From NCBI GenBank assembly GCA_023249645.1, contig JAHFCF010000010.1, forward strand, positions 37,774 through 101,773: a DNA stretch of 64,000 nucleotides, given 5' to 3'. The DNA comes from Elusimicrobiota bacterium (GTDB lineage: Bacteria > Elusimicrobiota > Elusimicrobia > UBA1565 > UBA9628). Under the pieces are notes generated by a model. That model was given only the letters and a program-made list of their open reading frames with translations. It searched no databases and was not told where the DNA came from. Below are positions 1-64,000 of this stretch, piece after piece. A program made the position numbers and the translations under genes. Each line of letters starts with the position of its first letter. The stretch's first letter is position 1.

Positions 1-70
1 TTTTCAGCGCTATCCGAGAATTGATAGACCCACCTGTGCCGCCTCGCCGCAGGATTGGATTTGTGACTGA

Positions 71-1090
71 CTAACGGGTCTGAGTCACTTTCTTGAGGCC
101 CTGGGGATGGTCGGGGTCGAGACCCTTCTCCATGGCCAAGGCGAGCGCCGCGAGCTTGAGTTCTACGTCCAGAAGGAGCGCATTGATCGGCGGCTTGCCC
201 GCGGATGGCGCGAGGACGAAGAGGGGGGCTCCGCGCCGGCGCAAGGCCCGGCGGACCTGAGCGAGATCTTCCGGCAGCGTGCGCGAGGGCGAGAGCAGCA
301 AGACAAGGTCCTTGGGACCGTAGGCGGCGATGGGACCGTGCAGGAAATCAGCCGCTGAATGGGCCAGGGCGTGGACTGCGGCCATCTCGCGGAACTTCAA
401 GGCCGCGTCCTTGGCGATGGCGTAGAACGGTCCGCGAGCCACGAAAGCCAGGATCGGCGCGCGTTTGAGACGGGACCACACCGGGGCGAAGCGTCCCGAG
501 GGGGGGAATTTCTCCGGCTGGTCCAAATAGCGCTCCAGAAGGTTGGGAAACTCGACGAGCTCGGAGCTTTTGGGCCAGCCGCACCACAGATGCGAGGTCC
601 ACAGGGCCAGCCAGAGGTCCAGGATGAAGGTCTTGGTCGCCGCCACGCCGCCTTCGCGCGAGCCCGAGAGGATGATATGTTTGTGCGCCGCGGCGGCCAG
701 GGGGTTGTTGAGCGGGTCGGGCTCGTTGGTCACGGCCACGCCCCGGGCTCCCCACCCCACGAGGCGCTTGAGGCATTCGACGACGTCCGCGCTGCGGCCG
801 GACTGCGAGAAGGCCCAGACGACCTCTCCCTGGAAGTTCAAGGGGCGCTGGGCCTCGAAGATCGCGTGCGGGTGGATGAATTCGGCGCGCACGCCCGCGT
901 GGGTCTCCCAGATGTATTTGGCGAAGAGCGTGGCGTTGTCCGAGGAGCCCCGGCCGACCAGATGGACGCAGTCCCGCGCGGACTTGAGCGCGCAGCCGGC
1001 CAGGCGCTGAGGGGCTCTCTGGGAAAAAAGGCGGAGAAGAGCGGGGATCTCCTGGATGTCTTGCCAAGTCAGGGTCTTACGCATGAGCAT
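71..1090 (-). CDS. SIS-domain sugar isomerase (GlmS/AgaS isomerase-domain-like)
   Basis: ORF 339 aa; VGRGSSDNATLFAKYIWE, FSQSGRSADVVE and SGSREGGVAATKTFILDL are typical SIS-domain motifs; TATAAT at 1097-1102 upstream. Confidence 0.85.
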   Translation of the reverse strand: MLMRKTLTWQDIQEIPALLRLFSQRAPQRLAGCALKSARDCVHLVGRGSSDNATLFAKYIWETHAGVRAEFIHPHAIFEAQRPLNFQGEVVWAFSQSGRSADVVECLKRLVGWGARGVAVTNEPDPLNNPLAAAAHKHIILSGSREGGVAATKTFILDLWLALWTSHLWCGWPKSSELVEFPNLLERYLDQPEKFPPSGRFAPVWSRLKRAPILAFVARGPFYAIAKDAALKFREMAAVHALAHSAADFLHGPIAAYGPKDLVLLLSPSRTLPEDLAQVRRALRRRGAPLFVLAPSAGKPPINALLLDVELKLAALALAMEKGLDPDHPQGLKKVTQTR

Positions 1091-1209
1091 GGAACTATTA
1101 TACAGTGTTTTAGGATGACGGCCAGGGATTTGAGGACATTGGCGCTGGCCGCTGTCCGTTCGACGCTAGCAAGATCCCGGGGATATGGCGCTGAGCGGTA
1201 AAATGGATT

Positions 1210-2466
1210 TCACGATTTTCGATCTGCACGGGCGCTGAAAATGGCCGCCAGGCCTTGCGCCGCCGCGACCGCCCAGAAGATGGGAGCCAGGTGCGGGCCG
1301 ACCAAGACGCTGGCCAGCAGCGTGACGCCGGCGGAAACGCCGAGATGAAAAGAAGATGCGAGGGCATTCCAAGCGGGTTCATGATGTTCAGCGATCCATC
1401 GTTGACTGTATTGGCGGATTTCCTCAAACTGGCGGTCCGTGGAACGGAGGAAATCGAGGGTTTCCTGGAACGCCGCCTTGACGCCTTTCTTTTTTCCTGT
1501 GGAAAAAGCCTGATAACCCTGCTGCAACCCTGAATATAAGGCCAAAATCGGCGTGCGAAGCGTTATCCCGACCAACACGACGACTGGGTATCCCAGAAGC
1601 CAGAGGACTTCCCACCACTTCGCCGTCCCATTGGCTGTGGTCATGATGAGGACTCTCGATGTGCCGGACATGCCTATGGGAATAACTTTGTAGACCAGGA
1701 GGGTCAGACCGATCGCCGAAGTCGTGGCGGAAACAAGAGCGGCAAGGGACCCTCGGAAATTCCGATAGCCCATGTGATTTCCCGCTGGGATGCCGGCAAT
1801 CATTTTGACGCTGTCTTTTCTGGCGGATTCCTTGGGGGCAGGTCCTTGAGATTTCTCAAGGGCTCTGAAGATTTTAGGTTGGCCGGCAGCGCTGGCGGCA
1901 ATCCTTACGCCATCTTGCTCAGGAGTGATCCCCAATTCGGCAACGACGTTTTTCGCCCCTTGCATGAGCGCTCGTTGGACAGCCTCTGTGTGATTCACCT
2001 GTAAGGCAATAAGCCCCAGGTTGGCCCAGCTTCTCATCTTTGCGATATCTGACGCTTTGTCCTCAGGCATCAGCGTGTCAGGGTGCTGCCTCCAGTCTTG
2101 GATCATGGATGAAATGGCTGCGGCGACGGCGCCATGTTGTTTCTCCGGGGTTTCAGCGAGAGCGAGGAAGCTCTTCTCATCGATTTTTGCTTTTGTCAGG
2201 TACTCGCTCATTTCGTCTAAGAGGACAAATTCCATCGCTGGCATGCCCCGGTTTCTTACAGAAAATCCGCTGAAGTCCTTGTTGTCCAGGGATTGAAAGT
2301 AGTCGGCAAGGACGGCAACGCTGACAGGCCCTTCTCGTCCGGGAACGCCCCTGGCGACCGGGACGATTGAGGCATTCATGGCCAAAGCCGGGGTCGCTTG
2401 GAACCCAAAGCTGATGAGGATAAAGGCAAGAGGCGTGAGTGAAATGGACAATTTCTTAATGTTCAT
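1210..2466 (-). CDS. Hypothetical exported/membrane protein with N-terminal signal peptide and hydrophobic segments
   Basis: MNIKKLSISLTPLAFILISFGFQATPALA signal peptide; hydrophobic stretches; preceded by tri-box array. Confidence 0.6.
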   Translation of the reverse strand: MNIKKLSISLTPLAFILISFGFQATPALAMNASIVPVARGVPGREGPVSVAVLADYFQSLDNKDFSGFSVRNRGMPAMEFVLLDEMSEYLTKAKIDEKSFLALAETPEKQHGAVAAAISSMIQDWRQHPDTLMPEDKASDIAKMRSWANLGLIALQVNHTEAVQRALMQGAKNVVAELGITPEQDGVRIAASAAGQPKIFRALEKSQGPAPKESARKDSVKMIAGIPAGNHMGYRNFRGSLAALVSATTSAIGLTLLVYKVIPIGMSGTSRVLIMTTANGTAKWWEVLWLLGYPVVVLVGITLRTPILALYSGLQQGYQAFSTGKKKGVKAAFQETLDFLRSTDRQFEEIRQYSQRWIAEHHEPAWNALASSFHLGVSAGVTLLASVLVGPHLAPIFWAVAAAQGLAAIFSARADRKS

Positions 2467-2504
2467 CTACTCTAGAGTCTAGCAACTCCCGGATTTTTAA
2501 AGAT

Positions 2505-2566
2505 AGGTCTTTAGGGTCAAAAAGCAGCGGCAAAAGACCTAGAACTTTTTAGGCCCTTTGGGCCTT
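2505..2566 (-). promoter_or_regulatory. Tri-box promoter array, site A
   Basis: Gene-sense boxes AAGGCCCAAAGGGCCT / TAGGTCTTTTGCCGC / TGACCCTAAAGACCT; 23 bp gap to TAGACT (2476-2481). Confidence 0.55.
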
Positions 2567-2594
2567 ACGATGGCCTGCGCCAGCTTTTCGCCCG

Positions 2595-3164
2595 TTACTT
2601 CTGGGCCAGGCCGAAGAGCTTGGCGTCGAGAAAGATGAGGAGTTCGAAGTGAGAGGAGAAGGTGGGCGTCTTGAAGCGCGCGTAGGCGGTCCAGGAGATC
2701 TTGCTCTGGGCCGCATGTTTTTCTTGAGCGAGCCGCGCGATCTCCTTCTGAGAGCCCCGGAGGGATTGCGGCGCGGACAGGATCAGGGCCTGGGATCCGG
2801 CGGCGGCCAGGACCTCGGCGATCGCGTTGACGATGATGGCGGAGACCTCGGCGAGGACCTTGGACTCGCGCTCGGCCAGCGCGTCCACGGGATCCGCGCC
2901 CGCGAGCGTGAAGCGGTTGGCGATCAGAAACCCGCTCTTGGGCGGGAAGATCACGACGAAGCCGGCGCCCGGGGCCGAGAGGAAGGTCCCGAAATGATCC
3001 TCCCCGGCTGCGGGCGCGAGCTCAGCGAAGGACTCTCTGGAGCCCGGGAGCAGAGAGAGCGTGTCGAGTTCCCAGGTGGAGAAGGAGAGCTTGCCCAGGC
3101 GTCCGGCGCATTTCGCCGCGCCGTTTTGAAGGAGTTTGAGGAGGGTTTGAGGCGCCTGATTCAT
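2595..3164 (-). CDS. CheC/CheX-like chemotaxis phosphatase family protein
   Basis: 189 aa; ESKVLAEVSAIIVNAIAEVLA resembles the CheC/CheX helix; start overlaps the stop of a CheY-like gene. Confidence 0.5.
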   Translation of the reverse strand: MNQAPQTLLKLLQNGAAKCAGRLGKLSFSTWELDTLSLLPGSRESFAELAPAAGEDHFGTFLSAPGAGFVVIFPPKSGFLIANRFTLAGADPVDALAERESKVLAEVSAIIVNAIAEVLAAAGSQALILSAPQSLRGSQKEIARLAQEKHAAQSKISWTAYARFKTPTFSSHFELLIFLDAKLFGLAQK

Positions 3165-3514
3165 GAGGCGCCGAGGGCCTTGATCAGATCCTCTTGGGTG
3201 AAAGGCTTGGGGACGTAGCCGGCGCCCGCCGCGGTGATCTCGTCGATCACCTTGGTCTGGGAGTTGCCCGAGATCACGACGATCTTGGCCTTGGGGTCGA
3301 ATTGGCGCAGGGCCTTGAGGATGGTCAGGCCGTCCTCGCTGGCCAAAGAGAGGTCGAGCGTGACCACGTCGGGCTTGTGCGTCTTGTAGGCCGCCAGGAC
3401 CTGGGCTAGGTTCTCCGCCTCGGCGACGACCTGGTGCCCGTTCTCGCGGACCATCTCCGTGATGAGGATGCGGGAGACAGGGCTGTCGTCCACGACCAGG
3501 ATGCGCAAAGCCAT
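3161..3514 (-). CDS. CheY-like response regulator receiver
   Basis: ILVVDDSPVSRILI, PDVVTLDLSL, KIVVISG, YVPKPF receiver signature; TATAAT-N6-ATG upstream. Confidence 0.9.
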   Translation of the reverse strand: MALRILVVDDSPVSRILITEMVRENGHQVVAEAENLAQVLAAYKTHKPDVVTLDLSLASEDGLTILKALRQFDPKAKIVVISGNSQTKVIDEITAAGAGYVPKPFTQEDLIKALGAS

Positions 3515-3545
3515 GATGTCATTATATAGGAGCGAGGACGGGCTG

Positions 3546-4880
3546 TCAAATGGAAAAAAGCCGTCGCGCGGTCAACTGAGACTCGCGACAGCAGTCGTTG
3601 AGGGAGACGCCGCGGTAGGCGTTGCTGTTGAGGCGCAATCCCGGATAGGCCGCCAGGCGTTTTTCCAGACGCTCGAGAAGCCGGCTGTGGCCCACGAGAT
3701 ACTGGGGGATGCCCCGCTCCTGGAAGAACACGCGCGAGAGCTCCGGCTCGGCTGATAGGCCCATGGTGATCTTCAATTCTTCTCTGACCAGGGCCACGAG
3801 TTCTTTTTCCCGCAGTCGGGCCAACTCCGGCTGGCGCGCGCCGCCCACCATCACGCGGATGAGGGCCTTGCCTTGAGGCGAGCGGCCCGGGAACACGCTC
3901 GAATCCCAGAGAGCGCCGAGGATGCGGCGGCCTTCCTGGCGCGGGACCAGGAAGCCGAAGCCGTCGAGAGGCCGCTGGAAAGCGTTTGCGTCAAAACCCA
4001 GGGCCACGACCGCGATGGGGGCATAGGGGATGCGGTCGAGATCCTCCGCCAGTCCGGCGTCCAGACCTCTCAGCATGCGGCCGGCCGCATGGGCCGGCGC
4101 GGCCACGACCACGGAGTCGAAGGCCTCTCCCTGGATCGCGTAGCGTCCTTCCCGGCGCTCGATGGTTTCCACCCGCGTATTCAGCCGCAGATTTCCGGAG
4201 AGGCGGGCGGCGAGGACCTCGATGAGGGCTTGGACGCCGGTGTCAAAAGATGTCAGCGCGCCGCCCGGAGCGGCTGAGACCTCCGGCTTCTTTTTTCTCA
4301 GAGCGAAGAGGGCTTTGACGAGTCCTCCGTAGAGGGTTTCGAGCTCGCGGATGCGCGGAAAGCAGGATTGAAGCGAGAGCTCGTCGGCATTGCCCGCGAA
4401 GACTCCGGCGGCCATGGGCTCGATGAGCTTTTGCATGGCCTCTTTGCCCAAGCGGCGGCTGGCGAACTCGGCCACGGATTCATCGCGGCCTGGGGGCGCG
4501 GCTGGGGCGAACGGCTCGGCCAAGACCCTCAGGCGGCCCGGCAGGGAGAGCAGGTCCGAGAGGAAGAACTCCAGTGGCTTTTCCGGCAGGCGGTGCAGGC
4601 GGCCGGCTGAAAAAACATAGCGTTTGCGGGCCGAGTCCGAGGACCGGAGCAGACGCTCTTCGCAGCCCAGATCGCGCACGAGCTCGAGCGTGTAGGGTTT
4701 GTTGGTCAGGAAACCGTTGGGTCCCCATTCCATGACATAGCCCTGCTCGCGGGACGACCGCATGGTCCCGCCTGGCTCGTCTTGCGATTCGAAGATGACG
4801 CAATCTGCCGCGTCACGCATGTAATACGCTGTGGTCAGGCCGGATATCCCCGCGCCGATGATCGCGACTTTTGGTTTCAT
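3546..4880 (-). CDS. hemY: Protoporphyrinogen/coproporphyrinogen oxidase (HemY/CgoX type)
   Basis: VAIIGAGISGLTTAYYMRD FAD motif; EWGPNGFLTNKP; adjacent to hemH/hemE. Confidence 0.85.
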   Translation of the reverse strand: MKPKVAIIGAGISGLTTAYYMRDAADCVIFESQDEPGGTMRSSREQGYVMEWGPNGFLTNKPYTLELVRDLGCEERLLRSSDSARKRYVFSAGRLHRLPEKPLEFFLSDLLSLPGRLRVLAEPFAPAAPPGRDESVAEFASRRLGKEAMQKLIEPMAAGVFAGNADELSLQSCFPRIRELETLYGGLVKALFALRKKKPEVSAAPGGALTSFDTGVQALIEVLAARLSGNLRLNTRVETIERREGRYAIQGEAFDSVVVAAPAHAAGRMLRGLDAGLAEDLDRIPYAPIAVVALGFDANAFQRPLDGFGFLVPRQEGRRILGALWDSSVFPGRSPQGKALIRVMVGGARQPELARLREKELVALVREELKITMGLSAEPELSRVFFQERGIPQYLVGHSRLLERLEKRLAAYPGLRLNSNAYRGVSLNDCCRESQLTARRLFSI

Positions 4881-4903
4881 GCGTTCGTGTAGAGTGCGTG
4901 CTC

Positions 4904-5034
4904 AAGATGGCGACTTCGGAATAAATTTATCTTGGAAATATAATTATTTTTCATATTTTTACTGTCAGCGCTGACAGTAAAATAAAAAAAGATATTGTAA
5001 AATAAGCATAATTTTAAAACAAGGTCGCCATTCT
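4904..5034. repeat. Inverted-repeat (MITE-like) element copy 1 with central 26-bp perfect palindrome
   Basis: GATGGCGAC at left, GTCGCCAT at right, TTTTACTGTCAGCGCTGACAGTAAAA at 4957-4982, arms symmetric about the centre to within 1 bp. Confidence 0.7.
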
Positions 5035-5052
5035 CTAAAGCATGGCACCACT

Positions 5053-5991
5053 TCATTGGCTGATCCTTGTCATGACCAGATCCTTCAGCGCTGCGATGAA
5101 AGCCGGCGAATCATTGAGCGACGGCACGCGCAGGAAGGTCGTGATGCCCTCGGCCAGGGCTTGGCGCTTCAAGACGATGTCGAGATCGTACAAGGTCTCG
5201 GAATGGTCGCTGACGAAGCTCAAGGGCACGACCACCAGGTTCTTGACTCCGGCGCGGGCCAGGCGCCGGACTTCCTCGGCGATGTCCGGCTTGAGCCAGG
5301 TGCCGCGGCCGGTCCGACTCTGGAAAGCGAGGGAGTGCGGCAGGCCGGGGAGCGCACAAGAAAGAGCCTTTTGCGTGGCTTGGATCTCCTGGAGATAGGG
5401 ATCGCCGGCTGAGAGGAAGGCCTCGGGCACGCTGTGGGCGCTCAGAAGCATGTGGGTCTTTCCTGCCGATGAGGGGGGCAGCACCCGAGAGATCTGCTCC
5501 ACGAGCGCGGCGATGTAGCCGGCATGATCGGGCCATGAGGGGATCTCTTGGATCGGGAGGCGCAGGTGTTGGCGCAGGTCAACGAGGCTGGAGCCCGTGG
5601 TGGCGCGGCAGTATTGGGGATAGAGGGGCAGGGCCACGGCCAGATCCAACTGGTCTTCCTGCATGCAGCGCGCGGCATCCTGCGCTGAAGGCGGACCATA
5701 GCGCATGGCCATGTAGACCTTGAAATCCCCGCAAGGCCGCAGGGCGTCTTCAAGAGCCGCTCTCTGCAGCTCGGTCAGGCGCCTCAAGGGCGAGCCATGG
5801 ATCTGCGTCAGACGGCGCTTGAGCCGGCCCTGGCACAGGCAGGAGAGGGTCCAGGCGAAGGCCGGCTGAAGGGCCGCGACCGGCACCGGCACGAGCGCCG
5901 GGTCATTGAGAAGCTCTTTGAGGAAGGGGCGGACCTGGTCGAGGGTTTCCGGCTCGCCCATGGTCAAGAGGACCACTCCCACGCGGGCCAT
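5053..5991 (-). CDS. hemH: Ferrochelatase (possibly coproporphyrin ferrochelatase)
   Basis: VGVVLLTMGEPETLDQVRPFLKELLND; LLSAHSVPEAF; LVVVPLSFVSDHSETLYDLD. Confidence 0.9.
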   Translation of the reverse strand: MARVGVVLLTMGEPETLDQVRPFLKELLNDPALVPVPVAALQPAFAWTLSCLCQGRLKRRLTQIHGSPLRRLTELQRAALEDALRPCGDFKVYMAMRYGPPSAQDAARCMQEDQLDLAVALPLYPQYCRATTGSSLVDLRQHLRLPIQEIPSWPDHAGYIAALVEQISRVLPPSSAGKTHMLLSAHSVPEAFLSAGDPYLQEIQATQKALSCALPGLPHSLAFQSRTGRGTWLKPDIAEEVRRLARAGVKNLVVVPLSFVSDHSETLYDLDIVLKRQALAEGITTFLRVPSLNDSPAFIAALKDLVMTRISQ

Positions 5992-5993
5992 GG

Positions 5994-7022
5994 TCAGCTC
6001 TTTTTGCCCCAGCGGTGGACGGTCTCCACCAGGGCGGCCGCGATCTGCGGATCGGTCTGTGGCAGGATGCCGTGGCCGAGGTTGAAGATGTGCCCGGAGG
6101 CCGCCTGGCCTTGCGACAGGACTTTTTTTGCGGCAGCCTCGACCGCGCTCATGGACTTGAGCAGGATCTCTGGATCCAGGTTCCCTTGCAGGGTAAAATC
6201 AGGTCCCGCGATCTTGGCCGCCTCCTCCAGGGTCACGGTCGAGTCGATGGAGAGGACTTCGATGGGGAGCCGACGCAGGCAGGGCAAGAGCTTGGCTCCA
6301 TCCTTGGCGAAATGGATGCGCGGGATCTTTCGCGCCTTGAGGAAAGAAGCCGCTCGAATGGTATAAGGCAGCACCTGGGCCTCGTACTGAGCGGGCGTGA
6401 GGATGCCGGCCCAGGTGTCGAAGAACTGGAAAGCCTGGGCCCCGGCTTGGATCTGCGCGTCCGCGTAGGCGACGGTCGCCTCCAGGAGCTTTTCCATGAG
6501 CGCGGCGTAGAGCGGGGGCTTCTCTCGCATCAGGGAGCGGATCTTGCTGAAATCCTGCGAGCGGCCTCCTTCCACGATGTAGACGGCCAGCGTGAAGGGT
6601 AGGCCGCAGAAGCCGACGAGGGGGACGTCCAGCTGGCGCCGCAAAAGAGCGATCGCGTCCAGGACGAACCTGAGATCCTTCGGCGGATCGGGCACGCGCA
6701 AGGAACGGACGTCCGCGAGGTCCTGGATCGGATGGCCCAGGATCGGGCCTTGACCCTCCGAGAATCTCAGGGGCACGCCCATGGCCTCGACCGGGATCAG
6801 GATGTCCGAGAAGAGGATGGCCGCGTCCACGCCGAGTCTGGCCACCGGCTGCAGGGTCACTTGAGCGGCCAGTTCCGGGTTCTTGCAGACTTCCAAGAAG
6901 CTGTGCCGGCTGCGGACCTCGCGATATTCCGGCAGATAGCGTCCCGCCTGGCGCATGAACCAGACCGGGACCGTGTCCGTCGGTTCCCGGCGGCAGGCTT
7001 TCAGGAATCGATCGTTAGTCAT
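5994..7022 (-). CDS. hemE: Uroporphyrinogen decarboxylase
   Basis: [33 protein letters not shown]; start overlaps upstream stop (ATGA). Confidence 0.95.
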
Positions 7023-8047
7023 GGTCGGTGGTCGCAGACAGGGTCCTCGGTGAGAAGGTCATCGGTCGCCAGCCAGGCCCTGGCCCGGCAGCCGCCGCAG
7101 ATGTCGAGATGTTCGCAGGCCCCGCAGCGGCCCTTGTAGGTCTTGAAGTCCCGCAGGGAGTGGAAGAGCTTGGACTCGGTCCAGATCTTCCGGAAGGATT
7201 CCTTTTTGACGTTGCCGGCGGAGAGGGGGAAATAGGAGCAGGGATGGACGTCTCCTTGGTGGTTGATGAAGGCGATGCTCTGGCCGCACACGCAGCCCTT
7301 GGACCCTCCGGGAGAGAAGCTCAGGGAGCGCCGCTCGATGCCGCTCTGCGCCGCGAGGCGGTAGTATTGCGGGGCGCAGATGGGCCGCATGAGCATCCGG
7401 GATTCCTCTTTTTCTGTCCGGAGGTGCCACTCGAGGATCTTCTTATAATCCTCCGGGCTGATGAGCTCGTCCGCGATCTGGCGGCCGCGGCCCGTGGGCA
7501 CGACCATGAAGAGATACCAGGCCTTGGCGCCCAGGGACTGGGCCAGGCGATAGACGGCCGGGATGTCCGCCTGGTTGCGCTTGGTGAAGGAGGAGTTGAT
7601 GATGAACTCGATGCCGCGTCGGCGGAAGATCTCCGCTGCCTTCATGGTGCCGGCGAAGGCGCCAGCTTGTCGCCGGAAATCGTCGTGGACCTGGGCCGTG
7701 GCCCCATCCAGGGAGAGCGAGACGATGGAGATCCCGCTTTCCTGGATGCGGCCGCAGATCTCGTCCGTGATGAAGGTGCCGTTGGTCGCCATGGCCATGC
7801 GCAGGCCCAGGTCGGCGCCGAAGCGCGCGAGCTCGAAGATGTCGGGCCTCAGAAGAGGCTCGCCGCCGGAGAGCACGAGCACGGGCTTGCAGAAAGAGGC
7901 GATGTCCTTGAGGAGCGCCTGGGCTTGAGCTGTGGTGAAGTCAGTGACAGAGCCTTTACCGGCGCTGGCGCGGCAATGCACGCAGCTGAGGTTGCAGCGT
8001 CCGGTCGCTTCCCAGGCGATCCATTTGGGAAGGAATTCCTTCTTCAT
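7019..8047 (-). CDS. ahbD: Radical SAM/SPASM protein, AhbD-like heme synthase
   Basis: [17 protein letters not shown] radical SAM motif; [15 protein letters not shown]-terminal SPASM Cys ([17 protein letters not shown]); [15 protein letters not shown] and NSSFTKRNQ segments match the AhbD pattern as I recall it; within a hem cluster. Confidence 0.75.
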
Positions 8048-10107
8048 CAGGGCTTCTTGGGGGCCGCGGTCGCCAGGCCGATGTTCTTGAGGAAGGCCTC
8101 GGGATTGGGCTCGCGGCCCAGAAAGGCCCTCAAGGACCTGGCTTCGTCGCGGGCGGAGCCTTTTTCAAGGATCTCCTTGCGCAATTCTCGGCCGACCTGA
8201 GGGCTCAGGAGGCCCTCCTTCTCGAAGCGGGAGAAGGCGTCACAGGCATAGACCTCGCTCCAGAGGTAGCCGTAGTAGCCCGCGTCATAGCCCATGAGGT
8301 GCCCGAAGCTCGACTCGGGCACGGTCCCATCGGTCATGGGGATGAGCGTGATGTCCTTCATCAGCCGGGCATAGAGCGCGGTCGTGTCCATGGCCGAGCT
8401 CGAGGTGTGCAGGGCCATGTCGTAAGCGGCGAAGAAGTCCTGGCGCAGATACTCCAGGCCCGAGGCGGCGTTCTTGGCCGCGATAAGCTTTTGGATCATC
8501 TCACGCGGTATTTTTTTGGAGCGGTCCTGGGCGAAGCCTGAGACGCGGCCCAAGACCTCGTCTTTCCAAACCCAGTTCTGGAACATCTGGGAGGGCATCT
8601 CCACGAAATCGCGCGCGACCGACGTGCCGGAGAAGCGCTGGTACTTGGCGCGGGTGAGGAGCTGGTGCATGACATGGCCGAACTCGTGGAAGAGGGTCTC
8701 GACCTCGGCGTGGGGCAGAAGCGAGGCTCGCTCGGGCGCGGGCTTGTCGAAGTTGGCCACGATGGCGGCCACGGGCTTCTGGTAGGAGCCGTCCGGAAGT
8801 TCCCGGCCTTCGATGAGCGGGAAGGCCCCCGCGTGCTTGAACTTGCCCTCGCGCGGGTAGAGGTCCATGAAGAAGCGGCCGATGTACACGCCGGTGCGGC
8901 CGTCCTCGACTTCGAAGATCTTGACAGAAGGGTCCCAGGAGGCAGGCTGGGTGGCGGTCACATCGGTGAATCGGAGGCCCAGGACTTCCTGGTAGATCTT
9001 GAGCATCTCGCCGACGACCAGATCGGTCGGGAAATACTCCTTGATCTTCTCCTCATCCACGCCGTATCTGGTCTTGAGGAGTTGATTGCGGTAATAGCGC
9101 CAGTCCCAGGCGTGGATGACGCCGTCGGATCTCGGCCCTTCCTCCTTCTTTTTAAGCTCGACGAAGGCCTTGAGCTCGGGTTTGGCCTTCACCACGAGCT
9201 TCTCGCGCAGGCTGGAGAGGAATTTATCGACGGTCTGAGGGTCCTGGGCCATCTGCTCGTCCAGAACGAATTCGGCGTGGTCCTTGTAGCCCAGAAGCTT
9301 GGCCGCCTCGTCTCGGAAGCGAAGGATGTCGGCTAGGCGTTTTTTGTTTTCCTGGCCGCCGCGGGAGTCGAACTTGGTCTCCAGGATGCGCCGAGCCTCG
9401 GGATCCTGGGCGTTCTCCATGAAGGGAAAGTAGTCCGGATAGTCCAGGGTGACCTTGTAGGAGCCGTCCGGCTGGGCCGTGCGCTTCTTCATGTCCGGCG
9501 GCACGCCCTTCATCTGGGCCTCGGGGAAGACGGCGAAGTCCTTGGACTCCGAGATCCGCTGGCTGAATTCATTGGAGAGCTCGACGATGCGCTTGCGCAG
9601 GCCCTTGAGCTGCTCGCGCTGGATCTGCGGCAGGGCCAGGCCGCTGCGCCTGAAGTCCAGCAGGGTCTTCTCCATGAGGCGCGCGTCCTCGCCGCTCAAA
9701 AGCTCTCCGCGGTTGGCCGCGGCCTTGAGGATTTTGTAGAGATCCTCGCGCGAGAAGACGTCCACGGCGTATTTGGAGATGGCCGTGTCGCAGGCCAGGG
9801 CCTGCTCGCGCACGGCCTTGTCGGCGGCGACCTGGGCGAGGAAGCTGGGCACCGAGGTCTCGTCTTGCAGATCCGAGAGGATGTCCGAGAAGGGGACGAA
9901 GGTGTTGTGGAAGGCGGGTTCAGAGACCGCGGCCACGGCTTGGAGGCGCTCCTCGGCGCGGGTCTGGGCCGCGCGGCAGAGGCTCTGGATGCGGTCCACG
10001 CTCAAGTTGAAGTCGAGGGGGTTGGCGGCCTGGCTGTAGCCGGGAAGAGATGCTTGGGCGCGGACGGCGAGGAGCGCGGAAAAAAACACTATCGAGAGAT
10101 ATCTCAT
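8047..10107 (-). CDS. M3 family (thimet/oligopeptidase F-like) zinc metallopeptidase, exported
   Basis: HEFGHVMH zinc motif; N-terminal signal peptide [19 protein letters not shown]. Confidence 0.9.
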
Positions 10108-10158
10108 GAATAGATTCTGCCATTAAAGACAGGGGGCTTCAAGGGAGTCGGCTGGGCC

Positions 10159-11640
10159 CTAAGGGCGCCACTTTTTTAGGGCTTGCAAACAGGCTTTGAG
10201 GATCGCGGTGTTCTTGGTCCCGGCATCGGATGTGTCGAGCATGAGCGCCCGCATGGCCCAGCGCAGGATCTCGAAGGTGTATTCGTAAAGCTCGACATTG
10301 AGCCGGTTGAGGTCTCGGGGAACAAGCATCGGCATTGGTTCGTCTTCGTTGGCAGGTTGCATGTGGCTCTCTGCGGGCTGCGGGGGGCTATCGCCGGGAA
10401 TGGGGCTGTTGGGATCCGCAGGCGTGTCAGAATTCATGTCAGCAGCAGGATACTCTTCCTCCCTGACTGGATCCTCGCTGGATTCTTGGAATTCGTCAAC
10501 CTTGACATTGACCATGTATAGGGCGTATTCACTGGGATCTCCGCTCTTCCCCATGTTTTGCATCATTTTTTGAATGAGGAGACGCTTGGTCTCGGTGTGA
10601 GGGGCAGGGTTGAGTTCCCACGGGTGAACGGGAAGCTGTTCCTGGACAGAAGCCTCGGTGTCAAGGCTCGCAGCATGTCCCTGCAGGCTTCTGCGGGTGG
10701 CATCCTGGATCGGCCAGCTTTTGTTTGCCGCCATGCTCTTGAGATTCTGGGCGACTGTCTTTGCCACGAGGATGAGGGCGCGCCTTTTTTCAGCGATGGT
10801 CGCCTCAGCCGGGCGCGTGAGAAGCCAGGGCGGCAGGACCGCGTAATTCTTTTCGATGTTCCTTGTCGTTGCCTTGCGGAGATGCGGGATCAGGGACTCC
10901 TCAAGGAGTTGCCGTTCGGATTTGGTCAGTCTTCCTTTTGCAAGTTCCTCGGCTTTCTGGAGGGCTTCGCGCAGCTGACCGCGGTCAGGCTCGGCGCGGA
11001 CGATGTCCTGCAAAGACTCGATGGCGCGTTTTTCAGCTGAACTGGGAGAGCCTGGGTCCTTTTTGTCAGTGAGCAAAGCATTGGCTGCCCCGGTCATGTG
11101 TTCGGAGAGTTCATCGGTATGAAGCTCGAGAGTCTGTCTGCCTTTATCGAGTTGCTGGCTGACCTGGGAGAGTTGCCCCCTTTCTTCCGGCGAGAAGACC
11201 AGGTCATAATCTCCCAGAGCCTGTTTGAGCCGGTCTCGGTCGGCTTGAGAGGAGATGGGAAGGCCCAGGGCAGCAAACTTTTCCAAGGCCTGGAAGGAAT
11301 CCCTGGTTTTGTCAGCGGCCTGGCGGGTCTTCATCAAGGCAGTGGAGATGGCTTCAACCGTCAGTTGCCCATCCAAGCCGGAAGGCAGCGCGAGGGCTAG
11401 TTTGTCCAGGGCTTGCTGCTTGGCCTCGATCGCCTGATCCAAGGAAAAGTTTTTTTCTTGCTGAAAGGATTGGATCGCGCCGCAGGCCTGTTGCGCGAGG
11501 GCGGCAGCCGGGCCGGTGTCGATGCCGCGCATCACATTGACGAACTCGACCATCCGAGGGGCGGCCCCGGCGCGGGCTTGGCCAGGGCACAGAAGCAAAG
11601 AGGCCAAGAGAACCGCGCCGGAAAATCTCATTGATTCCAT
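10159..11640 (-). CDS. Hypothetical exported helix-rich protein
   Basis: 493 aa; signal peptide MESMRFSGAVLLASLLLCPGQARA; preceded by tri-box array. Confidence 0.65.
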   Translation of the reverse strand: MESMRFSGAVLLASLLLCPGQARAGAAPRMVEFVNVMRGIDTGPAAALAQQACGAIQSFQQEKNFSLDQAIEAKQQALDKLALALPSGLDGQLTVEAISTALMKTRQAADKTRDSFQALEKFAALGLPISSQADRDRLKQALGDYDLVFSPEERGQLSQVSQQLDKGRQTLELHTDELSEHMTGAANALLTDKKDPGSPSSAEKRAIESLQDIVRAEPDRGQLREALQKAEELAKGRLTKSERQLLEESLIPHLRKATTRNIEKNYAVLPPWLLTRPAEATIAEKRRALILVAKTVAQNLKSMAANKSWPIQDATRRSLQGHAASLDTEASVQEQLPVHPWELNPAPHTETKRLLIQKMMQNMGKSGDPSEYALYMVNVKVDEFQESSEDPVREEEYPAADMNSDTPADPNSPIPGDSPPQPAESHMQPANEDEPMPMLVPRDLNRLNVELYEYTFEILRWAMRALMLDTSDAGTKNTAILKACLQALKKWRP

Positions 11641-11688
11641 ATCTGCTTCCTTATGATAGATTTTAATAATAATCTCGATTTTCGGCGC

Positions 11689-11751
11689 GGGTCTTTGGGC
11701 CTACATCGGCGGCGGAAAAGGACCTACACCCTGGTAGGTCCTTAGGGTACT
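11689..11751 (-). promoter_or_regulatory. Tri-box promoter array, site B
   Basis: Gene-sense boxes AGTACCCTAAGGACCT / TAGGTCCTTTTCCGC / TAGGCCCAAAGACCC; 23 bp gap to TAAAAT (11660-11665). Confidence 0.7.
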
Positions 11752-11824
11752 TGACTCCGTTATCAGCAAGATGTTTCATTGCCGAGAAGGGGCGCATTTT
11801 AGACCCCTGTGCAAGGAGGCAGCG

Positions 11825-12319
11825 ATGCGAATGATCCTGGTGATGGCCGCCCTGATGTGCGCGGGTCTTTCTTATGGCGTTGAAACGACTTCCTTCCAGC
11901 CTGATCCTACGGCGGCTCTGAGCCAAGCCAAGAGCGAAGCGTCGGCCCGGGGGACCGTGCCGATCGGCGTCTTCATCAAGTCGGACTGCCAGCAGTTCGT
12001 TTTCGAGACAGACAGCCCAGCGCTCTGCGCCCCGCGGGATTTTCGCAGCGAGACCTGGGTCGAAGAGTGCGACGACATCCCCATGCCCAATCCCCCGGGA
12101 GGCGTGTGCATCCCGCGCCGGCGCCTGCTGAGCGTGGACCAGAGGACGGTCACGGTGGATGTGCCGCAGCGCGTCGTCCCTGGCCCGAAAGAGATCTTCA
12201 CGGTGTGCCTGGCCGGACCGTCGATACACCTCAAGGTGAAGCAATCTCCTCATCAGTACAAGGTCCAGGAGAAGGCAGAGCCGCCCTCCGGCGTTGTCCT
12301 GGTTTTGACTCAGAAGTAG
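11825..12319 (+). CDS. Small exported Cys-containing hypothetical protein
   Basis: AAGGAGG RBS at 11813-11819, ATG 11825; MRMILVMAALMCAGLSYG signal peptide; the listed ORF start at 11771 is likely too early. Confidence 0.65.
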   Translation: MRMILVMAALMCAGLSYGVETTSFQPDPTAALSQAKSEASARGTVPIGVFIKSDCQQFVFETDSPALCAPRDFRSETWVEECDDIPMPNPPGGVCIPRRRLLSVDQRTVTVDVPQRVVPGPKEIFTVCLAGPSIHLKVKQSPHQYKVQEKAEPPSGVVLVLTQK

Positions 12320-12341
12320 AGCTGATCCGTCCGGGAAAATC

Positions 12342-12379
12342 AGAAGCCCTTACCTCCGCCATCGGAGGTAAGGGCTTCT
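12342..12379. terminator. Bidirectional hairpin terminator between convergent genes
   Basis: AGAAGCCCTTACCTCCG-CCAT-CGGAGGTAAGGGCTTCT, perfect 17-bp stem; weak T tracts. Confidence 0.75.
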
Positions 12380-12400
12380 TGTGCGGTGCGGCTGCGCGGC

Positions 12401-14878
12401 CTACTGCTTGGAGATCTTGTAAGTCTTGGCCTGGGGGTCGTAGTCGACTAGGACCTTGTCCCCATTCTTGATGGTCCCAGCCAACTCGGCTTTCACCATC
12501 TCGTCCTCGATCTCTCCCTCGATCGCCTGCTTGATCGGCCGGGCGCCGTAAGGGCGGTTCTCCTTGCTGTCAGCATCGTCCAAGAGATGCGCCTTGGCCG
12601 AGTCGGTCAAAGTCACTGCCATCTTCTTTTCCGCCAACAGCTTGTTGAGGTCGGCAAGCCTCAGATCGACGATGGTTTTGAGATCCTCGCGGACGAGCGA
12701 CCTGAAGACGATCGCATTGCGGCGGCCGACCCGGTTGAAGAATTCAGGACTGACGGCTTCCTTTAGTGCCGCAATATAGGCTGCCTCTTGCTCATCGTCG
12801 CTCTTGGTTACGGCAGGTTTTGCCTCCTCCCCGGCAGGCTGAAGGCCTTTGACGATGGTGCGCTGCTTGGCGCCGCCCAGGCTGCCGCCGATGTTGGAGG
12901 TCATGATGATGATGGCGTTCGAGAAATCCACGACGCGTCCGTGGGAATCGGTCAAGCGACCGTCATCGATGACCTGGAGCAGCAGGTTGCGCACCTCAGG
13001 CGCGGCCTTCTCGATCTCATCGAGGAGGATCACGGTCCTGGGATTTCGGCGCACGGCCTCGGTCAATTGGCCCGCGTCCTCGAAGCCGACGAAGCCCGGG
13101 GGGGAGCCGATCATCTTGCTGGTGGAATGCTCTCCGGAATATTCGGACATGTCCAGGCGTATGACGTCTTTCTCTCCCCGCTTGAGAAGTATCTGGGAGA
13201 TCAGCCGCGCTATCTCGGTCTTGCCGACACCCGTGGGTCCCAAGAAGAAGAATGTCCCGATTGGCTTTTTGTGCTCCTTATAGCCCAGCCGGCCCCTGCG
13301 GATTTCGCGGATCAAGCCGGCGATGGCCTTGGGCTGGCCGATGAGGCGTTTGGCCAGATCATCCGGCAATGTGCGCAGGCCTTCCAACTCGTCGCCTGCG
13401 GCCTCCTGGTCTTGGATGCCTGTTTGCAGATAGATCTCGTCGGCGATATCCTTGGGAGTCAGCGTCTTGTCGATCGTCTTCCCATGTGCTTCTGCGTCCT
13501 CGGCTCGCATGGCCAAGTCAGAGGCAGAGGCGTCGAGCAGGTCGATGGCCGAATCAGGGAGATTCCTGCCCGGGATATCGCGCGCCGCCTTATCCACGGT
13601 GACTACCAACGTCGCATCCGGGATCGTGACGCCATGATGCTGCTCATAGCGGGATTTCAAGCCTTTCAGGATCGTCACAGCCTCCTCCTTGGTGGGGGGC
13701 TTGACCATGATGGGGTTGAAGCGTCGGGCCAGGGCGGGGTCTTTTTCGATCTTCTTGCGGTAATGGTCCAGGTCCGTGGCTCCCATCATGGAGAGGCCGG
13801 CGGCCAGTGCCGGCTTGAGGAGCTGGGAAGCATCCGCGGCGCCCTCGGCGCTGCCCAGACCGGCGATGCTGTGGAGTTCATCGAAGAAAATGATGATCTT
13901 GCCTTTTGACTCTTCCACTTCAGCCAGGATCTTCTTAAGCCTTTCCTCGAATTCCCCCCGATATTTTGTCCCCGCAATCAGGCTGGCGACTTTCACCGCG
14001 AAGACGTTCTTGCCCTGGAGCTTCTTCGGCACCTTGTTGGCGACGATCAGTTGGGCCAGGCCTTCGGCGATCGCGGTTTTGCCCACCCCGGCTTCGCCGA
14101 TAAAAATAGGGTTATTCTTGTTGAGGCGCATCAGGGTCTTGACTGCCTGGCGCACCTCCGCTTCTCGGCCGATGAGCGGGGTCAATTTGCCGTCCAGGGC
14201 CTTGGCCGCGAGGTTGGTCCCGAATTCCGAGAGGGTCGGGACTGATTTGTCGTTGACCAGCAGGAAGGGAGGCTTTCCATCCTCTGATTGGGGGCCGGTC
14301 AGCAGCAGCGGCGGGCGGACAGGGTCCGAATCATCACCCATCGCTGTGCGGCTCCATTTCACCAGATTTTTGCGCAGAACCTGCGCTTCGTTTATCATGT
14401 CCGTTTGCAGCCCGGGCCGAAGCTGGCCCTGCGCCAAGGCGGCGACCTGCAGAAGTTGGACGACCAGCGTTGGTTCGACCAAGTCGGGGTGAATCGCGCC
14501 GAAATGGTCCAGAACGATAGCCAGCTTGGTGAGCCTGCTGGCGACGCGCTTGGACTGCGTGACATCGTATGTCATCGCCTCATGCTTCTCTATAAAAGCG
14601 CCTCCGACATTCCCTGCTGAGGTCGGAGCATCCGGGGCTGTGAGAAGTTCCTCGAACAACCTCTTGGGCTGCGGATCTTGAGAATCCAGGAATGCATTGA
14701 CAGCCTTTCTCTGGTCAGGATTGAAGTACGTGCAAGCCACTGTCAGAGCGCGCTGCGTTTGGGCCCAGAAATGCGGGACATCGGCCAAGGCCGCCCAAGC
14801 GCTGCTCCAAGTTCCCAGCAGCAGGAGGGCCACAAAGGAAGATAAAAAGATATTTTTCGAGCGCTGTTTTGTTTTCAT
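12401..14878 (-). CDS. Exported double-AAA+ ClpA/ClpB-like ATPase
   Basis: Signal peptide [29 protein letters not shown]; Walker A GEAGVGKT and GPTGVGKT; Walker B IIIFFDE and [16 protein letters not shown] and GFVGF pore loops; no long ClpB M-domain. Confidence 0.9.
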
Positions 14879-14925
14879 AATGGCCTCCGTGGCGAGATTA
14901 TACAGAACCGTTTGTTTTTTCCTGC

Positions 14926-14988
14926 GGGTCTTTGGACCTAGGAGGGCGGCGGAAAAGGACCTAGATTGTTATGGGTCTTTTGGGTAAG
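14926..14988 (-). promoter_or_regulatory. Tri-box promoter array, site C
   Basis: Gene-sense boxes CTTACCCAAAAGACCC / TAGGTCCTTTTCCGC / TAGGTCCAAAGACCC; 23 bp gap to TATAAT (14897-14902). Confidence 0.75.
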
Positions 14989-15018
14989 GGGCAGGCCTAA
15001 GCCTTTGAGCACGCGGCT

Positions 15019-16767
15019 TCAGAGATAGGAGATCTTCACGTCGCGCCACCGTCTGAGGATCTCTTGGAACTTCACGGCCGTGGCGATGAGTTCCTCTTGG
15101 CGGCCCGTGGGGTTTTCGTCCATCCGGAGCACCCGGATGTATCCGCGCATGAGCAGATAGGCCTGTTGAGCGACTTCGTAGATCTTCTCGTCTCTCTCGA
15201 TCTGGTCTTTTCTCAGCTGTTCGATCTGATACTCGCTGGGAGGAGGCATATGGGGATTGGGTTCTGAGATGAGGTTGGGGTTGAAGCTCGGGTCGGCCAG
15301 GTCATTGGTGGCGGCGCGCAGCTTGTCCGCCTCTTGCCGCAGACCGGAGATGCCGTAGCCTTCTTTCTTGATGAAATCGGAGGCGGAGCGCGCGATGGCG
15401 GCCACCGCCTCTCTTTTGCCGTCGATGTTGAGATCGATGGGGTCCGGATCCCGGTCATAAGGCTGGATCTCCCGCGGCAGCTTCGCCCGCGCGTTCGCGC
15501 GAGAGCTCGCGGGAGCCCGGTCCCAGGCGTGCCGCCAATCCTCCAGCTGCTGCAGGTCGGCCGGGGTAAGCTGGTTGCCGACGGCATGGGCGAAAAGATC
15601 CTTGGCTCGGTCCACGGCGGCTTGGAGCGCGGAGGGTGTCGATGTTTCTTTGAAGATCGCGGCGAGTTTGTTCACTTCGGGATGGAGAGTGGGCCGCAGG
15701 GGCGCCTGGGCGGCCGCGGCAGGGGATTCATCCTTCCCGGACTTCAGCCGGGCCAAGGCTTCTTCGACCTGCTGGGAGGCGTTCTCGACGCGCTGGGCTT
15801 GGTCCGGATCGAACTTGGTCCTGAGCAGGGAGTAGGCCGTCAGGAGGACCTGCATGTCGGCTTCGATCGTCGTGAAGAATTTTTGACGATCCAGGAGCTC
15901 GTTTGCCGCTAACGACAGGCGGAGGTGTTCCTGGAGTTTCATGGCGGCATCAGCCAGATCCCGTCTTTTTTTGTTCTCCTCCTCCCGGATGGCGAGGCCG
16001 CGGTCTTGGCTCAAGAAGAGCTCCGCATTGTTGAGGATTTCAGTGTGGGCGAAGATGACGACGCTCTTGCCCTCCGCGTCCTTGGTCATGATGGCTTCCC
16101 GCACCAGCCTCAGGACGGCTCCGGCCGCGGCTTGGTGGGTCTGCATCCGCGTGTCCGCGGGCTGGGCTTTCGCCAAGCTCGAGGGATTGGGGAGATCGGG
16201 CAAGAGAAGAGAGGGCAGCCGGTCTTTTTCGTTGCGGATCCGGCGCAGATCCACGGCGAGGAACTGGGCGTCGAGCTCCCTTCGGCGGGCCCCCAGATCC
16301 TCCATGAGCGCCCGGAGTGTTTTTTCATGGGAGGGGGAGAGGGAGATCCTTCGGCGGAGCAGGAGATCCTCGGCCAGGGTGTAATCATCTCGGTCGTTGA
16401 CGATGTTGTTGAAGCGCAGTTTGGGGTCCTGCTTCTTATACCAGGCGTCGTGCTTCTGGATCTCTCGGAAGTCTTGCCTGGCCTTGAGGAATTCCTCGCG
16501 CAAGGCTGTGGCCAGGGAGTCCGGGGTCAGTTCCGGTCCGATGCGGGCATCCAGCGAGGAGAGCAGGTCCTTTTGCCGGTCCGCGGGGAGGTCCTGCAAT
16601 CGGCTGGCAGCGTTGCGGGCCAGCGCGCCGGAGATCCCCGTATTGATGGTCGGCAACAGCCGGATGACGGGTTCGACGCGCACCACGGGCGCGGCAGCGC
16701 GGGAGACTGCGGCGACGGCCAGAACAAGGGCGATGACCAAGGAGTGGATGCGGATCCTCTTGTTCAT
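15019..16767 (-). CDS. Exported hypothetical helix-rich protein, tandem paralog 1
   Basis: 582 aa with signal peptide; extensive identity to 16890..18650. Confidence 0.75.
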   Translation of the reverse strand: MNKRIRIHSLVIALVLAVAAVSRAAAPVVRVEPVIRLLPTINTGISGALARNAASRLQDLPADRQKDLLSSLDARIGPELTPDSLATALREEFLKARQDFREIQKHDAWYKKQDPKLRFNNIVNDRDDYTLAEDLLLRRRISLSPSHEKTLRALMEDLGARRRELDAQFLAVDLRRIRNEKDRLPSLLLPDLPNPSSLAKAQPADTRMQTHQAAAGAVLRLVREAIMTKDAEGKSVVIFAHTEILNNAELFLSQDRGLAIREEENKKRRDLADAAMKLQEHLRLSLAANELLDRQKFFTTIEADMQVLLTAYSLLRTKFDPDQAQRVENASQQVEEALARLKSGKDESPAAAAQAPLRPTLHPEVNKLAAIFKETSTPSALQAAVDRAKDLFAHAVGNQLTPADLQQLEDWRHAWDRAPASSRANARAKLPREIQPYDRDPDPIDLNIDGKREAVAAIARSASDFIKKEGYGISGLRQEADKLRAATNDLADPSFNPNLISEPNPHMPPPSEYQIEQLRKDQIERDEKIYEVAQQAYLLMRGYIRVLRMDENPTGRQEELIATAVKFQEILRRWRDVKISYL

Positions 16768-16822
16768 GATATATAGACCTTAATACTGGCGATATTTTAG
16801 CCGGAATGCCGATTTTGGGGGA

Positions 16823-16885
16823 GGGTCTTTGGACCTAGGAGGAAACCGGCAATGGGCCTAGGCGGTCCTAGTGCTTTTGGTCCCG
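16823..16885 (-). promoter_or_regulatory. Tri-box promoter array, site D
   Basis: Gene-sense boxes CGGGACCAAAAGCACT / TAGGCCCATTGCCGG / TAGGTCCAAAGACCC; 23 bp gap to TAAAAT (16794-16799). Confidence 0.75.
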
Positions 16886-16889
16886 GCTT

Positions 16890-18650
16890 TCAGAAATAGG
16901 GGATCTTGACGTCGCGCCAGCGCCTGAGCATGGATTGGAACTTCACGGCCGTGGCGATGAGCTCGTCTCGGCGATCCGCGAGCTTTTTGTCCTTGGAGAC
17001 CATCTGGATGTAGTCGCGCAGGAGCGCATGGGCCTGTTGAGCGAGGTTATAGATCGCCCCATCTCTCTCCATGATGTCATTTCTTAGCCGCTCGATGGCG
17101 TCCTCGGAGGGGGGGGGCTCCCCGGCGTAGGGCTCTCGGATGAGATGGAACTGTCTGCCCAATATGTCGGCATCCTGGATGAGATTGTCGGCTGCGGCCG
17201 AGATCTCGCGTTTTCCGGGTTCGTGGCTCTGCGGGCCGGAGATGCCGTTGCCCCCTTTGGTGATGAACTCGCCGGAATGGCGCGCGAGGGCGGACATCCT
17301 GTTCTTTTTCTCGTCTATATTGGGGAATCCCGGGTCTTGGTCGTAGTCCCGGACTGTCAGCGGCAGCTTGGCCGTCGCGGGTTGGCGCGAGCTGGCGGAG
17401 GGCCGGCCCCAGACGCGCAAGAAAGAGATCAGGCGGCGGCGGTCGGCATGGGAGAGTTTGTTGCGCTTGTAATGGAGCAGAAGATCCTTGGTCTGGGCCA
17501 AGGCGGCCTGGATCGCGGCTCGATCGGCTGTTGCTTTGAAGATCGCGGCAAGCTTGTTCACTTCAGGATGGAGCGACGGCCGGGCAGGCGCCCGGACGAC
17601 CGGGACGCTGGGGCGTTCGTCGCCTTTAGACTTGAGCCGGGCCGCGGCCTCTTGGGCCTGTTGGAGGGCGCTCTGCACGCGTTGGGCTTTTTCAGCGTGG
17701 AAATCAGTCCTGATCTGAGAATAGGACTTCAGGATGGCTTTGATCTTTTTATCGACCGCGGTGAAAAAGAGGGGGCGATCCAACGATTCATTTTGGGCCA
17801 ACGAGAGCACGATATGTTTCTGGAGGTCCATGGCTGCGGCGGCCAGATCCTTCCTCTTTTGGGATTCGGTCTCTAGGATGAAGACATTCTGGTCGCTGAA
17901 TCTCTCGGGCTCGGTCAGGATCTCATCGCCGGCGATGGCCATGATGGTCTTGCCATCCCTGTCCTTGGTCATGATGGCTTCCCGCACGAGCCTCAGGACG
18001 GCTCCGGCCGCGGCTTGGCGGGCCTGCATCCGCGTGTCCGCGGGCTTGGCTTTCGCCGCGTTCGTGTTTTGGGTGGAGCTGGGCAAGAGCTGCGAGGGTA
18101 ACCGATCTTGCTGGTCGCGCATCAGGCGCCAGCTGACTTCCAGCAATTGAGAATCAAGCTCTCTTCGGCGGGCCCCCAGATCCTCCATGAGAGCTCGGAG
18201 TGTTTTTTCATGGGAGGGGGAGAGCGATAGCCTGCGATTCTGCAGCAGATCGGAAGCCATGGCGTAATCATCCCGGTCGTTGACGATGTTGCTGGTGCGT
18301 ACCTTGGGGTCCTGCTTCTTATACCAGGCGTCATGCTCCTGGATCTCTCGGAAGTCTTGCCTAGCCTTGAGGAATTCCTCCCGCAAGGCCTTGCTCAGGG
18401 AGTCCGGGGTCAGTTCCGGTCCGATGCGGGCATCCAGCGAAGAGAGCAGGTCCTGCTGCAGAGCCGCGGGAAGGTTCTGCAATCGGCTGGAAGCGTTGCG
18501 GGCCAGCGCGCCGGAGATCCCCGCAGGGATGGTCGCCAGCAGCTGGAGGATGGGCTCGACGCGCACCACGGGCGCGGCAGCGCGGGAGGCTGCGGCGACG
18601 GCCAGAACAAGGGTGATGACCAAGGAGGGGATACGGATTCTCTGGCTCAT
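16890..18650 (-). CDS. Exported hypothetical helix-rich protein, tandem paralog 2
   Basis: 586 aa with signal peptide; N-terminal ~200 aa nearly colinear with paralog 1. Confidence 0.75.
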   Translation of the reverse strand: MSQRIRIPSLVITLVLAVAAASRAAAPVVRVEPILQLLATIPAGISGALARNASSRLQNLPAALQQDLLSSLDARIGPELTPDSLSKALREEFLKARQDFREIQEHDAWYKKQDPKVRTSNIVNDRDDYAMASDLLQNRRLSLSPSHEKTLRALMEDLGARRRELDSQLLEVSWRLMRDQQDRLPSQLLPSSTQNTNAAKAKPADTRMQARQAAAGAVLRLVREAIMTKDRDGKTIMAIAGDEILTEPERFSDQNVFILETESQKRKDLAAAAMDLQKHIVLSLAQNESLDRPLFFTAVDKKIKAILKSYSQIRTDFHAEKAQRVQSALQQAQEAAARLKSKGDERPSVPVVRAPARPSLHPEVNKLAAIFKATADRAAIQAALAQTKDLLLHYKRNKLSHADRRRLISFLRVWGRPSASSRQPATAKLPLTVRDYDQDPGFPNIDEKKNRMSALARHSGEFITKGGNGISGPQSHEPGKREISAAADNLIQDADILGRQFHLIREPYAGEPPPSEDAIERLRNDIMERDGAIYNLAQQAHALLRDYIQMVSKDKKLADRRDELIATAVKFQSMLRRWRDVKIPYF

Positions 18651-18707
18651 GGCATCTTCCTTAATACTGATTGGCGGTATTTTAGTAAGAATGCCTGTTT
18701 TTCGTAC

Positions 18708-18770
18708 GGGTCTTTGGACCTATAAGGAAACCGACAATGGACCTAGGCCGTCTTAGTACTTTTGGTCCCT
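18708..18770 (-). promoter_or_regulatory. Tri-box promoter array, site E
   Basis: Gene-sense boxes AGGGACCAAAAGTACT / TAGGTCCATTGTCGG / TAGGTCCAAAGACCC; 23 bp gap to TAAAAT (18679-18684). Confidence 0.75.
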
Positions 18771-19448
18771 TGGGGCAGCCCAAGACTGGGCTTTTTCGAG
18801 TTTGTCAGGAGTGCCGATGTCCGTGCAGAAGTATTCATCCGTCCTGAATGCCTGGATGGCTTGGCCCACACCGGCCAGGCGCAGATAAGTCTGGGTGATG
18901 GAAAAAGCCCCGGATTCGGACATCAGGGGGAATATCCTGGGTGAGACGACATGGATGCCGTTGAAAGCCAAGCTCTGGGCTTTTGTCCTCTCCGAGCTGA
19001 GCAGACGGTCGTTCTTATCGAAGAAAAGGCGCCTGGGACTCGGCCTTTGAGAGACCGCCAGCGTGGCCAGCGCGCCGTTCTCCTCATGGAAACGATACAT
19101 CCTCTCCAGGTCGATGGAACTCAGGACATCGGCATTGTGCACGAAGAAGGGCCTGCCGTCATCAAAGAACCAAGAGGCATGCTTCAAGCCTCCGCCGGTC
19201 TCCAAGAGATCGTCTTCATGCGAGAGGGTGATGGGGACGCCAAAACCGGCCTGGCTCAGGAAAGACTCGACTTGGTCGGAGAGATGGTGGGTGTTGACGA
19301 TGAGCTGGTCCACCCCGGCGCGCATGAGCCGCCGGATGACGATCTCCAGGATGGGGATGCCGCGGATGGGAACCAGGGCCTTGGGCAGTTCATCTGTCAG
19401 AGGCCTGAGGCGTCGGCCCAGCCCCGCGGCCAGGACCATGGCCTTCAT
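18753..19448 (-). CDS. Sugar-1-phosphate nucleotidyltransferase (MurU-like)
   Basis: MKAMVLAAGLGRRLRPLTDELPKALVPI; adjacent to an AmgK-like kinase. Confidence 0.85.
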   Translation of the reverse strand: MKAMVLAAGLGRRLRPLTDELPKALVPIRGIPILEIVIRRLMRAGVDQLIVNTHHLSDQVESFLSQAGFGVPITLSHEDDLLETGGGLKHASWFFDDGRPFFVHNADVLSSIDLERMYRFHEENGALATLAVSQRPSPRRLFFDKNDRLLSSERTKAQSLAFNGIHVVSPRIFPLMSESGAFSITQTYLRLAGVGQAIQAFRTDEYFCTDIGTPDKLEKAQSWAAPRDQKY

Positions 19449-20893
19449 GGGGAGGCGGGGACGGGTTCTTGGGGCCGGGCGCTGTGGCTGAGTTCGACTA
19501 TCACGCCGTGTTTCTCGCGCAGCAGCGCGCAGAGCCTTTCGGCGCAGTAGACCGAGCGGTGCTGGCCGCCCGTGCAGCCGAAGGCGACCAGGAGGTCCGT
19601 GAAGTTGCGCGTTCGGTAGTTCTCCACGGACTGCTCGACGAGACTGAAGGCGTTCTGCAGGAAGCGCTCCACCTCGGGCTCGCGCGACAGGAAGGCGACG
19701 ACCTCGGGATCGCGGCCGTCGAGCGCGGCATACTTTGCAAACTTCCCCGGATTGGGAAGGGCGCGGCAGTCGAAGACGAAGCCCCCGCCGTGGCCCTGCT
19801 CATCCTGGGGCACGCCGTTGCGAAAAGAGAAGCTCTGCACGCGCACGGTCAGGCCGAGCCGCGCCTGTCCGTATTGGCGCAGTTTGGATGAGCCCACCAG
19901 GCTCTTGAAGACCCCGAGGAGCGTCGGGACCTTTATCGGGAGCTCCGTGGTCCTAAGCATGTGCTCGATGTTGCGCACCGCGTAGGGGATGCTCTGCAGG
20001 AAATGCGGTTTTCTTTCGTAGAAGCCGCGCAGGCCGTAGGCCCCCAGCGCCTGCATGATGCGGATATAGACGAAGCCGGGATAGTATTTCAGGAATCTCT
20101 TGCGGTCGATGGGGAGCAGGCGCGAAGCCTCCTGGATGTAGAGCTCCAGGAGTTCTTCTCTCAGGTCGAAGGGCACGTCGGCCTTGGCGTCGAAGAGCAG
20201 CGAGGCGATGTCGTACTGCAAAGCGCCCTTGCGGCCGCCCTGATAGTCGATGAACCAGGGCGAGCCCTCGCGCACCATGATGTTGCGCGACTGGAAGTCG
20301 CGCAGGAGGAGATGAGGGCTGTCGGCTTCCAGCAGGAAATCGGCGAAGCGCCGGAAGTCCTCTTCGAGCGCAGTCTCATGGAACGGGATCTGGGCCAGCT
20401 GGAGGAAATAGTATTTGAAATGATTGAGGTCCCAGAGCATGGACTGCTTGTCAAAGGCCGGGCGCGGGTAGCAGAGCTTGTAGTCCAGGGTCCGGGCGGC
20501 CTCGATCTGGAAGCGCGGCAGGAGGCGCACCGCTTTTTTGTAGATGCCGGTCACTTCCGGGGGAAAGCCTTGAGGGGTTCGCAGGGTGTTGAGGTGTTGG
20601 AAGAGGTTCGTGTCGCCCAGGTCTTCCTCGAGATAGATCCCCCGGGAGGCGTCCTCGCCGTAGATCTCGGGCACGGGCAGGCCGCAGCGCCTGAAATGCC
20701 GCGAGAAGCCCAGGAAGGCCTCGTTCTCGAGCTTGTCCGCATTGGCCGCGCCCACGGCGGTGCGGCGGGCGCTTTTCAGGCGCCAGAGCCTGCGGCCGGA
20801 GCCGTCGCCCTTCATGGGCTCGGCGCTTTCAGCCGGTTCGCTGAAGGTCTTTGAGAAGAGCTCCTTGAGGGCTTCCTCCATGGCGAAGCACAT
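19445..20893 (-). CDS. AmgK-like sugar phosphotransferase fused to RapZ C-terminal domain
   Basis: LLLRDFQSRNIMVREGSPWFIDYQGGRKGALQYDIASLLFD kinase motif; C-terminal VQSFSFRNGVPQD...GGGFVFDCRALPNPG...FGCTGGQHRSVYCAE RapZ signature. Confidence 0.85.
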   Translation of the reverse strand: MCFAMEEALKELFSKTFSEPAESAEPMKGDGSGRRLWRLKSARRTAVGAANADKLENEAFLGFSRHFRRCGLPVPEIYGEDASRGIYLEEDLGDTNLFQHLNTLRTPQGFPPEVTGIYKKAVRLLPRFQIEAARTLDYKLCYPRPAFDKQSMLWDLNHFKYYFLQLAQIPFHETALEEDFRRFADFLLEADSPHLLLRDFQSRNIMVREGSPWFIDYQGGRKGALQYDIASLLFDAKADVPFDLREELLELYIQEASRLLPIDRKRFLKYYPGFVYIRIMQALGAYGLRGFYERKPHFLQSIPYAVRNIEHMLRTTELPIKVPTLLGVFKSLVGSSKLRQYGQARLGLTVRVQSFSFRNGVPQDEQGHGGGFVFDCRALPNPGKFAKYAALDGRDPEVVAFLSREPEVERFLQNAFSLVEQSVENYRTRNFTDLLVAFGCTGGQHRSVYCAERLCALLREKHGVIVELSHSARPQEPVPASP

Positions 20894-20917
20894 GGTATCA
20901 TATTGGACGGAAACCCG

Positions 20918-21304
20918 ATGGCCGACCGAAAGAGGATCGTGATCCTGGACGACGACGACATCTTCGTCGCTCTTTTGACCGCGGTCCTGGCGCCCTCATA
21001 CGACTTCGTGGTCGGCCGCAACGGGCGGGAGGGTTTGGATCTGTGCCGCTCGGGCCGCGTGGACCTAGTGGTCACGGACATCGGCATGCCGGAGCTCGAC
21101 GGCATCCAGATGCTGGAGGAATTCCAGAAAGATAAGTCTCTGGCCGCCATCCCGGTCCTGGTGACCACGGCTTCCCATTTCTCGCGGCGCAGCAAAAGCG
21201 ACGTGGAGCGCTTCGCGCAGGTGCGCGCCGTCCTGTGCAAGCCGTTCAACGTCGATGCCATCGCCGAGGCGATCGCGAAGATCCTGAAAGAACCTCCGCG
21301 ATGA
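20918..21304 (+). CDS. Stand-alone response regulator receiver protein
   Basis: RIVILDDDDIFVALL, DLVVTDIGMPELDG, CKPF; stop overlaps next start. Confidence 0.85.
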   Translation: MADRKRIVILDDDDIFVALLTAVLAPSYDFVVGRNGREGLDLCRSGRVDLVVTDIGMPELDGIQMLEEFQKDKSLAAIPVLVTTASHFSRRSKSDVERFAQVRAVLCKPFNVDAIAEAIAKILKEPPR

Positions 21305-22419
21305 GCGACGGGATCCTCGTCGTCAATCCGGGCTCGACCTCGGATGAGATCGCGTTCTTCCAGGGCGAGAAGCAGATTTTCCACTCCGTGGTCCGCTACG
21401 CCTCCGGGGACCTGAAGGCTTTTGAGAAGAAGAAGGTCACGGCCCAGCTGCAGTTCCGCCAGGAGCTGGTGGTCAAGACCCTTTCGGAGCGCGCCGTCGC
21501 CCTTTGCGAGATCCGGGCGGTCATCGGCCGCGGGGGTCTGGTGCGGCCCCTGGCCAGCGGTACCTATGTCGTCAACGAAAAAATGCTCCAGGACCTGCGC
21601 CAAGGCGTGATGGGCGATCATCCCTCCAATCTGGGCGGCCTCATCGCCTACGAGATCGCCCATCCCCTGGGAGTGCCGGCCTTCATCGCGGACCCGGTGG
21701 TGGTCGATGAGATGGAGCCCTTGGCGCGCTATTCGGGGATGCCTGAGAATCCCCGCCTCTCCATCTTCCATGCCCTCAACCAGAAGAGGGTCGCCCGTTT
21801 GGCCGCGGCGAAGCTGGGCAAGGCTTATGAGGACTGCCGCTTCATCGTCATGCACGGCGGCGGCGGGATCTCCGTGGGCGCGCACCAGGGCGGCCGCGTG
21901 GTGGACGTCAACAACGCCTTGGACGGAGACGGTCCCTTCACTCCGCAGCGGTCCGGAGGCGTGCCCTCCGGGGCCTTGGCCCGCATGTGCTTCTCCGGCT
22001 CCTACACTCTCGACGACATCAAGCTCAAGCTCAAGGGCCATGGGGGTCTGGCGGCCTACACCGGGACCTCGGACATCGTGGCCATCAAAAAATACATCGC
22101 CGGCGAGGAACTCCCGGAGGGCTCGGGCCTCGATGGCCGGCTGGTCACGCGCCAGGCCGCGCGGGAGTGCCTGGAGGCCATGGCCTATCAGATCGCCAAG
22201 GAGATCGGCGCTCTGGCCACGGTCCTGCAGGGGAAGGTGGACGCCATCATCCTCAGCGGCGGCATCGCGTATGATGAGGACATCATCGTCCCCGCGATCA
22301 AGTCCCGGGTCGGGTGGATGGCGCCGGTCATGACGTTTGCCGGAGGCGACGAGATGCGGGCCCTGCGCGAGGCGGCGGCGCGGGCGCTGAAGGAGCCGGC
22401 TTCGGCGAAGGACTATTGA
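21301..22419 (+). CDS. buk: Butyrate kinase
   Basis: MSDGILVVNPGSTSDEIAFF; MHGGGGISVGAHQGGRVVDVNNALDGDGPFTPQRSG. Confidence 0.92.
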   Translation: MSDGILVVNPGSTSDEIAFFQGEKQIFHSVVRYASGDLKAFEKKKVTAQLQFRQELVVKTLSERAVALCEIRAVIGRGGLVRPLASGTYVVNEKMLQDLRQGVMGDHPSNLGGLIAYEIAHPLGVPAFIADPVVVDEMEPLARYSGMPENPRLSIFHALNQKRVARLAAAKLGKAYEDCRFIVMHGGGGISVGAHQGGRVVDVNNALDGDGPFTPQRSGGVPSGALARMCFSGSYTLDDIKLKLKGHGGLAAYTGTSDIVAIKKYIAGEELPEGSGLDGRLVTRQAARECLEAMAYQIAKEIGALATVLQGKVDAIILSGGIAYDEDIIVPAIKSRVGWMAPVMTFAGGDEMRALREAAARALKEPASAKDY

Positions 22420-22435
22420 CGCCCAGGAGGTGGAG

Positions 22436-23356
22436 ATGCTTTTTAAAAATTTCGACGAGCTTTTGAAGATCGTGAAGGGAAAGTCCAGCCGCCTCGTGGT
22501 GCCGGGAGCCCACAATCCCGAGGCCATGGAGGCGATCAAGATCGCGGATGACGCCGGCCTGGTCTCCGGCGGTATTTTGATCGGCGAGACGGCCGCCATC
22601 AGGACCATGGCCGCCGGCGCGGGCCTGGACCTCAAGAAATTCGAGCTGGTCGAGTCCGCGGACAAGGCCGAGATGTGCAAGCTGGCCGTTTCCTTCATCA
22701 AGCAGGGCAAGGGGGATTTTCTGGTCAAGGGGCTGGTCGACAGCAGCCTGTATCTCAAGGCCATCCTGGACAAGGAAGCCAAGCTGGTCGAGCCCGGCGC
22801 CACGCTCTCCCATTTCGTGCTTTTCGAGACCGCCCACTACCACAAGCTCCTGGCGGTCACGGACGCGGCCATCCTCATCTCGCCGGACTTGGAGCAGAAG
22901 CGGCGCATCATCCAGAATTCCGTGAACATCATGCGCGGCCTGGGCGTGGAGACTCCCAAGGTCGCGGTGGTCTGCCCGGTGGAGAAGGTCAATCCCAAGC
23001 TGCCATCGACCGTCGACGCGGCCGAGCTCTCGCGCATGAGTCAGGACGGCCGCATCACGAATGCCGTGGTCGAGGGGCCCTACGACATCTACATCTCGCT
23101 TTCGCGCAAGCTGGCTGATGAAAAAGGCGTGAGCGGCGGGCTTGTGCCCGGCGAGGCGGACATCCTGGTCTTCCCGGATCTCGACGCCGCCAATCCGGTC
23201 TACAAAGCCATCACCTTCTTTGCCGCGGGAATGAAGTCAGCGGCTCTCGTGGCCGGGGCGAGCGTGCCGGTGATCCTGCCATCGCGCACGGACCCGCCCT
23301 TGACCAAGGCGCTTTCCATCGCCTTGGCCTCATTTTTGAAAAAGATGGCGACCTGA
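22436..23356 (+). CDS. ptb: Phosphate butyryltransferase
   Basis: Pta/Ptb-like sequence (GALVKGLVDSS-like motif, NSVNIMRGLG); AGGAGG RBS before ATG 22436; follows buk. Confidence 0.88.
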   Translation: MLFKNFDELLKIVKGKSSRLVVPGAHNPEAMEAIKIADDAGLVSGGILIGETAAIRTMAAGAGLDLKKFELVESADKAEMCKLAVSFIKQGKGDFLVKGLVDSSLYLKAILDKEAKLVEPGATLSHFVLFETAHYHKLLAVTDAAILISPDLEQKRRIIQNSVNIMRGLGVETPKVAVVCPVEKVNPKLPSTVDAAELSRMSQDGRITNAVVEGPYDIYISLSRKLADEKGVSGGLVPGEADILVFPDLDAANPVYKAITFFAAGMKSAALVAGASVPVILPSRTDPPLTKALSIALASFLKKMAT

Positions 23357-23471
23357 CTGTTTGAAAATGCTTATTTTATAATACTTTTTTTAATTTTACT
23401 TTCCCCGGGGAAAGTAAAACAAAAAAATGTCAATGATTTACAGAGAAATTTCATCTCAAGGTCGCCGCAGA
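23342..23471. repeat. Inverted-repeat (MITE-like) element copy 2 with central 26-bp perfect palindrome
   Basis: GATGGCGACCT at left, AAGGTCGCC at right, TTTTACTTTCCCCGGGGAAAGTAAAA at 23394-23419; GGCGAC and GTCGCC each centred 57 bp from the palindrome centre. Confidence 0.75.
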
Positions 23472-24200
23472 ATATGGAAGACGTTTTCCGCCGCATTCAT
23501 CCTGTGGGGGCATGCGGTGGCCATGGCTGCTATTTCCCCGAACATGATCTCCCAAGCGGATCATCTCTACTGGAACCGCCATCAGAACGGGAATCTGGAA
23601 AGTTCGGTCGCGCTTCTGCAATCCCAGCCCGCGGATGAGCCGGAGATCCTCTGGCGTTTGGGCCGGAGTCTGGTGCGACTTGGAGAAAAGCGCGTGTCCA
23701 AGTCGGAGAAGCTGGTTATTTTTTCACGAGCCGAGAGCCTTCTTCGCCGGGCCGTGGTCCTGGAGCCGCAGTCGCCGGACGCGCATTTCTGGCTGGGCAT
23801 CGCCATGGGTCGCCGCGGCGAGACCCGGGGGATTCTCCGGTCGCTCTTTCTCGTCGGCCCGCTCAAGCGGGAGATGCGCGAGGTTTTAAAGCTCAATCCC
23901 AACCATGGCGGAGCGCATCATGTGCTGGGCGAGATGCTTTTCGAGATCCCCATGGTGGCGGGGGGGAGCAAGAAGGGGGCGGTGCGCGAACTGGAGACAG
24001 CGGCCAGCTTGGAGCCGGACCGGTCGTCCCATTTTACGGCGCTGGCCGAGGTCTATCTTTCGGTGGGAGACCGCGCCAAGGCCAAGGCCTCCCTGGAGCA
24101 TGTTTTCGCCATCAAGACTCCGGCCGATCCCTCGGAATACGCTGATGACGTGCAAGACGCGCGGGAGATGCTCAAAAAAGCCGGGCTGATGAGTCCTTAG
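23427..24200 (+). CDS. TPR-like exported protein
   Basis: Hydrophobic N-terminus; repeated helical motifs (SLLRRAVVLEPQSPDAHFWLGIAMG; ELETAASLEPDRSSHFTALAEVYLSVGD). Confidence 0.65.
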   Translation: MSMIYREISSQGRRRIWKTFSAAFILWGHAVAMAAISPNMISQADHLYWNRHQNGNLESSVALLQSQPADEPEILWRLGRSLVRLGEKRVSKSEKLVIFSRAESLLRRAVVLEPQSPDAHFWLGIAMGRRGETRGILRSLFLVGPLKREMREVLKLNPNHGGAHHVLGEMLFEIPMVAGGSKKGAVRELETAASLEPDRSSHFTALAEVYLSVGDRAKAKASLEHVFAIKTPADPSEYADDVQDAREMLKKAGLMSP

Positions 24201-25189
24201 TCCCTATTCCATAGCCCCAGGCGTTGCGCTTCTGACTTGTTGTGCGAGCGGCATAAGAGCCGGATGTTGGCCGGGTCATCTGAACGGCCGCCCAAGGCCC
24301 AAGGGACGATGTGATCGTATTCCAGCCACGCGGTCTCATCGCAGCGAGTGCCGTCCGGGCCCATGTAGGCGCATCGCCCAGCATCTCGTTGACGCACCTC
24401 GTCTTTGACCCATTTCGGAATATGCCGTCTGAGTGATGAAGTCGGATCCTTCGTCTGGCGTCGACCTGGTTTTGAGAAGAGTTCTCGCGTCACCAAGCGC
24501 CGGAGGGCTTCGCCGATCACCTCCTCCATGCGGCCCATGGGGAACTTATGCCGGAGCAGGTCGCGGGCCTGGTCGAACCAGCTTTGGACCCGAGCGTCGG
24601 CCGTAAAGGTGAACGCGACGCGGCCGTTCGTCGGAACCGTTGGAGTTGCGGGACTGGCCGGCGGCAGGATGATGTCCAAGCCCGGCAAAGAACCTTCCCA
24701 GAGGGGCGCGGCTGACGAACTCGGTGCCGGAGCGCAGGGCGGCGGGAGCTGGCGGATCCGATCGTGCGGTTCTGCGGTCGCAGGGGAAAGCTCCGCAACC
24801 AAACGCTCCACTTCCCGTTTGCTCCTGCGTGAGGCTTGGCGCAGCAACTGTTTGTGGTTTTCAGGAGTGAGCACGGGTTCAAGCATGGCCACGCTGACCA
24901 GGTGCAGTTCTCCTTGGGCGAGCATGCGTAGTATTGAGGGGTATTTGCGGGCTGCGCGTGCTGTCCGCACGCGCCTGATGGCATCGCTTTCGGAATAGCC
25001 CAGTCGTCGGGTAAGATAAGCGAATACGGAGGAATAGCCCTTTTTCTGGCAGGCGCTGCGCTGGTCGAGCTCTCCCAAATGAATGAGAAGATCGACCAGG
25101 CTGAAGCGTTCAGTCTCAGCCAGTGCTTCTATCTTGCCGAACAATGTCTCATCGGAAAGCTTCGCGAGTTCCAGCTCCATGCTATACAT
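24197..25189 (-). CDS. HNH endonuclease domain protein (DUF222/13E12-like architecture)
   Basis: C-terminal CAYMGPDGTRCDETAWLEYDHIVPWALGGRSDDPANIRLLCRSHN. Confidence 0.85.
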   Translation of the reverse strand: MYSMELELAKLSDETLFGKIEALAETERFSLVDLLIHLGELDQRSACQKKGYSSVFAYLTRRLGYSESDAIRRVRTARAARKYPSILRMLAQGELHLVSVAMLEPVLTPENHKQLLRQASRRSKREVERLVAELSPATAEPHDRIRQLPPPCAPAPSSSAAPLWEGSLPGLDIILPPASPATPTVPTNGRVAFTFTADARVQSWFDQARDLLRHKFPMGRMEEVIGEALRRLVTRELFSKPGRRQTKDPTSSLRRHIPKWVKDEVRQRDAGRCAYMGPDGTRCDETAWLEYDHIVPWALGGRSDDPANIRLLCRSHNKSEAQRLGLWNRD

Positions 25190-25216
25190 ACGATCGACCC
25201 TTAAAAAAGTTCCCAG

Positions 25217-25340
25217 GATGGCAGGCGATGATAAAAAAATGATTATTTCATAATCATTTTTTAAAAATTACCTCCACCGGTGGAGGTAGAATTAAAAAAA
25301 GTTATATATTTAAATCAGAATTTAATATCAACGTGCCAGA
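25217..25340. repeat. Inverted-repeat (MITE-like) element copy 3, diverged ends, central 20-bp perfect palindrome
   Basis: GATGGCAGG at left, CGTGCCAGA at right, TACCTCCACCGGTGGAGGTA at 25269-25288; ends centred 56 bp either side. Confidence 0.55.
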
Positions 25341-25361
25341 TTTTTTAGTTACTGAACCGGC

Positions 25362-26753
25362 TTATGGCTTCTGGGTATTGGGCGCGGCTGAGGGCGCAGG
25401 CTTATCAAAAGGCAGCGGCGCCGGCGTCTCGACTCCGTCCCGGTAGAAGACGCCGCGCTTCATCTTCAAGGTCCGCGGCCTGTCCGTCGCCTTCTGCGCC
25501 ACGACCTTGACGAAGCTGCCGGGCTTCCCGTAGAGGGCGGCCAGGGCGTCCTCGAACTCGAGTTTGGAGCTCGAGCGGCCGTTGATGGAGGTCAAGATGT
25601 CGCCCACGCGCAGGCCCTCCTTTTCCGCGGATCGTCCCGCGATCACATGGGTGACCTCGAAGCTGCGTCCCGTCTCTGTTTCCAGGGTCTTGATCCAGGC
25701 CCCCGGGCCTGCCGCGTAGAATTGGGGAGGTTCCGTGATCGTCGCCGGTTCTTCGAGTTCCAGGCGCAGGCGCTCATCGGCGCGCACCAGCGGCGTTTTC
25801 TTCTTCTGCTTGGGGTCGATCACGACGGGCTCGCCGATGACGAGGGTGCCGCCGGGGCTGACCCGGATCGTGGGCTGCTCGCCGGACGCGTCCGTGATGC
25901 GCGCCGAAAGCGTCACGGTGTGCCCACCGGTCAGCAGGGCCTTGAAGAACCGGATGCGCAGAGTCCGCGTCCCCTCGGCGGGTGTGGCGGCTTCGAGGAC
26001 CTTGCCTGAGATGAGGCTGTGCGGCGGCAGGCAGAGGAAATCCAGATTGGCGTCCGCGGCGACCGCCATGGTCACCTCACCCTGCAGGACGTCGCCCGTG
26101 GCGACCGTCTTCTTGATCCCCTCCGGGAAGCGGATCCAGAAGGCCTGATGGGCCGGGATGTCGATGGACAAAGACGTCGCCCGGTTGCGCGCCTCTTCGG
26201 CGAGGGCTTCGGCTTCCTTCAGGCGCGCGGCAGCCTGGCGATCTTCCAGGGCGGACAGGCTTTTGGGGCCGCGCCGCCACAGCGGCTGTTCCTCGGGAAG
26301 GGGAGTCTCCAAAGAAAGGATGCTCAGATCCCTGCGCACGACTGCCCACAGGCGCAGTTCGCCTTTCCATGCGTTCCAGGCCCGGGCGGCCTGCGTCGCA
26401 GAAAGGATGGGAGAGCCATCGAGGAAGGCCAATCGGTCCTCGGCGCGCAGGCCGAGTTCCTCGCTGTGTGAGAGGGGGAGGACTTCCAGGATCGGCGCAA
26501 AGGCGAAGCCCTCGCGCAGGGCGGCGCCGAAGCGCCCCAGGATCGCGTCATCGGTTTCGAGGGATGCGGCCGCCTGGGATCGGATGGGCGCGGCAGCGGG
26601 GACGGCGGCTGTGGAGATCGCGACGGGCGGGGTTTTTGCCTGCGGTTTGACATGATGGGGCGAGGCTCTCTTGTGTTTCGGAGCAACGGCCCAGGCCGCG
26701 GACGCTCCCCCGACGAAGATCGCCAGCGCGCAGAGGCAGATCCTGGTCTTCAT
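25362..26753 (-). CDS. Exported PDZ-domain protein
   Basis: Signal peptide MKTRICLCALAIFVGGASAAWA; C-terminal AEKEGLRVGDILTSINGRSSSKLEFEDAL PDZ motif. Confidence 0.75.
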   Translation of the reverse strand: MKTRICLCALAIFVGGASAAWAVAPKHKRASPHHVKPQAKTPPVAISTAAVPAAAPIRSQAAASLETDDAILGRFGAALREGFAFAPILEVLPLSHSEELGLRAEDRLAFLDGSPILSATQAARAWNAWKGELRLWAVVRRDLSILSLETPLPEEQPLWRRGPKSLSALEDRQAAARLKEAEALAEEARNRATSLSIDIPAHQAFWIRFPEGIKKTVATGDVLQGEVTMAVAADANLDFLCLPPHSLISGKVLEAATPAEGTRTLRIRFFKALLTGGHTVTLSARITDASGEQPTIRVSPGGTLVIGEPVVIDPKQKKKTPLVRADERLRLELEEPATITEPPQFYAAGPGAWIKTLETETGRSFEVTHVIAGRSAEKEGLRVGDILTSINGRSSSKLEFEDALAALYGKPGSFVKVVAQKATDRPRTLKMKRGVFYRDGVETPAPLPFDKPAPSAAPNTQKP

Positions 26754-28936
26754 TGGGAGCCTCCCGTGGGGCGCTGAGGCGGCGCCGAGGCGGTCGGGGA
26801 TTGCTCGGCGGCTTTCTTATGCTCGAGCGTCGTCGCGTCGGCGGTCAGCTTGCGGCGCTGGGCCGAGACCTCCGCGGCGATGGCCGAGACCTGGGTGTCG
26901 GCGGAGGCCTTGGCGGCCAGAGCATCCGGCATCGAGAGAGCCGTCCCCGCATCCTGCGCGAGGCCTTCGGCTTTCTTGAGTTCCGAGGAGAAGCAGTCGC
27001 TCTGAGGCAGCCAGCCGATGCGCGCGATCATGGGTTCCAGGATGGTCAGACGCTTGGCGGACGTCGGCTCCGTCTCAGCCTGGCGCAGGTCCTCGCTGAA
27101 GGCTGAGCGCCAGAGTTCCTGCGTGCGGGAGGTCGTGAGCTCTTCTTGAGCCGTGGCCGCGGCTTTGGCGATCTCTCCGCAGCGCGCCTCGGGATCGGCA
27201 TCCAGGATGGCCAGGGCCTCGGCAAAGCCTTGAGAAGCGAGAGAGAAGTCGCAGGCCCGCCGGCGGGAGGTGGCCAGGTCCGCGGCCCGGGAGAAAGCCT
27301 GCTGGTCCGCGGCCCGGCGCGCGATGATCTGGCGCCGGCGGCTGAGATCGAGCCGCGTGCGGTCGCAGCCTGCGGGAAGCGATCGGGCCAGGGAGAGCGC
27401 CTGCTCCACGCGTTTTAAGTCATAGCGGCATTGGTCGGGAGATGAATCCTGGAGGGCGACGGCCGCCGACTCCTGGAGCTGGGCCAGGATCGCGGCATGG
27501 CGCGAGGCTTCGCTGTGGCGCTTGAGCGCGGTCTCTAGAAGCTCGGCGTATTGGGGTTTTTCCCGCGCGGCTTCGGCGATCGCCGTCTCCAGTTTCGAGT
27601 AGCTGCTTTGGGCCGCCTCGAAATCGCAGGCCAGGGAGAGATCCTCGGCCTGGGCGAGCTGCAGGAGCGCGAGCTCGAAGTCCTTGGCGACGGGGACCTG
27701 GAGGTTTGCTTGCAGGACATTGCCCGAGGAGGCCGAGATCGCCGCATGGAAGACGAACGGCGCGGAATCCGTGAGGAGGATGCGGCGCTCGAAAGCGTAG
27801 GGGCCGCCGTTGGGGCGCTTGACGGCGCGGGATTGCACCGAGATGAAGCCGTCCGGATCCTCCAGATAAGTCGTCTCTTCGACCTCGATCTTTGTCTGCG
27901 GCGGCAAGCCATCGACCCAGTAGGCGCCGCTCACCGTCACGGCGTCTCCCAACTCATGCTGGCCGAGCGCCGCGGGCTTTTGCAGATGCAGGCTGGTCCC
28001 TGTGAGCTCGGGCATGCCCGAACCTGCAGGCGCGGCCTGGACCGCGCTTTCCAGCTCAGCGAGGAGCGCGGGGCGGCTGCGCAGGACGGCCGCCACGGCC
28101 GCCAGATCGCCGAGGTCCTGGAGCAGGTTGGTTCTCTTCGCCAGGGACCTTTCCTGCTCGATGAGTCGCCGCAGGCCGTGGAGGAGCCTCTGCTGGGCCA
28201 GATAGTTCTGGAGATGCTCGCGTAGTTCCGCGGAAGGCGCGCCCGCGCGCATGTCGGCGGCCAGTCGCGAGGAGACGTCGACCTGGTAGCGATTCTGGAA
28301 ATAGCCGATGAAATGGGCGGCGGCCAATGAAGCGGGGGCCTGAGGGGAGTTGCGGGCGCCCGTGAGGAGGAAATCGGCGTAAGCGCTGAGCACCGGCGCG
28401 GGATCCCGAGGGAATTCATTCTCGATGCGGTCGGCGAAGGGCTGGGACCAGTCAGAGTCAAAGAGGGTGGGGGCGGCGAGCTCGGGGGGCGGGACCTTGG
28501 AGTCAGGGTCCGCGGGGGTCAGCTCCAGCCATGACTCATGATAAGCCGCCATGGTCTCGACGAGCATGTGCAGCGAAGGCGTCATCAGGCCTGTCGGCGG
28601 GAGTTCTCTGAGGCTCAGCCAAGAGAGAGGCCCGGCCGGCGCCAGGGCCTGGCCGGCCTGGAGCCGGGGCAGGGCCTCGCAGAATGCTACGGCCGCTGGG
28701 GCGTGTTTGGCCAGAGACTCCAGGGATTTCCAGGACGCCTTCTGCAGACGGGTGGAGCCCGGCTTGCCTTGGAGGATGACGTAGCCTCGGCTTTTGAGGG
28801 ACTCGAGGCCGGCTGGGCCGAAGACGGAGGAGAGCCACGCGGCAGGGGTCTGCGCTTGCAGCGCCGGGATGTCCGGGGAGGCGAAAAGGGCGGGGACGCA
28901 GAGAAGGCACAGGCCGGCGGTCAATGGGATTCTCAT
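26750..28936 (-). CDS. Large exported hypothetical protein
   Basis: MRIPLTAGLCLLCVPALFA signal peptide; start overlaps upstream stop (ATGA) so true start is 28936, not 29203. Confidence 0.65.
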   Translation of the reverse strand: MRIPLTAGLCLLCVPALFASPDIPALQAQTPAAWLSSVFGPAGLESLKSRGYVILQGKPGSTRLQKASWKSLESLAKHAPAAVAFCEALPRLQAGQALAPAGPLSWLSLRELPPTGLMTPSLHMLVETMAAYHESWLELTPADPDSKVPPPELAAPTLFDSDWSQPFADRIENEFPRDPAPVLSAYADFLLTGARNSPQAPASLAAAHFIGYFQNRYQVDVSSRLAADMRAGAPSAELREHLQNYLAQQRLLHGLRRLIEQERSLAKRTNLLQDLGDLAAVAAVLRSRPALLAELESAVQAAPAGSGMPELTGTSLHLQKPAALGQHELGDAVTVSGAYWVDGLPPQTKIEVEETTYLEDPDGFISVQSRAVKRPNGGPYAFERRILLTDSAPFVFHAAISASSGNVLQANLQVPVAKDFELALLQLAQAEDLSLACDFEAAQSSYSKLETAIAEAAREKPQYAELLETALKRHSEASRHAAILAQLQESAAVALQDSSPDQCRYDLKRVEQALSLARSLPAGCDRTRLDLSRRRQIIARRAADQQAFSRAADLATSRRRACDFSLASQGFAEALAILDADPEARCGEIAKAAATAQEELTTSRTQELWRSAFSEDLRQAETEPTSAKRLTILEPMIARIGWLPQSDCFSSELKKAEGLAQDAGTALSMPDALAAKASADTQVSAIAAEVSAQRRKLTADATTLEHKKAAEQSPTASAPPQRPTGGSQ

Positions 28937-29490
28937 AGTTTGTAGTGGCTCGCGATGGATCGGGATGTTTCCAGGAGGCTGTCGATCTCTCGGCGGATCT
29001 CGTGGCCTTCCGGGAGCTGGGAGGCGGCCTGCTGCAGGCGCCGGGCGGCCGTCTCGACGGCTTGGAGGTCCGCGCCGAGGCTGTGATGCAGGCGTTCCTG
29101 CATCTGCGCGAATTCGTGGATCAATTCCTGATGGGCGTCCGATTTTCTGATCCTGACCGGGACCGAGAGATCGCCCTGCGCGAGCCGCGAGATCGCGGCG
29201 CACAGCACGCGCAAGGGGCCGACGAAGCGGTGCGACCAGATCAGCGCGAGGACCGCGCTGGCCAAGCCGGAGATGCAGGCGCTCACCAAGAGGGAACCGC
29301 GCATCGTGGCGCGGATCCAGTCCATGGAGTGGAAGATCTCATGGCTTTCCAGGGAGGCCTCCTCCAGGCCGTGCAGGACGCTGAAGGCGACGAGGAAGAT
29401 GCTCCCGAGAACGAGGGCCATGACCAGGACCAGCATCTGCAGCTGCAGGGCCGGGTCGACCCAGAAGCGTCGGCGCTGAGGCTTGATCAT
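28933..29490 (-). CDS. Membrane protein with HAMP domain
   Basis: Two TM segments then FVGPLRVLCAAISRLAQGDLSVPVRIRKSD HAMP-like linker. Confidence 0.7.
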   Translation of the reverse strand: MIKPQRRRFWVDPALQLQMLVLVMALVLGSIFLVAFSVLHGLEEASLESHEIFHSMDWIRATMRGSLLVSACISGLASAVLALIWSHRFVGPLRVLCAAISRLAQGDLSVPVRIRKSDAHQELIHEFAQMQERLHHSLGADLQAVETAARRLQQAASQLPEGHEIRREIDSLLETSRSIASHYKL

Positions 29491-29532
29491 GGGCGCTATC
29501 CTAACAAGAGCAGGGGGACATGTCAATCGGCG

Positions 29533-30414
29533 CTACAGGTGCCGGCGGAAAAACTCGATGACCCGCCGGTCATATTCATCGCCGGCGATCTCCCGGCATT
29601 CGGCGTGCGCGGCGCCGGGGATCATCCAGAGACTTTTGGGTTCCTGGGCCAGGGCGTAGAGGGAGCGCACGGTGGAAGCCGGCATGAGACGGTCCTCTTC
29701 GGCGCCGATGACGAGGATCGGCCGAGGAGAGAGGCGGGATATGAATCGGCTGGGGCTGTAGCTGTCCACGTCCTTGCTCCCCACCCGGTGGCGCAGAAGC
29801 CAGAGCACGACCATCATCTGGGGGAAATAGGGGATGTACAGGTTGATCCAGGCCCAGCGCCGCACCACCTGCCGGTAATCGGCGAAGGGGCTTTCCAGGA
29901 CGAGGGCTTTGATCTCCGAAAATTGCGGGGCGGCCATGATGGCCACGGCGGCTCCCATGGAGAGGCCGAAGACCCCCAGCCGGCGAGTGCTCTGCGGGCG
30001 ATGCCGGCGCAGGTAGGCCATGGCGGCCTTGAAATCCATGATCTCCAGGCAGCCGATGGTCGTGATGTTCCCGTCGCTTTCGCCGTGGGCGCGGTTGTCG
30101 AAGTAGAGGAGGTTGAAGCCTCCTGTTGAGTTGAGGAAATGGGAGATCTTCAGGAGCTCGCCTTTGTTGTCTCCCCAGCCGTGGCCCATGAGGATGGTCC
30201 GATCGTCTCCTGTCGGCGAGGGGATGAACCAGCCTCTCAAGGTCAGGCCATCCTCTGTTTGAAAGGAGACCTTTTCATAGCGCAGACCGAACTGCTCGGG
30301 GAAGACTGTAAGTCCGCTTTTGTGGGGCGGGTAAAGGATGACGCCCGCGCCCCACCACCCCACGCCCAGGAGCACGGCAATGATTATGGGGACACCATAC
30401 ATGATGATCATCAT
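29533..30414 (-). CDS. Alpha/beta hydrolase, membrane-anchored
   Basis: MGHGWGDNKGEL, FDNRAHGESDG, GVFGLSMGAAVAI nucleophile elbow; ATGA overlap with folK. Confidence 0.85.
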   Translation of the reverse strand: MMIIMYGVPIIIAVLLGVGWWGAGVILYPPHKSGLTVFPEQFGLRYEKVSFQTEDGLTLRGWFIPSPTGDDRTILMGHGWGDNKGELLKISHFLNSTGGFNLLYFDNRAHGESDGNITTIGCLEIMDFKAAMAYLRRHRPQSTRRLGVFGLSMGAAVAIMAAPQFSEIKALVLESPFADYRQVVRRWAWINLYIPYFPQMMVVLWLLRHRVGSKDVDSYSPSRFISRLSPRPILVIGAEEDRLMPASTVRSLYALAQEPKSLWMIPGAAHAECREIAGDEYDRRVIEFFRRHL

Positions 30415-30899
30415 GGGGATACCCTGCGTATTTCTTGTGCGCTCGGCTGCAGGCGCTTCAAAAGCTGGGCAGCCGTGGACTTTCCCGCAGGCTTGAATCC
30501 GGGGGCGATGTCGCACAAGGGCGCTAGGACGAAAGCGCGTTGGGAGGCGAGGGGGTGGGGCAGGGTGAGCCACCGGCTGCGCAGATGTCGAGAGCCATAG
30601 TCCAAGATGTCGATGTCGAGAGGCCGCGGCCCGAAGCGTTTTCCAGGCCTCCTGCCGGCGCGGGCCTCCAGGCGCTTGAGTTCGATCATGAGGCCCATGG
30701 CAGAGAGCGCGGTGCGGTAGCGCAGGACCATATTAAGGAAGCGTCTCTGCTTGGGGCCCACGGCCTTCGTGTCATAGACGCGCGAGAGTGCCAGCACGCG
30801 GCCTGCGGGCAAGGTCTTGAGCCCAGCGATGGCGCGGCTGAAGTTTTTTCGGCGATCACCTTGGTTGGAACCGAGCAAAAGAAGACAGTCGGTTCTCAT
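30411..30899 (-). CDS. folK: 2-amino-4-hydroxy-6-hydroxymethyldihydropteridine pyrophosphokinase
   Basis: LLLLGSNQGDRRKNFSRAI; RPLDIDILDYG; LTLPHPLASQRAFVLAPLCDIAP. Confidence 0.92.
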   Translation of the reverse strand: MRTDCLLLLGSNQGDRRKNFSRAIAGLKTLPAGRVLALSRVYDTKAVGPKQRRFLNMVLRYRTALSAMGLMIELKRLEARAGRRPGKRFGPRPLDIDILDYGSRHLRSRWLTLPHPLASQRAFVLAPLCDIAPGFKPAGKSTAAQLLKRLQPSAQEIRRVSP

Positions 30900-31237
30900 G
30901 CCTGGGGAGCCCGCTTTTGGCCCGCTTGATAGATGCGGTAGAGCGCGGCAAGGACCAGCACGCACACGATGAGGGCGACGGCATTGCCCAGCCAGCCTTC
31001 GAGATAACTGAAATCCTTGAGAGTCTTCGAGGTGAGAAGGACGGCCAAGCCCGCCTTGATCTTTGGGAAGATCCCTCCCTCGAAGGCCAGGAGGGTCCAC
31101 AGGAGCCAGTAGAGAGCGCCGATCGCGACCAGGCAGAGGAGGCAGACAGCGGCCAAGTGGACCGGATCGTAGAAGGGCTCCTGAGGATCTTCCTCATCCG
31201 AGAAGAGGCTGAGGAGTCCGTCCCAGAGTTTTTTCAT
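30896..31237 (-). CDS. Small membrane protein
   Basis: 113 aa with hydrophobic segments; ATGA overlap with folK; TATAAT 9 nt upstream of ATG. Confidence 0.6.
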   Translation of the reverse strand: MKKLWDGLLSLFSDEEDPQEPFYDPVHLAAVCLLCLVAIGALYWLLWTLLAFEGGIFPKIKAGLAVLLTSKTLKDFSYLEGWLGNAVALIVCVLVLAALYRIYQAGQKRAPQA

Positions 31238-31266
31238 GGCAGGTCTATTATATTAAAGGAAGGCGT

Positions 31267-32421
31267 TCATCCCAGCGCTATTTTTAAATCTTCCAGAAGG
31301 TCTTCGCGGTTCTCAAGCCCTACGGATAGGCGGACCAGGTTGTCCTTGATGCCTCGCCGCAGCCTCTCATCCTTGGGCAAGGAGCCATGGGTCATCTCCG
31401 GCGGATAACAGACCAGGGATTCCACTCCTCCAAGGCTCTCGGCCAGGATGAACAACTTGAGGCGGGAGAAGAATTTGTGCACGGCCTTCGGACCGCCGGC
31501 CAACTCCACGCTGATCATTCCGCCGAATCCGCTCATCTGTTTTTTCGCCAGGCGATAGCCCGGGTCGCTGGGGAGGCCCGGATAATAGACGCGCGCCACC
31601 CGGGGATGTTTTTGAAGGAATCGCGCCAAATATAGGGCGGTGTGCTCATGCTCGCGCATGCGCACGGCCAAGGTCTTGATGCCGCGCAGGACCAGCCAGC
31701 AGTCCCACGGCGCCGGTACAGCGCCCGCCGCGTTCTGGTGGAACTTCATGGCCTCGTAAGCGGGACGATCCGAGGTTACGACCGCGCCGCCGATGATGTC
31801 GCTGTGTCCGGCCAGGTATTTCGTGGTGCTGTGGACGACGATGTCGGCGCCGAGATCCAGCGGCCTTTGGAAGTAGGGGCTGGCGAAGGTGTTGTCCACC
31901 GCGCACCGCACGCCCGCTCGGCGCGCCACGGCCGCCACGGCCCTGATGTCGCAGATCTTGAGGAGGGGATTGGTCGGCGTCTCCAACCATATGAGCCGGG
32001 TCTGCGGCCGCAGGGCTCGTCGGAAGGCCTGGAGGTCGTCTGAACGGACATAGGTCGTTTTAAGGCCCCATTTCCCGTAGACCTGCTCGAAGAGCCGGTA
32101 GGTGCCGCCGTAGAGATCATCTCCCGCGACGATATGGTCTCCCGGCTTGAGGAGTTCCAGGACCGCGGAGATGGCCGCAACCCCGGAAGCGAAGGCCAGG
32201 CCGAAGACGCCGCCCTCCAGAGCGGCCAGGGACGTCTCCAGGGCCGCGCGCGTCGGATTGCCCGTGCGCGAATACTCGTAGCCCCGGGGCTTGCCCACCG
32301 CGTCTTGCTGGAACGTCGAGGTCTGAAAGACCGGGACGCTCACCGCGCCGGTCGATGGATCCGGTTCCTGGCCGCGGCGGATGGCGATGGTTTCGAAGCG
32401 AAGGTCTTTTTTTGATTTCAT
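31267..32421 (-). CDS. Cystathionine gamma-lyase/synthase family PLP enzyme
   Basis: YEYSRTGNPTRAALE, VVHSTTKYLAGHSDIIGGAVV PLP lysine motif. Confidence 0.9.
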   Translation of the reverse strand: MKSKKDLRFETIAIRRGQEPDPSTGAVSVPVFQTSTFQQDAVGKPRGYEYSRTGNPTRAALETSLAALEGGVFGLAFASGVAAISAVLELLKPGDHIVAGDDLYGGTYRLFEQVYGKWGLKTTYVRSDDLQAFRRALRPQTRLIWLETPTNPLLKICDIRAVAAVARRAGVRCAVDNTFASPYFQRPLDLGADIVVHSTTKYLAGHSDIIGGAVVTSDRPAYEAMKFHQNAAGAVPAPWDCWLVLRGIKTLAVRMREHEHTALYLARFLQKHPRVARVYYPGLPSDPGYRLAKKQMSGFGGMISVELAGGPKAVHKFFSRLKLFILAESLGGVESLVCYPPEMTHGSLPKDERLRRGIKDNLVRLSVGLENREDLLEDLKIALG

Positions 32422-32425
32422 GGGT

Positions 32426-33793
32426 TCATCCGAGTTTCCTTCTGAGATGGTTGAGCAGGTCCACGCGGGTGATCAGCCCGTAGAACTTATCCTCATGGTA
32501 GAGCAGCGCGACCAAGCCCTGGTCCAGCATGGAGACCACCTTCGCCAGCGGCGTGGAGGCCTGCACCGTCACCAGCTTGTGGGTCATGTGATTGCGGACC
32601 AGCTGGGCGTAATTCGCGGCGTCCTTCTGGACGGCCATCAGGATATCCGATTCATCGAGGAGGCCGGCAACCTTGCCGTCCTCGATCACGGGAAGCTGCG
32701 AATAATCGTAGAGTCGCATCCTCCTGTAGGCGGTCAGCAGGGTGTCATCGGGCTTGACCGCGCACACTCCGCCTTCGGCGAACGGACGGCTGACCAAATC
32801 CCGCAGGTCTGCGCAAGAGGCTCTCTTCAGGAAGCCTTGGTCGGCCATCCAATAGTCGTTGAACATCTTGGAGAGATACTTGTTGCCTGTGTCGCAGACG
32901 AAGGTGACCACGCGCCGGGGCTCGGGGCTTTGCCGGCAATAGCGCAGGGCGGCGGCCAAAAGAGTCCCAGTGGAGGAGCCGGCCAGCACCCCCTCGCTGC
33001 GCAGGAGTTCGCGGGCCGTAGAAAAGCTCTCCGCGTCATCGATGGTGTAGGCTTTCGCGACCCGCGAGAGGTCGGCGATGGGGGGGATGAAATCCTCGCC
33101 GATCCCCTCCACGAACCAGGAGCCGGCCTGGCCGAGCTTCTTGGTCTGGATGTACGCCGCCAGGACCGAGCCGGCCGGATCCGCGAGCACGAATTCAGTC
33201 TGGGGAGACACGCGCGCAAAGAAGCGGCTTAAGCCCGTGATCGTGCCGCCCGAGCCCACGCCGCAGACCACGGCGTCCACGCGATGCTCCATCTGCTCCC
33301 AGATCTCAGGGCCCGTGGTCTGCTCGTGAGCCGCGGGATTGGCCGGATTGTTGAATTGGTTAACGTAGAAGCTCTGCGGGGTTTCGCGCGAGAGCTTCTC
33401 GGCCAGGTCCTGATAGTATTCCGGATGCCCCTTCTCCACGTCGGACCGGGTGAGCACGATCTGCGCTCCGAGAGCCCGCAGGTGAGATATCTTCTCCTGA
33501 CTCATCTTGTCCGGGATGACCAAGATCAGTTTGTAGCCCTTCTGGGCCGCGACCAGGGCGAGTCCCAGCCCCGTGTTGCCGGCCGTGGCTTCTATCAAGG
33601 TCGAGCCTTTGCGGATCTTGCCTTCCCTTTCGGCCGCGTCGATCATGGAGAGGCCGATGCGGTCCTTGATGGAGCCGCCGGGGTTTTGATTCTCCAACTT
33701 TAAAAAGAGTTTGCAGGGCCCTGTGCCGAGATTGCGCACCTGGAGCAGTGGAGTGTTGCCTATCAGTTCGATCGCGTTGTCAGCTTTTTGCAT
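32426..33793 (-). CDS. Cystathionine beta-synthase with C-terminal CBS domain pair
   Basis: NTPLLQVRNL, KLENQNPGGSIKDRIG, EATAGNTGLGLA; C-terminal Bateman repeats. Confidence 0.9.
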   Translation of the reverse strand: MQKADNAIELIGNTPLLQVRNLGTGPCKLFLKLENQNPGGSIKDRIGLSMIDAAEREGKIRKGSTLIEATAGNTGLGLALVAAQKGYKLILVIPDKMSQEKISHLRALGAQIVLTRSDVEKGHPEYYQDLAEKLSRETPQSFYVNQFNNPANPAAHEQTTGPEIWEQMEHRVDAVVCGVGSGGTITGLSRFFARVSPQTEFVLADPAGSVLAAYIQTKKLGQAGSWFVEGIGEDFIPPIADLSRVAKAYTIDDAESFSTARELLRSEGVLAGSSTGTLLAAALRYCRQSPEPRRVVTFVCDTGNKYLSKMFNDYWMADQGFLKRASCADLRDLVSRPFAEGGVCAVKPDDTLLTAYRRMRLYDYSQLPVIEDGKVAGLLDESDILMAVQKDAANYAQLVRNHMTHKLVTVQASTPLAKVVSMLDQGLVALLYHEDKFYGLITRVDLLNHLRRKLG

Positions 33794-36700
33794 CGCAGAT
33801 TCCTCTCATATCCACCGTCCCCTTCTTCATCTCATGATGCCACTTCCAGAGATAGAAGACCGGCGGATAGACCAGCAGTTCCAGCAGGAAGCTCGTGAAC
33901 AAGCCGCCGATCATGGGCGCGGCGATGCGCTTCATGAGGTCCGCGCCGGTGCCCAGCGACCACATGATCGGGACCAGGCCCATGAAGGCGCAGGCCACCG
34001 TCATCAGCTTGGGCCGCACGCGCTTGACCGCGCCGTGCACCACCGCTTCTTCGAGGTCCGACTCCGTGCGCATGAGACCCTGGCGCACCCTGTCGGCGTA
34101 GGCCATGTCCAGGTAGAGTAGCATGAAGACGCCTGTCTCGGCATCGAGACCCATCAGGGCGATCATTCCCACCCACACCGCGATGGAGACGTTATAGCTC
34201 AGCAGCCAGAGCAGCCAGACGGCCCCGATCAGAGAAAAGGGCACCGCGAGCATGACGATGCCGGTCTTAGCCCAAGAGCGGGTGTTCATATGCAGTAGGA
34301 AGAGGATGATGAAGAGTGTCAGCGGAATGACGATCTTGAGCCTTTCCTTGACGCGGGCCATGTTCTCGTACTGGCCGCTCCATTGCAGGGAATACCCTGT
34401 GGGCAGCCGAAGGGCTGTGGCGACCTTGGCCTTGGCCTCCTGGACGTAACTCCCGATGTCGCGGTCCGCCACGTCGACGTAGACATAGCCGGCTAGGAGG
34501 CCGTTTTCGTTGCGGATCATGGCCGGGCCCAGCTTAAGCTCGATGTCGGCCAATTGCGCCAGCGGCACGTGCGCGCCGTTGGCGGTCGGCACGACCACGC
34601 GCCGGAGCTTCTCCAGATTGTCGCGCAGCTCCCGGGCGTAGCGCACGCTGACCGTGTAGCGCTCTCGGCCCTCAACCGTGGTCGTGACGGGCTCGCCGCC
34701 GATGGCGGTCATGATGACCATCTCAGCTTCCTTAATAGTCAGGCCGTAGCGCGCCAGCTGGTCCCGTTTAAGGGTGAAGTCGACGAAGTAGCCGCCGGCG
34801 GTGCGTTCCGCGTAGATGCTGCGTGTGCCGGGCACATCGCGCAGCAGGACTTCGAGCTCGGTCCCCAGGCGTTCGATTTCTTTGAGATCCGAGCCGTAAA
34901 CCTTAATGCCGATGGGAGTGCGCACGCCTGTGCTCAGCATGTCGATGCGCGCCTTGATCGGCATGGTCCAGGCGTTGGTCACGCCGGGCAAGCGCATCTT
35001 GGCATCTATTTCGGAGACGAGCTCATCCCAAGAAATCCGGTCCTGCCAGAGATGGCGGAGAGGCTTCTGAACAAGCTCCGGCATCCACGAGTACCATCTG
35101 GTCTTTTTTCGCCACTGCTCATGAGGTTTGAGTACGACGGTCGTCTCCATCATGGAAAAAGGGGCCGGATCTGTCGAGGTCTCGGCCCGTCCGGCCTTGC
35201 CGAAGACGGACTCCACCTCGAGGAAACTCTTGAGTAGGCGGTCCTGGGTCTGCAGAAGACTCTGGGCCTCGGTGACTGAAATCCCTGGCAGCGTGGTCGG
35301 CATGTAGAGGATGGTCCCTTCGTTCAAGGGAGGCATGAACTCGGAGCCCAGGTGCAGATAGACTGGGATCGTGGTCAGCACCAGCAGAGCCGCCGCGCCG
35401 ATGATCTTGTAGGGATGGCGCAGGACGAAGCGGCAGGCCGGCTCATAGACCCGAAACAAGAAGCGGCTGACCGGGTGCTTTTCCTCCGGATAGTAGTTGC
35501 CGACCGTGACTTGGTTGGTCAGACGGCAGAGCCAGGACGGTTTGAAAGTGAAGAAGTCCATCCGGCTGAACAGCATCCGGACGGCCGGGTCGAAGGTGAC
35601 GGCCAAGACCGCGGCGATGGCCATGGCCAGGTTCTTGGTGTAGGCCAAGGGTTTGAAGAGGCGTCCCTCCTGGTCCACCAAGGTGAAGATGGGAAGGAAG
35701 GCTACGGCGATGACCAAGAGCGAGAAAAAGACCGCCGGGCCGACCTCCTGCAGGGCTTTAAGCCGCACCTCGTGAAAATCTCCTTTTCTGCCGCCCTCGA
35801 TCCAGAGCTGCAGCTTCTTATAGGCGTTCTCGACCTCCACGATGGCCCCGTCCACGAGGATACCTATGGAGATGGCGATGCCTGAGATGGACATGATGTT
35901 GGCGGTGAGGCCCATGAAGAACATGGGAATGAAAACGAGGATCACCGATATGGGGATGGTCACGATGGGAATGATGGCCGTCGGTATGTGCCAAAGGAAT
36001 ACCAGGATTACCAGGCTGACAATGACAAGTTGCAATATCAGTTCTTCCTTTAAAGTGGTGATGGCCCGGTGGATGAGGTCGGAACGGTCGTAGGTCGTCA
36101 CGAGCTCTACGCCTTCGGGCAGAGAAGGCTTGACCTCCTCGAGCTTGGCCTTCACCCTGGCGATGACGTTCAAGGCGTTCTCTCCGGTGCGCATGACCAC
36201 GATGCCTCCGACCGTGTCGCCTTCGCCGTCCAAATCCGCGACTCCCCGGCGGATGTCAGGGCCGAGCGCCACATGGCCGAGGTTCTTGACCAGGATGGGC
36301 GTGCCGCCCTTGCCTTGGCCCACCACGATGCTTTCGATGTCGGCCACGGACTTGGCATAGCCTCGGCCGCGGACCATGTATTCCTTGCCTGAGAACTCTA
36401 CCAGCCGGCCGCCCACATCGTTGTTTCCGTCGCGGATGGCATCTACGACCTTGGCGAGCGGCACGTTGTAGGCGATCAGGGCGTTGGGGTCGACGTTGAC
36501 TTGATACTGCTTCTGGAACCCACCGATCGAGGCGACCTCGGCCACTCCCGGCACGGACTGCAAATAGTAGCGCAGGTACCAATCCTGGAAGCTGCGCAGT
36601 TCGGCCAAGTTGTGCCGGCCGCTCTTGTCCACCAAAGCGTATTGATAGACCCAGCCGACCCCGGTCGCGTCAGGCCCGAGTTCGGTGCGCACGCCCTCGG

Positions 36701-37061
36701 GCAGCTGCGGCAATATCTTGCTCAGGTATTCCAGCGTCCGGCTGCGTGCCCAGTAGACGTCGGTGCCGTCCTGGAACACGACGTAGACGTAGGAGTACCC
36801 AAAGTCGGAGAAGCCCCGGATCGCCTTGACCTTGGGCGCTCCCAACAGGGCGGTCACGATGGGGTAGGTGACCTGGTCTTCGATGACGTCGGGCGAGCGG
36901 TCCCAGCGGGAGTAGATGATGACTTGGGTGTCCGAGAGGTCCGGGATCGCGTCCAAGCGGGAGTTCCTGATGCAGTAATAGGCCGCGGCCAAAGCCCCAG
37001 CGACGAGCAGCAGGACGATGAACTTGTTTCGCGCGGACCAGGCGATCAGTCTTTCAATCAT
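33780..37061 (-). CDS. cusA: CusA/CzcA-type heavy-metal RND efflux transporter
   Basis: 1093 aa HME-RND; DLSDTQVIIYSRWDRSPDVIEDQVTYPI; GAIVEVENAYKK. Confidence 0.93.
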   Translation of the reverse strand: MIERLIAWSARNKFIVLLLVAGALAAAYYCIRNSRLDAIPDLSDTQVIIYSRWDRSPDVIEDQVTYPIVTALLGAPKVKAIRGFSDFGYSYVYVVFQDGTDVYWARSRTLEYLSKILPQLPEGVRTELGPDATGVGWVYQYALVDKSGRHNLAELRSFQDWYLRYYLQSVPGVAEVASIGGFQKQYQVNVDPNALIAYNVPLAKVVDAIRDGNNDVGGRLVEFSGKEYMVRGRGYAKSVADIESIVVGQGKGGTPILVKNLGHVALGPDIRRGVADLDGEGDTVGGIVVMRTGENALNVIARVKAKLEEVKPSLPEGVELVTTYDRSDLIHRAITTLKEELILQLVIVSLVILVFLWHIPTAIIPIVTIPISVILVFIPMFFMGLTANIMSISGIAISIGILVDGAIVEVENAYKKLQLWIEGGRKGDFHEVRLKALQEVGPAVFFSLLVIAVAFLPIFTLVDQEGRLFKPLAYTKNLAMAIAAVLAVTFDPAVRMLFSRMDFFTFKPSWLCRLTNQVTVGNYYPEEKHPVSRFLFRVYEPACRFVLRHPYKIIGAAALLVLTTIPVYLHLGSEFMPPLNEGTILYMPTTLPGISVTEAQSLLQTQDRLLKSFLEVESVFGKAGRAETSTDPAPFSMMETTVVLKPHEQWRKKTRWYSWMPELVQKPLRHLWQDRISWDELVSEIDAKMRLPGVTNAWTMPIKARIDMLSTGVRTPIGIKVYGSDLKEIERLGTELEVLLRDVPGTRSIYAERTAGGYFVDFTLKRDQLARYGLTIKEAEMVIMTAIGGEPVTTTVEGRERYTVSVRYARELRDNLEKLRRVVVPTANGAHVPLAQLADIELKLGPAMIRNENGLLAGYVYVDVADRDIGSYVQEAKAKVATALRLPTGYSLQWSGQYENMARVKERLKIVIPLTLFIILFLLHMNTRSWAKTGIVMLAVPFSLIGAVWLLWLLSYNVSIAVWVGMIALMGLDAETGVFMLLYLDMAYADRVRQGLMRTESDLEEAVVHGAVKRVRPKLMTVACAFMGLVPIMWSLGTGADLMKRIAAPMIGGLFTSFLLELLVYPPVFYLWKWHHEMKKGTVDMRGICDAKS

Positions 37062-38358
37062 GAGGTTTCCTTATAGCCGCCTTTAACTTTGACTCCGAAT
37101 CGATGAGAAAGTTGGCGCTGGTCACGACCTTCTCTCCTTCGGAAATCCCCGAAAGGAGATCATAATAGCCTTCGGCCTGGGGGCCGACGCGCAGCTCGCG
37201 CGGCTCGATGCGTCCTTCACCCAGGTCGACGAAGGCGATCTTGCGCTCCCCGGTGTCGATCAGGGCGCTTTCGGGCAAGGCCAGACGTTTGCCCAGATCC
37301 ACGCGGATGGCCGCGTTGACGTACATCTCGAGCTTCAGGACGCCTTGCGGGTCCGGAACCTCGATGCGGACCTGCAGGGTGCGGGTCTCGGCCGAAAGGA
37401 TGGGGTTGACGCTCTTGACCGAACCAGGGAACACCTTTCCGGGATAGGCCGGCGCCGTGATCTCCGCGCGCTGCCCCGGCTTGACCAACCCGATCTCGTA
37501 TTCGTAAATCTGCGCATAGACCCAGACGCTGCCGCCGGCGCTGCCCAAGATGAGATTCTTGGGCAATTCTTGGGCCTTGCCGCTTGCCTCTATTTGCGTT
37601 TGCGACAAACCCATCTGCTGCAGCCGCAGGGCCGAAGCGCTCACCAGAGCGTCCGCGCGCTCCAGGGAGTCCGGATAGGGGCTGTCCTTGACCTTCTCCC
37701 GGGCTTTGACCGCTTCGCGGTATTCGGAAAGCGCGTTGTAGAGGTCTGGGTCATAGGCGACCTTGCCGCTGGCCCGCACCACGATATTAAGATCCCGGCG
37801 CTTCACCAGTGAGGACTTCATGCCGATCATCTGGCGGCGCTCTTCGGAAATGACCACGGCGGCCTGGCCTTCGACCGGGACATCGACTTTTTCTTCGGCG
37901 TAGACCGGGATGTAATCCATGCCCATCTCGTCTTTCTTCGGGACCGGCGACGTGACTTCGGCCCGCATGGGATGGCGCCAGTAGAGCGGTTTGGCATCGG
38001 CGGGAGCGTCGAATATCCGGGTCCCGCAGACCGGGCATGTCACCTTCTCCCCGACACGGTGCGGCAGTTCCATGATGCAATGCGGCATCTTGCATTTATG
38101 CAGGATGCAGATCATGCGGCCTGTCGCCGAGGAGGTCGGCGAGGTCTTTTCTTCCATGGGCACGAGCGTCATGTTGCAGATCGGGCAGGAGCCGGGTTTG
38201 TCGGAGACGTAGGTCGGATGCATGGGACAATAGTATTGGACCGCATGAGCGGCGCTCCTATGCCAGGACCAGCCGTGATGAGTGACGCGGCTGAAGAAGA
38301 CGCCTGCCACGAGCGCCAGGGCGATCGCGGACGCCGCCAGGCGTTTCTTTTTGGTCAT
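37054..38358 (-). CDS. cusB: CusB-type periplasmic adaptor with heavy-metal-binding domain
   Basis: YYCPMHPTYVSDKPGSCPICNMTLVPM; HlyD/MFP fold segments. Confidence 0.9.
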   Translation of the reverse strand: MTKKKRLAASAIALALVAGVFFSRVTHHGWSWHRSAAHAVQYYCPMHPTYVSDKPGSCPICNMTLVPMEEKTSPTSSATGRMICILHKCKMPHCIMELPHRVGEKVTCPVCGTRIFDAPADAKPLYWRHPMRAEVTSPVPKKDEMGMDYIPVYAEEKVDVPVEGQAAVVISEERRQMIGMKSSLVKRRDLNIVVRASGKVAYDPDLYNALSEYREAVKAREKVKDSPYPDSLERADALVSASALRLQQMGLSQTQIEASGKAQELPKNLILGSAGGSVWVYAQIYEYEIGLVKPGQRAEITAPAYPGKVFPGSVKSVNPILSAETRTLQVRIEVPDPQGVLKLEMYVNAAIRVDLGKRLALPESALIDTGERKIAFVDLGEGRIEPRELRVGPQAEGYYDLLSGISEGEKVVTSANFLIDSESKLKAAIRKPHD

Positions 38359-38359
38359 G

Positions 38360-39628
38360 TCACAGCTCCCGGCCGACGACGCGCGCCAGGTCCGCCGCGC
38401 GCTGTTCGTATGCGGCCATATTCTGATAGTACTCCAACTGATAATTCAGCAGGGATCTTTGGGCATCGAGCAGGTCGAGAAAACTGCTCTTGTCGGCTCG
38501 GTAGCCGGACTCCGCGATCTTGAGCGACTCCTCGGCCTGAGGCAGCAAGGCCGTGCGATAGGCCTCCAGCAGCCGACCGGCGGTCCGGGCCCGGGCCCAG
38601 GCAGTCCTCACGTCCGCGCGGGTCGCCAGCGTTTCAGCCTGCAGTTCGGCCTGTGCGGCTTGCCGACTCGCTTGAGCCTCAGCCACCATGGCCGCCGGCT
38701 TCCAGAACCAAAGGGGAAGGGAGAGCCCGAGGATCGCGTCATAAGTGCCGCCGCGTTGCGGATCGTGGCGCCGACGGTATTGGAGCATCAAGTCCGGCAG
38801 ATAGTCGGATCGCGCCAAAGAGAGGGAAGAGCCCGCACGTTGCGAGGCCAATGAAGCCTCCCGCAGCTCGGGGCGCTCGGACAGCGCCGTTGATTCCAAG
38901 TCCTCGAACCGCGCGGAAAGCGCGGCCGTCACCGGTTCTTTGGCTGTCGCCAGCATAGCCGAGGCATCGCGGCCCATCAGGGCGTTGAGCGTTGCCTGAG
39001 AGGTCTCTTTCTCGCCTTCCAGCGCCACCTGCATGTTGAGCATGCGCGTGAGCTCCACCTGGGCCTTGAGCGCGTCTGAGGGATGGCTCCTGCCGGCGGC
39101 CACCTTGGACTCAGCCACCCTTGCGAATCGTCTCATGACGTCGATATTCTCATCGAAGATGGAGAGGCTTCTTTCGGCGAGGAAGAGCGAGGCATAGGCG
39201 GTGCGGGCCCGGGCGATGATTCCATTGAGTTTGGCCCGGTAAGCCTGTTCGCTGATCTCGGCGTCCTTGGCTGCCAAGCCGTGCCGGTAATAGAGCTTGG
39301 TCGGGAAGGGGACGTCCTGCGTCACGGAGATGGCCCTCTCGGTATCAGGCACGGCGTTGTTGCCCGTAGGAACATACATACGCTCCAGGTCCAAACGGGG
39401 TTTATCCAGGGTGGCGGCCTGTAGGATGTGTTTCTCCGCCGCCTCCCAGCGCTTATGCGCGGCCAGGATCTCCGGGTTGTCGCGACGCACCAGCTCCAGA
39501 ACCTGCTGGAGACTGACCGTCCCGGTGGAAATCGTCGGCAGAGCCTGAGCGTGCGTCGCCGACGAGATGAGGAAAAGCGAAAGCATCGCGATGGCCGGCA
39601 TCTTCAACCTCCCTGCTGGGTCAAGCAT
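38360..39628 (-). CDS. TolC-family outer membrane efflux protein
   Basis: Coiled OMF repeats; position in cus operon. Confidence 0.88.
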   Translation of the reverse strand: MLDPAGRLKMPAIAMLSLFLISSATHAQALPTISTGTVSLQQVLELVRRDNPEILAAHKRWEAAEKHILQAATLDKPRLDLERMYVPTGNNAVPDTERAISVTQDVPFPTKLYYRHGLAAKDAEISEQAYRAKLNGIIARARTAYASLFLAERSLSIFDENIDVMRRFARVAESKVAAGRSHPSDALKAQVELTRMLNMQVALEGEKETSQATLNALMGRDASAMLATAKEPVTAALSARFEDLESTALSERPELREASLASQRAGSSLSLARSDYLPDLMLQYRRRHDPQRGGTYDAILGLSLPLWFWKPAAMVAEAQASRQAAQAELQAETLATRADVRTAWARARTAGRLLEAYRTALLPQAEESLKIAESGYRADKSSFLDLLDAQRSLLNYQLEYYQNMAAYEQRAADLARVVGREL

Positions 39629-39634
39629 TTATAG

Positions 39635-39928
39635 CTAATTCTTCTCCTGGAGGGCCATCCCGCACTTCGGGCAGCGGCCGTCCTTGGTCATGGGGCCGCT
39701 GTAATCTCCCATGGGGCAGACATATTGAGCGATGGGCGCGGCCGCCTTTTTCTTCCCTGCGGATGTCTTCTGGGAAGCGGGTGCAATGGGTTTGCCCTTC
39801 TTTTTGGGTTTGGACTGCCGCACCGCTGCGGGGGTCTTTTCTCCCACGGCGAAGACGATCGGCGGCAAGGTCCCGGCGCAAAAAACAACCGCCATGATCA
39901 AGGATGCTGTTTTCTTAAGTTTTGTCAT
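39635..39928 (-). CDS. Small exported heavy-metal-binding protein
   Basis: 97 aa; AQYVCPMGDYSGPMTKDGRCPKCGMAL metal-binding motif. Confidence 0.75.
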   Translation of the reverse strand: MTKLKKTASLIMAVVFCAGTLPPIVFAVGEKTPAAVRQSKPKKKGKPIAPASQKTSAGKKKAAAPIAQYVCPMGDYSGPMTKDGRCPKCGMALQEKN

Positions 39929-40010
39929 ATCATTCCTCTTATTATATATCCGAGTTCAATAGGCTAGCGTGACAGTTCGAATGTCGGCGGCACGGCATGC
40001 TGCCGAGCGG

Positions 40011-40364
40011 TTAAGCGGTGGGGGGGGAACGACCGAAGCATTCCCGCGGAGGCGAATGTTCAGGAGGAGTTTCGTTGACGGCAAGAAAGTTTTGATGGAG
40101 GTCTGCGGCCTGGCGCGGGCTCAGCCCCGGATTGGCCGCAACCGCGCGCGAGATGGGCTGTTGTGTCGCCGCGATGCTGACGTCGGATGCGACACCGGCC
40201 TCCACCAGGTGAACGCCGCTGCAGCAGCGCGGCAGGTTCCCATGGTGGCAGTGGCAGGGCGGCGCGGAATGACTCTCGCAGTCGGCCTGAGGCATCAGGC
40301 AGACATGTGCCCCCATCCATAAAAGGGCGCCGGCCATGGTGACGCGCAGGAGCCGGAAGGCCAT
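40011..40364 (-). CDS. Small exported Cys/His-rich protein
   Basis: CESHSAPPCHCHHGNLPRCC; second ATG (40364) sits 6 nt after CATAAT. Confidence 0.5.
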   Translation of the reverse strand: MAFRLLRVTMAGALLWMGAHVCLMPQADCESHSAPPCHCHHGNLPRCCSGVHLVEAGVASDVSIAATQQPISRAVAANPGLSPRQAADLHQNFLAVNETPPEHSPPRECFGRSPPTA

Positions 40365-40406
40365 GGTCATATTATGACCCCCGCACTGCTTTTTGTCAAT
40401 GCCCTG

Positions 40407-41354
40407 TCAGAATCTTTGCGCGATCACCTCGAGATCGTAGCCGAAATCGGTGTAGGGCAGACGCCAGAGGCGTCTGGACTGTTGGAGCAGCCAGTACAGC
40501 ATCCAACTGGGCTGTGGGCCGATCAGCTTGCGGCCCTGCTCCAAGGTGCAGCCCTCCTCCGCCTGGGCCCAGGATTTCGGGGCTTGGGCCAGGAATTTCC
40601 GCCAAGAGCCTGGCAGCCAGCCGCGCGCCTTGGCTCCCAGCTTGAAGTGGAAGCACCGGATCGAAAGGACTTCCAGGCCGCAGCGTTCGAGCAGCAGCTT
40701 CAGAGAACGGCGCGAAAAAAAGAACAGGTGCCCGCCGTGGCGAGTCGCCAGAGGCCCGTGCTTCGCGTAGAGCAGGCGGTTGGCCAGGATATCCACCGGC
40801 CCGTTGGGGATGGTGAGCAGCAGCCTTCCTCCCGGATTCAAAAGCCGGGCCGCCGCGCGCACGGCGGCTTCGGGCTCGCTTTCGTGTTCCAGGACGTTGT
40901 TGATATGGATGCAATCGTAGCAGGCGTCCGGCCACGGCGCCTGGGCCAGGCCTGCGCAGGCGATCTCGACATGGTTGAGCTCTCGTCCCATGGCCGCGGC
41001 TGTCTCGGAGAACTCCAGACCGGAGACCTTCCAGCCGGAATGGTCCCGCATCCCGGCTAAGAGTGTGCCCAGTGCGCAGCCCACGTCCAAGAAGCTGCCT
41101 GATCGCCGCCAGGGAAGCAGGCGTTTGGCCAAGGCGCGGCCTTTGTAGTAATCCTTCCAATACTGTCGGAAGAAGCCCTGGAAATAAAACGGCGGGTAGC
41201 AGCGGGCGATGTCTTCGAGGCTGGGCAGGGGATGGTGGAACGAGGCCCCGCAGTCGGGGCAGTCATAGATGTCCCGCGCGCAGCCGCGATAGAGCAGCGT
41301 CTTGAGGGCGAAGCGCGCGTTGGGCGCCAGGCAGGCTGGGCAGGTCGCTGTCAT
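40407..41354 (-). CDS. Class I SAM-dependent methyltransferase with N-terminal zinc-ribbon-like motif
   Basis: CPAC...CPDCG; FLDVGCALGTLLAGM; NNVLEHESEPEAAVRAAARLLNPGG. Confidence 0.88.
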   Translation of the reverse strand: MTATCPACLAPNARFALKTLLYRGCARDIYDCPDCGASFHHPLPSLEDIARCYPPFYFQGFFRQYWKDYYKGRALAKRLLPWRRSGSFLDVGCALGTLLAGMRDHSGWKVSGLEFSETAAAMGRELNHVEIACAGLAQAPWPDACYDCIHINNVLEHESEPEAAVRAAARLLNPGGRLLLTIPNGPVDILANRLLYAKHGPLATRHGGHLFFFSRRSLKLLLERCGLEVLSIRCFHFKLGAKARGWLPGSWRKFLAQAPKSWAQAEEGCTLEQGRKLIGPQPSWMLYWLLQQSRRLWRLPYTDFGYDLEVIAQRF

Positions 41355-41371
41355 GGGATGTCGATGGAAAC

Positions 41372-41446
41372 TGGCGCCTCCAAGGAGAATCGAACTCCTG
41401 TTTCAGCCTTGAAAGGGCCGCGTCCTAACCGTTAGACGATGGAGGC
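41372..41446 (-). tRNA. tRNA-Glu (anticodon TTC), CCA encoded
   Basis: Cloverleaf GCCTCCATCGTCTAACGGTTAGGAC...CCCTTTCAAGG...GGAGTTCGATTCTCCTTGGAGGCGCCA. Confidence 0.93.
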
Positions 41447-41454
41447 AAAAACCT

Positions 41455-41526
41455 TGAGCCCGGTGGGATTCGAACCCACGACCCTACGCTTAAAAGGCGT
41501 ATGCTCTACCCCTGAGCTACGAGCTC
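41455..41526 (-). tRNA. tRNA-Lys (anticodon TTT)
   Basis: GAGCTCGTAGCTCAGGGGTAGAGC-TACGCCTTTTAAGCGTA-GTGGGTTCGAATCCCAC-CGGGCTCA. Confidence 0.93.
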
Positions 41527-41556
41527 GTCGGCGGCCATTATACAAAGAAATCCGGC

Positions 41557-43095
41557 CTAGCGCCCGAGCCGGCGCAGGGTTTTGGCATAGACGCCGTAGA
41601 GTTCCGGAGAGCTGCCCTGGCCTGGGAGCAGCTGCTCGAGGCTCTGCCACCAGTAGCCGCCGCCCAGTGATTTCGGCATGGCGCAAGTCGCTGCCAGCGA
41701 GAACGCGAGGAGATCTTGTCGGGCGGCCGGGATGTCGTCGGTCTTGAACCACCAGTAGCCCGCGACCTTGTCCTCTTCGGCATAGCCGAGGTTTCCCAGC
41801 ATGAGGCGTTGGGACGGCAGCTGGCGGCGGAGGAGATCGAAGAGGCCCTCGAAGGCCATGCCCACGGGCGCTTCGTCCGGCTGCAGGCTCACCGCGACGA
41901 CGTCCAAGTCCTTGCCGAAGCCTTGGGGCACGTAGCGCTTGAGCCAGCCGGAGAGCGCGTGCTCCTCGTCCGGCGCCGTTGCCGACCACCAGTAGAGGCT
42001 GGCCACGGTCTCCAGGGAGGGATCGATCTCCTTGGCCTTGGCGGCTCCGGCGCAATAGATGGCGAAGACTTTCTCCGGCGTGAGCGGATTTTTCGCGCCC
42101 CCGAGCCAGTCGCCGTTCAATTCGCTGCCCACCTCCCAGGAATGCAGGCGGCCCTTGTAGTGCAGGGCCAGATTCTTGACGCGTTCGGCGTAGACCGCCG
42201 GCGTCAGGGTTCGGGGCCACGCGCCTGTCTCCAGGACCACGCCCAGCACGCGCAGGTTCTTTTCTTCGAGCGCCTGTACGATGGAGTCGTATTCATTGAA
42301 GGAGCTCAGATGCGCGTAGGTGAAGTCATCCGGGTTGCTCCTGAAGACGAGCCGGACTGAATCGGCCCGGGAGCGCCGGATGGCGGCGATGAGGCGCTCA
42401 TAGCGGTTGAGGCGCTGGAAGATCGCCTCGTCGATGGTCAGGCCGAAGCGCAGCGCGCTCTTGTCTTTTTCGGCCAGCGCGATCTGGCGGCCGTGTTCGG
42501 TGAGCAGGTGCTGCCAGGCCAGGGAGACCGCCTGCAGGGCCGCGTCGAAGGCCCGGGCGCGAGGAACGGGGGAATTCTCTTTATAGGCCTGCGCCATCAG
42601 GGCTTGGGCGCGTTGGGCCGCTTCGCGCGCCTTGACCCCCGGCTTGTAGATCGGCGTCCCTTCGTTCATGCGCCGCTCGCGGGATTCCTTGAAGCGGCGG
42701 TATTGCGTCACGGCGATCTCCTCGTTGAGCCGGACCTCGTCGCCGTTGCCAAAGCCCGCGCCTTCCTTGTCGAGCCAGACCGTGGAGAATCCGTCGTCCC
42801 GGACGGGCCAGGGGAGAGTGATGTGGATGCGGTCGAACCGCTCCCAGCTCAAGGTCGGGACATGATCTTTTTCCGAGAGGACGCAGCGGGCCCAGGACAT
42901 CTCATCCGGCGCGGTCGCCATCAGGCCCGAGCGGCGCACGTCCCGGTCGGCCCGTCCGATGAAGGCGAGGAGTTCGGAGAGCCCCAGGAGCTTGCCCGAG
43001 GGATCGTAGGCGATGAGTTTGACCGAGGGGCGCTCCGCAGTCCGGGGGACCGCGGCGGCCGGCAGAGCCAGCAGGACGGCCAAGATCCAGGTCAT
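41557..43095 (-). CDS. Exported TIM-barrel-like, glycoside-hydrolase-like protein
   Basis: Signal peptide MTWILAVLLALPAAA; HSWEVGSELNGDW and ALSGWLKRYVPQGFGKDLDVVAVSLQPDE resemble clan A GH segments; ATGA overlap gives start 43095. Confidence 0.55.
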   Translation of the reverse strand: MTWILAVLLALPAAAVPRTAERPSVKLIAYDPSGKLLGLSELLAFIGRADRDVRRSGLMATAPDEMSWARCVLSEKDHVPTLSWERFDRIHITLPWPVRDDGFSTVWLDKEGAGFGNGDEVRLNEEIAVTQYRRFKESRERRMNEGTPIYKPGVKAREAAQRAQALMAQAYKENSPVPRARAFDAALQAVSLAWQHLLTEHGRQIALAEKDKSALRFGLTIDEAIFQRLNRYERLIAAIRRSRADSVRLVFRSNPDDFTYAHLSSFNEYDSIVQALEEKNLRVLGVVLETGAWPRTLTPAVYAERVKNLALHYKGRLHSWEVGSELNGDWLGGAKNPLTPEKVFAIYCAGAAKAKEIDPSLETVASLYWWSATAPDEEHALSGWLKRYVPQGFGKDLDVVAVSLQPDEAPVGMAFEGLFDLLRRQLPSQRLMLGNLGYAEEDKVAGYWWFKTDDIPAARQDLLAFSLAATCAMPKSLGGGYWWQSLEQLLPGQGSSPELYGVYAKTLRRLGR

Positions 43096-43703
43096 CGCCG
43101 CCAGCTCCGCCAAGAGTTCCAGTGCTCTGGACCGAAGAACAGCGCGTAGTTGGCCAGGCCCGCCGCCACGGCGATGCGCGCGGCGCCTCCGGCGAAAAGG
43201 ATGGCCCACGCGGCCCAGAGCCAAGCCAGGAGCGCCAGCCAGCGCACCTTGACGGGAAGGACGAAGAAGATAAGAAGCTGCATCTCTCCGTTCAAGCGCG
43301 CGAACGCCAAGAAGAGGCTCAATTGGAGAGGCCCGCTGCCGAGGCACAGACCCGAGGCGAGTGCGGCGGCGGCGGTCGCCAAGGCTCCGGCGAGAAGATA
43401 GAGGGTGAACTGGAACTCGCCCCACGCCTTCTCAAGGGCGCGCATGATGGAATAGATGAGGATGACCCAGACGGCCAGCCACAGCGGCGAGGTCTGTGTC
43501 GGGATGCAGAGGAAGGTGACGGCGCGCCAGACTTCGCCGGAGAGGATCGCGGCGGGGTCGAGGAGCAGCCTGTCGGGGAATTCCGGCTTGAAGAGCGTGA
43601 GGAGGCCGACGCAGGCGTTCATCCCGGCGAGCAGAGCGGCCAGACCCGGCACGGCGAGAAATCCCAGGCGTTTTTCCAGGCGGTCGAGCCAGCGCGGCGG
43701 CAT
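43092..43703 (-). CDS. Rhomboid-like polytopic membrane protein (no clear catalytic Ser)
   Basis: About 5 to 6 hydrophobic segments; lacks a clear GxSG. Confidence 0.5.
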   Translation of the reverse strand: MPPRWLDRLEKRLGFLAVPGLAALLAGMNACVGLLTLFKPEFPDRLLLDPAAILSGEVWRAVTFLCIPTQTSPLWLAVWVILIYSIMRALEKAWGEFQFTLYLLAGALATAAAALASGLCLGSGPLQLSLFLAFARLNGEMQLLIFFVLPVKVRWLALLAWLWAAWAILFAGGAARIAVAAGLANYALFFGPEHWNSWRSWRR

Positions 43704-43736
43704 GGCGCTATCTTACCTTTTTCCAGCGGACAGCGG

Positions 43737-46160
43737 TCAGTCGTGCGTCAGGGAAGGCGGCTGCAATCGGGATTCCTCATCCAGGACGGCTCGGACCTTC
43801 TCGTCGATCTGTTCCTTCTGGAATTGGCCTTGGACCATGACATCCTCTTCGCCGCCCAGCTTCTTGTTCGTCGTAAAGAAGAATTTCCCATAGATGTCCA
43901 CCGGGCTGCCGTCCGCGGGCTTCTGGATGAGCTGGAGGAGCACCTTCATGACCGCCTCATGCTTCAAGCCGCAGCGGCCCTTGCCGGAGAGGATGTCCGT
44001 CAGGGCGGTCATCCGGCCGGTCCAATTTTTCTTGCCGGCTTCCAGGATGTCCGCGGCGAGGAAAACCGCGGAACGCGCCAGACGGTCGATCTGGCCCAGG
44101 ATCCGGGGGGCGGCTTGGTCCCGGAGCAGGTGCAGGGCCTGCATCAAGGCTCTGGAATCGTAGGAGAGGCTCCCGTCTTTCTCGATCGTCGCCAAGGAGA
44201 GAACGGCATCCATGGAGCGGCGCGCGGTCCCGGTGAGCGTGTGGACGAAAGCCTGGATGATCTTCTCGGCGGGAGCCGCGAAGATGTCCGCGAGGCATTT
44301 TTCCTTGAGGAGCAGGTTGATCGAAAAGGAGGCGGAGCGATAGAGCCTCAGGCCGGAGCTCGATGCGGTGGAAGTAAAGAGTTGGGCGGTCGGGATCTCC
44401 GCGTCCGGGTTCGTCCCTGGGCCCAGGGCCCCGAGATAATGCAGAAGGGAGTTGGCTTCATCGGCCATGCCGCGGACTTTCTTTTCTCCGCTGCGCAGCA
44501 CGCCGCCATGCTTCGTGTAGATCAGAAAGGGATGCTCGGCCTGGCCGTGATCGTCGAGGGGGATGTAGGCTTCCGCTGTCTTGAGATGATCCCTCTTGAC
44601 GAGATAGCCGAAAAACGGCACATCCCAGGCGCTTAAGGAGGCTAGTTTTGAGCGTTCATCGATGAAGAGCGTGCCGGGTTGTCCCTGGATCAGGATATGG
44701 TGCTGATCGCGGGCATGCAGCGTGCTGAACTCTCCGATGAGTGGCAGCCGCGCGTGCAGCTGTCCCAGCTTGTCCGGCTCGTGGGTGTAGTCGTCCGCGG
44801 CCAGGCGGGTGGGCGTGCCGAGGCGGGCGTATTTCTTCTTCAAACGGTTGAGATGCTCGTTCTGGTCGCCGTTCTGCGGATCCGTGAAGATATGTTCGGC
44901 ATGGGCGGTGATCTTATGCAGGAGAAAAAGGGCGCTCACCTGACCTTTGAGGAAGTCGGCCAGGGCCTGCATCTGCTTCGGGTCGTTGGTCTGGATGAGG
45001 AACTCCAAGAACATCATGCGGCCGTCTGTTTTCGGCGCCGCGCTTTCCAGCGTCGTCCAGAGGTAGTGGTTGATCTCGCCCAAGAGGACGTTGTGGATCT
45101 GATCATCAAGGAAGCCGGGGGCTTGTTTCCCCGTCCATCGAGGAGAGGAGTTCTCCATCCAGGAGGGCCAATGGGCCAGGCCCAGGATGGGGATGGAGGG
45201 ATGGATGCCGGCGCCCGGGGTTGTGACCAGGGCCCGGTCGATGCGCAGGCGCAGGCGGATCTGCTCCGGGCTCGATCGGAACACGGTGACAGTGGCTGTC
45301 TCCTGTTTGGAGGCTCCGTAGGAGAGAGTGACCGTGACCAAGCCGAGGGGGATGTTGACGTTGGGCGAGGCGCCCACGCTACCTGAAGCCCCCAGGTTCA
45401 GGGGCAGCTGCCATTGCTCTGCGACGATCATGGAGGAGAGGCTCTGGGTCGAGACATCAATGACCGTTTTGAAATCCATCAGATTGAGGAGTTTTTTGAT
45501 CTGCGCGCAGGAATCCGCGGATCCCAAGGGGCGGATCACGTACGCATTGCCGTCCAGACTGGCTTGCGGAGAGATGGAGATGGGAAGGTTGATGTTTTTG
45601 GCCAGGAAGGACCAGCCTTTGGAGTATCCCAAGGAGATCCCTAATTCTGAATTGTCGACGATGCCCAGGGTGTTGTTGGGATAATGGATCAGGGAGCGCT
45701 TGATGCCGATGGGAACTTGGGCATTGCCTCCGATCTTGGCGAGCGCCGCGGGCATGGGGATGCTGCCCTTGAGCGGGAGCTGGATGTTGCCGCAGAGGTC
45801 GTTGAGCGCGCGGCGTTGGAACTGCTCCACATAGAAGGATTCGAATTTTTTCCAGAGGGGATCCGAGGCCGTCTGATCTTCGCTTCTCGGGGTTGCGGCC
45901 ACAGTGGGGTGATGGCCGGGAAGGCCGGATCCGGTGAACAGCGCTTCGATGTCCCAGCCTCGCGCTTGCTTGGCCTGGGTGGATCGGGTGTGGATGCCGG
46001 CCAAGACCTTTCGCTGATCCGTCGGAAGGTGGATGCAATCGGCAAAGGATTCGTCGGGCGGATCGAAGCCCAGTTCCTTGGCCTGCGCGAGCGCCGCGGG
46101 CAGGAGGCAGCCTGCAGCGAGGGCCGCAGTCCAAGTTTTCCGCCAGCAGGAGGTGGACAT
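43737..46160 (-). CDS. Large exported hypothetical protein
   Basis: 807 aa; signal peptide MSTSCWRKTWTAALAAGCLLPAALAQA; divergent from ftsQ-like gene, array F between. Confidence 0.65.
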   Translation of the reverse strand: MSTSCWRKTWTAALAAGCLLPAALAQAKELGFDPPDESFADCIHLPTDQRKVLAGIHTRSTQAKQARGWDIEALFTGSGLPGHHPTVAATPRSEDQTASDPLWKKFESFYVEQFQRRALNDLCGNIQLPLKGSIPMPAALAKIGGNAQVPIGIKRSLIHYPNNTLGIVDNSELGISLGYSKGWSFLAKNINLPISISPQASLDGNAYVIRPLGSADSCAQIKKLLNLMDFKTVIDVSTQSLSSMIVAEQWQLPLNLGASGSVGASPNVNIPLGLVTVTLSYGASKQETATVTVFRSSPEQIRLRLRIDRALVTTPGAGIHPSIPILGLAHWPSWMENSSPRWTGKQAPGFLDDQIHNVLLGEINHYLWTTLESAAPKTDGRMMFLEFLIQTNDPKQMQALADFLKGQVSALFLLHKITAHAEHIFTDPQNGDQNEHLNRLKKKYARLGTPTRLAADDYTHEPDKLGQLHARLPLIGEFSTLHARDQHHILIQGQPGTLFIDERSKLASLSAWDVPFFGYLVKRDHLKTAEAYIPLDDHGQAEHPFLIYTKHGGVLRSGEKKVRGMADEANSLLHYLGALGPGTNPDAEIPTAQLFTSTASSSGLRLYRSASFSINLLLKEKCLADIFAAPAEKIIQAFVHTLTGTARRSMDAVLSLATIEKDGSLSYDSRALMQALHLLRDQAAPRILGQIDRLARSAVFLAADILEAGKKNWTGRMTALTDILSGKGRCGLKHEAVMKVLLQLIQKPADGSPVDIYGKFFFTTNKKLGGEEDVMVQGQFQKEQIDEKVRAVLDEESRLQPPSLTHD

Positions 46161-46179
46161 CGATTCCAGGATAAAGAAA

Positions 46180-46235
46180 AAAGACCCTTAAGGCGAGGGG
46201 CGAAAGACCCAGAGGCGGGGGGGTCTTTCGACCTA
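46180..46235. promoter_or_regulatory. Related box array, site F (variant geometry)
   Basis: AAAGACCC at 46180-46187 and 46203-46210 (23 bp apart), GGGTCTTTCGACCTA at 46221-46235. Confidence 0.5.
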
Positions 46236-46406
46236 TGTTTGAAAATCAAGATATTCCATATTTAACTCTCTCGTCGTAAAATTGCAACCGCGCGGGAAAG
46301 GTGATAGAATTCCTATCAGCTCTTAAATAAAAATTTACGCGATTAAACCTAGACTCCGTTTTTCAGATTTTCATCGGCTGTCGGGCGGGGCGGGAAGGGA
46401 TGCTTT

Positions 46407-47216
46407 ATGAATCCTAATCCCCGCCTTTGCCGGCAGAGCGTCGCCTGGCGTCCCAAGGCGCGGCGCCATCACCTGCAAATTCTGGCGGTCGGCGCCGCCG
46501 TGTTCATCCTGGCGGCGGCCGCGGCCCTGACCCTGCGTCAGATGGTCCATTCCCTGCCGGATGTGCAAGAGCTGGGGGCTCGCCTCAATGGGCGCATCGA
46601 TTCCGTGGCCGTGAGCGGGGCCCCCGAGCTTTTGCAGGAGCCCCTGGCCGCCTATCTGCATGAACCGGGCCTGGATTTTTCCCGGCGCCTGGCGGAGCTC
46701 CCCGAACGATTCGCCGCCCTGCGGGTCGTCCGCGTGCGCCGCGATTGGCTCCATCACAGCGCGCGCGTGGAAGTGCGGCTGCGGACGGCTTTGGGTCGCG
46801 CCGCGCTGCCTGGGCGAGCGGCGGGTTTCGTGGATGAAGACGGCAGTCTCTTCGCCGCGCCGCAAGGGCTCTATCCCGAGGCGTCGGTCGTCTTCGAGTT
46901 CGGCGCCGCTGCGCCGGAGCAGCGCCGGGAGATGGTGTCGGCTCTGGGCGTCATCAGCCGATCCTCGGCCTTGCCGGCGCCGCTCAAGCTCGTGCGCTAT
47001 GCGGGCGGCGGAGGCTGGGAGCTTGCCCTCAACGACGGAAGCCGCATCCTCTGGGGCGACCTGCGCTGGACGGCTGAGAAGCTCGACCGCCTCGGCCAGG
47101 CCTTGAGCGACGCGCGGCGCGGTTTTCCGGGGGCCTGCGTGGCCGATCTGCGGTATTTCGAGGACGGCCGGCTTCTGATCAAGCCTTTGGGCAGCCGGGC
47201 CGCGGGGGTTCTCTGA
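46407..47216 (+). CDS. ftsQ: FtsQ-like division protein
   Basis: N-terminal TM, POTRA/FtsQ-like; ATGA overlap with ftsA. Confidence 0.7.
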   Translation: MNPNPRLCRQSVAWRPKARRHHLQILAVGAAVFILAAAAALTLRQMVHSLPDVQELGARLNGRIDSVAVSGAPELLQEPLAAYLHEPGLDFSRRLAELPERFAALRVVRVRRDWLHHSARVEVRLRTALGRAALPGRAAGFVDEDGSLFAAPQGLYPEASVVFEFGAAAPEQRREMVSALGVISRSSALPAPLKLVRYAGGGGWELALNDGSRILWGDLRWTAEKLDRLGQALSDARRGFPGACVADLRYFEDGRLLIKPLGSRAAGVL

Positions 47217-48457
47217 TGGCGAAGCCCGAGGTGGTGGCGGGGCTCGACATGGGCAGCGGCCGGGTGACCTGCCTCATCGGCACTCCCGAACCCGAGGGCG
47301 ACCGCCTGCGCGTCTTGGGGGGCGCGAGCGTTCCTTGCCGCGGCATCAACGGCGGGGTCGTGGTCAATATCCTGGAGACCAAGTCTGCCGTCAGCCAGGC
47401 CGTGGAAGAGGCGGAGGCCGCCGCCGGCGTCACGGTCTCGGAGCTCTTCCTCGGAGTGCGCGGCACGCATCTGCAGTCCTTCAACAACAAGGGCGCCTTC
47501 AACATCGCCCGCACGGACCGCGAGATCACGGCCGAGGACGTGCAGAGTGTCGTGGCCAACGCCAAGGCCATCCCCCTCTCCTCGGACCGGGAGATCCTCC
47601 ACGTCATCCCCCAGAGTTTTTCCCTGGACCGCCAGCGCGGCGTGCCCAATCCCGTCGGGATGGAGGGCTCGCTCTTGGAGGTGGACGTCCACATCGTCAC
47701 CGCCTCGAGCGCGCATCTCAACAACGTCATGAAGGCCGTGGCCCAGGCCGGCTTCGAGGTCCGCGAGCTCGTCTACGGCCTTTTGGCCACGGGCGAGGAG
47801 CTGGTGACGCCCGAGGAAAAGGATCTGGGCTCCCTCTTGGTGGACTTGGGCGGGCAGTCGATCTCCCTGGGAGTCTATTCCGAGGGAAGCCTGCGCTACT
47901 CCAAGGAGATCGGCGTCGGCTCGGACTTCATCACGCGCGACCTGGCCGTGGGGCTGCGCACCTCCATGGCCACGGCCGAGCGCCTCAAGATCACGCACGG
48001 CATCGCCCACTCCTCGCTCATGAACGGGGACGAGGAAATCGAATTCAGTCGCGTGGACGGCCGCACGATGGACAAGGTCAAGGCCAGCATCATGATGAAT
48101 TTCATCCTGCCCCGGGTCGAGGAGATCTTCACCATCATCGCCGAGGACCTGCAGGGCTCCTCCTACGCGGACCTCGTCAGCCCCGGCGGCGCCATCCTCA
48201 CGGGAGGAGGCTCGCTGATGCGCGGCGTGGCCGCCGCGGCCGAGGAAATCCTGGGACTGCAGGCGCGCGTCGGCATCGCGCACCCGGAGCAGGTGGCGGG
48301 CGACGAGAAATGGTTCAGCCCCGTCTACGCCACGGCCATGGGGCTGTTGACCTTCGCCCAGGTCTCGCGCTGGGGCACGGGAGTGGCGCGCCAGACGTCG
48401 CGCCAGAGGCCGGCGTGGATGCGGCGATTGACGGGCCTCTTCGAGGACCTGTTTTGA
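47216..48457 (+). CDS. ftsA: Cell division protein FtsA
   Basis: VVAGLDMGSGRVTCLIG; LLVDLGGQSISLGVY; GGAILTGGGSLMRG. Confidence 0.95.
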   Translation: MAKPEVVAGLDMGSGRVTCLIGTPEPEGDRLRVLGGASVPCRGINGGVVVNILETKSAVSQAVEEAEAAAGVTVSELFLGVRGTHLQSFNNKGAFNIARTDREITAEDVQSVVANAKAIPLSSDREILHVIPQSFSLDRQRGVPNPVGMEGSLLEVDVHIVTASSAHLNNVMKAVAQAGFEVRELVYGLLATGEELVTPEEKDLGSLLVDLGGQSISLGVYSEGSLRYSKEIGVGSDFITRDLAVGLRTSMATAERLKITHGIAHSSLMNGDEEIEFSRVDGRTMDKVKASIMMNFILPRVEEIFTIIAEDLQGSSYADLVSPGGAILTGGGSLMRGVAAAAEEILGLQARVGIAHPEQVAGDEKWFSPVYATAMGLLTFAQVSRWGTGVARQTSRQRPAWMRRLTGLFEDLF

Positions 48458-49593
48458 AGATACAGATCTCCGAGGATTTCCAGGAATCCCGCGCGATCAT
48501 CAAGATCATCGGCGTGGGCGGGGCCGGCGGCAACGCCGTCAACCGCATGGTGGAGGGGGGGTTGAGGGGCGCGGAGCTCATGGTGGCCAACTCGGACGCC
48601 CAGGACCTGCGCCGCAGCAAAGCCCTGACCCGCATCCAGATCGGCGAGACCTTGACCAAGGGCTTGGGCGTGGGCGGCGACTCGGCCAAGGGCCGCGCCG
48701 CGGCCTTGGAATCCGAGACGGCTTTGAGGGAGACGCTCGCCGGCACGGACATGGTCTTCGTGACCGCGGGCATGGGCGGGGGCACGGGCACGGGGGGAGC
48801 GCCCGTCGTGGCCCGCATCGCCAAGGAGATGGGAGCCCTGACCGTGGGCGTGGTGACCCGCCCGTTCCATTTCGAGGGGCTTCTGCGCGCCAACGTCGCC
48901 GAGTCGGGCATCCAGGAGTTGCGCAAGGCCGTGGACACGCTTCTCGTCATCCCCAACGACCGGCTTTTCGACATCGTGGATGTCGAGACGCCTTCCGAGG
49001 AGGCCTTCCGCAAGGCCGACGACGTCCTGCGCATGGCCGTGCAGTCCATCTCCGACGTCATCACCACCCCGGGCGTCTTGAACGTGGACTTGGCGGATCT
49101 GCGCGCGATCATGAAGGACGCGGGAGAGGCCTTGATCGGCTACGGCGAGGCCTCGGGCTCGAACAGGGCTTCGCGCGCGGCCAAGGCCGCTGTCACCTCG
49201 CCGCTCTTGGAGAACGTGGTCATCGACGGGGCCAAGGGCCTTATCGTCAACGTCACGGGCCGCGAATCCAAGCTGACCCTGGCCGAGTTCGGAGAGGTCA
49301 TGGCGCTCATCCAGGGCCAGGTGAGTCCCGAGGCCAAGGTCAAGATGGGCAAGGCGTTCGACGAATCCCTGGGAGAGACCCTGCGTGTGACGGTCATCGC
49401 GACGGGATTCCCCCAGCGGCGGGGCAACCGCAGCCTTCTGCGCTCCGGCGTGCGGCCGGGCCTTCTGGCGGCTCGCTACCAAAGCCAGGCTCCGGGGAGC
49501 GTGCCCGACCGCGCGGCCGTCGCGACGAGCCGCGAGGACCTGGTCAAGCCGGCGTTCCTGCGGCTCAAAACGAGGAAACTCCGATGCCCATGA
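48454..49593 (+). CDS. ftsZ: Cell division protein FtsZ (likely TTG start)
   Basis: IIGVGGAGGNAVNRM; VTAGMGGGTGTGGAPVVA tubulin signature; C-terminal VKPAFLRLK; only TTG at 48454 fits the upstream boundary. Confidence 0.95.
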   Translation: MKIQISEDFQESRAIIKIIGVGGAGGNAVNRMVEGGLRGAELMVANSDAQDLRRSKALTRIQIGETLTKGLGVGGDSAKGRAAALESETALRETLAGTDMVFVTAGMGGGTGTGGAPVVARIAKEMGALTVGVVTRPFHFEGLLRANVAESGIQELRKAVDTLLVIPNDRLFDIVDVETPSEEAFRKADDVLRMAVQSISDVITTPGVLNVDLADLRAIMKDAGEALIGYGEASGSNRASRAAKAAVTSPLLENVVIDGAKGLIVNVTGRESKLTLAEFGEVMALIQGQVSPEAKVKMGKAFDESLGETLRVTVIATGFPQRRGNRSLLRSGVRPGLLAARYQSQAPGSVPDRAAVATSREDLVKPAFLRLKTRKLRCP

Positions 49594-50669
49594 ATCTCCA
49601 GGCTCTCCTGCAGACCCTGATCAACCGGCACGCCAGCGACCTCCACGTCCGAGCCGGCGGGCCGGCCTATCTGCGCGTGGACGGCAAGCTCGTCCCCGTT
49701 TCCGACGAGGTCGTGTCCCAGGCCCAGGCTGAGGCCATGCTGGCCGAGATCGTCACCAAGCGCGCCCGCCAGCTCTTCGACCAGCACGGCGAATGCGACT
49801 TCTCCTTCCAGGTCGGCGAGGTGGCGCGGTTCCGCGTCAATGCCTTCCGCCAGAGGGGGAGGCTGTCTCTCGCCATCCGATTCATCCCCGCCCACAGCCC
49901 CACGTTCGATGATCTCAAGCTCCCGGCGGCCACCCTGCGCAAGATCGCGGACAACAGCCGGGGCCTCGTGCTGGTCACGGGCGTGACCGGCTCGGGCAAG
50001 TCCTCGACCTTGGCCGCCATGACGGATTACATCAACGACCAGCGCGCCGAGCACATCCTGACCATCGAGGACCCCGTCGAGTTCGTGCACAAGGACAAGA
50101 AGGCGATCGTCACCCAGCGCGAGATCGGCGACGACACCGCGTCCTATGCCGACGGCCTGCGCATGGCCATGCGCCAGGACCCGGACGTGATCCTGGTCGG
50201 CGAGATGCGCGACCTGGAGACGACCTCCGCGGCCCTGACGGCGGCTCTGACCGGGCATCTCGTCTTCGCCACTCTGCATACCATCGACGCCGTCCAGACC
50301 ATCTCGCGGGTCATCGATCTCTATCCGCCGCACCAGCAGGGCTTGGTCCGCATCCAGCTCGCCGAGAGCCTCAGGGCCGTCATCAGCCAGAGGCTTCTGC
50401 CGGGCGTCCAGGGCGGGCGCGTCCCCGCCATGGAGATCCTCATCGTCACGCCGCACGTGCGCAAGCTCATCGAACAGAATGATTCGCGGGGCATCGTGCA
50501 GGCCTGCGCCAAGGGGCAGTTCTACGGGATGCAGACGTTCAACCAGTCCTTGGTCCGTCTTATGAAGGAAGGGTTGGTCAGGGAAGCGGATGCGATGGAG
50601 GCGGCGTCGAGTCCGGACGACTTGAAGCTGGCGCTGCGAGGCGTGGAAGCGGAGATCAGGCCGGGCTGA
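49584..50669 (+). CDS. pilT: Type IV pilus retraction ATPase PilT
   Basis: GVTGSGKSSTLAAM; ILTIEDPVEFVH; MRQDPDVILVGEMRD. Confidence 0.93.
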   Translation: MPMNLQALLQTLINRHASDLHVRAGGPAYLRVDGKLVPVSDEVVSQAQAEAMLAEIVTKRARQLFDQHGECDFSFQVGEVARFRVNAFRQRGRLSLAIRFIPAHSPTFDDLKLPAATLRKIADNSRGLVLVTGVTGSGKSSTLAAMTDYINDQRAEHILTIEDPVEFVHKDKKAIVTQREIGDDTASYADGLRMAMRQDPDVILVGEMRDLETTSAALTAALTGHLVFATLHTIDAVQTISRVIDLYPPHQQGLVRIQLAESLRAVISQRLLPGVQGGRVPAMEILIVTPHVRKLIEQNDSRGIVQACAKGQFYGMQTFNQSLVRLMKEGLVREADAMEAASSPDDLKLALRGVEAEIRPG

Positions 50670-50690
50670 GATTCCCCGGGGGAGGCTTTT

Positions 50691-51449
50691 ATGTTCGCTG
50701 AGGGCTACATCGGGATCGCAGGCACCATCGGGGTGGGAAAATCCACTCTGACCATGGATTTGGCGAAGGCGCTCAATTTCGAGCCCATCCTGGAGGAGGT
50801 GGACGGCAACCCCTACCTGGACAAGTTCTACAAGGACATGAAGAGCTACGGGACCATGATGCAGGTCTGGCTCCTGAACCACCGCTTCCGCCAGCATCGC
50901 GAGTTCGTCACCCGCATCAGTCTGGGCAAGATCCGCGGCGTGGTGCAGGACCGCACCATCTGGGAGGATACGATCTTCGCCCGCATGCTCAACAACCATC
51001 CCGAGAAGATCATCTCGGATATGGATTACAACACCTACCTCGACCTCTTCGACAACATGGTCCTGCGCGAGCTGGTCTTCCCGCAGCTCCTGATCTATCT
51101 CGACTGCCGCCCGGAGACGGCCATCAAGCGCATCCACGCCCGCGGCCGGTGCATGGAGCAGACGATCACGCTCGAGTATCTGCGCTACCTGAAGGAGAAC
51201 TACGAGGCCTTCATCAACGAGATGGAGCAGGCAGGCGTCCGGATCCTGCGCATCGCGTGGGAGGACTTCCGTCCCATCTCCGAGGTCGCGCGTCTGGTGC
51301 ACGAATATTCGCTCAAACCCTCGAGCTTCACCAAATGGGTCAGGCCCCTGCGGCGCACGCCGAAGATGGACCCCAAGCCCCAACTCTTGGAGATGCCGGC
51401 TCCGGAGCCATTGCCGACGAAAACGGTTCCTGCCAACGCTGCCGCATGA
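50691..51449 (+). CDS. Deoxynucleoside kinase
   Basis: GYIGIAGTIGVGKSTLTMDLA; EEVDGNPYLDKFYKDM; VVQDRTIWED. Confidence 0.88.
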   Translation: MFAEGYIGIAGTIGVGKSTLTMDLAKALNFEPILEEVDGNPYLDKFYKDMKSYGTMMQVWLLNHRFRQHREFVTRISLGKIRGVVQDRTIWEDTIFARMLNNHPEKIISDMDYNTYLDLFDNMVLRELVFPQLLIYLDCRPETAIKRIHARGRCMEQTITLEYLRYLKENYEAFINEMEQAGVRILRIAWEDFRPISEVARLVHEYSLKPSSFTKWVRPLRRTPKMDPKPQLLEMPAPEPLPTKTVPANAAA

Positions 51450-51518
51450 GATGACTGTGTCCGGACATAGTTGTTGGGTGCCCTGCTGTGGTCGACCACA
51501 GTTCCTCGTCTTTTTTGG

Positions 51519-52232
51519 ATGCTAAAAAAGCGGACGAAGTCGAAGCGGCAGGTTTTTAGGAAACGCCTCATCATCGCCATAGACGGTCCGGCCGGCGTGG
51601 GAAAGTCCACGGTCGGCCAGTCCGTGGCCAAGCGCTTGGGCTACCGATTCATCAACACGGGCGAGATGTTCCGGGCGCTCACCTGGCGGGCCTTGGAGGA
51701 GGGATTGGACCTCCAGGATCAGAAGGCTGTTTTCCATCTGGCCCGGCGGTTGAAGTGGGCGTTCAAGCCGGCGGCGGACGGCGTGGTTCTGCGGACTTTC
51801 GTGGACGGCCAAGCCGCCGGGGCGCACATCCGCTCCGAGCGCGTGAGCGTCAGCACCAGCGTCGTGGCCGCCAACCCGGGAGTGCGGCGGCTGCTTTGCC
51901 GGCTGCAGCGCCGGCTGGGGCGCCGGGGGGGCATCGTGATGGAGGGCCGCGACATCGCGACGCATGTCTTCCCGAAAGCCGATTTTAAGTTCTATCTCGA
52001 CGCATCGGCCGCTGAGCGGGCCCGGCGGCGGCATCGGCAGCTGAAAACCCTGGGTCTGCCCGCCGATCTGCGCCGGATCCATGCGGCCATCAAGGCGCGG
52101 GACCTCGACAACATGCGGCGCAAGCTCAACCCCTTGCGGCAGGCCCAGGACTCGATCGTCATCGATTCCACGCAGCTGACCATGCGCGAAGTGGCGCAAC
52201 AGATGCTGCGCCGCATCGGATTTTCACTATAA
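51519..52232 (+). CDS. cmk: Cytidylate kinase
   Basis: IIAIDGPAGVGKSTVGQSVAKRLGYRFINTGEMFRA; VMEGRDIATHVFPKADFKFYLDA. Confidence 0.93.
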   Translation: MLKKRTKSKRQVFRKRLIIAIDGPAGVGKSTVGQSVAKRLGYRFINTGEMFRALTWRALEEGLDLQDQKAVFHLARRLKWAFKPAADGVVLRTFVDGQAAGAHIRSERVSVSTSVVAANPGVRRLLCRLQRRLGRRGGIVMEGRDIATHVFPKADFKFYLDASAAERARRRHRQLKTLGLPADLRRIHAAIKARDLDNMRRKLNPLRQAQDSIVIDSTQLTMREVAQQMLRRIGFSL

Positions 52233-52263
52233 TATACTTCAGCCCTTATTCAGGAGAACACGC

Positions 52264-53445
52264 ATGGAAACCTTGCACGACAGCGCCGAAGCGCCTCTGA
52301 GCGATGGGGAGATGAGCATGGAGGCTCTCCTGGCCGGCCAAGACGAGCTGCGCGAGAAGCTCTCCGGCCATGACGTGACCTGGGTCAAGGTCGTCTCACT
52401 CACCCAGGAGTTCGTCCTGGTGGATGTGGGCGAGAAGAACGAGGGCGCGATCCCGGTCGCGGAATTCTCCGACGCGGATAAAAAAGACGGGTCGCGGCTG
52501 CCCGCGGCGGGGCAGCGCGTCCCGGTGATGAAGACCGGCTCTGCTCGACGAGACGGGCATGTCCTGTTGTCCTATCGCCGCGCCAAGGCCGAGATCGGCT
52601 GGGCGGCCGCTCTCAAAGCTTTCCAGGAGAAGGCCCGCGTCCGGGGCCGCGTTTCCTCCTCGGTCAAGGGCGGGTTCATGGTGGACGTCGGCGGAGTGGC
52701 CGCCTTCCTACCCTCGTCGTTGGCCGACCTCCATCCGGTGCGGACTCCCAGCCGCATGGTGCACACCGGCGTGCGCTGCTACATCATCGAGGTCCATGAA
52801 TCCAAGCGCCAGCTCGTGCTCTCCCGCAAGGCCGTTCTTGAAGAGGAAGCGGTCAAGAGGCGCACGCAGGTCCTGGGCGAGCTGCGCGTGGGCGAAGTGC
52901 GCATCGGCAGGGTCGTGCGCTTGGGAGCGGAAGGCGTGCTCGTGGATATCGGCGGCCTCGAGGGGCTCGTGCGCATGAGCGATGTGTCCTGGGGAGCGCC
53001 CAAACTTCCCAAAGGAGTCGAGCGGGGCTCCAAGATCAAGGTGAAGGTCCTGTCCAAGCCCGCGGATGGCCAGTCCCTCGAGCTTCCATCCTTGGGCATC
53101 AAACAGCTTTCTCCCAATCCGGCGGATGCCGTGCGCAAGAAGTACCCGCTCAAGACCATCGTCAAGGGCAAGATCGTCGCGATCTCCCCGGAGGGCCTCA
53201 AGATCTCCCTGGAGGGGGGGCAGTCCGCTTTTTGCGCCGCCGTCGACTATGATCCCCAGTCCGGCGGCAAGGCCGGCGATCCGGTGTCCGGGGTGGCTGT
53301 CGGCGTCAACCCCAATACCTTCGACGTCCTGGTGTCCATCAACAAGTACGAGGATATTCGGGATCGCAAGCGCATGGCGCAGTACCTCAAAGCGCCTCCG
53401 CCCCTGACTTTGGGCCAGCTGCTTTCTCCGGAGAGGCGCCATTGA
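52264..53445 (+). CDS. rpsA: S1-domain RNA-binding protein (ribosomal protein S1-like)
   Basis: Repeated S1 motifs (VRGRVSSSVKGGFMVDVGGVAAFLPSS; VRIGRVVRLGAEGVLVDIGGLEGLVRMSD). Confidence 0.88.
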   Translation: METLHDSAEAPLSDGEMSMEALLAGQDELREKLSGHDVTWVKVVSLTQEFVLVDVGEKNEGAIPVAEFSDADKKDGSRLPAAGQRVPVMKTGSARRDGHVLLSYRRAKAEIGWAAALKAFQEKARVRGRVSSSVKGGFMVDVGGVAAFLPSSLADLHPVRTPSRMVHTGVRCYIIEVHESKRQLVLSRKAVLEEEAVKRRTQVLGELRVGEVRIGRVVRLGAEGVLVDIGGLEGLVRMSDVSWGAPKLPKGVERGSKIKVKVLSKPADGQSLELPSLGIKQLSPNPADAVRKKYPLKTIVKGKIVAISPEGLKISLEGGQSAFCAAVDYDPQSGGKAGDPVSGVAVGVNPNTFDVLVSINKYEDIRDRKRMAQYLKAPPPLTLGQLLSPERRH

Positions 53446-54404
53446 GTCTGGACTCATCGGCCATGAGGATCAAAGCCCCGCCCAGCGGAAGGCTTCCGGC
53501 GGCGGAATGGCTCTCCCCGAGGGCCGCGGCCTGGACGCTGGCGGCCGTGGCTTTGGCGGGCGCCCTGTTCTATTTCGGTTTCGCGCGGCCTTTCCGCTTC
53601 CAGCGTTTCCGCAAGGATGTCCCCGCGCGGCCTCAGATCGATGCGGCCATCTCCATCTCGCAGGAGCGCTTGAAGGCCAATCCCCAGGACATCGCGGCGC
53701 TCGTGGAATTGGGGACGCTCCATTTCGAGAAGGGGCAGGAATTCTATCCCGATGCCGTCAATGAGCTGGAGGACGCCCGCCGCTTGGGGGCGATGGACAT
53801 CCGGCTCTTCTATTGTCTGGGGGCGATGTACCAGGAGCTGGGACTCTATCCCTTTGCCTTGGAGGAGTACCTTAAATTCCTTCGCAATCGCCCGGAGGAC
53901 AAGGAAGTGCGGATGCTGGCCGCCAAGATCTATTATCGCCAGGGCGACTTCTCTTCGGCGGTCACGGAGTACGAGAGGCTGCGTTTCCGCTATCCCAAGG
54001 ACGCGGTGATCCTGGAGAATCTGGGCCTCAGTCTCTGGGGGGGCAAACTGGCGGATCGCGCGGTGGAATGCTTCCATCAGCTCGAGGCCGCGGGAGGCCT
54101 GCCCGCCCGCCGGGCGCGGTTCTATCTGGGCCGGATCGCCTTCGAGGAGGGGCGCTTCGAGGAAGCATTCGACCTGATGCAGAAGAGTCTTCCCTCCGAG
54201 AGCGAGCCCGAGTTCGGCATCCCCAAGGATTCGATGTACGCGGCCGCGGCCATGGCCTGCCGCAAGCTCGACCGCACGGACGAGGCCCGCGAACTGTGGC
54301 AGAAAGTCCTGCATCTGGTCCCCAACGATGCCAAGGCCCAGGCGGCTCTTCGAGAGCTCAACCGCCGCTCCCCTCGTCATGGCCGCTCGAAATCCAAGGC
54401 CTGA
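53442..54404 (+). CDS. TPR protein, membrane-anchored
   Basis: N-terminal TM then TPR-like repeats. Confidence 0.75.
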   Translation: MSLDSSAMRIKAPPSGRLPAAEWLSPRAAAWTLAAVALAGALFYFGFARPFRFQRFRKDVPARPQIDAAISISQERLKANPQDIAALVELGTLHFEKGQEFYPDAVNELEDARRLGAMDIRLFYCLGAMYQELGLYPFALEEYLKFLRNRPEDKEVRMLAAKIYYRQGDFSSAVTEYERLRFRYPKDAVILENLGLSLWGGKLADRAVECFHQLEAAGGLPARRARFYLGRIAFEEGRFEEAFDLMQKSLPSESEPEFGIPKDSMYAAAAMACRKLDRTDEARELWQKVLHLVPNDAKAQAALRELNRRSPRHGRSKSKA

Positions 54405-55599
54405 TCTTCCTCTCTTGGCTCGGCGTTTCGGCACGCCGCTCTACGTCTATTCCCAGGACGATATTCAGGAGAGGCTTGTCCGGCTGCGGAAATCCTTCCG
54501 CAGGCCTGGGACATTGATCTGTTATGCTTTGAAAGCCAACTCCAGCCGGGCCGTCTGCCGCATCCTGGCCCAGGCCGGGGCAGGGGCGGAGGTTGTCTCC
54601 GGGGGCGAGCTTCTGCGGGCAGGGGCGGCGGGATTTTCTCCGGACAAGACCGTATTCTCCGGGGTGGGCAAGACCGCCGAAGAGATGTCTCTGGGCTTGC
54701 GGCGCGGCATTCTTTCTTTTCATGTTGAGTCCAGTGAAGAGCTCGATGCTTTGGAATACCTGGCACGCAGGCTGAGGAAGCCGGCGCCTTACTGTGTCCG
54801 ATTGAATCCGGATGTTCAGGCGCGCACTCATCCCCATGTGACCACAGGGCGTGCTGAGAACAAATTCGGCGTGGAAGAGGCAGATGCCTTGGCCATGGCC
54901 CGGCGGGGCCGTAAGAGCCCCTGGCTGCGCTTCCAGGGGCTGCATTGCCACATCGGCTCTCAGATACGGGACACAGGGCCGTTTGGCCGTGCTGCGGCTG
55001 CCGTAGCGCGTATTCTGAGGCTCTTGGAAGCTGAGGGACTTGAAGTATCGCTCATCGACATGGGCGGCGGCTTTGGCATCAGTCAGCAAGGAGAAGGCGC
55101 GCTCGACTTGGCCGGCCTAGCCCGGACCTATTCGCGGGCCTTTGCCGCCTGGCCTCGGGCCCGGCTCATCATCGAACCAGGACGCTATCTTGTCGCAGAG
55201 GCGGGCATCCTTCTGACCAGAGTCCTGTATAGAAAGAAGACGTCGCGCCGTCGATTTGTCGTCGTGGACGCGGCCATGAATGATCTGGCGAGACCAGCGC
55301 TCTATGGGGCGTTTCATCCCATCGTGGCCCTTCGGCCGCGGCCTGGTCTCAGGCAGAGGGTAGATGTGGTCGGCCCGATCTGCGAATCAGGGGACTTCCT
55401 GGCGCGGCAAAGGCTCCTGCCTCCTGTGGAGCCAGGAGACATCCTGGCCGTACGCCAGGCTGGCGCCTATGGCTTTGCCATGAGTTCCCAGTACAATTCC
55501 AGGCCGAAGCCTGCGGAAGTGCTCGTTTCCGGGCGAAAAACTCGCCTAATACGTCGCCGCGAGACCATCAGGGACTTGATTTGCCAAGAAATTGGCTGA
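54379..55599 (+). CDS. lysA: Diaminopimelate decarboxylase
   Basis: RFGTPLYVYSQDDI; LICYALKANSS; GLHCHIGSQI; IEPGRYLVAEAGILLTRVL. Confidence 0.92.
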   Translation: MAARNPRPDLPLLARRFGTPLYVYSQDDIQERLVRLRKSFRRPGTLICYALKANSSRAVCRILAQAGAGAEVVSGGELLRAGAAGFSPDKTVFSGVGKTAEEMSLGLRRGILSFHVESSEELDALEYLARRLRKPAPYCVRLNPDVQARTHPHVTTGRAENKFGVEEADALAMARRGRKSPWLRFQGLHCHIGSQIRDTGPFGRAAAAVARILRLLEAEGLEVSLIDMGGGFGISQQGEGALDLAGLARTYSRAFAAWPRARLIIEPGRYLVAEAGILLTRVLYRKKTSRRRFVVVDAAMNDLARPALYGAFHPIVALRPRPGLRQRVDVVGPICESGDFLARQRLLPPVEPGDILAVRQAGAYGFAMSSQYNSRPKPAEVLVSGRKTRLIRRRETIRDLICQEIG

Positions 55600-55623
55600 T
55601 TTTTAGGTAATTTCCAGTCTTTT

Positions 55624-55645
55624 GAGACCAACAAAGGGTCTTTTT
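55624..55645 (+). terminator. Candidate Rho-independent terminator after lysA
   Basis: GAGACC-AACAAAG-GGTCTT stem followed by T run. Confidence 0.6.
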
Positions 55646-56254
55646 AGGTTTTTTGCAGGCTCAGCCTATCTGGTTTTTTCAAACCATCCGATGTTTCTGT
55701 TCCCTTGATGGTTTTTTACACTTCGGTCATTTTTTGAGTTTCTTGGTTGTTTTGATCCGTCCCTTCTTCCTTGGTTTTTCTTGATCTTGGCAGATTTTCC
55801 TCTTTTTTTGTTTGAAGGGGGGGAGTCCCCCTCCCCTGGTTTTTTAAGGGCTGCCAATTTTCAGGGTTCCGGAGATCTGCGCCAGTCCTTGGTTTTTGCT
55901 GCAGGGGTGATCCCGGATAGGGTTCCCCCAAATGTTGCCAACTTTTCGGCGTCTTTTGTCAGATGATTTTCTGTCAAAAAATATTTTCCGGGGGCTTCGC
56001 TGGAATTCATCGAAATTTTGCGTATTTTCAGACTGCTAGTTATGGAAATCTAATAAAACACATTTGATTGTATTAAAAAATGATTGTTTTTAAATAGTTA
56101 TATATGTTTTTATGATGCATATTATTGGATTATTATTTCGCCTGCACTGTTCTTCAATGCAACATAATATATCTTATCGTAAGTGCTTGGTGTGAATGGA
56201 TGAATCTCCCCTTTGTGGTTTGGCATGGGTTTTCTCGCCGGTGCGGCCTGTTTT

Positions 56255-56758
56255 TTATGCTGTTGCGACGAGCGTGCTCAGCTGGTGCGCCAAAAGGTAG
56301 GCTTTGATCCGTCCTGGCCCCGTCAGTTCGTAGCGTCTGGCCCGGCGTGACCCGGAAGACAGGATCTCGCCTTGGGCGATGGCTTCCTGAAGGGCCCTGT
56401 CCATTCTTTGAACCGGATACCCCGATATCCTGAGCCATTTGGCCAGCTGGGCCGCGGTCGGCTTGGGCTGGTGTAATAGCTTCCCGGAGGCTGCCATAAG
56501 CACGAGGCAGGCGTCCTTCTGGGGCCTATCTGCAGGCAGTTTGGCTCTCAGGTAGGCATTATGGCCCTTGCGCTCGATGATGGCTTCCCAGGCGATCGTG
56601 GGCTCCTGGCTGTCGGGCCTGCCTATCTGAGCTGCCGCGGGCGGCTTTGGGTTGGACAGGAATTCCAGTCTTTCGGCGCGGACGAATTCCTGGCTGCCTT
56701 CTGCTTCGAATTCCGATCCATCAGGCAGTTTGAGCCGGAGCCGGTTGTTTTGATCCAT
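56255..56758 (-). CDS. Hypothetical protein, possible C-terminal winged-helix-like region
   Basis: 167 aa, LKLPDGSEFEAEGSQEFV N-terminus; GC-normal ORF in an AT-rich island. Confidence 0.6.
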   Translation of the reverse strand: MDQNNRLRLKLPDGSEFEAEGSQEFVRAERLEFLSNPKPPAAAQIGRPDSQEPTIAWEAIIERKGHNAYLRAKLPADRPQKDACLVLMAASGKLLHQPKPTAAQLAKWLRISGYPVQRMDRALQEAIAQGEILSSGSRRARRYELTGPGRIKAYLLAHQLSTLVATA

Positions 56759-57254
56759 GATTCTTAGTCTTTATTATGGCAATTGTTATTTTATAAGTCA
56801 AATGTCTGTGTATAATTTGTGCAAATCAATTTAAACACTTTTTAATGTAATTTATACGGCAATAATGCTGTCTTATAAAATTTAAAAAATATATTTAAGA
56901 CAAATTTAAGACATTGACCTGTGAATAGTCCTGTGGAGAAGTGCGGCCAACCGGGATCCTGAGTCGTATTTTATGGTATCTGGATATGTCGAATGAGCGC
57001 AGGAGCGGATGTTGGTGATGAAGTCGGTTTGTTTTGGAAAATCAATCAAATAAGTACTTATATTTTAATAATAATTTTTATAAGAACATGCATTTTCTTC
57101 CCTTAGGCATTTGGCCGTAAACGGGTTGAAGCGCGAGTTCAATTTCGAAGTGCAACAGCTCTCGGCAGCAGGTGTTGGGACGATTCCGAGCTTTTTTCAG
57201 GGAAGATCTTAAGACGGGAAAGACTCACTCAAAACTCAAGGCCTGACCCCAGGC

Positions 57255-58631
57255 TTAGAACTTGCCGAAGGCTTCGAAGGCGTACTTGGCGCCTCGGGCT
57301 GTGCCGGGGTTGGAGGCTGTGCCGGCTTTGAAAAAGGCCGTGGTAAAGGACATCCCAAAGCGATTCTGGACGTTGTAGCGCAGGCGGAAGTCCCACTCCG
57401 AGCCCAGGTTCTTGGAGCCGGAGTTCACGCGGTCGGCCTGGAAGAAGTAGTAATCCACGTCCAGGGCGACTCCATGGTAGGCCGGCGGGGTGTAGCCGGC
57501 CCCGACAATGACGATGCCGGAGGAGCCGTCGTGCAGGCCGCTGGCCGTGCTGGTGGAGGTGTAATTGCCGCCGAAAGCGTCGTAGGGCGTGGCGTTGAAG
57601 AATTCGCCGAACCCCGAGCGGTCCAGGCCGTCGTATCGGTGTCCGTGCGATGGGAAGAAGGCCTGGTCGGTCGTGGGGTTGGCGGGATTGCTGCCGCTGC
57701 CGCGCGCCAGGGAGATGCGGGCGATGCCTTCTCCGATCCGGGGCAGGTTTTGCTTCCATTTGGCCTTGACGACTTCGGCATTGCCGTTGTAGGTGATGTG
57801 ATTGGGCGCGGGGGTGGCGCCCGTGGGCGTGGCCACGCCCTTCTCCAGGGCGGCCTCGCCATCGAAGACGATGGGCCCGTAATTCAGGGAATAGCGGACG
57901 CTCGAGAAGCTGCGCAGGGCCTTGGAGACCTGGCAGCCGACGTTCGGGTCCATCCCAGGAAAGGAGCAGCCGTGGATCGTCTGGGCGGCATGGTCGCGTT
58001 CCACGAGCTCGTTGAGTTCCCAGACGCCTTCCGTGGGCAAGTCGAGGCTCAATCCCATGAGGGTCAGGGAGTTGGGCGCGGCCTGCTGGTTGTTCTTGTC
58101 CGCGAAGATGAAGCCGTCGAGCTTCATCCCCCACCAGGGCAGTTCCGCCCGGGCCGAAACCCCGGTGAATCCGGCGCCGTCATCGTCCAAAAGAAGGCCT
58201 GAGCCGAGGCGGTAGTTCTGGCGGCCGAAGGTGGCTTCGATGGGCGCGCCCAGCAGGCGGCTCACCTTGAGGTAGGCGTTCTCCAGGAAGGGCGTGAAAT
58301 TGGTGGAAGGGTAGTTGTTGGCCACGCTGCTAAAAGGGACGTTTTGCAGCGTGGTGGTGGAGCCTGTGGCGCCCAGGGCGCGCAGGGTGACCCCCACGTC
58401 CATGGTGCTTTCCTCTCCGGCGATGGTCTCTAGGCTGATCTTGCGCACTGCCACGCCGAGCCGGGCGTCATTGGAGATGAAGGAGTTGTTGAATCGGGCG
58501 CTTTTATCGCCGGTGAGGTTGAGATTGGAGTAGGAGAGGGCCTTCATCTTGTAGGCGGCGGTGACGTCCAGGTTGGCCGCCTGGGCGGGGAGGGATCCTG
58601 CAAGGAGGAAAAGGCTGACGAGGAACGGCAT
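57255..58631 (-). CDS. Outer-membrane beta-barrel/porin-like protein
   Basis: MPFLVSLFLLAGSLPAQAA signal peptide; alternating strand pattern; terminal aromatic (FGKF). Confidence 0.7.
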   Translation of the reverse strand: MPFLVSLFLLAGSLPAQAANLDVTAAYKMKALSYSNLNLTGDKSARFNNSFISNDARLGVAVRKISLETIAGEESTMDVGVTLRALGATGSTTTLQNVPFSSVANNYPSTNFTPFLENAYLKVSRLLGAPIEATFGRQNYRLGSGLLLDDDGAGFTGVSARAELPWWGMKLDGFIFADKNNQQAAPNSLTLMGLSLDLPTEGVWELNELVERDHAAQTIHGCSFPGMDPNVGCQVSKALRSFSSVRYSLNYGPIVFDGEAALEKGVATPTGATPAPNHITYNGNAEVVKAKWKQNLPRIGEGIARISLARGSGSNPANPTTDQAFFPSHGHRYDGLDRSGFGEFFNATPYDAFGGNYTSTSTASGLHDGSSGIVIVGAGYTPPAYHGVALDVDYYFFQADRVNSGSKNLGSEWDFRLRYNVQNRFGMSFTTAFFKAGTASNPGTARGAKYAFEAFGKF

Positions 58632-58667
58632 GGCGGATAATCTTAGCAAATAATTGGAAAAACAAGC

Positions 58668-58693
58668 ACCCCCGGGGGTATACCCCCGGGGGT
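58668..58693. repeat. 26-bp perfect nested GC palindrome
   Basis: ACCCCCGGGGGTATACCCCCGGGGGT between two beta-barrel genes. Confidence 0.85.
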
Positions 58694-58713
58694 ACTGTGT
58701 TGAGCCGCCGTGG

Positions 58714-60102
58714 TTAGAACTTGACCGCGACGTTGAGGCTCGCCAAGAACGCCGGGCTGGTGCCCGTGGTGTTCTGATTCTTGACATAGCCGCCGGACTG
58801 GAAGGTGCCGAGAGCGCCGTTGAAGGACACGTTCTCAGAGTGCTTCCACTCGCCGGTCAGATCGATTTCCGATCCGATGTGGCGGTTGCCTTTGGCCGCA
58901 GCTTTGTCAGCCGCGGTGAGCTGGTAGAACCGATAGTCCCAGAAAGCCAGCCCTGCCGTCAGCTTGTTCACGGCTGACGGTGTGACCTTGACGCCGAAGC
59001 CATAGATGACCCGGTTGGTCAAGCCGTTGCTCGCCGTGTTGACATTGACTCCGCTGCCGAGCACGAGGCTGGCATTCGTGTCGAACCGGCCATAGATGGC
59101 GCCGGGGCGATAGTCCGTGGCAATGGACTGGAAGTTAGTGTTCTTGGCAGACCCGTTGTCCGAGCTGCCTCCAGTGCCGATGCCGAGTTCGCCCCAGGGG
59201 TTGAAGGTCCCGATGTTTCCAACATCGGCCTTGTAGCCTACATCCGCGAGGAGCGCCCGGCCCTCATAGTTGGCCGGCTGCGTGAGGGCTGCCGTGCCCG
59301 CGGTGTTGACCCTGTTCGACCCGAAGTTCTGAGCGAGCTCGATAGAGCCATAGGCTCCCATGAGCTTGCCCTTGACCTTGAGGCCGGCGACGTACAGGTT
59401 GTCATTCGGCTGCGGGGCTGCCGCGCCGGTCATGTGGGTCAGCGAGTTGTAGAGGTATACCTTGCCTTCCACATTCTCCATGCCCTTGGTTCCTGCCACC
59501 AAGCCGCGCAGGTCCTTCTGGAATTGAAGGGCCCCGCCGTTGCTGCCAATGGCATTAACAGCGTTGAACTGCTTGCCGACGACGCCCGTGACATAGAACT
59601 TCTCCCCGTTGTAGTCGAACCGGCCGGCGTCGATCGCCGTCACGGTCATGCCGTACTGGTTGTGGCGGGGGCCGTAGTAGATGACCAGGTCGCCTTCATC
59701 GCCGTAGAACATCCGGCCGAAGGACGAGTCGACGTACCCGAACACCTTGTCGATCTTGAAGTACGCCTGCTCCACGGTCACGTTGTTCTGGATTTGAGTC
59801 AGGCTCTGCCCTTTGTTGGCGCCTGCGCCATCCCCGCTTCCGTAGACCCGGTCGTTCTTGTTCAGGGTCACCTTCGCGTGGACGTCATCGAGCAGGTCCC
59901 AGTCCGCGCCCAAGAGGACGCGGGTCTGAGCTGCGCCGATGCGGCTGCCAGCCTGAGTATTCAGGTTGATCACGTTTTGGGCGGATGTCGCATCCATTTC
60001 TACGGAGCCGTTGAACTTAAGGCCCTTCAGTAAGTCGGCTTTAGCCTGGCTGGCAACGAGCAACAGAGCCAGGGCCAAGACCGAACCAAGGAACTTCTTC
60101 AT
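58714..60102 (-). CDS. Outer-membrane porin-like beta-barrel protein
   Basis: AGGAGG then MKKFLGSVLALALLLVASQAKA signal peptide; barrel-like repeats; ends NVAVKF. Confidence 0.8.
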   Translation of the reverse strand: MKKFLGSVLALALLLVASQAKADLLKGLKFNGSVEMDATSAQNVINLNTQAGSRIGAAQTRVLLGADWDLLDDVHAKVTLNKNDRVYGSGDGAGANKGQSLTQIQNNVTVEQAYFKIDKVFGYVDSSFGRMFYGDEGDLVIYYGPRHNQYGMTVTAIDAGRFDYNGEKFYVTGVVGKQFNAVNAIGSNGGALQFQKDLRGLVAGTKGMENVEGKVYLYNSLTHMTGAAAPQPNDNLYVAGLKVKGKLMGAYGSIELAQNFGSNRVNTAGTAALTQPANYEGRALLADVGYKADVGNIGTFNPWGELGIGTGGSSDNGSAKNTNFQSIATDYRPGAIYGRFDTNASLVLGSGVNVNTASNGLTNRVIYGFGVKVTPSAVNKLTAGLAFWDYRFYQLTAADKAAAKGNRHIGSEIDLTGEWKHSENVSFNGALGTFQSGGYVKNQNTTGTSPAFLASLNVAVKF

Positions 60103-60122
60103 TTTTACTACCTCCTTGCTTC

Positions 60123-60180
60123 GTAAGCCCCGCGTAAGGCGGGGATTTGGTCCGTCCACCCCGCTTTCCGCGGGGCCTAC
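60123..60180 (-). promoter_or_regulatory. Nested inverted repeats in the 5'-UTR of the porin gene
   Basis: GTAAGCCCCGCGTAAGGCGGGG / CCCCGCTTTCCGCGGGGCCTAC arms, each itself a hairpin. Confidence 0.75.
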
Positions 60181-60196
60181 GTTCAGCATCGAGCCG

Positions 60197-60226
60197 ATTG
60201 TAACAAAGGGGTTTTTTCCATGTCAA
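60197..60226 (-). promoter_or_regulatory. Sigma70-type promoter for porin
   Basis: Minus strand TTGACA-N18-TACAAT. Confidence 0.75.
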
Positions 60227-60255
60227 TAGCAAAATGTGTTGATAAGTGTTGTTGT

Positions 60256-60924
60256 TTATACCCCCCCTCCCAGGGCTTTTAGGCGCTCCTGGGCCCAGGC
60301 GGCCCAGGCGGTCTCCGGGTATTGGAGGGCTATCTTCTGGAGGGTGGCCTTAGAGGCGTCCACCTGGCCCATGGTCGCCTGGCAGCGGGCCAGCCCGGCA
60401 TGGACTTGGGGCGCCAGGAAGTGGTCGGGATAGGTGGCTAGGAAGCGTTCCACGGTCCGGATGGCCTCTGGGCAGAGGTTTTGCGCCTCTTGGGCCGCTG
60501 TCAGGCCGGCGAGGGCGAAGGGAAGGAGCTTTTCAGGTTGTCCTTTGTCCAGGAGCTGTTCGTAGAATTTGGTGCTCTGAGGGAATTGCCCTTTAGAATA
60601 AAGAAGATCTCCTGCGAAAAGCAGGGCATGGCCAGAGGCTGCGGTGGAGGGATACTGAGTGTTGAGTTCCTCGACCTTTTGAATGGCCATATCCGGCTGG
60701 CCGAGGTAGGCGTAGCCATTGGCCATGGAGTAGGCGTTCCAAGCTGTTGTTTGCTTGATATGGCTGCTATAAAGGAAGAGACTCCCCAAAAGCAGGACCC
60801 CAGCGGTGACTCCAGCGATGATTCCGGCTATCTGGCGGTTTTCAGCGACCCAATGGATCGCGCTGCCCACCGCGGTTTGGACTTCGTCCCTTCTGATCTG
60901 CGCTCTGACCCATTGTTTTCCCAT
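60256..60924 (-). CDS. TPR/YfgM-like membrane-anchored protein
   Basis: TM GIIAGVTAGVLLLGSLFLY then TPR-like repeats. Confidence 0.75.
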   Translation of the reverse strand: MGKQWVRAQIRRDEVQTAVGSAIHWVAENRQIAGIIAGVTAGVLLLGSLFLYSSHIKQTTAWNAYSMANGYAYLGQPDMAIQKVEELNTQYPSTAASGHALLFAGDLLYSKGQFPQSTKFYEQLLDKGQPEKLLPFALAGLTAAQEAQNLCPEAIRTVERFLATYPDHFLAPQVHAGLARCQATMGQVDASKATLQKIALQYPETAWAAWAQERLKALGGGV

Positions 60925-60948
60925 TTTTTCAATCCTTTTTTATAAAAA

Positions 60949-61020
60949 TGCCCCGAGAGGGAATCGAACCCCCATCCTCTCCTTAGGACGGAGTAGCTCT
61001 ATCCATTGAGCTATCGGGGC
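60949..61020 (-). tRNA. tRNA-Arg (anticodon CCT)
   Basis: GCCCCGATAGCTCAATGGATAGAGC-CTCCGTCCTAAGGAG-GGGGGTTCGATTCCCTC-TCGGGGCA. Confidence 0.92.
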
Positions 61021-61041
61021 TTGAGTGGTGGCCGGCATGAG

Positions 61042-61572
61042 TCAATATTTGATGAGGGCCTTCACAGCCCGGCCTGTCAGCTTGGATCGGCCGTTCAAAA
61101 AGCCCAATTCGATGAGGAACGAGACCCCGGCCACGATGCCGCCGATCTTCTCGATGAGCTCGCAAGCGGCCTGGGCCGTGCCTCCCGTGGCCAGAACGTC
61201 ATCCACTAGGAGGACTCTGGCCCCTGGGGGGAAGGCGTCCTCATGGGCTTCTATGGAGTCCTGGCCGTATTCCAGGTTATAAGTCGCTGATTTGGTTTTT
61301 CGCGGCAACTTCCCCTTCTTGCGGATGGGGACCAGGCCCGCTTTCAAGCGGCAGGCCAGGGGGGCGGCTATCAGAAAGCCCCTGGATTCGATGCCCGCGA
61401 CATACTGGATGCCTGCTTGGAGATAGGGCTCGGCCAGCTGGTCGACCATGTTCTGGAGGGCTCGCGGGTCGGCCAGCAACGGGGTGATGTCCTTGAAGAT
61501 GATCCCCTTTTTAGGGAAATCCGGCACATCCTTGACCAGGGCGGTGAGATCGACGGGTTTTGCCGGCATCAT
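61042..61572 (-). CDS. apt: Adenine phosphoribosyltransferase
   Basis: DFPKKGIIFKDITPLLADP; GIESRGFLIAAPLA; VLLVDDVLATGGTA. Confidence 0.95.
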   Translation of the reverse strand: MMPAKPVDLTALVKDVPDFPKKGIIFKDITPLLADPRALQNMVDQLAEPYLQAGIQYVAGIESRGFLIAAPLACRLKAGLVPIRKKGKLPRKTKSATYNLEYGQDSIEAHEDAFPPGARVLLVDDVLATGGTAQAACELIEKIGGIVAGVSFLIELGFLNGRSKLTGRAVKALIKY

Positions 61573-62555
61573 CGTTTCCCGCGCGCGGGCTTGGCGATCA
61601 GCGCGGTCCGGCGGCCTTTCGGGATGGTCTGGCCCAGGATATCGGTCCGCAGCCTGGGGGCGTCCCATCCGGGCTGGAGGTTGGGCGTGCCCGGGGTCCG
61701 GCTTTCGCCGACCTCGATCAAGCCCATGCGGTTGGCGACTCGGCGCAGGCGCAGAAGCGCTCTCTCCTCGATCTGGCGGATGCGCTCGCGGGAGAGCTTG
61801 AGGCGCTTGCCCACTTCCTCCAGGGTCATGGGGGAGTGGCCGGTCAAGCCGTGGCGGAATTCCACGATCATCCGCTCGCGGTCTCCGATCTCCTTCAAGG
61901 CCAGGTGGAGCTCGTCATGGAGTTTGAGCACTGAGATGAGGTTCTCAGGGGATTCGTGGTCGGACTCCGAGAGCATGTCCTCCATCGTGAGGCTGTCGTC
62001 TTCGGAGTCGACCGGCGCCTCCAAGGAGCCCATGCCGCGCGCGGCTTCCGCGGCATCGAGGACCCCGCGCACCTGACGAGCCGTCCAGTGCATGGTGCGG
62101 GCCATCTCGGCCAAGGACGGGTCGCGGCCGAGCTTCACATGGAGCTTCTCCCACATCTTAAGCCACTTGCGCAGGGCTTCCCAGGCATGGGGAGGGATGC
62201 GGATGGTCTTGGACTGTTCCTCGACCGCGCGGCGGATGGACTGCTCGATCCAGTAGGAGGCGTAGGTGGAGAAGCGGTAGCCTTTGGACGGCTCGAACTT
62301 GTCGATGGAGTGCATGAGACCGAGGTTGCCCTCCTCGATCAAGTCCATGAAGTCGATGCCCTGGCGGTGGTATTTCTTGGCGATGGGCACGACCAGGCGC
62401 AGGTTGCACTCCATGATGCGCTGCTTGGCCTGGCGGTTTCCCCTCTTCGCCTTTTTCCAGAGCTTGTGGACCTCCTCGCGGTCGACCGGGGTCAGGCGCT
62501 GGATGCCCTTGAAGTACTGGCTGGTCGTGTCGGTGGTCGGAGTCTCGTTAGACAT
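61569..62555 (-). CDS. RNA polymerase sigma-70 family factor (RpoD/RpoS-like)
   Basis: NLRLVVPIAKKYHRQGIDFMDLIEEGNLGLMHSIDKFEPSKGYRFSTYASYWIEQSIRRAV. Confidence 0.93.
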   Translation of the reverse strand: MSNETPTTDTTSQYFKGIQRLTPVDREEVHKLWKKAKRGNRQAKQRIMECNLRLVVPIAKKYHRQGIDFMDLIEEGNLGLMHSIDKFEPSKGYRFSTYASYWIEQSIRRAVEEQSKTIRIPPHAWEALRKWLKMWEKLHVKLGRDPSLAEMARTMHWTARQVRGVLDAAEAARGMGSLEAPVDSEDDSLTMEDMLSESDHESPENLISVLKLHDELHLALKEIGDRERMIVEFRHGLTGHSPMTLEEVGKRLKLSRERIRQIEERALLRLRRVANRMGLIEVGESRTPGTPNLQPGWDAPRLRTDILGQTIPKGRRTALIAKPARGKR

Positions 62556-62578
62556 GGGGGATCCCTATCCGTGAAATA

Positions 62579-62651
62579 TCGGGGTACTCAGGCTTGAACT
62601 GAGAACCTCTTGGTCCCGAACCAAGCGCTCTACCAATTGAGCTATACCCCG
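62579..62651 (-). tRNA. tRNA-Pro (anticodon CGG)
   Basis: CGGGGTATAGCTCAATTGGTAGAGC-CTTGGTTCGGGACCAAG-CTCAGTTCAAGCCTGAG-TACCCCG. Confidence 0.9.
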
Positions 62652-62689
62652 GCATGGAAATCATATGTTCATCCCGATCCAGGCATTCA

Positions 62690-62764
62690 TGGTCGGGGAC
62701 CCGGGAATCGAACCCGGAACCTCTCGCACCCCAAGCGAGCGCTCTACCTTTGAGCCAGTCCCCG
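62690..62764 (-). tRNA. tRNA-Pro (anticodon GGG), CCA encoded
   Basis: CGGGGACTGGCTCAAAGGTAGAGC-CTCGCTTGGGGTGCGAG-CCGGGTTCGATTCCCGG-GTCCCCGACCA. Confidence 0.92.
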
Positions 62765-62791
62765 CCCATGAATGTCCAGCCGGCCATCCTA

Positions 62792-63160
62792 TCATTTCGC
62801 CATCTCCGAGGCCAGTTCGCGCAGTTCGGTGCGGACCTCGCGCAACAGCTTGGCCTGCGCCGGAGAAGAGGCGCCGGACTCATCCGATCCGCCGGGCCGG
62901 CGCTTTTCGAGAAGAGCGCGCCGGGCGCCGGCCAGCGTCATGCGCCGGCCCTGCACCAGGCGCTTGATCTCGAAGATGGTCTCCAGGTCTGCGCGGCTGT
63001 AGCGGCGATGTCCGCTGGCGCGCCGCGCGGGCCTGGGGAATCCGAGCTCGAGCTCCCAGTAGCGCAGGGTATGCGCCGGCACCTGGGCGATGCGTCCCGC
63101 CTCGCCCATGGTGAAGGAGGCCTGCTCCGGTATGGGCGGCAAGCCCTGGTTTTCGCTCAC
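62792..63160 (-). CDS. MerR-family transcriptional regulator
   Basis: MGEAGRIAQVPAHTLRYWELELGFPRPARRASGHRRYSRADLE. Confidence 0.9.
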   Translation of the reverse strand: MSENQGLPPIPEQASFTMGEAGRIAQVPAHTLRYWELELGFPRPARRASGHRRYSRADLETIFEIKRLVQGRRMTLAGARRALLEKRRPGGSDESGASSPAQAKLLREVRTELRELASEMAK

Positions 63161-63420
63161 GCGTTGAGCAGGTTCTTCGACGCCTTGAAGCGCACGCCCT
63201 TGCGCGGCGGCACGGTCACGGACTGGCCGGTTTTGGGGTTGCGTCCCTGCCGGCTGGAGCGCTGCTTGACGCGGAAGGTCCCGAAGTTGGAGATGACGAC
63301 CTTCTCGCCGCGGTTCAGGGCCGCACGGATGGAGTCAAAAGCCGTTTCCACGGCTTGGGCGGCTTCTCCTTTGGTGCTGAGCGTCTTGGCGACGGCTTTG
63401 ATGATGTCGAGTCTATTCAT
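63157..63420 (-). CDS. HU/IHF-family DNA-binding protein
   Basis: VVISNFGTFRVKQRSSRQGRNPKTGQSVTVPPRKGVRFKASK. Confidence 0.95.
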   Translation of the reverse strand: MNRLDIIKAVAKTLSTKGEAAQAVETAFDSIRAALNRGEKVVISNFGTFRVKQRSSRQGRNPKTGQSVTVPPRKGVRFKASKNLLNA

Positions 63421-64000
63421 GGGAGTTTTCTGAGTCCGGATCCTCCTTCTTTTTTGGTTTTTCTTCCGGGGGCTTCTTCGTCTTCTGGATGTCCTTGAAG
63501 ATGTCCTCGGGTTTGAGATTCTTGAGGTCGGCCTTGAACTTGGAGACCTCGTCTTCCGTGATGGGCTTGCTCAGGGTCTGGCAGTTGGCGAAGACCTTCT
63601 CCTCGACGAAGATGGGGCAGCCCGCGCGCACGGCGACCGCGATCGCGTCGGAGGGCCGGCTGTCGAGGTCTTGCGTCGCGCCGTCCTTGATCACGCGGAT
63701 GCGGGCGTAGAAGGTGTTGTCCTTGATGTCCGAGACGACCACTTTCTGCACGGACCAGCCCAGGCTCGTGATGGAGCTCAAAAGCAGGTCGTGCGTCAAG
63801 GGCCGCGGCAGGACGATGCCGGAGAAGCGGATCGCGATGGCCTGTCCCTCGGAGATGCCGATCCAGATGGGCAAGAGGCGATTGCCCGTGAGCTCCTCTA
63901 AAAAGAGGATGCACTCCGCGGCCGTGGTGGCCAAAGAATAGATGCGGACTTCCTTTTCGGCCGACCCGCCGGTATTCTTCGGCCGTTCTTTGTCGCTTTT
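63413..64000 (-). CDS. Bifunctional nuclease family (DUF151) protein, truncated at window edge
   Basis: VRIYSLATTAAECILFLEELTGNRLLPIWIGISEGQAIAI; frame open to 64000 without ATG, so start lies outside the window. Confidence 0.85.
   Translation of the reverse strand, partial: KSDKERPKNTGGSAEKEVRIYSLATTAAECILFLEELTGNRLLPIWIGISEGQAIAIRFSGIVLPRPLTHDLLLSSITSLGWSVQKVVVSDIKDNTFYARIRVIKDGATQDLDSRPSDAIAVAVRAGCPIFVEEKVFANCQTLSKPITEDEVSKFKADLKNLKPEDIFKDIQKTKKPPEEKPKKKEDPDSENSHE

What the first reader, a model, noticed from the sequence alone, without database searches (positions are those of the whole stretch)
2476..2566. Fifth, unlinked copy of the tri-box array (site A) upstream of exported protein 1210..2466
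Gene-sense boxes AAGGCCCAAAGGGCCT / TAGGTCTTTTGCCGC / TGACCCTAAAGACCT keep the 25-bp and ~22-23-bp phasing, with 23 bp between box3 and TAGACT (2476-2481). It lies 8 kb from the main cluster and its gene has no evident sequence similarity to the others. This is more consistent with a trans-acting regulon than with local duplication.
Basis: partly seen in the sequence, partly recalled or inferred. Interest (0 to 1): 0.7.

Follow-up and report, generated by a model that had tools for sequence, protein, structure and literature searches.

The report
Elusimicrobia regulon for exported proteins
The repeated boxes upstream of this gene are one copy of a promoter array found before about 75 mostly unrelated genes in this Elusimicrobiota genome and across the class Elusimicrobia, nearly all for exported proteins, so they very probably bind one activator, most likely a conserved DosR-like response regulator.

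Summary
Upstream of 1210..2466 (- strand) lie three boxes (2504-2519, 2526-2541, 2550-2565) and a -10 element (2476-2481), with the geometry of the arrays before 10159, 12401, 15019 and 16890. A sixth array precedes 43737..46160. De novo, the box is a 16-bp palindrome, TRGGYCYWWRGRCCYA: 35 exact copies in this 2.27-Mb genome against 1 for the reversed control. At about 75 loci, 1-5 boxes spaced 22-25 (or 46-48) bp apart end 22 nt before a -10. The downstream genes are almost all non-homologous, but 68 of 84 begin with a signal peptide (controls 24%). Sites in 19 other class Elusimicrobia genomes also precede exported proteins (54/69; random positions 16%). So the "trans-acting regulon" is right, and larger than proposed. 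The likely regulator is an orphan NarL/FixJ response regulator with the DosR DNA-contact residues: 58 of 67 genomes with its orthologue have the motif, against 3 of 84 without. Recognisable members are mostly secreted hydrolases; most have no Pfam family. About a quarter of the promoters put ATG at the predicted +1 (leaderless). Binding, activation and the signal are inferred, not shown. No prior description was found in the open-access papers searched.

The parts
2476..2481 (-). -10 element TAGACT of the 1210 promoter
   Evidence: 22 nt from the proximal 16-mer, the modal spacing genome-wide
2504..2519 (-). box 3 (proximal), TGACCCTAAAGACCTA, predicted centre about -42.5
   Evidence: PWM score 15.4
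2526..2541 (-). box 2 (middle, weaker), TAGGTCTTTTGCCGCT
   Evidence: PWM score 11.7; middle boxes are weaker in tri-arrays generally
2550..2565 (-). box 1 (distal), AGGCCCAAAGGGCCTA
   Evidence: PWM score 13.9
1210..2466 (-). exported protein, 418 aa, N-terminal signal peptide, no Pfam family; ATG 9 nt after the -10, so almost no leader
11688..11703 (-). proximal box of the 10159 array
   Evidence: score 15.3; alignment
10159..11640 (-). exported protein, 493 aa, no Pfam family
14925..14940 (-). proximal box of the 12401 array (distal box 14972-14987)
   Evidence: scores 16.9 and 10.9
12401..14878 (-). ClpB-like AAA+ protein with a signal peptide, 825 aa
   Evidence: Pfam AAA_2, AAA_lid_9, ClpB_D2-small
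16822..16837 (-). proximal box of the 15019 array
   Evidence: score 18.8
15019..16767 (-). exported protein, 582 aa, paralogue of 16890, no Pfam family
18707..18722 (-). proximal box of the 16890 array
   Evidence: score 20.7
16890..18650 (-). exported protein, 586 aa, no Pfam family
46196..46235 (-). sixth array: boxes 46196-46211 and 46220-46235, then TATCCT 22 nt on, then ATG 7 nt after it
43737..46160 (-). exported protein, 807 aa, no Pfam family

Best explanation
Site A is a class II activator promoter of a large regulon of exported proteins that is conserved across the class Elusimicrobia. A dimeric response regulator of the NarL/FixJ family binds a 16-bp palindrome (TRGGYCYWWRGRCCYA). 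Two or three adjacent boxes about 23-24 bp apart are filled cooperatively. The proximal dimer, centred at about -42.5 where no -35 element is conserved, recruits RNA polymerase to a sigma-70 type -10. The likely regulator is the orphan response regulator at G000:C19:95872-96543 or its 76% identical paralogue at C8. The genes encode secreted or periplasmic proteins, many of the recognisable ones hydrolases, so the switch probably turns on breakdown or processing of external macromolecules. Shown: box, spacing, genome-wide and class-wide recurrence, signal-peptide enrichment, and co-occurrence with the regulator. Inferred: binding, activation rather than repression, phosphorylation, cooperativity and the physiological role.
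For: Palindrome found de novo: 206 sites against 20 expected. 35 exact 16-mers against 1 for the reversed control. -10 spacing peaks at 22 nt. Arrays have 1-5 boxes spaced 22-25 or 46-48 bp. 68/84 array genes have signal peptides against 47/196 controls, Fisher p = 4e-19. 54/69 sites in 19 other class Elusimicrobia genomes precede signal-peptide ORFs against 16% of random positions. Proteins are non-homologous. The own genome has only two LuxR/GerE-type proteins, both this regulator type. Orthologue-motif co-occurrence is 58/67 against 3/84 across 151 genomes of the phylum, and 58/67 against 1/5 within the class, p = 0.003. Its recognition helix keeps DosR Lys179, Lys182 and Asn183 (role in PMC4082495), and the box has the layout of the DosR box TTSGGGACTWWAGTCCCSAA (PMC2275270). 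DosR targets also have closely packed sites, the proximal one overlapping -35, filled cooperatively (PMC3029386).
Against: No expression or binding data. The regulator assignment rests on co-occurrence, which follows the phylogeny, and on motif and residue likeness; only five sampled class members lack it, and nine genomes with it have no exact 16-mer. The regulator gene usually lacks its own box. No kinase lies beside it. The 23-24 and 47 bp spacings are not whole helical turns. 1210 has no orthologue in congeners, so this particular site could not be footprinted.
Confidence: 0.75

Rival explanations
1. The regulon is real but another transcription factor, not the NarL/FixJ regulator, binds the palindrome.
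For: Any class-conserved regulator would show a similar profile; the regulator gene is rarely preceded by the box; nine genomes with the orthologue have no exact 16-mer.
Against: DosR-like box layout plus the DosR contact residues; only two LuxR-type proteins in a genome with about 75 arrays; class members lacking the orthologue, or with only a distant one, lack the motif (G037, G049, G050, G051, G149, G170); the one family-level case (G018) also lacks motif excess.
Confidence: 0.2
2. The arrays repress rather than activate, or the same protein does both by position.
For: A site centred at -42.5 would also block RNA polymerase; geometry alone does not give the sign (spacing).
Against: No conserved -35 element between box and -10, which fits activator-dependent promoters; fixed 22-nt spacing to the -10 is typical of class II activation.
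Confidence: 0.12
3. The boxes are a transcribed RNA element (attenuator or riboswitch-like hairpins).
For: Boxes are palindromic, and the array at 46196-46235 could form a hairpin.
Against: Boxes lie upstream of the predicted -10; the consensus fold has no compensatory pair and a penalising covariation term; boxes serve both directions between divergent genes (9 two-way arrays).
Confidence: 0.02
4. Local duplication or a mobile repeat spread the arrays.
For: 15019 and 16890 are a tandem pair with similar upstream regions.
Against: Sequence between boxes is not conserved, downstream proteins are unrelated, and the arrangement recurs in other families of the class.
Confidence: 0.01

Closest known systems
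DosR/DevR regulon of Mycobacterium tuberculosis
   Same: NarL-family response regulator; palindromic box with the same xGGxCyWWrGxCCx layout; one or more closely packed boxes; proximal box overlapping -35; about 50 target genes (PMC2275270, PMC3029386); contact residues Lys179/Lys182/Asn183 conserved in the Elusimicrobia regulator.
   Different: Box letters differ (TRGGYC against GGGAC); targets are exported proteins rather than dormancy genes; no adjacent sensor kinase and usually no own box here; different phylum.
NarL and VraR response regulators
   Same: Same family and domain order; VraR and NarL are among the best matches of known structure.
   Different: Both lack the Asn at the DosR 183 position; the regulator stays below the NCBIfam cut-off of every named family listed.
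Sigma-54 as controller of the bacterial exterior (PMC3162934)
   Same: A global regulator whose targets concern the cell exterior.
   Different: Here the promoters have a sigma-70 type -10 and no sigma-54 element; that paper lists Elusimicrobium minutum among diderms without sigma-54.

Membership tests
NarL/FixJ (LuxR-type) response regulator regulon | Regulator with receiver domain plus GerE helix-turn-helix | tested here: met
   GerE matches and full receiver in both own-genome proteins
NarL/FixJ (LuxR-type) response regulator regulon | Short palindromic operator with inverted half-sites | tested here: met
   16-bp palindrome recovered de novo
NarL/FixJ (LuxR-type) response regulator regulon | This regulator binds this operator | not testable with these tools
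   Only co-occurrence and residue likeness
DosR/DevR regulon | Box fits TTSGGGACTWWAGTCCCSAA | tested here: not met
   Layout shared but consensus is TRGGYCYWWRGRCCYA (PMC2275270)
DosR/DevR regulon | DNA-contact residues Lys179, Lys182, Asn183 | tested here: met
   Aligned K, K, N in the recognition helix
DosR/DevR regulon | Partner histidine kinase encoded with the regulator | tested here: not met
   Own-genome regulator lies divergent to nuoABC-like genes with no kinase beside it
Class II activator promoter | Proximal site overlapping the -35 position, fixed distance to the -10, no -35 consensus | tested here: met
   22-nt modal spacing, no conserved -35
Structured RNA element | Covarying base pairs in the transcribed leader | tested here: not met
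   No compensatory pairs; element upstream of the -10

The most novel reading that the evidence does not exclude
A class-wide master switch defined by destination rather than pathway: one orphan DosR-like response regulator controls a large part of the exported proteome of class Elusimicrobia (hydrolases, exported AAA+ proteins and many families without any annotation), often through leaderless mRNAs. Members join gene by gene through convergent gain of the box array.
Probability: 0.5. Interest if true: 0.75.

Novelty: new variant of a known kind. Interest (0 to 1): 0.62.

Why it matters
Elusimicrobiota are mostly uncultured and no regulon of this kind turned up for them in the literature searched. 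The box gives a sequence tag for dozens of unannotated exported proteins per genome, ties them into one programme, and names a candidate regulator that can be tested in vitro and in a cultured member of the class. It also shows how a response regulator can gather unrelated secreted proteins under one promoter design.

Tried and rejected
RNA element: no covariation. Exact repeats in single upstream regions: none found, because boxes are degenerate. AlphaFold of the 1210 protein with its one paralogue: mean pLDDT 33, unusable. A weak 1210 relative in G035:C98 first seemed array-linked, but its ORF starts about 730 bp from the model match, so I do not use it. Universal autoregulation of the regulator: rejected, only G007 and G008 have a box upstream. 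G027/G031 seemed to have the motif without the regulator, but G031 holds an 81% identical fragment and both genomes are only 77-79% complete. Site conservation at 1210 orthologues could not be tested: none in congeners. Paper searches for an Elusimicrobiota regulon of this kind found nothing; the E. minutum genome paper is not held.

Full report
OBSERVATION. The sequence upstream of 1210..2466 is as described. Aligned with the upstream regions of 10159, 12401, 15019 and 16890 it shows three boxes, a conserved AAAA tract and a -10 hexamer, with exactly 23 nt between the 15-bp box3 and the -10 in all five. Markov copies of the window give no triple arrays. A sixth array sits at 46196-46235, before another exported protein, 43737..46160.

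GENOME-WIDE. The window belongs to a 2.27-Mb, 93% complete Elusimicrobiota genome (phylum from the names of the nearest regulator relatives). The pattern AAAGACC-N24-TANNNT occurs 27 times against 2 for the reversed pattern. A sequence-only profile of the five arrays gives 105 matches at E up to 10. From 362 kb around these matches the box resolves as a 16-bp palindrome TRGGYCYWWRGRCCYA, 206 sites against 20 expected from shuffles. Exact 16-mers: 35 against 1 for the reversed control.

ARCHITECTURE. Seventy-five array loci carry 84 promoters with a TANNNT 21-24 nt downstream; 22 nt is the mode. Most have two or three boxes, spaced 22-25 bp, or 46-48 bp when the middle box is too weak to score; in tri-arrays the middle box is weaker (mean 12.8 against 17.3 and 17.2). 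Nine arrays serve two divergent genes. No -35 element is conserved. The proximal box is therefore centred at about -42.5, the class II activator position (inference from the -10). Caveat: 27 loci were chosen with the -10 in the pattern, but many profile matches covered only the boxes. In 16 of 61 promoters ATG starts exactly 6 nt after the -10, the expected +1, so these mRNAs are probably leaderless; 1210 has a 9-nt gap. A -10 right before the start is about four times commoner in regulon genes than in others (16/51 against 15/196).

GENES. 68 of 84 array genes begin with a signal peptide by a simple rule (positive N-region, hydrophobic core, small residues) against 47 of 196 other genes in the same stretches; the rule is mine and cruder than SignalP, and signal peptides played no part in choosing loci. 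All-against-all BLAST joins only two true pairs (plus one gene counted twice) among these proteins (the window's 15019 was not in that set and is a paralogue of 16890). Pfam finds domains in a minority: peptidases S46, M3, S8, S41 (2), M48 (2), calpain C2, S33-like hydrolase, PLD (2), endonuclease I, alpha-amylase, a ClpB-like and a LonB-like AAA+ protein. 1210 has no Pfam match and one 25-29% paralogue with its own array.

CONSERVATION. In 19 other class Elusimicrobia genomes, including G088 of family f12 (contig 1,643,562 bp, which from memory is the Elusimicrobium minutum genome size), 54 of 69 exact sites lie before a signal-peptide ORF, against 16% of random positions. A second box 23-24 bp away is common there too. 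The promoter design is thus older than the genes it drives.

REGULATOR. The box has the layout of the DosR box (PMC2275270). The own genome has two GerE-domain proteins, both response regulators 76% identical to each other. Orthologues occur through the class, and their recognition region is nearly invariant. Lys179, Lys182 and Asn183 of DosR, which contact bases (PMC4082495), align with K, K, N; NarL and VraR differ at the third. In 151 genomes of the phylum, 58 of 67 with the orthologue have at least one exact site, against 3 of 84 without, each with a single site. Within the class it is 58/67 against 1/5 (p = 0.003); this is confounded by descent. Distant versions (51% in G050, 42% in G049, 36% in G051, 32% in G170) go with no motif excess. 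The gene stands alone next to nuo-like genes, so the kinase and signal are unknown.

VERDICT. I call it a new variant of a known kind: a NarL/FixJ-type regulon with DosR-like promoter design, whose targets are exported proteins. The regulon is near certain (about 0.95), the regulator likely (about 0.75), activation likely, the physiological role a guess.

Noticed in passing
window 12401..14878 (-): A ClpB-like AAA+ protein with an N-terminal signal peptide; ATP-driven unfoldases are not expected outside the cytoplasm. A LonB-like and an AAA_5 protein are also in the array set.
   Followed up: partly
regulon promoters genome-wide, e.g. window 46160-46173: Many start codons fall exactly at the predicted +1, suggesting leaderless mRNAs in Elusimicrobiota.
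   Followed up: partly
G007:C27 (L194) and G008:C5:245-260 (L294): In these two genomes a box lies just upstream of the regulator gene itself, suggesting autoregulation in some genera only.
   Followed up: partly
L092:5132-5554 (G000:C26 about 68.9 kb): A stand-alone receiver-domain protein is preceded by a three-box array with TATAAT at 23 nt, one of the few regulon members that is not exported.
   Followed up: no
window 15019..18650 (-): 15019 and 16890 are tandem paralogous exported proteins, each with its own array; no Pfam family.
   Followed up: no
window 8047..10107 (-): Exported M3 peptidase next to the main cluster without an array of its own; another M3 peptidase elsewhere in the genome does have one.
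   Followed up: no
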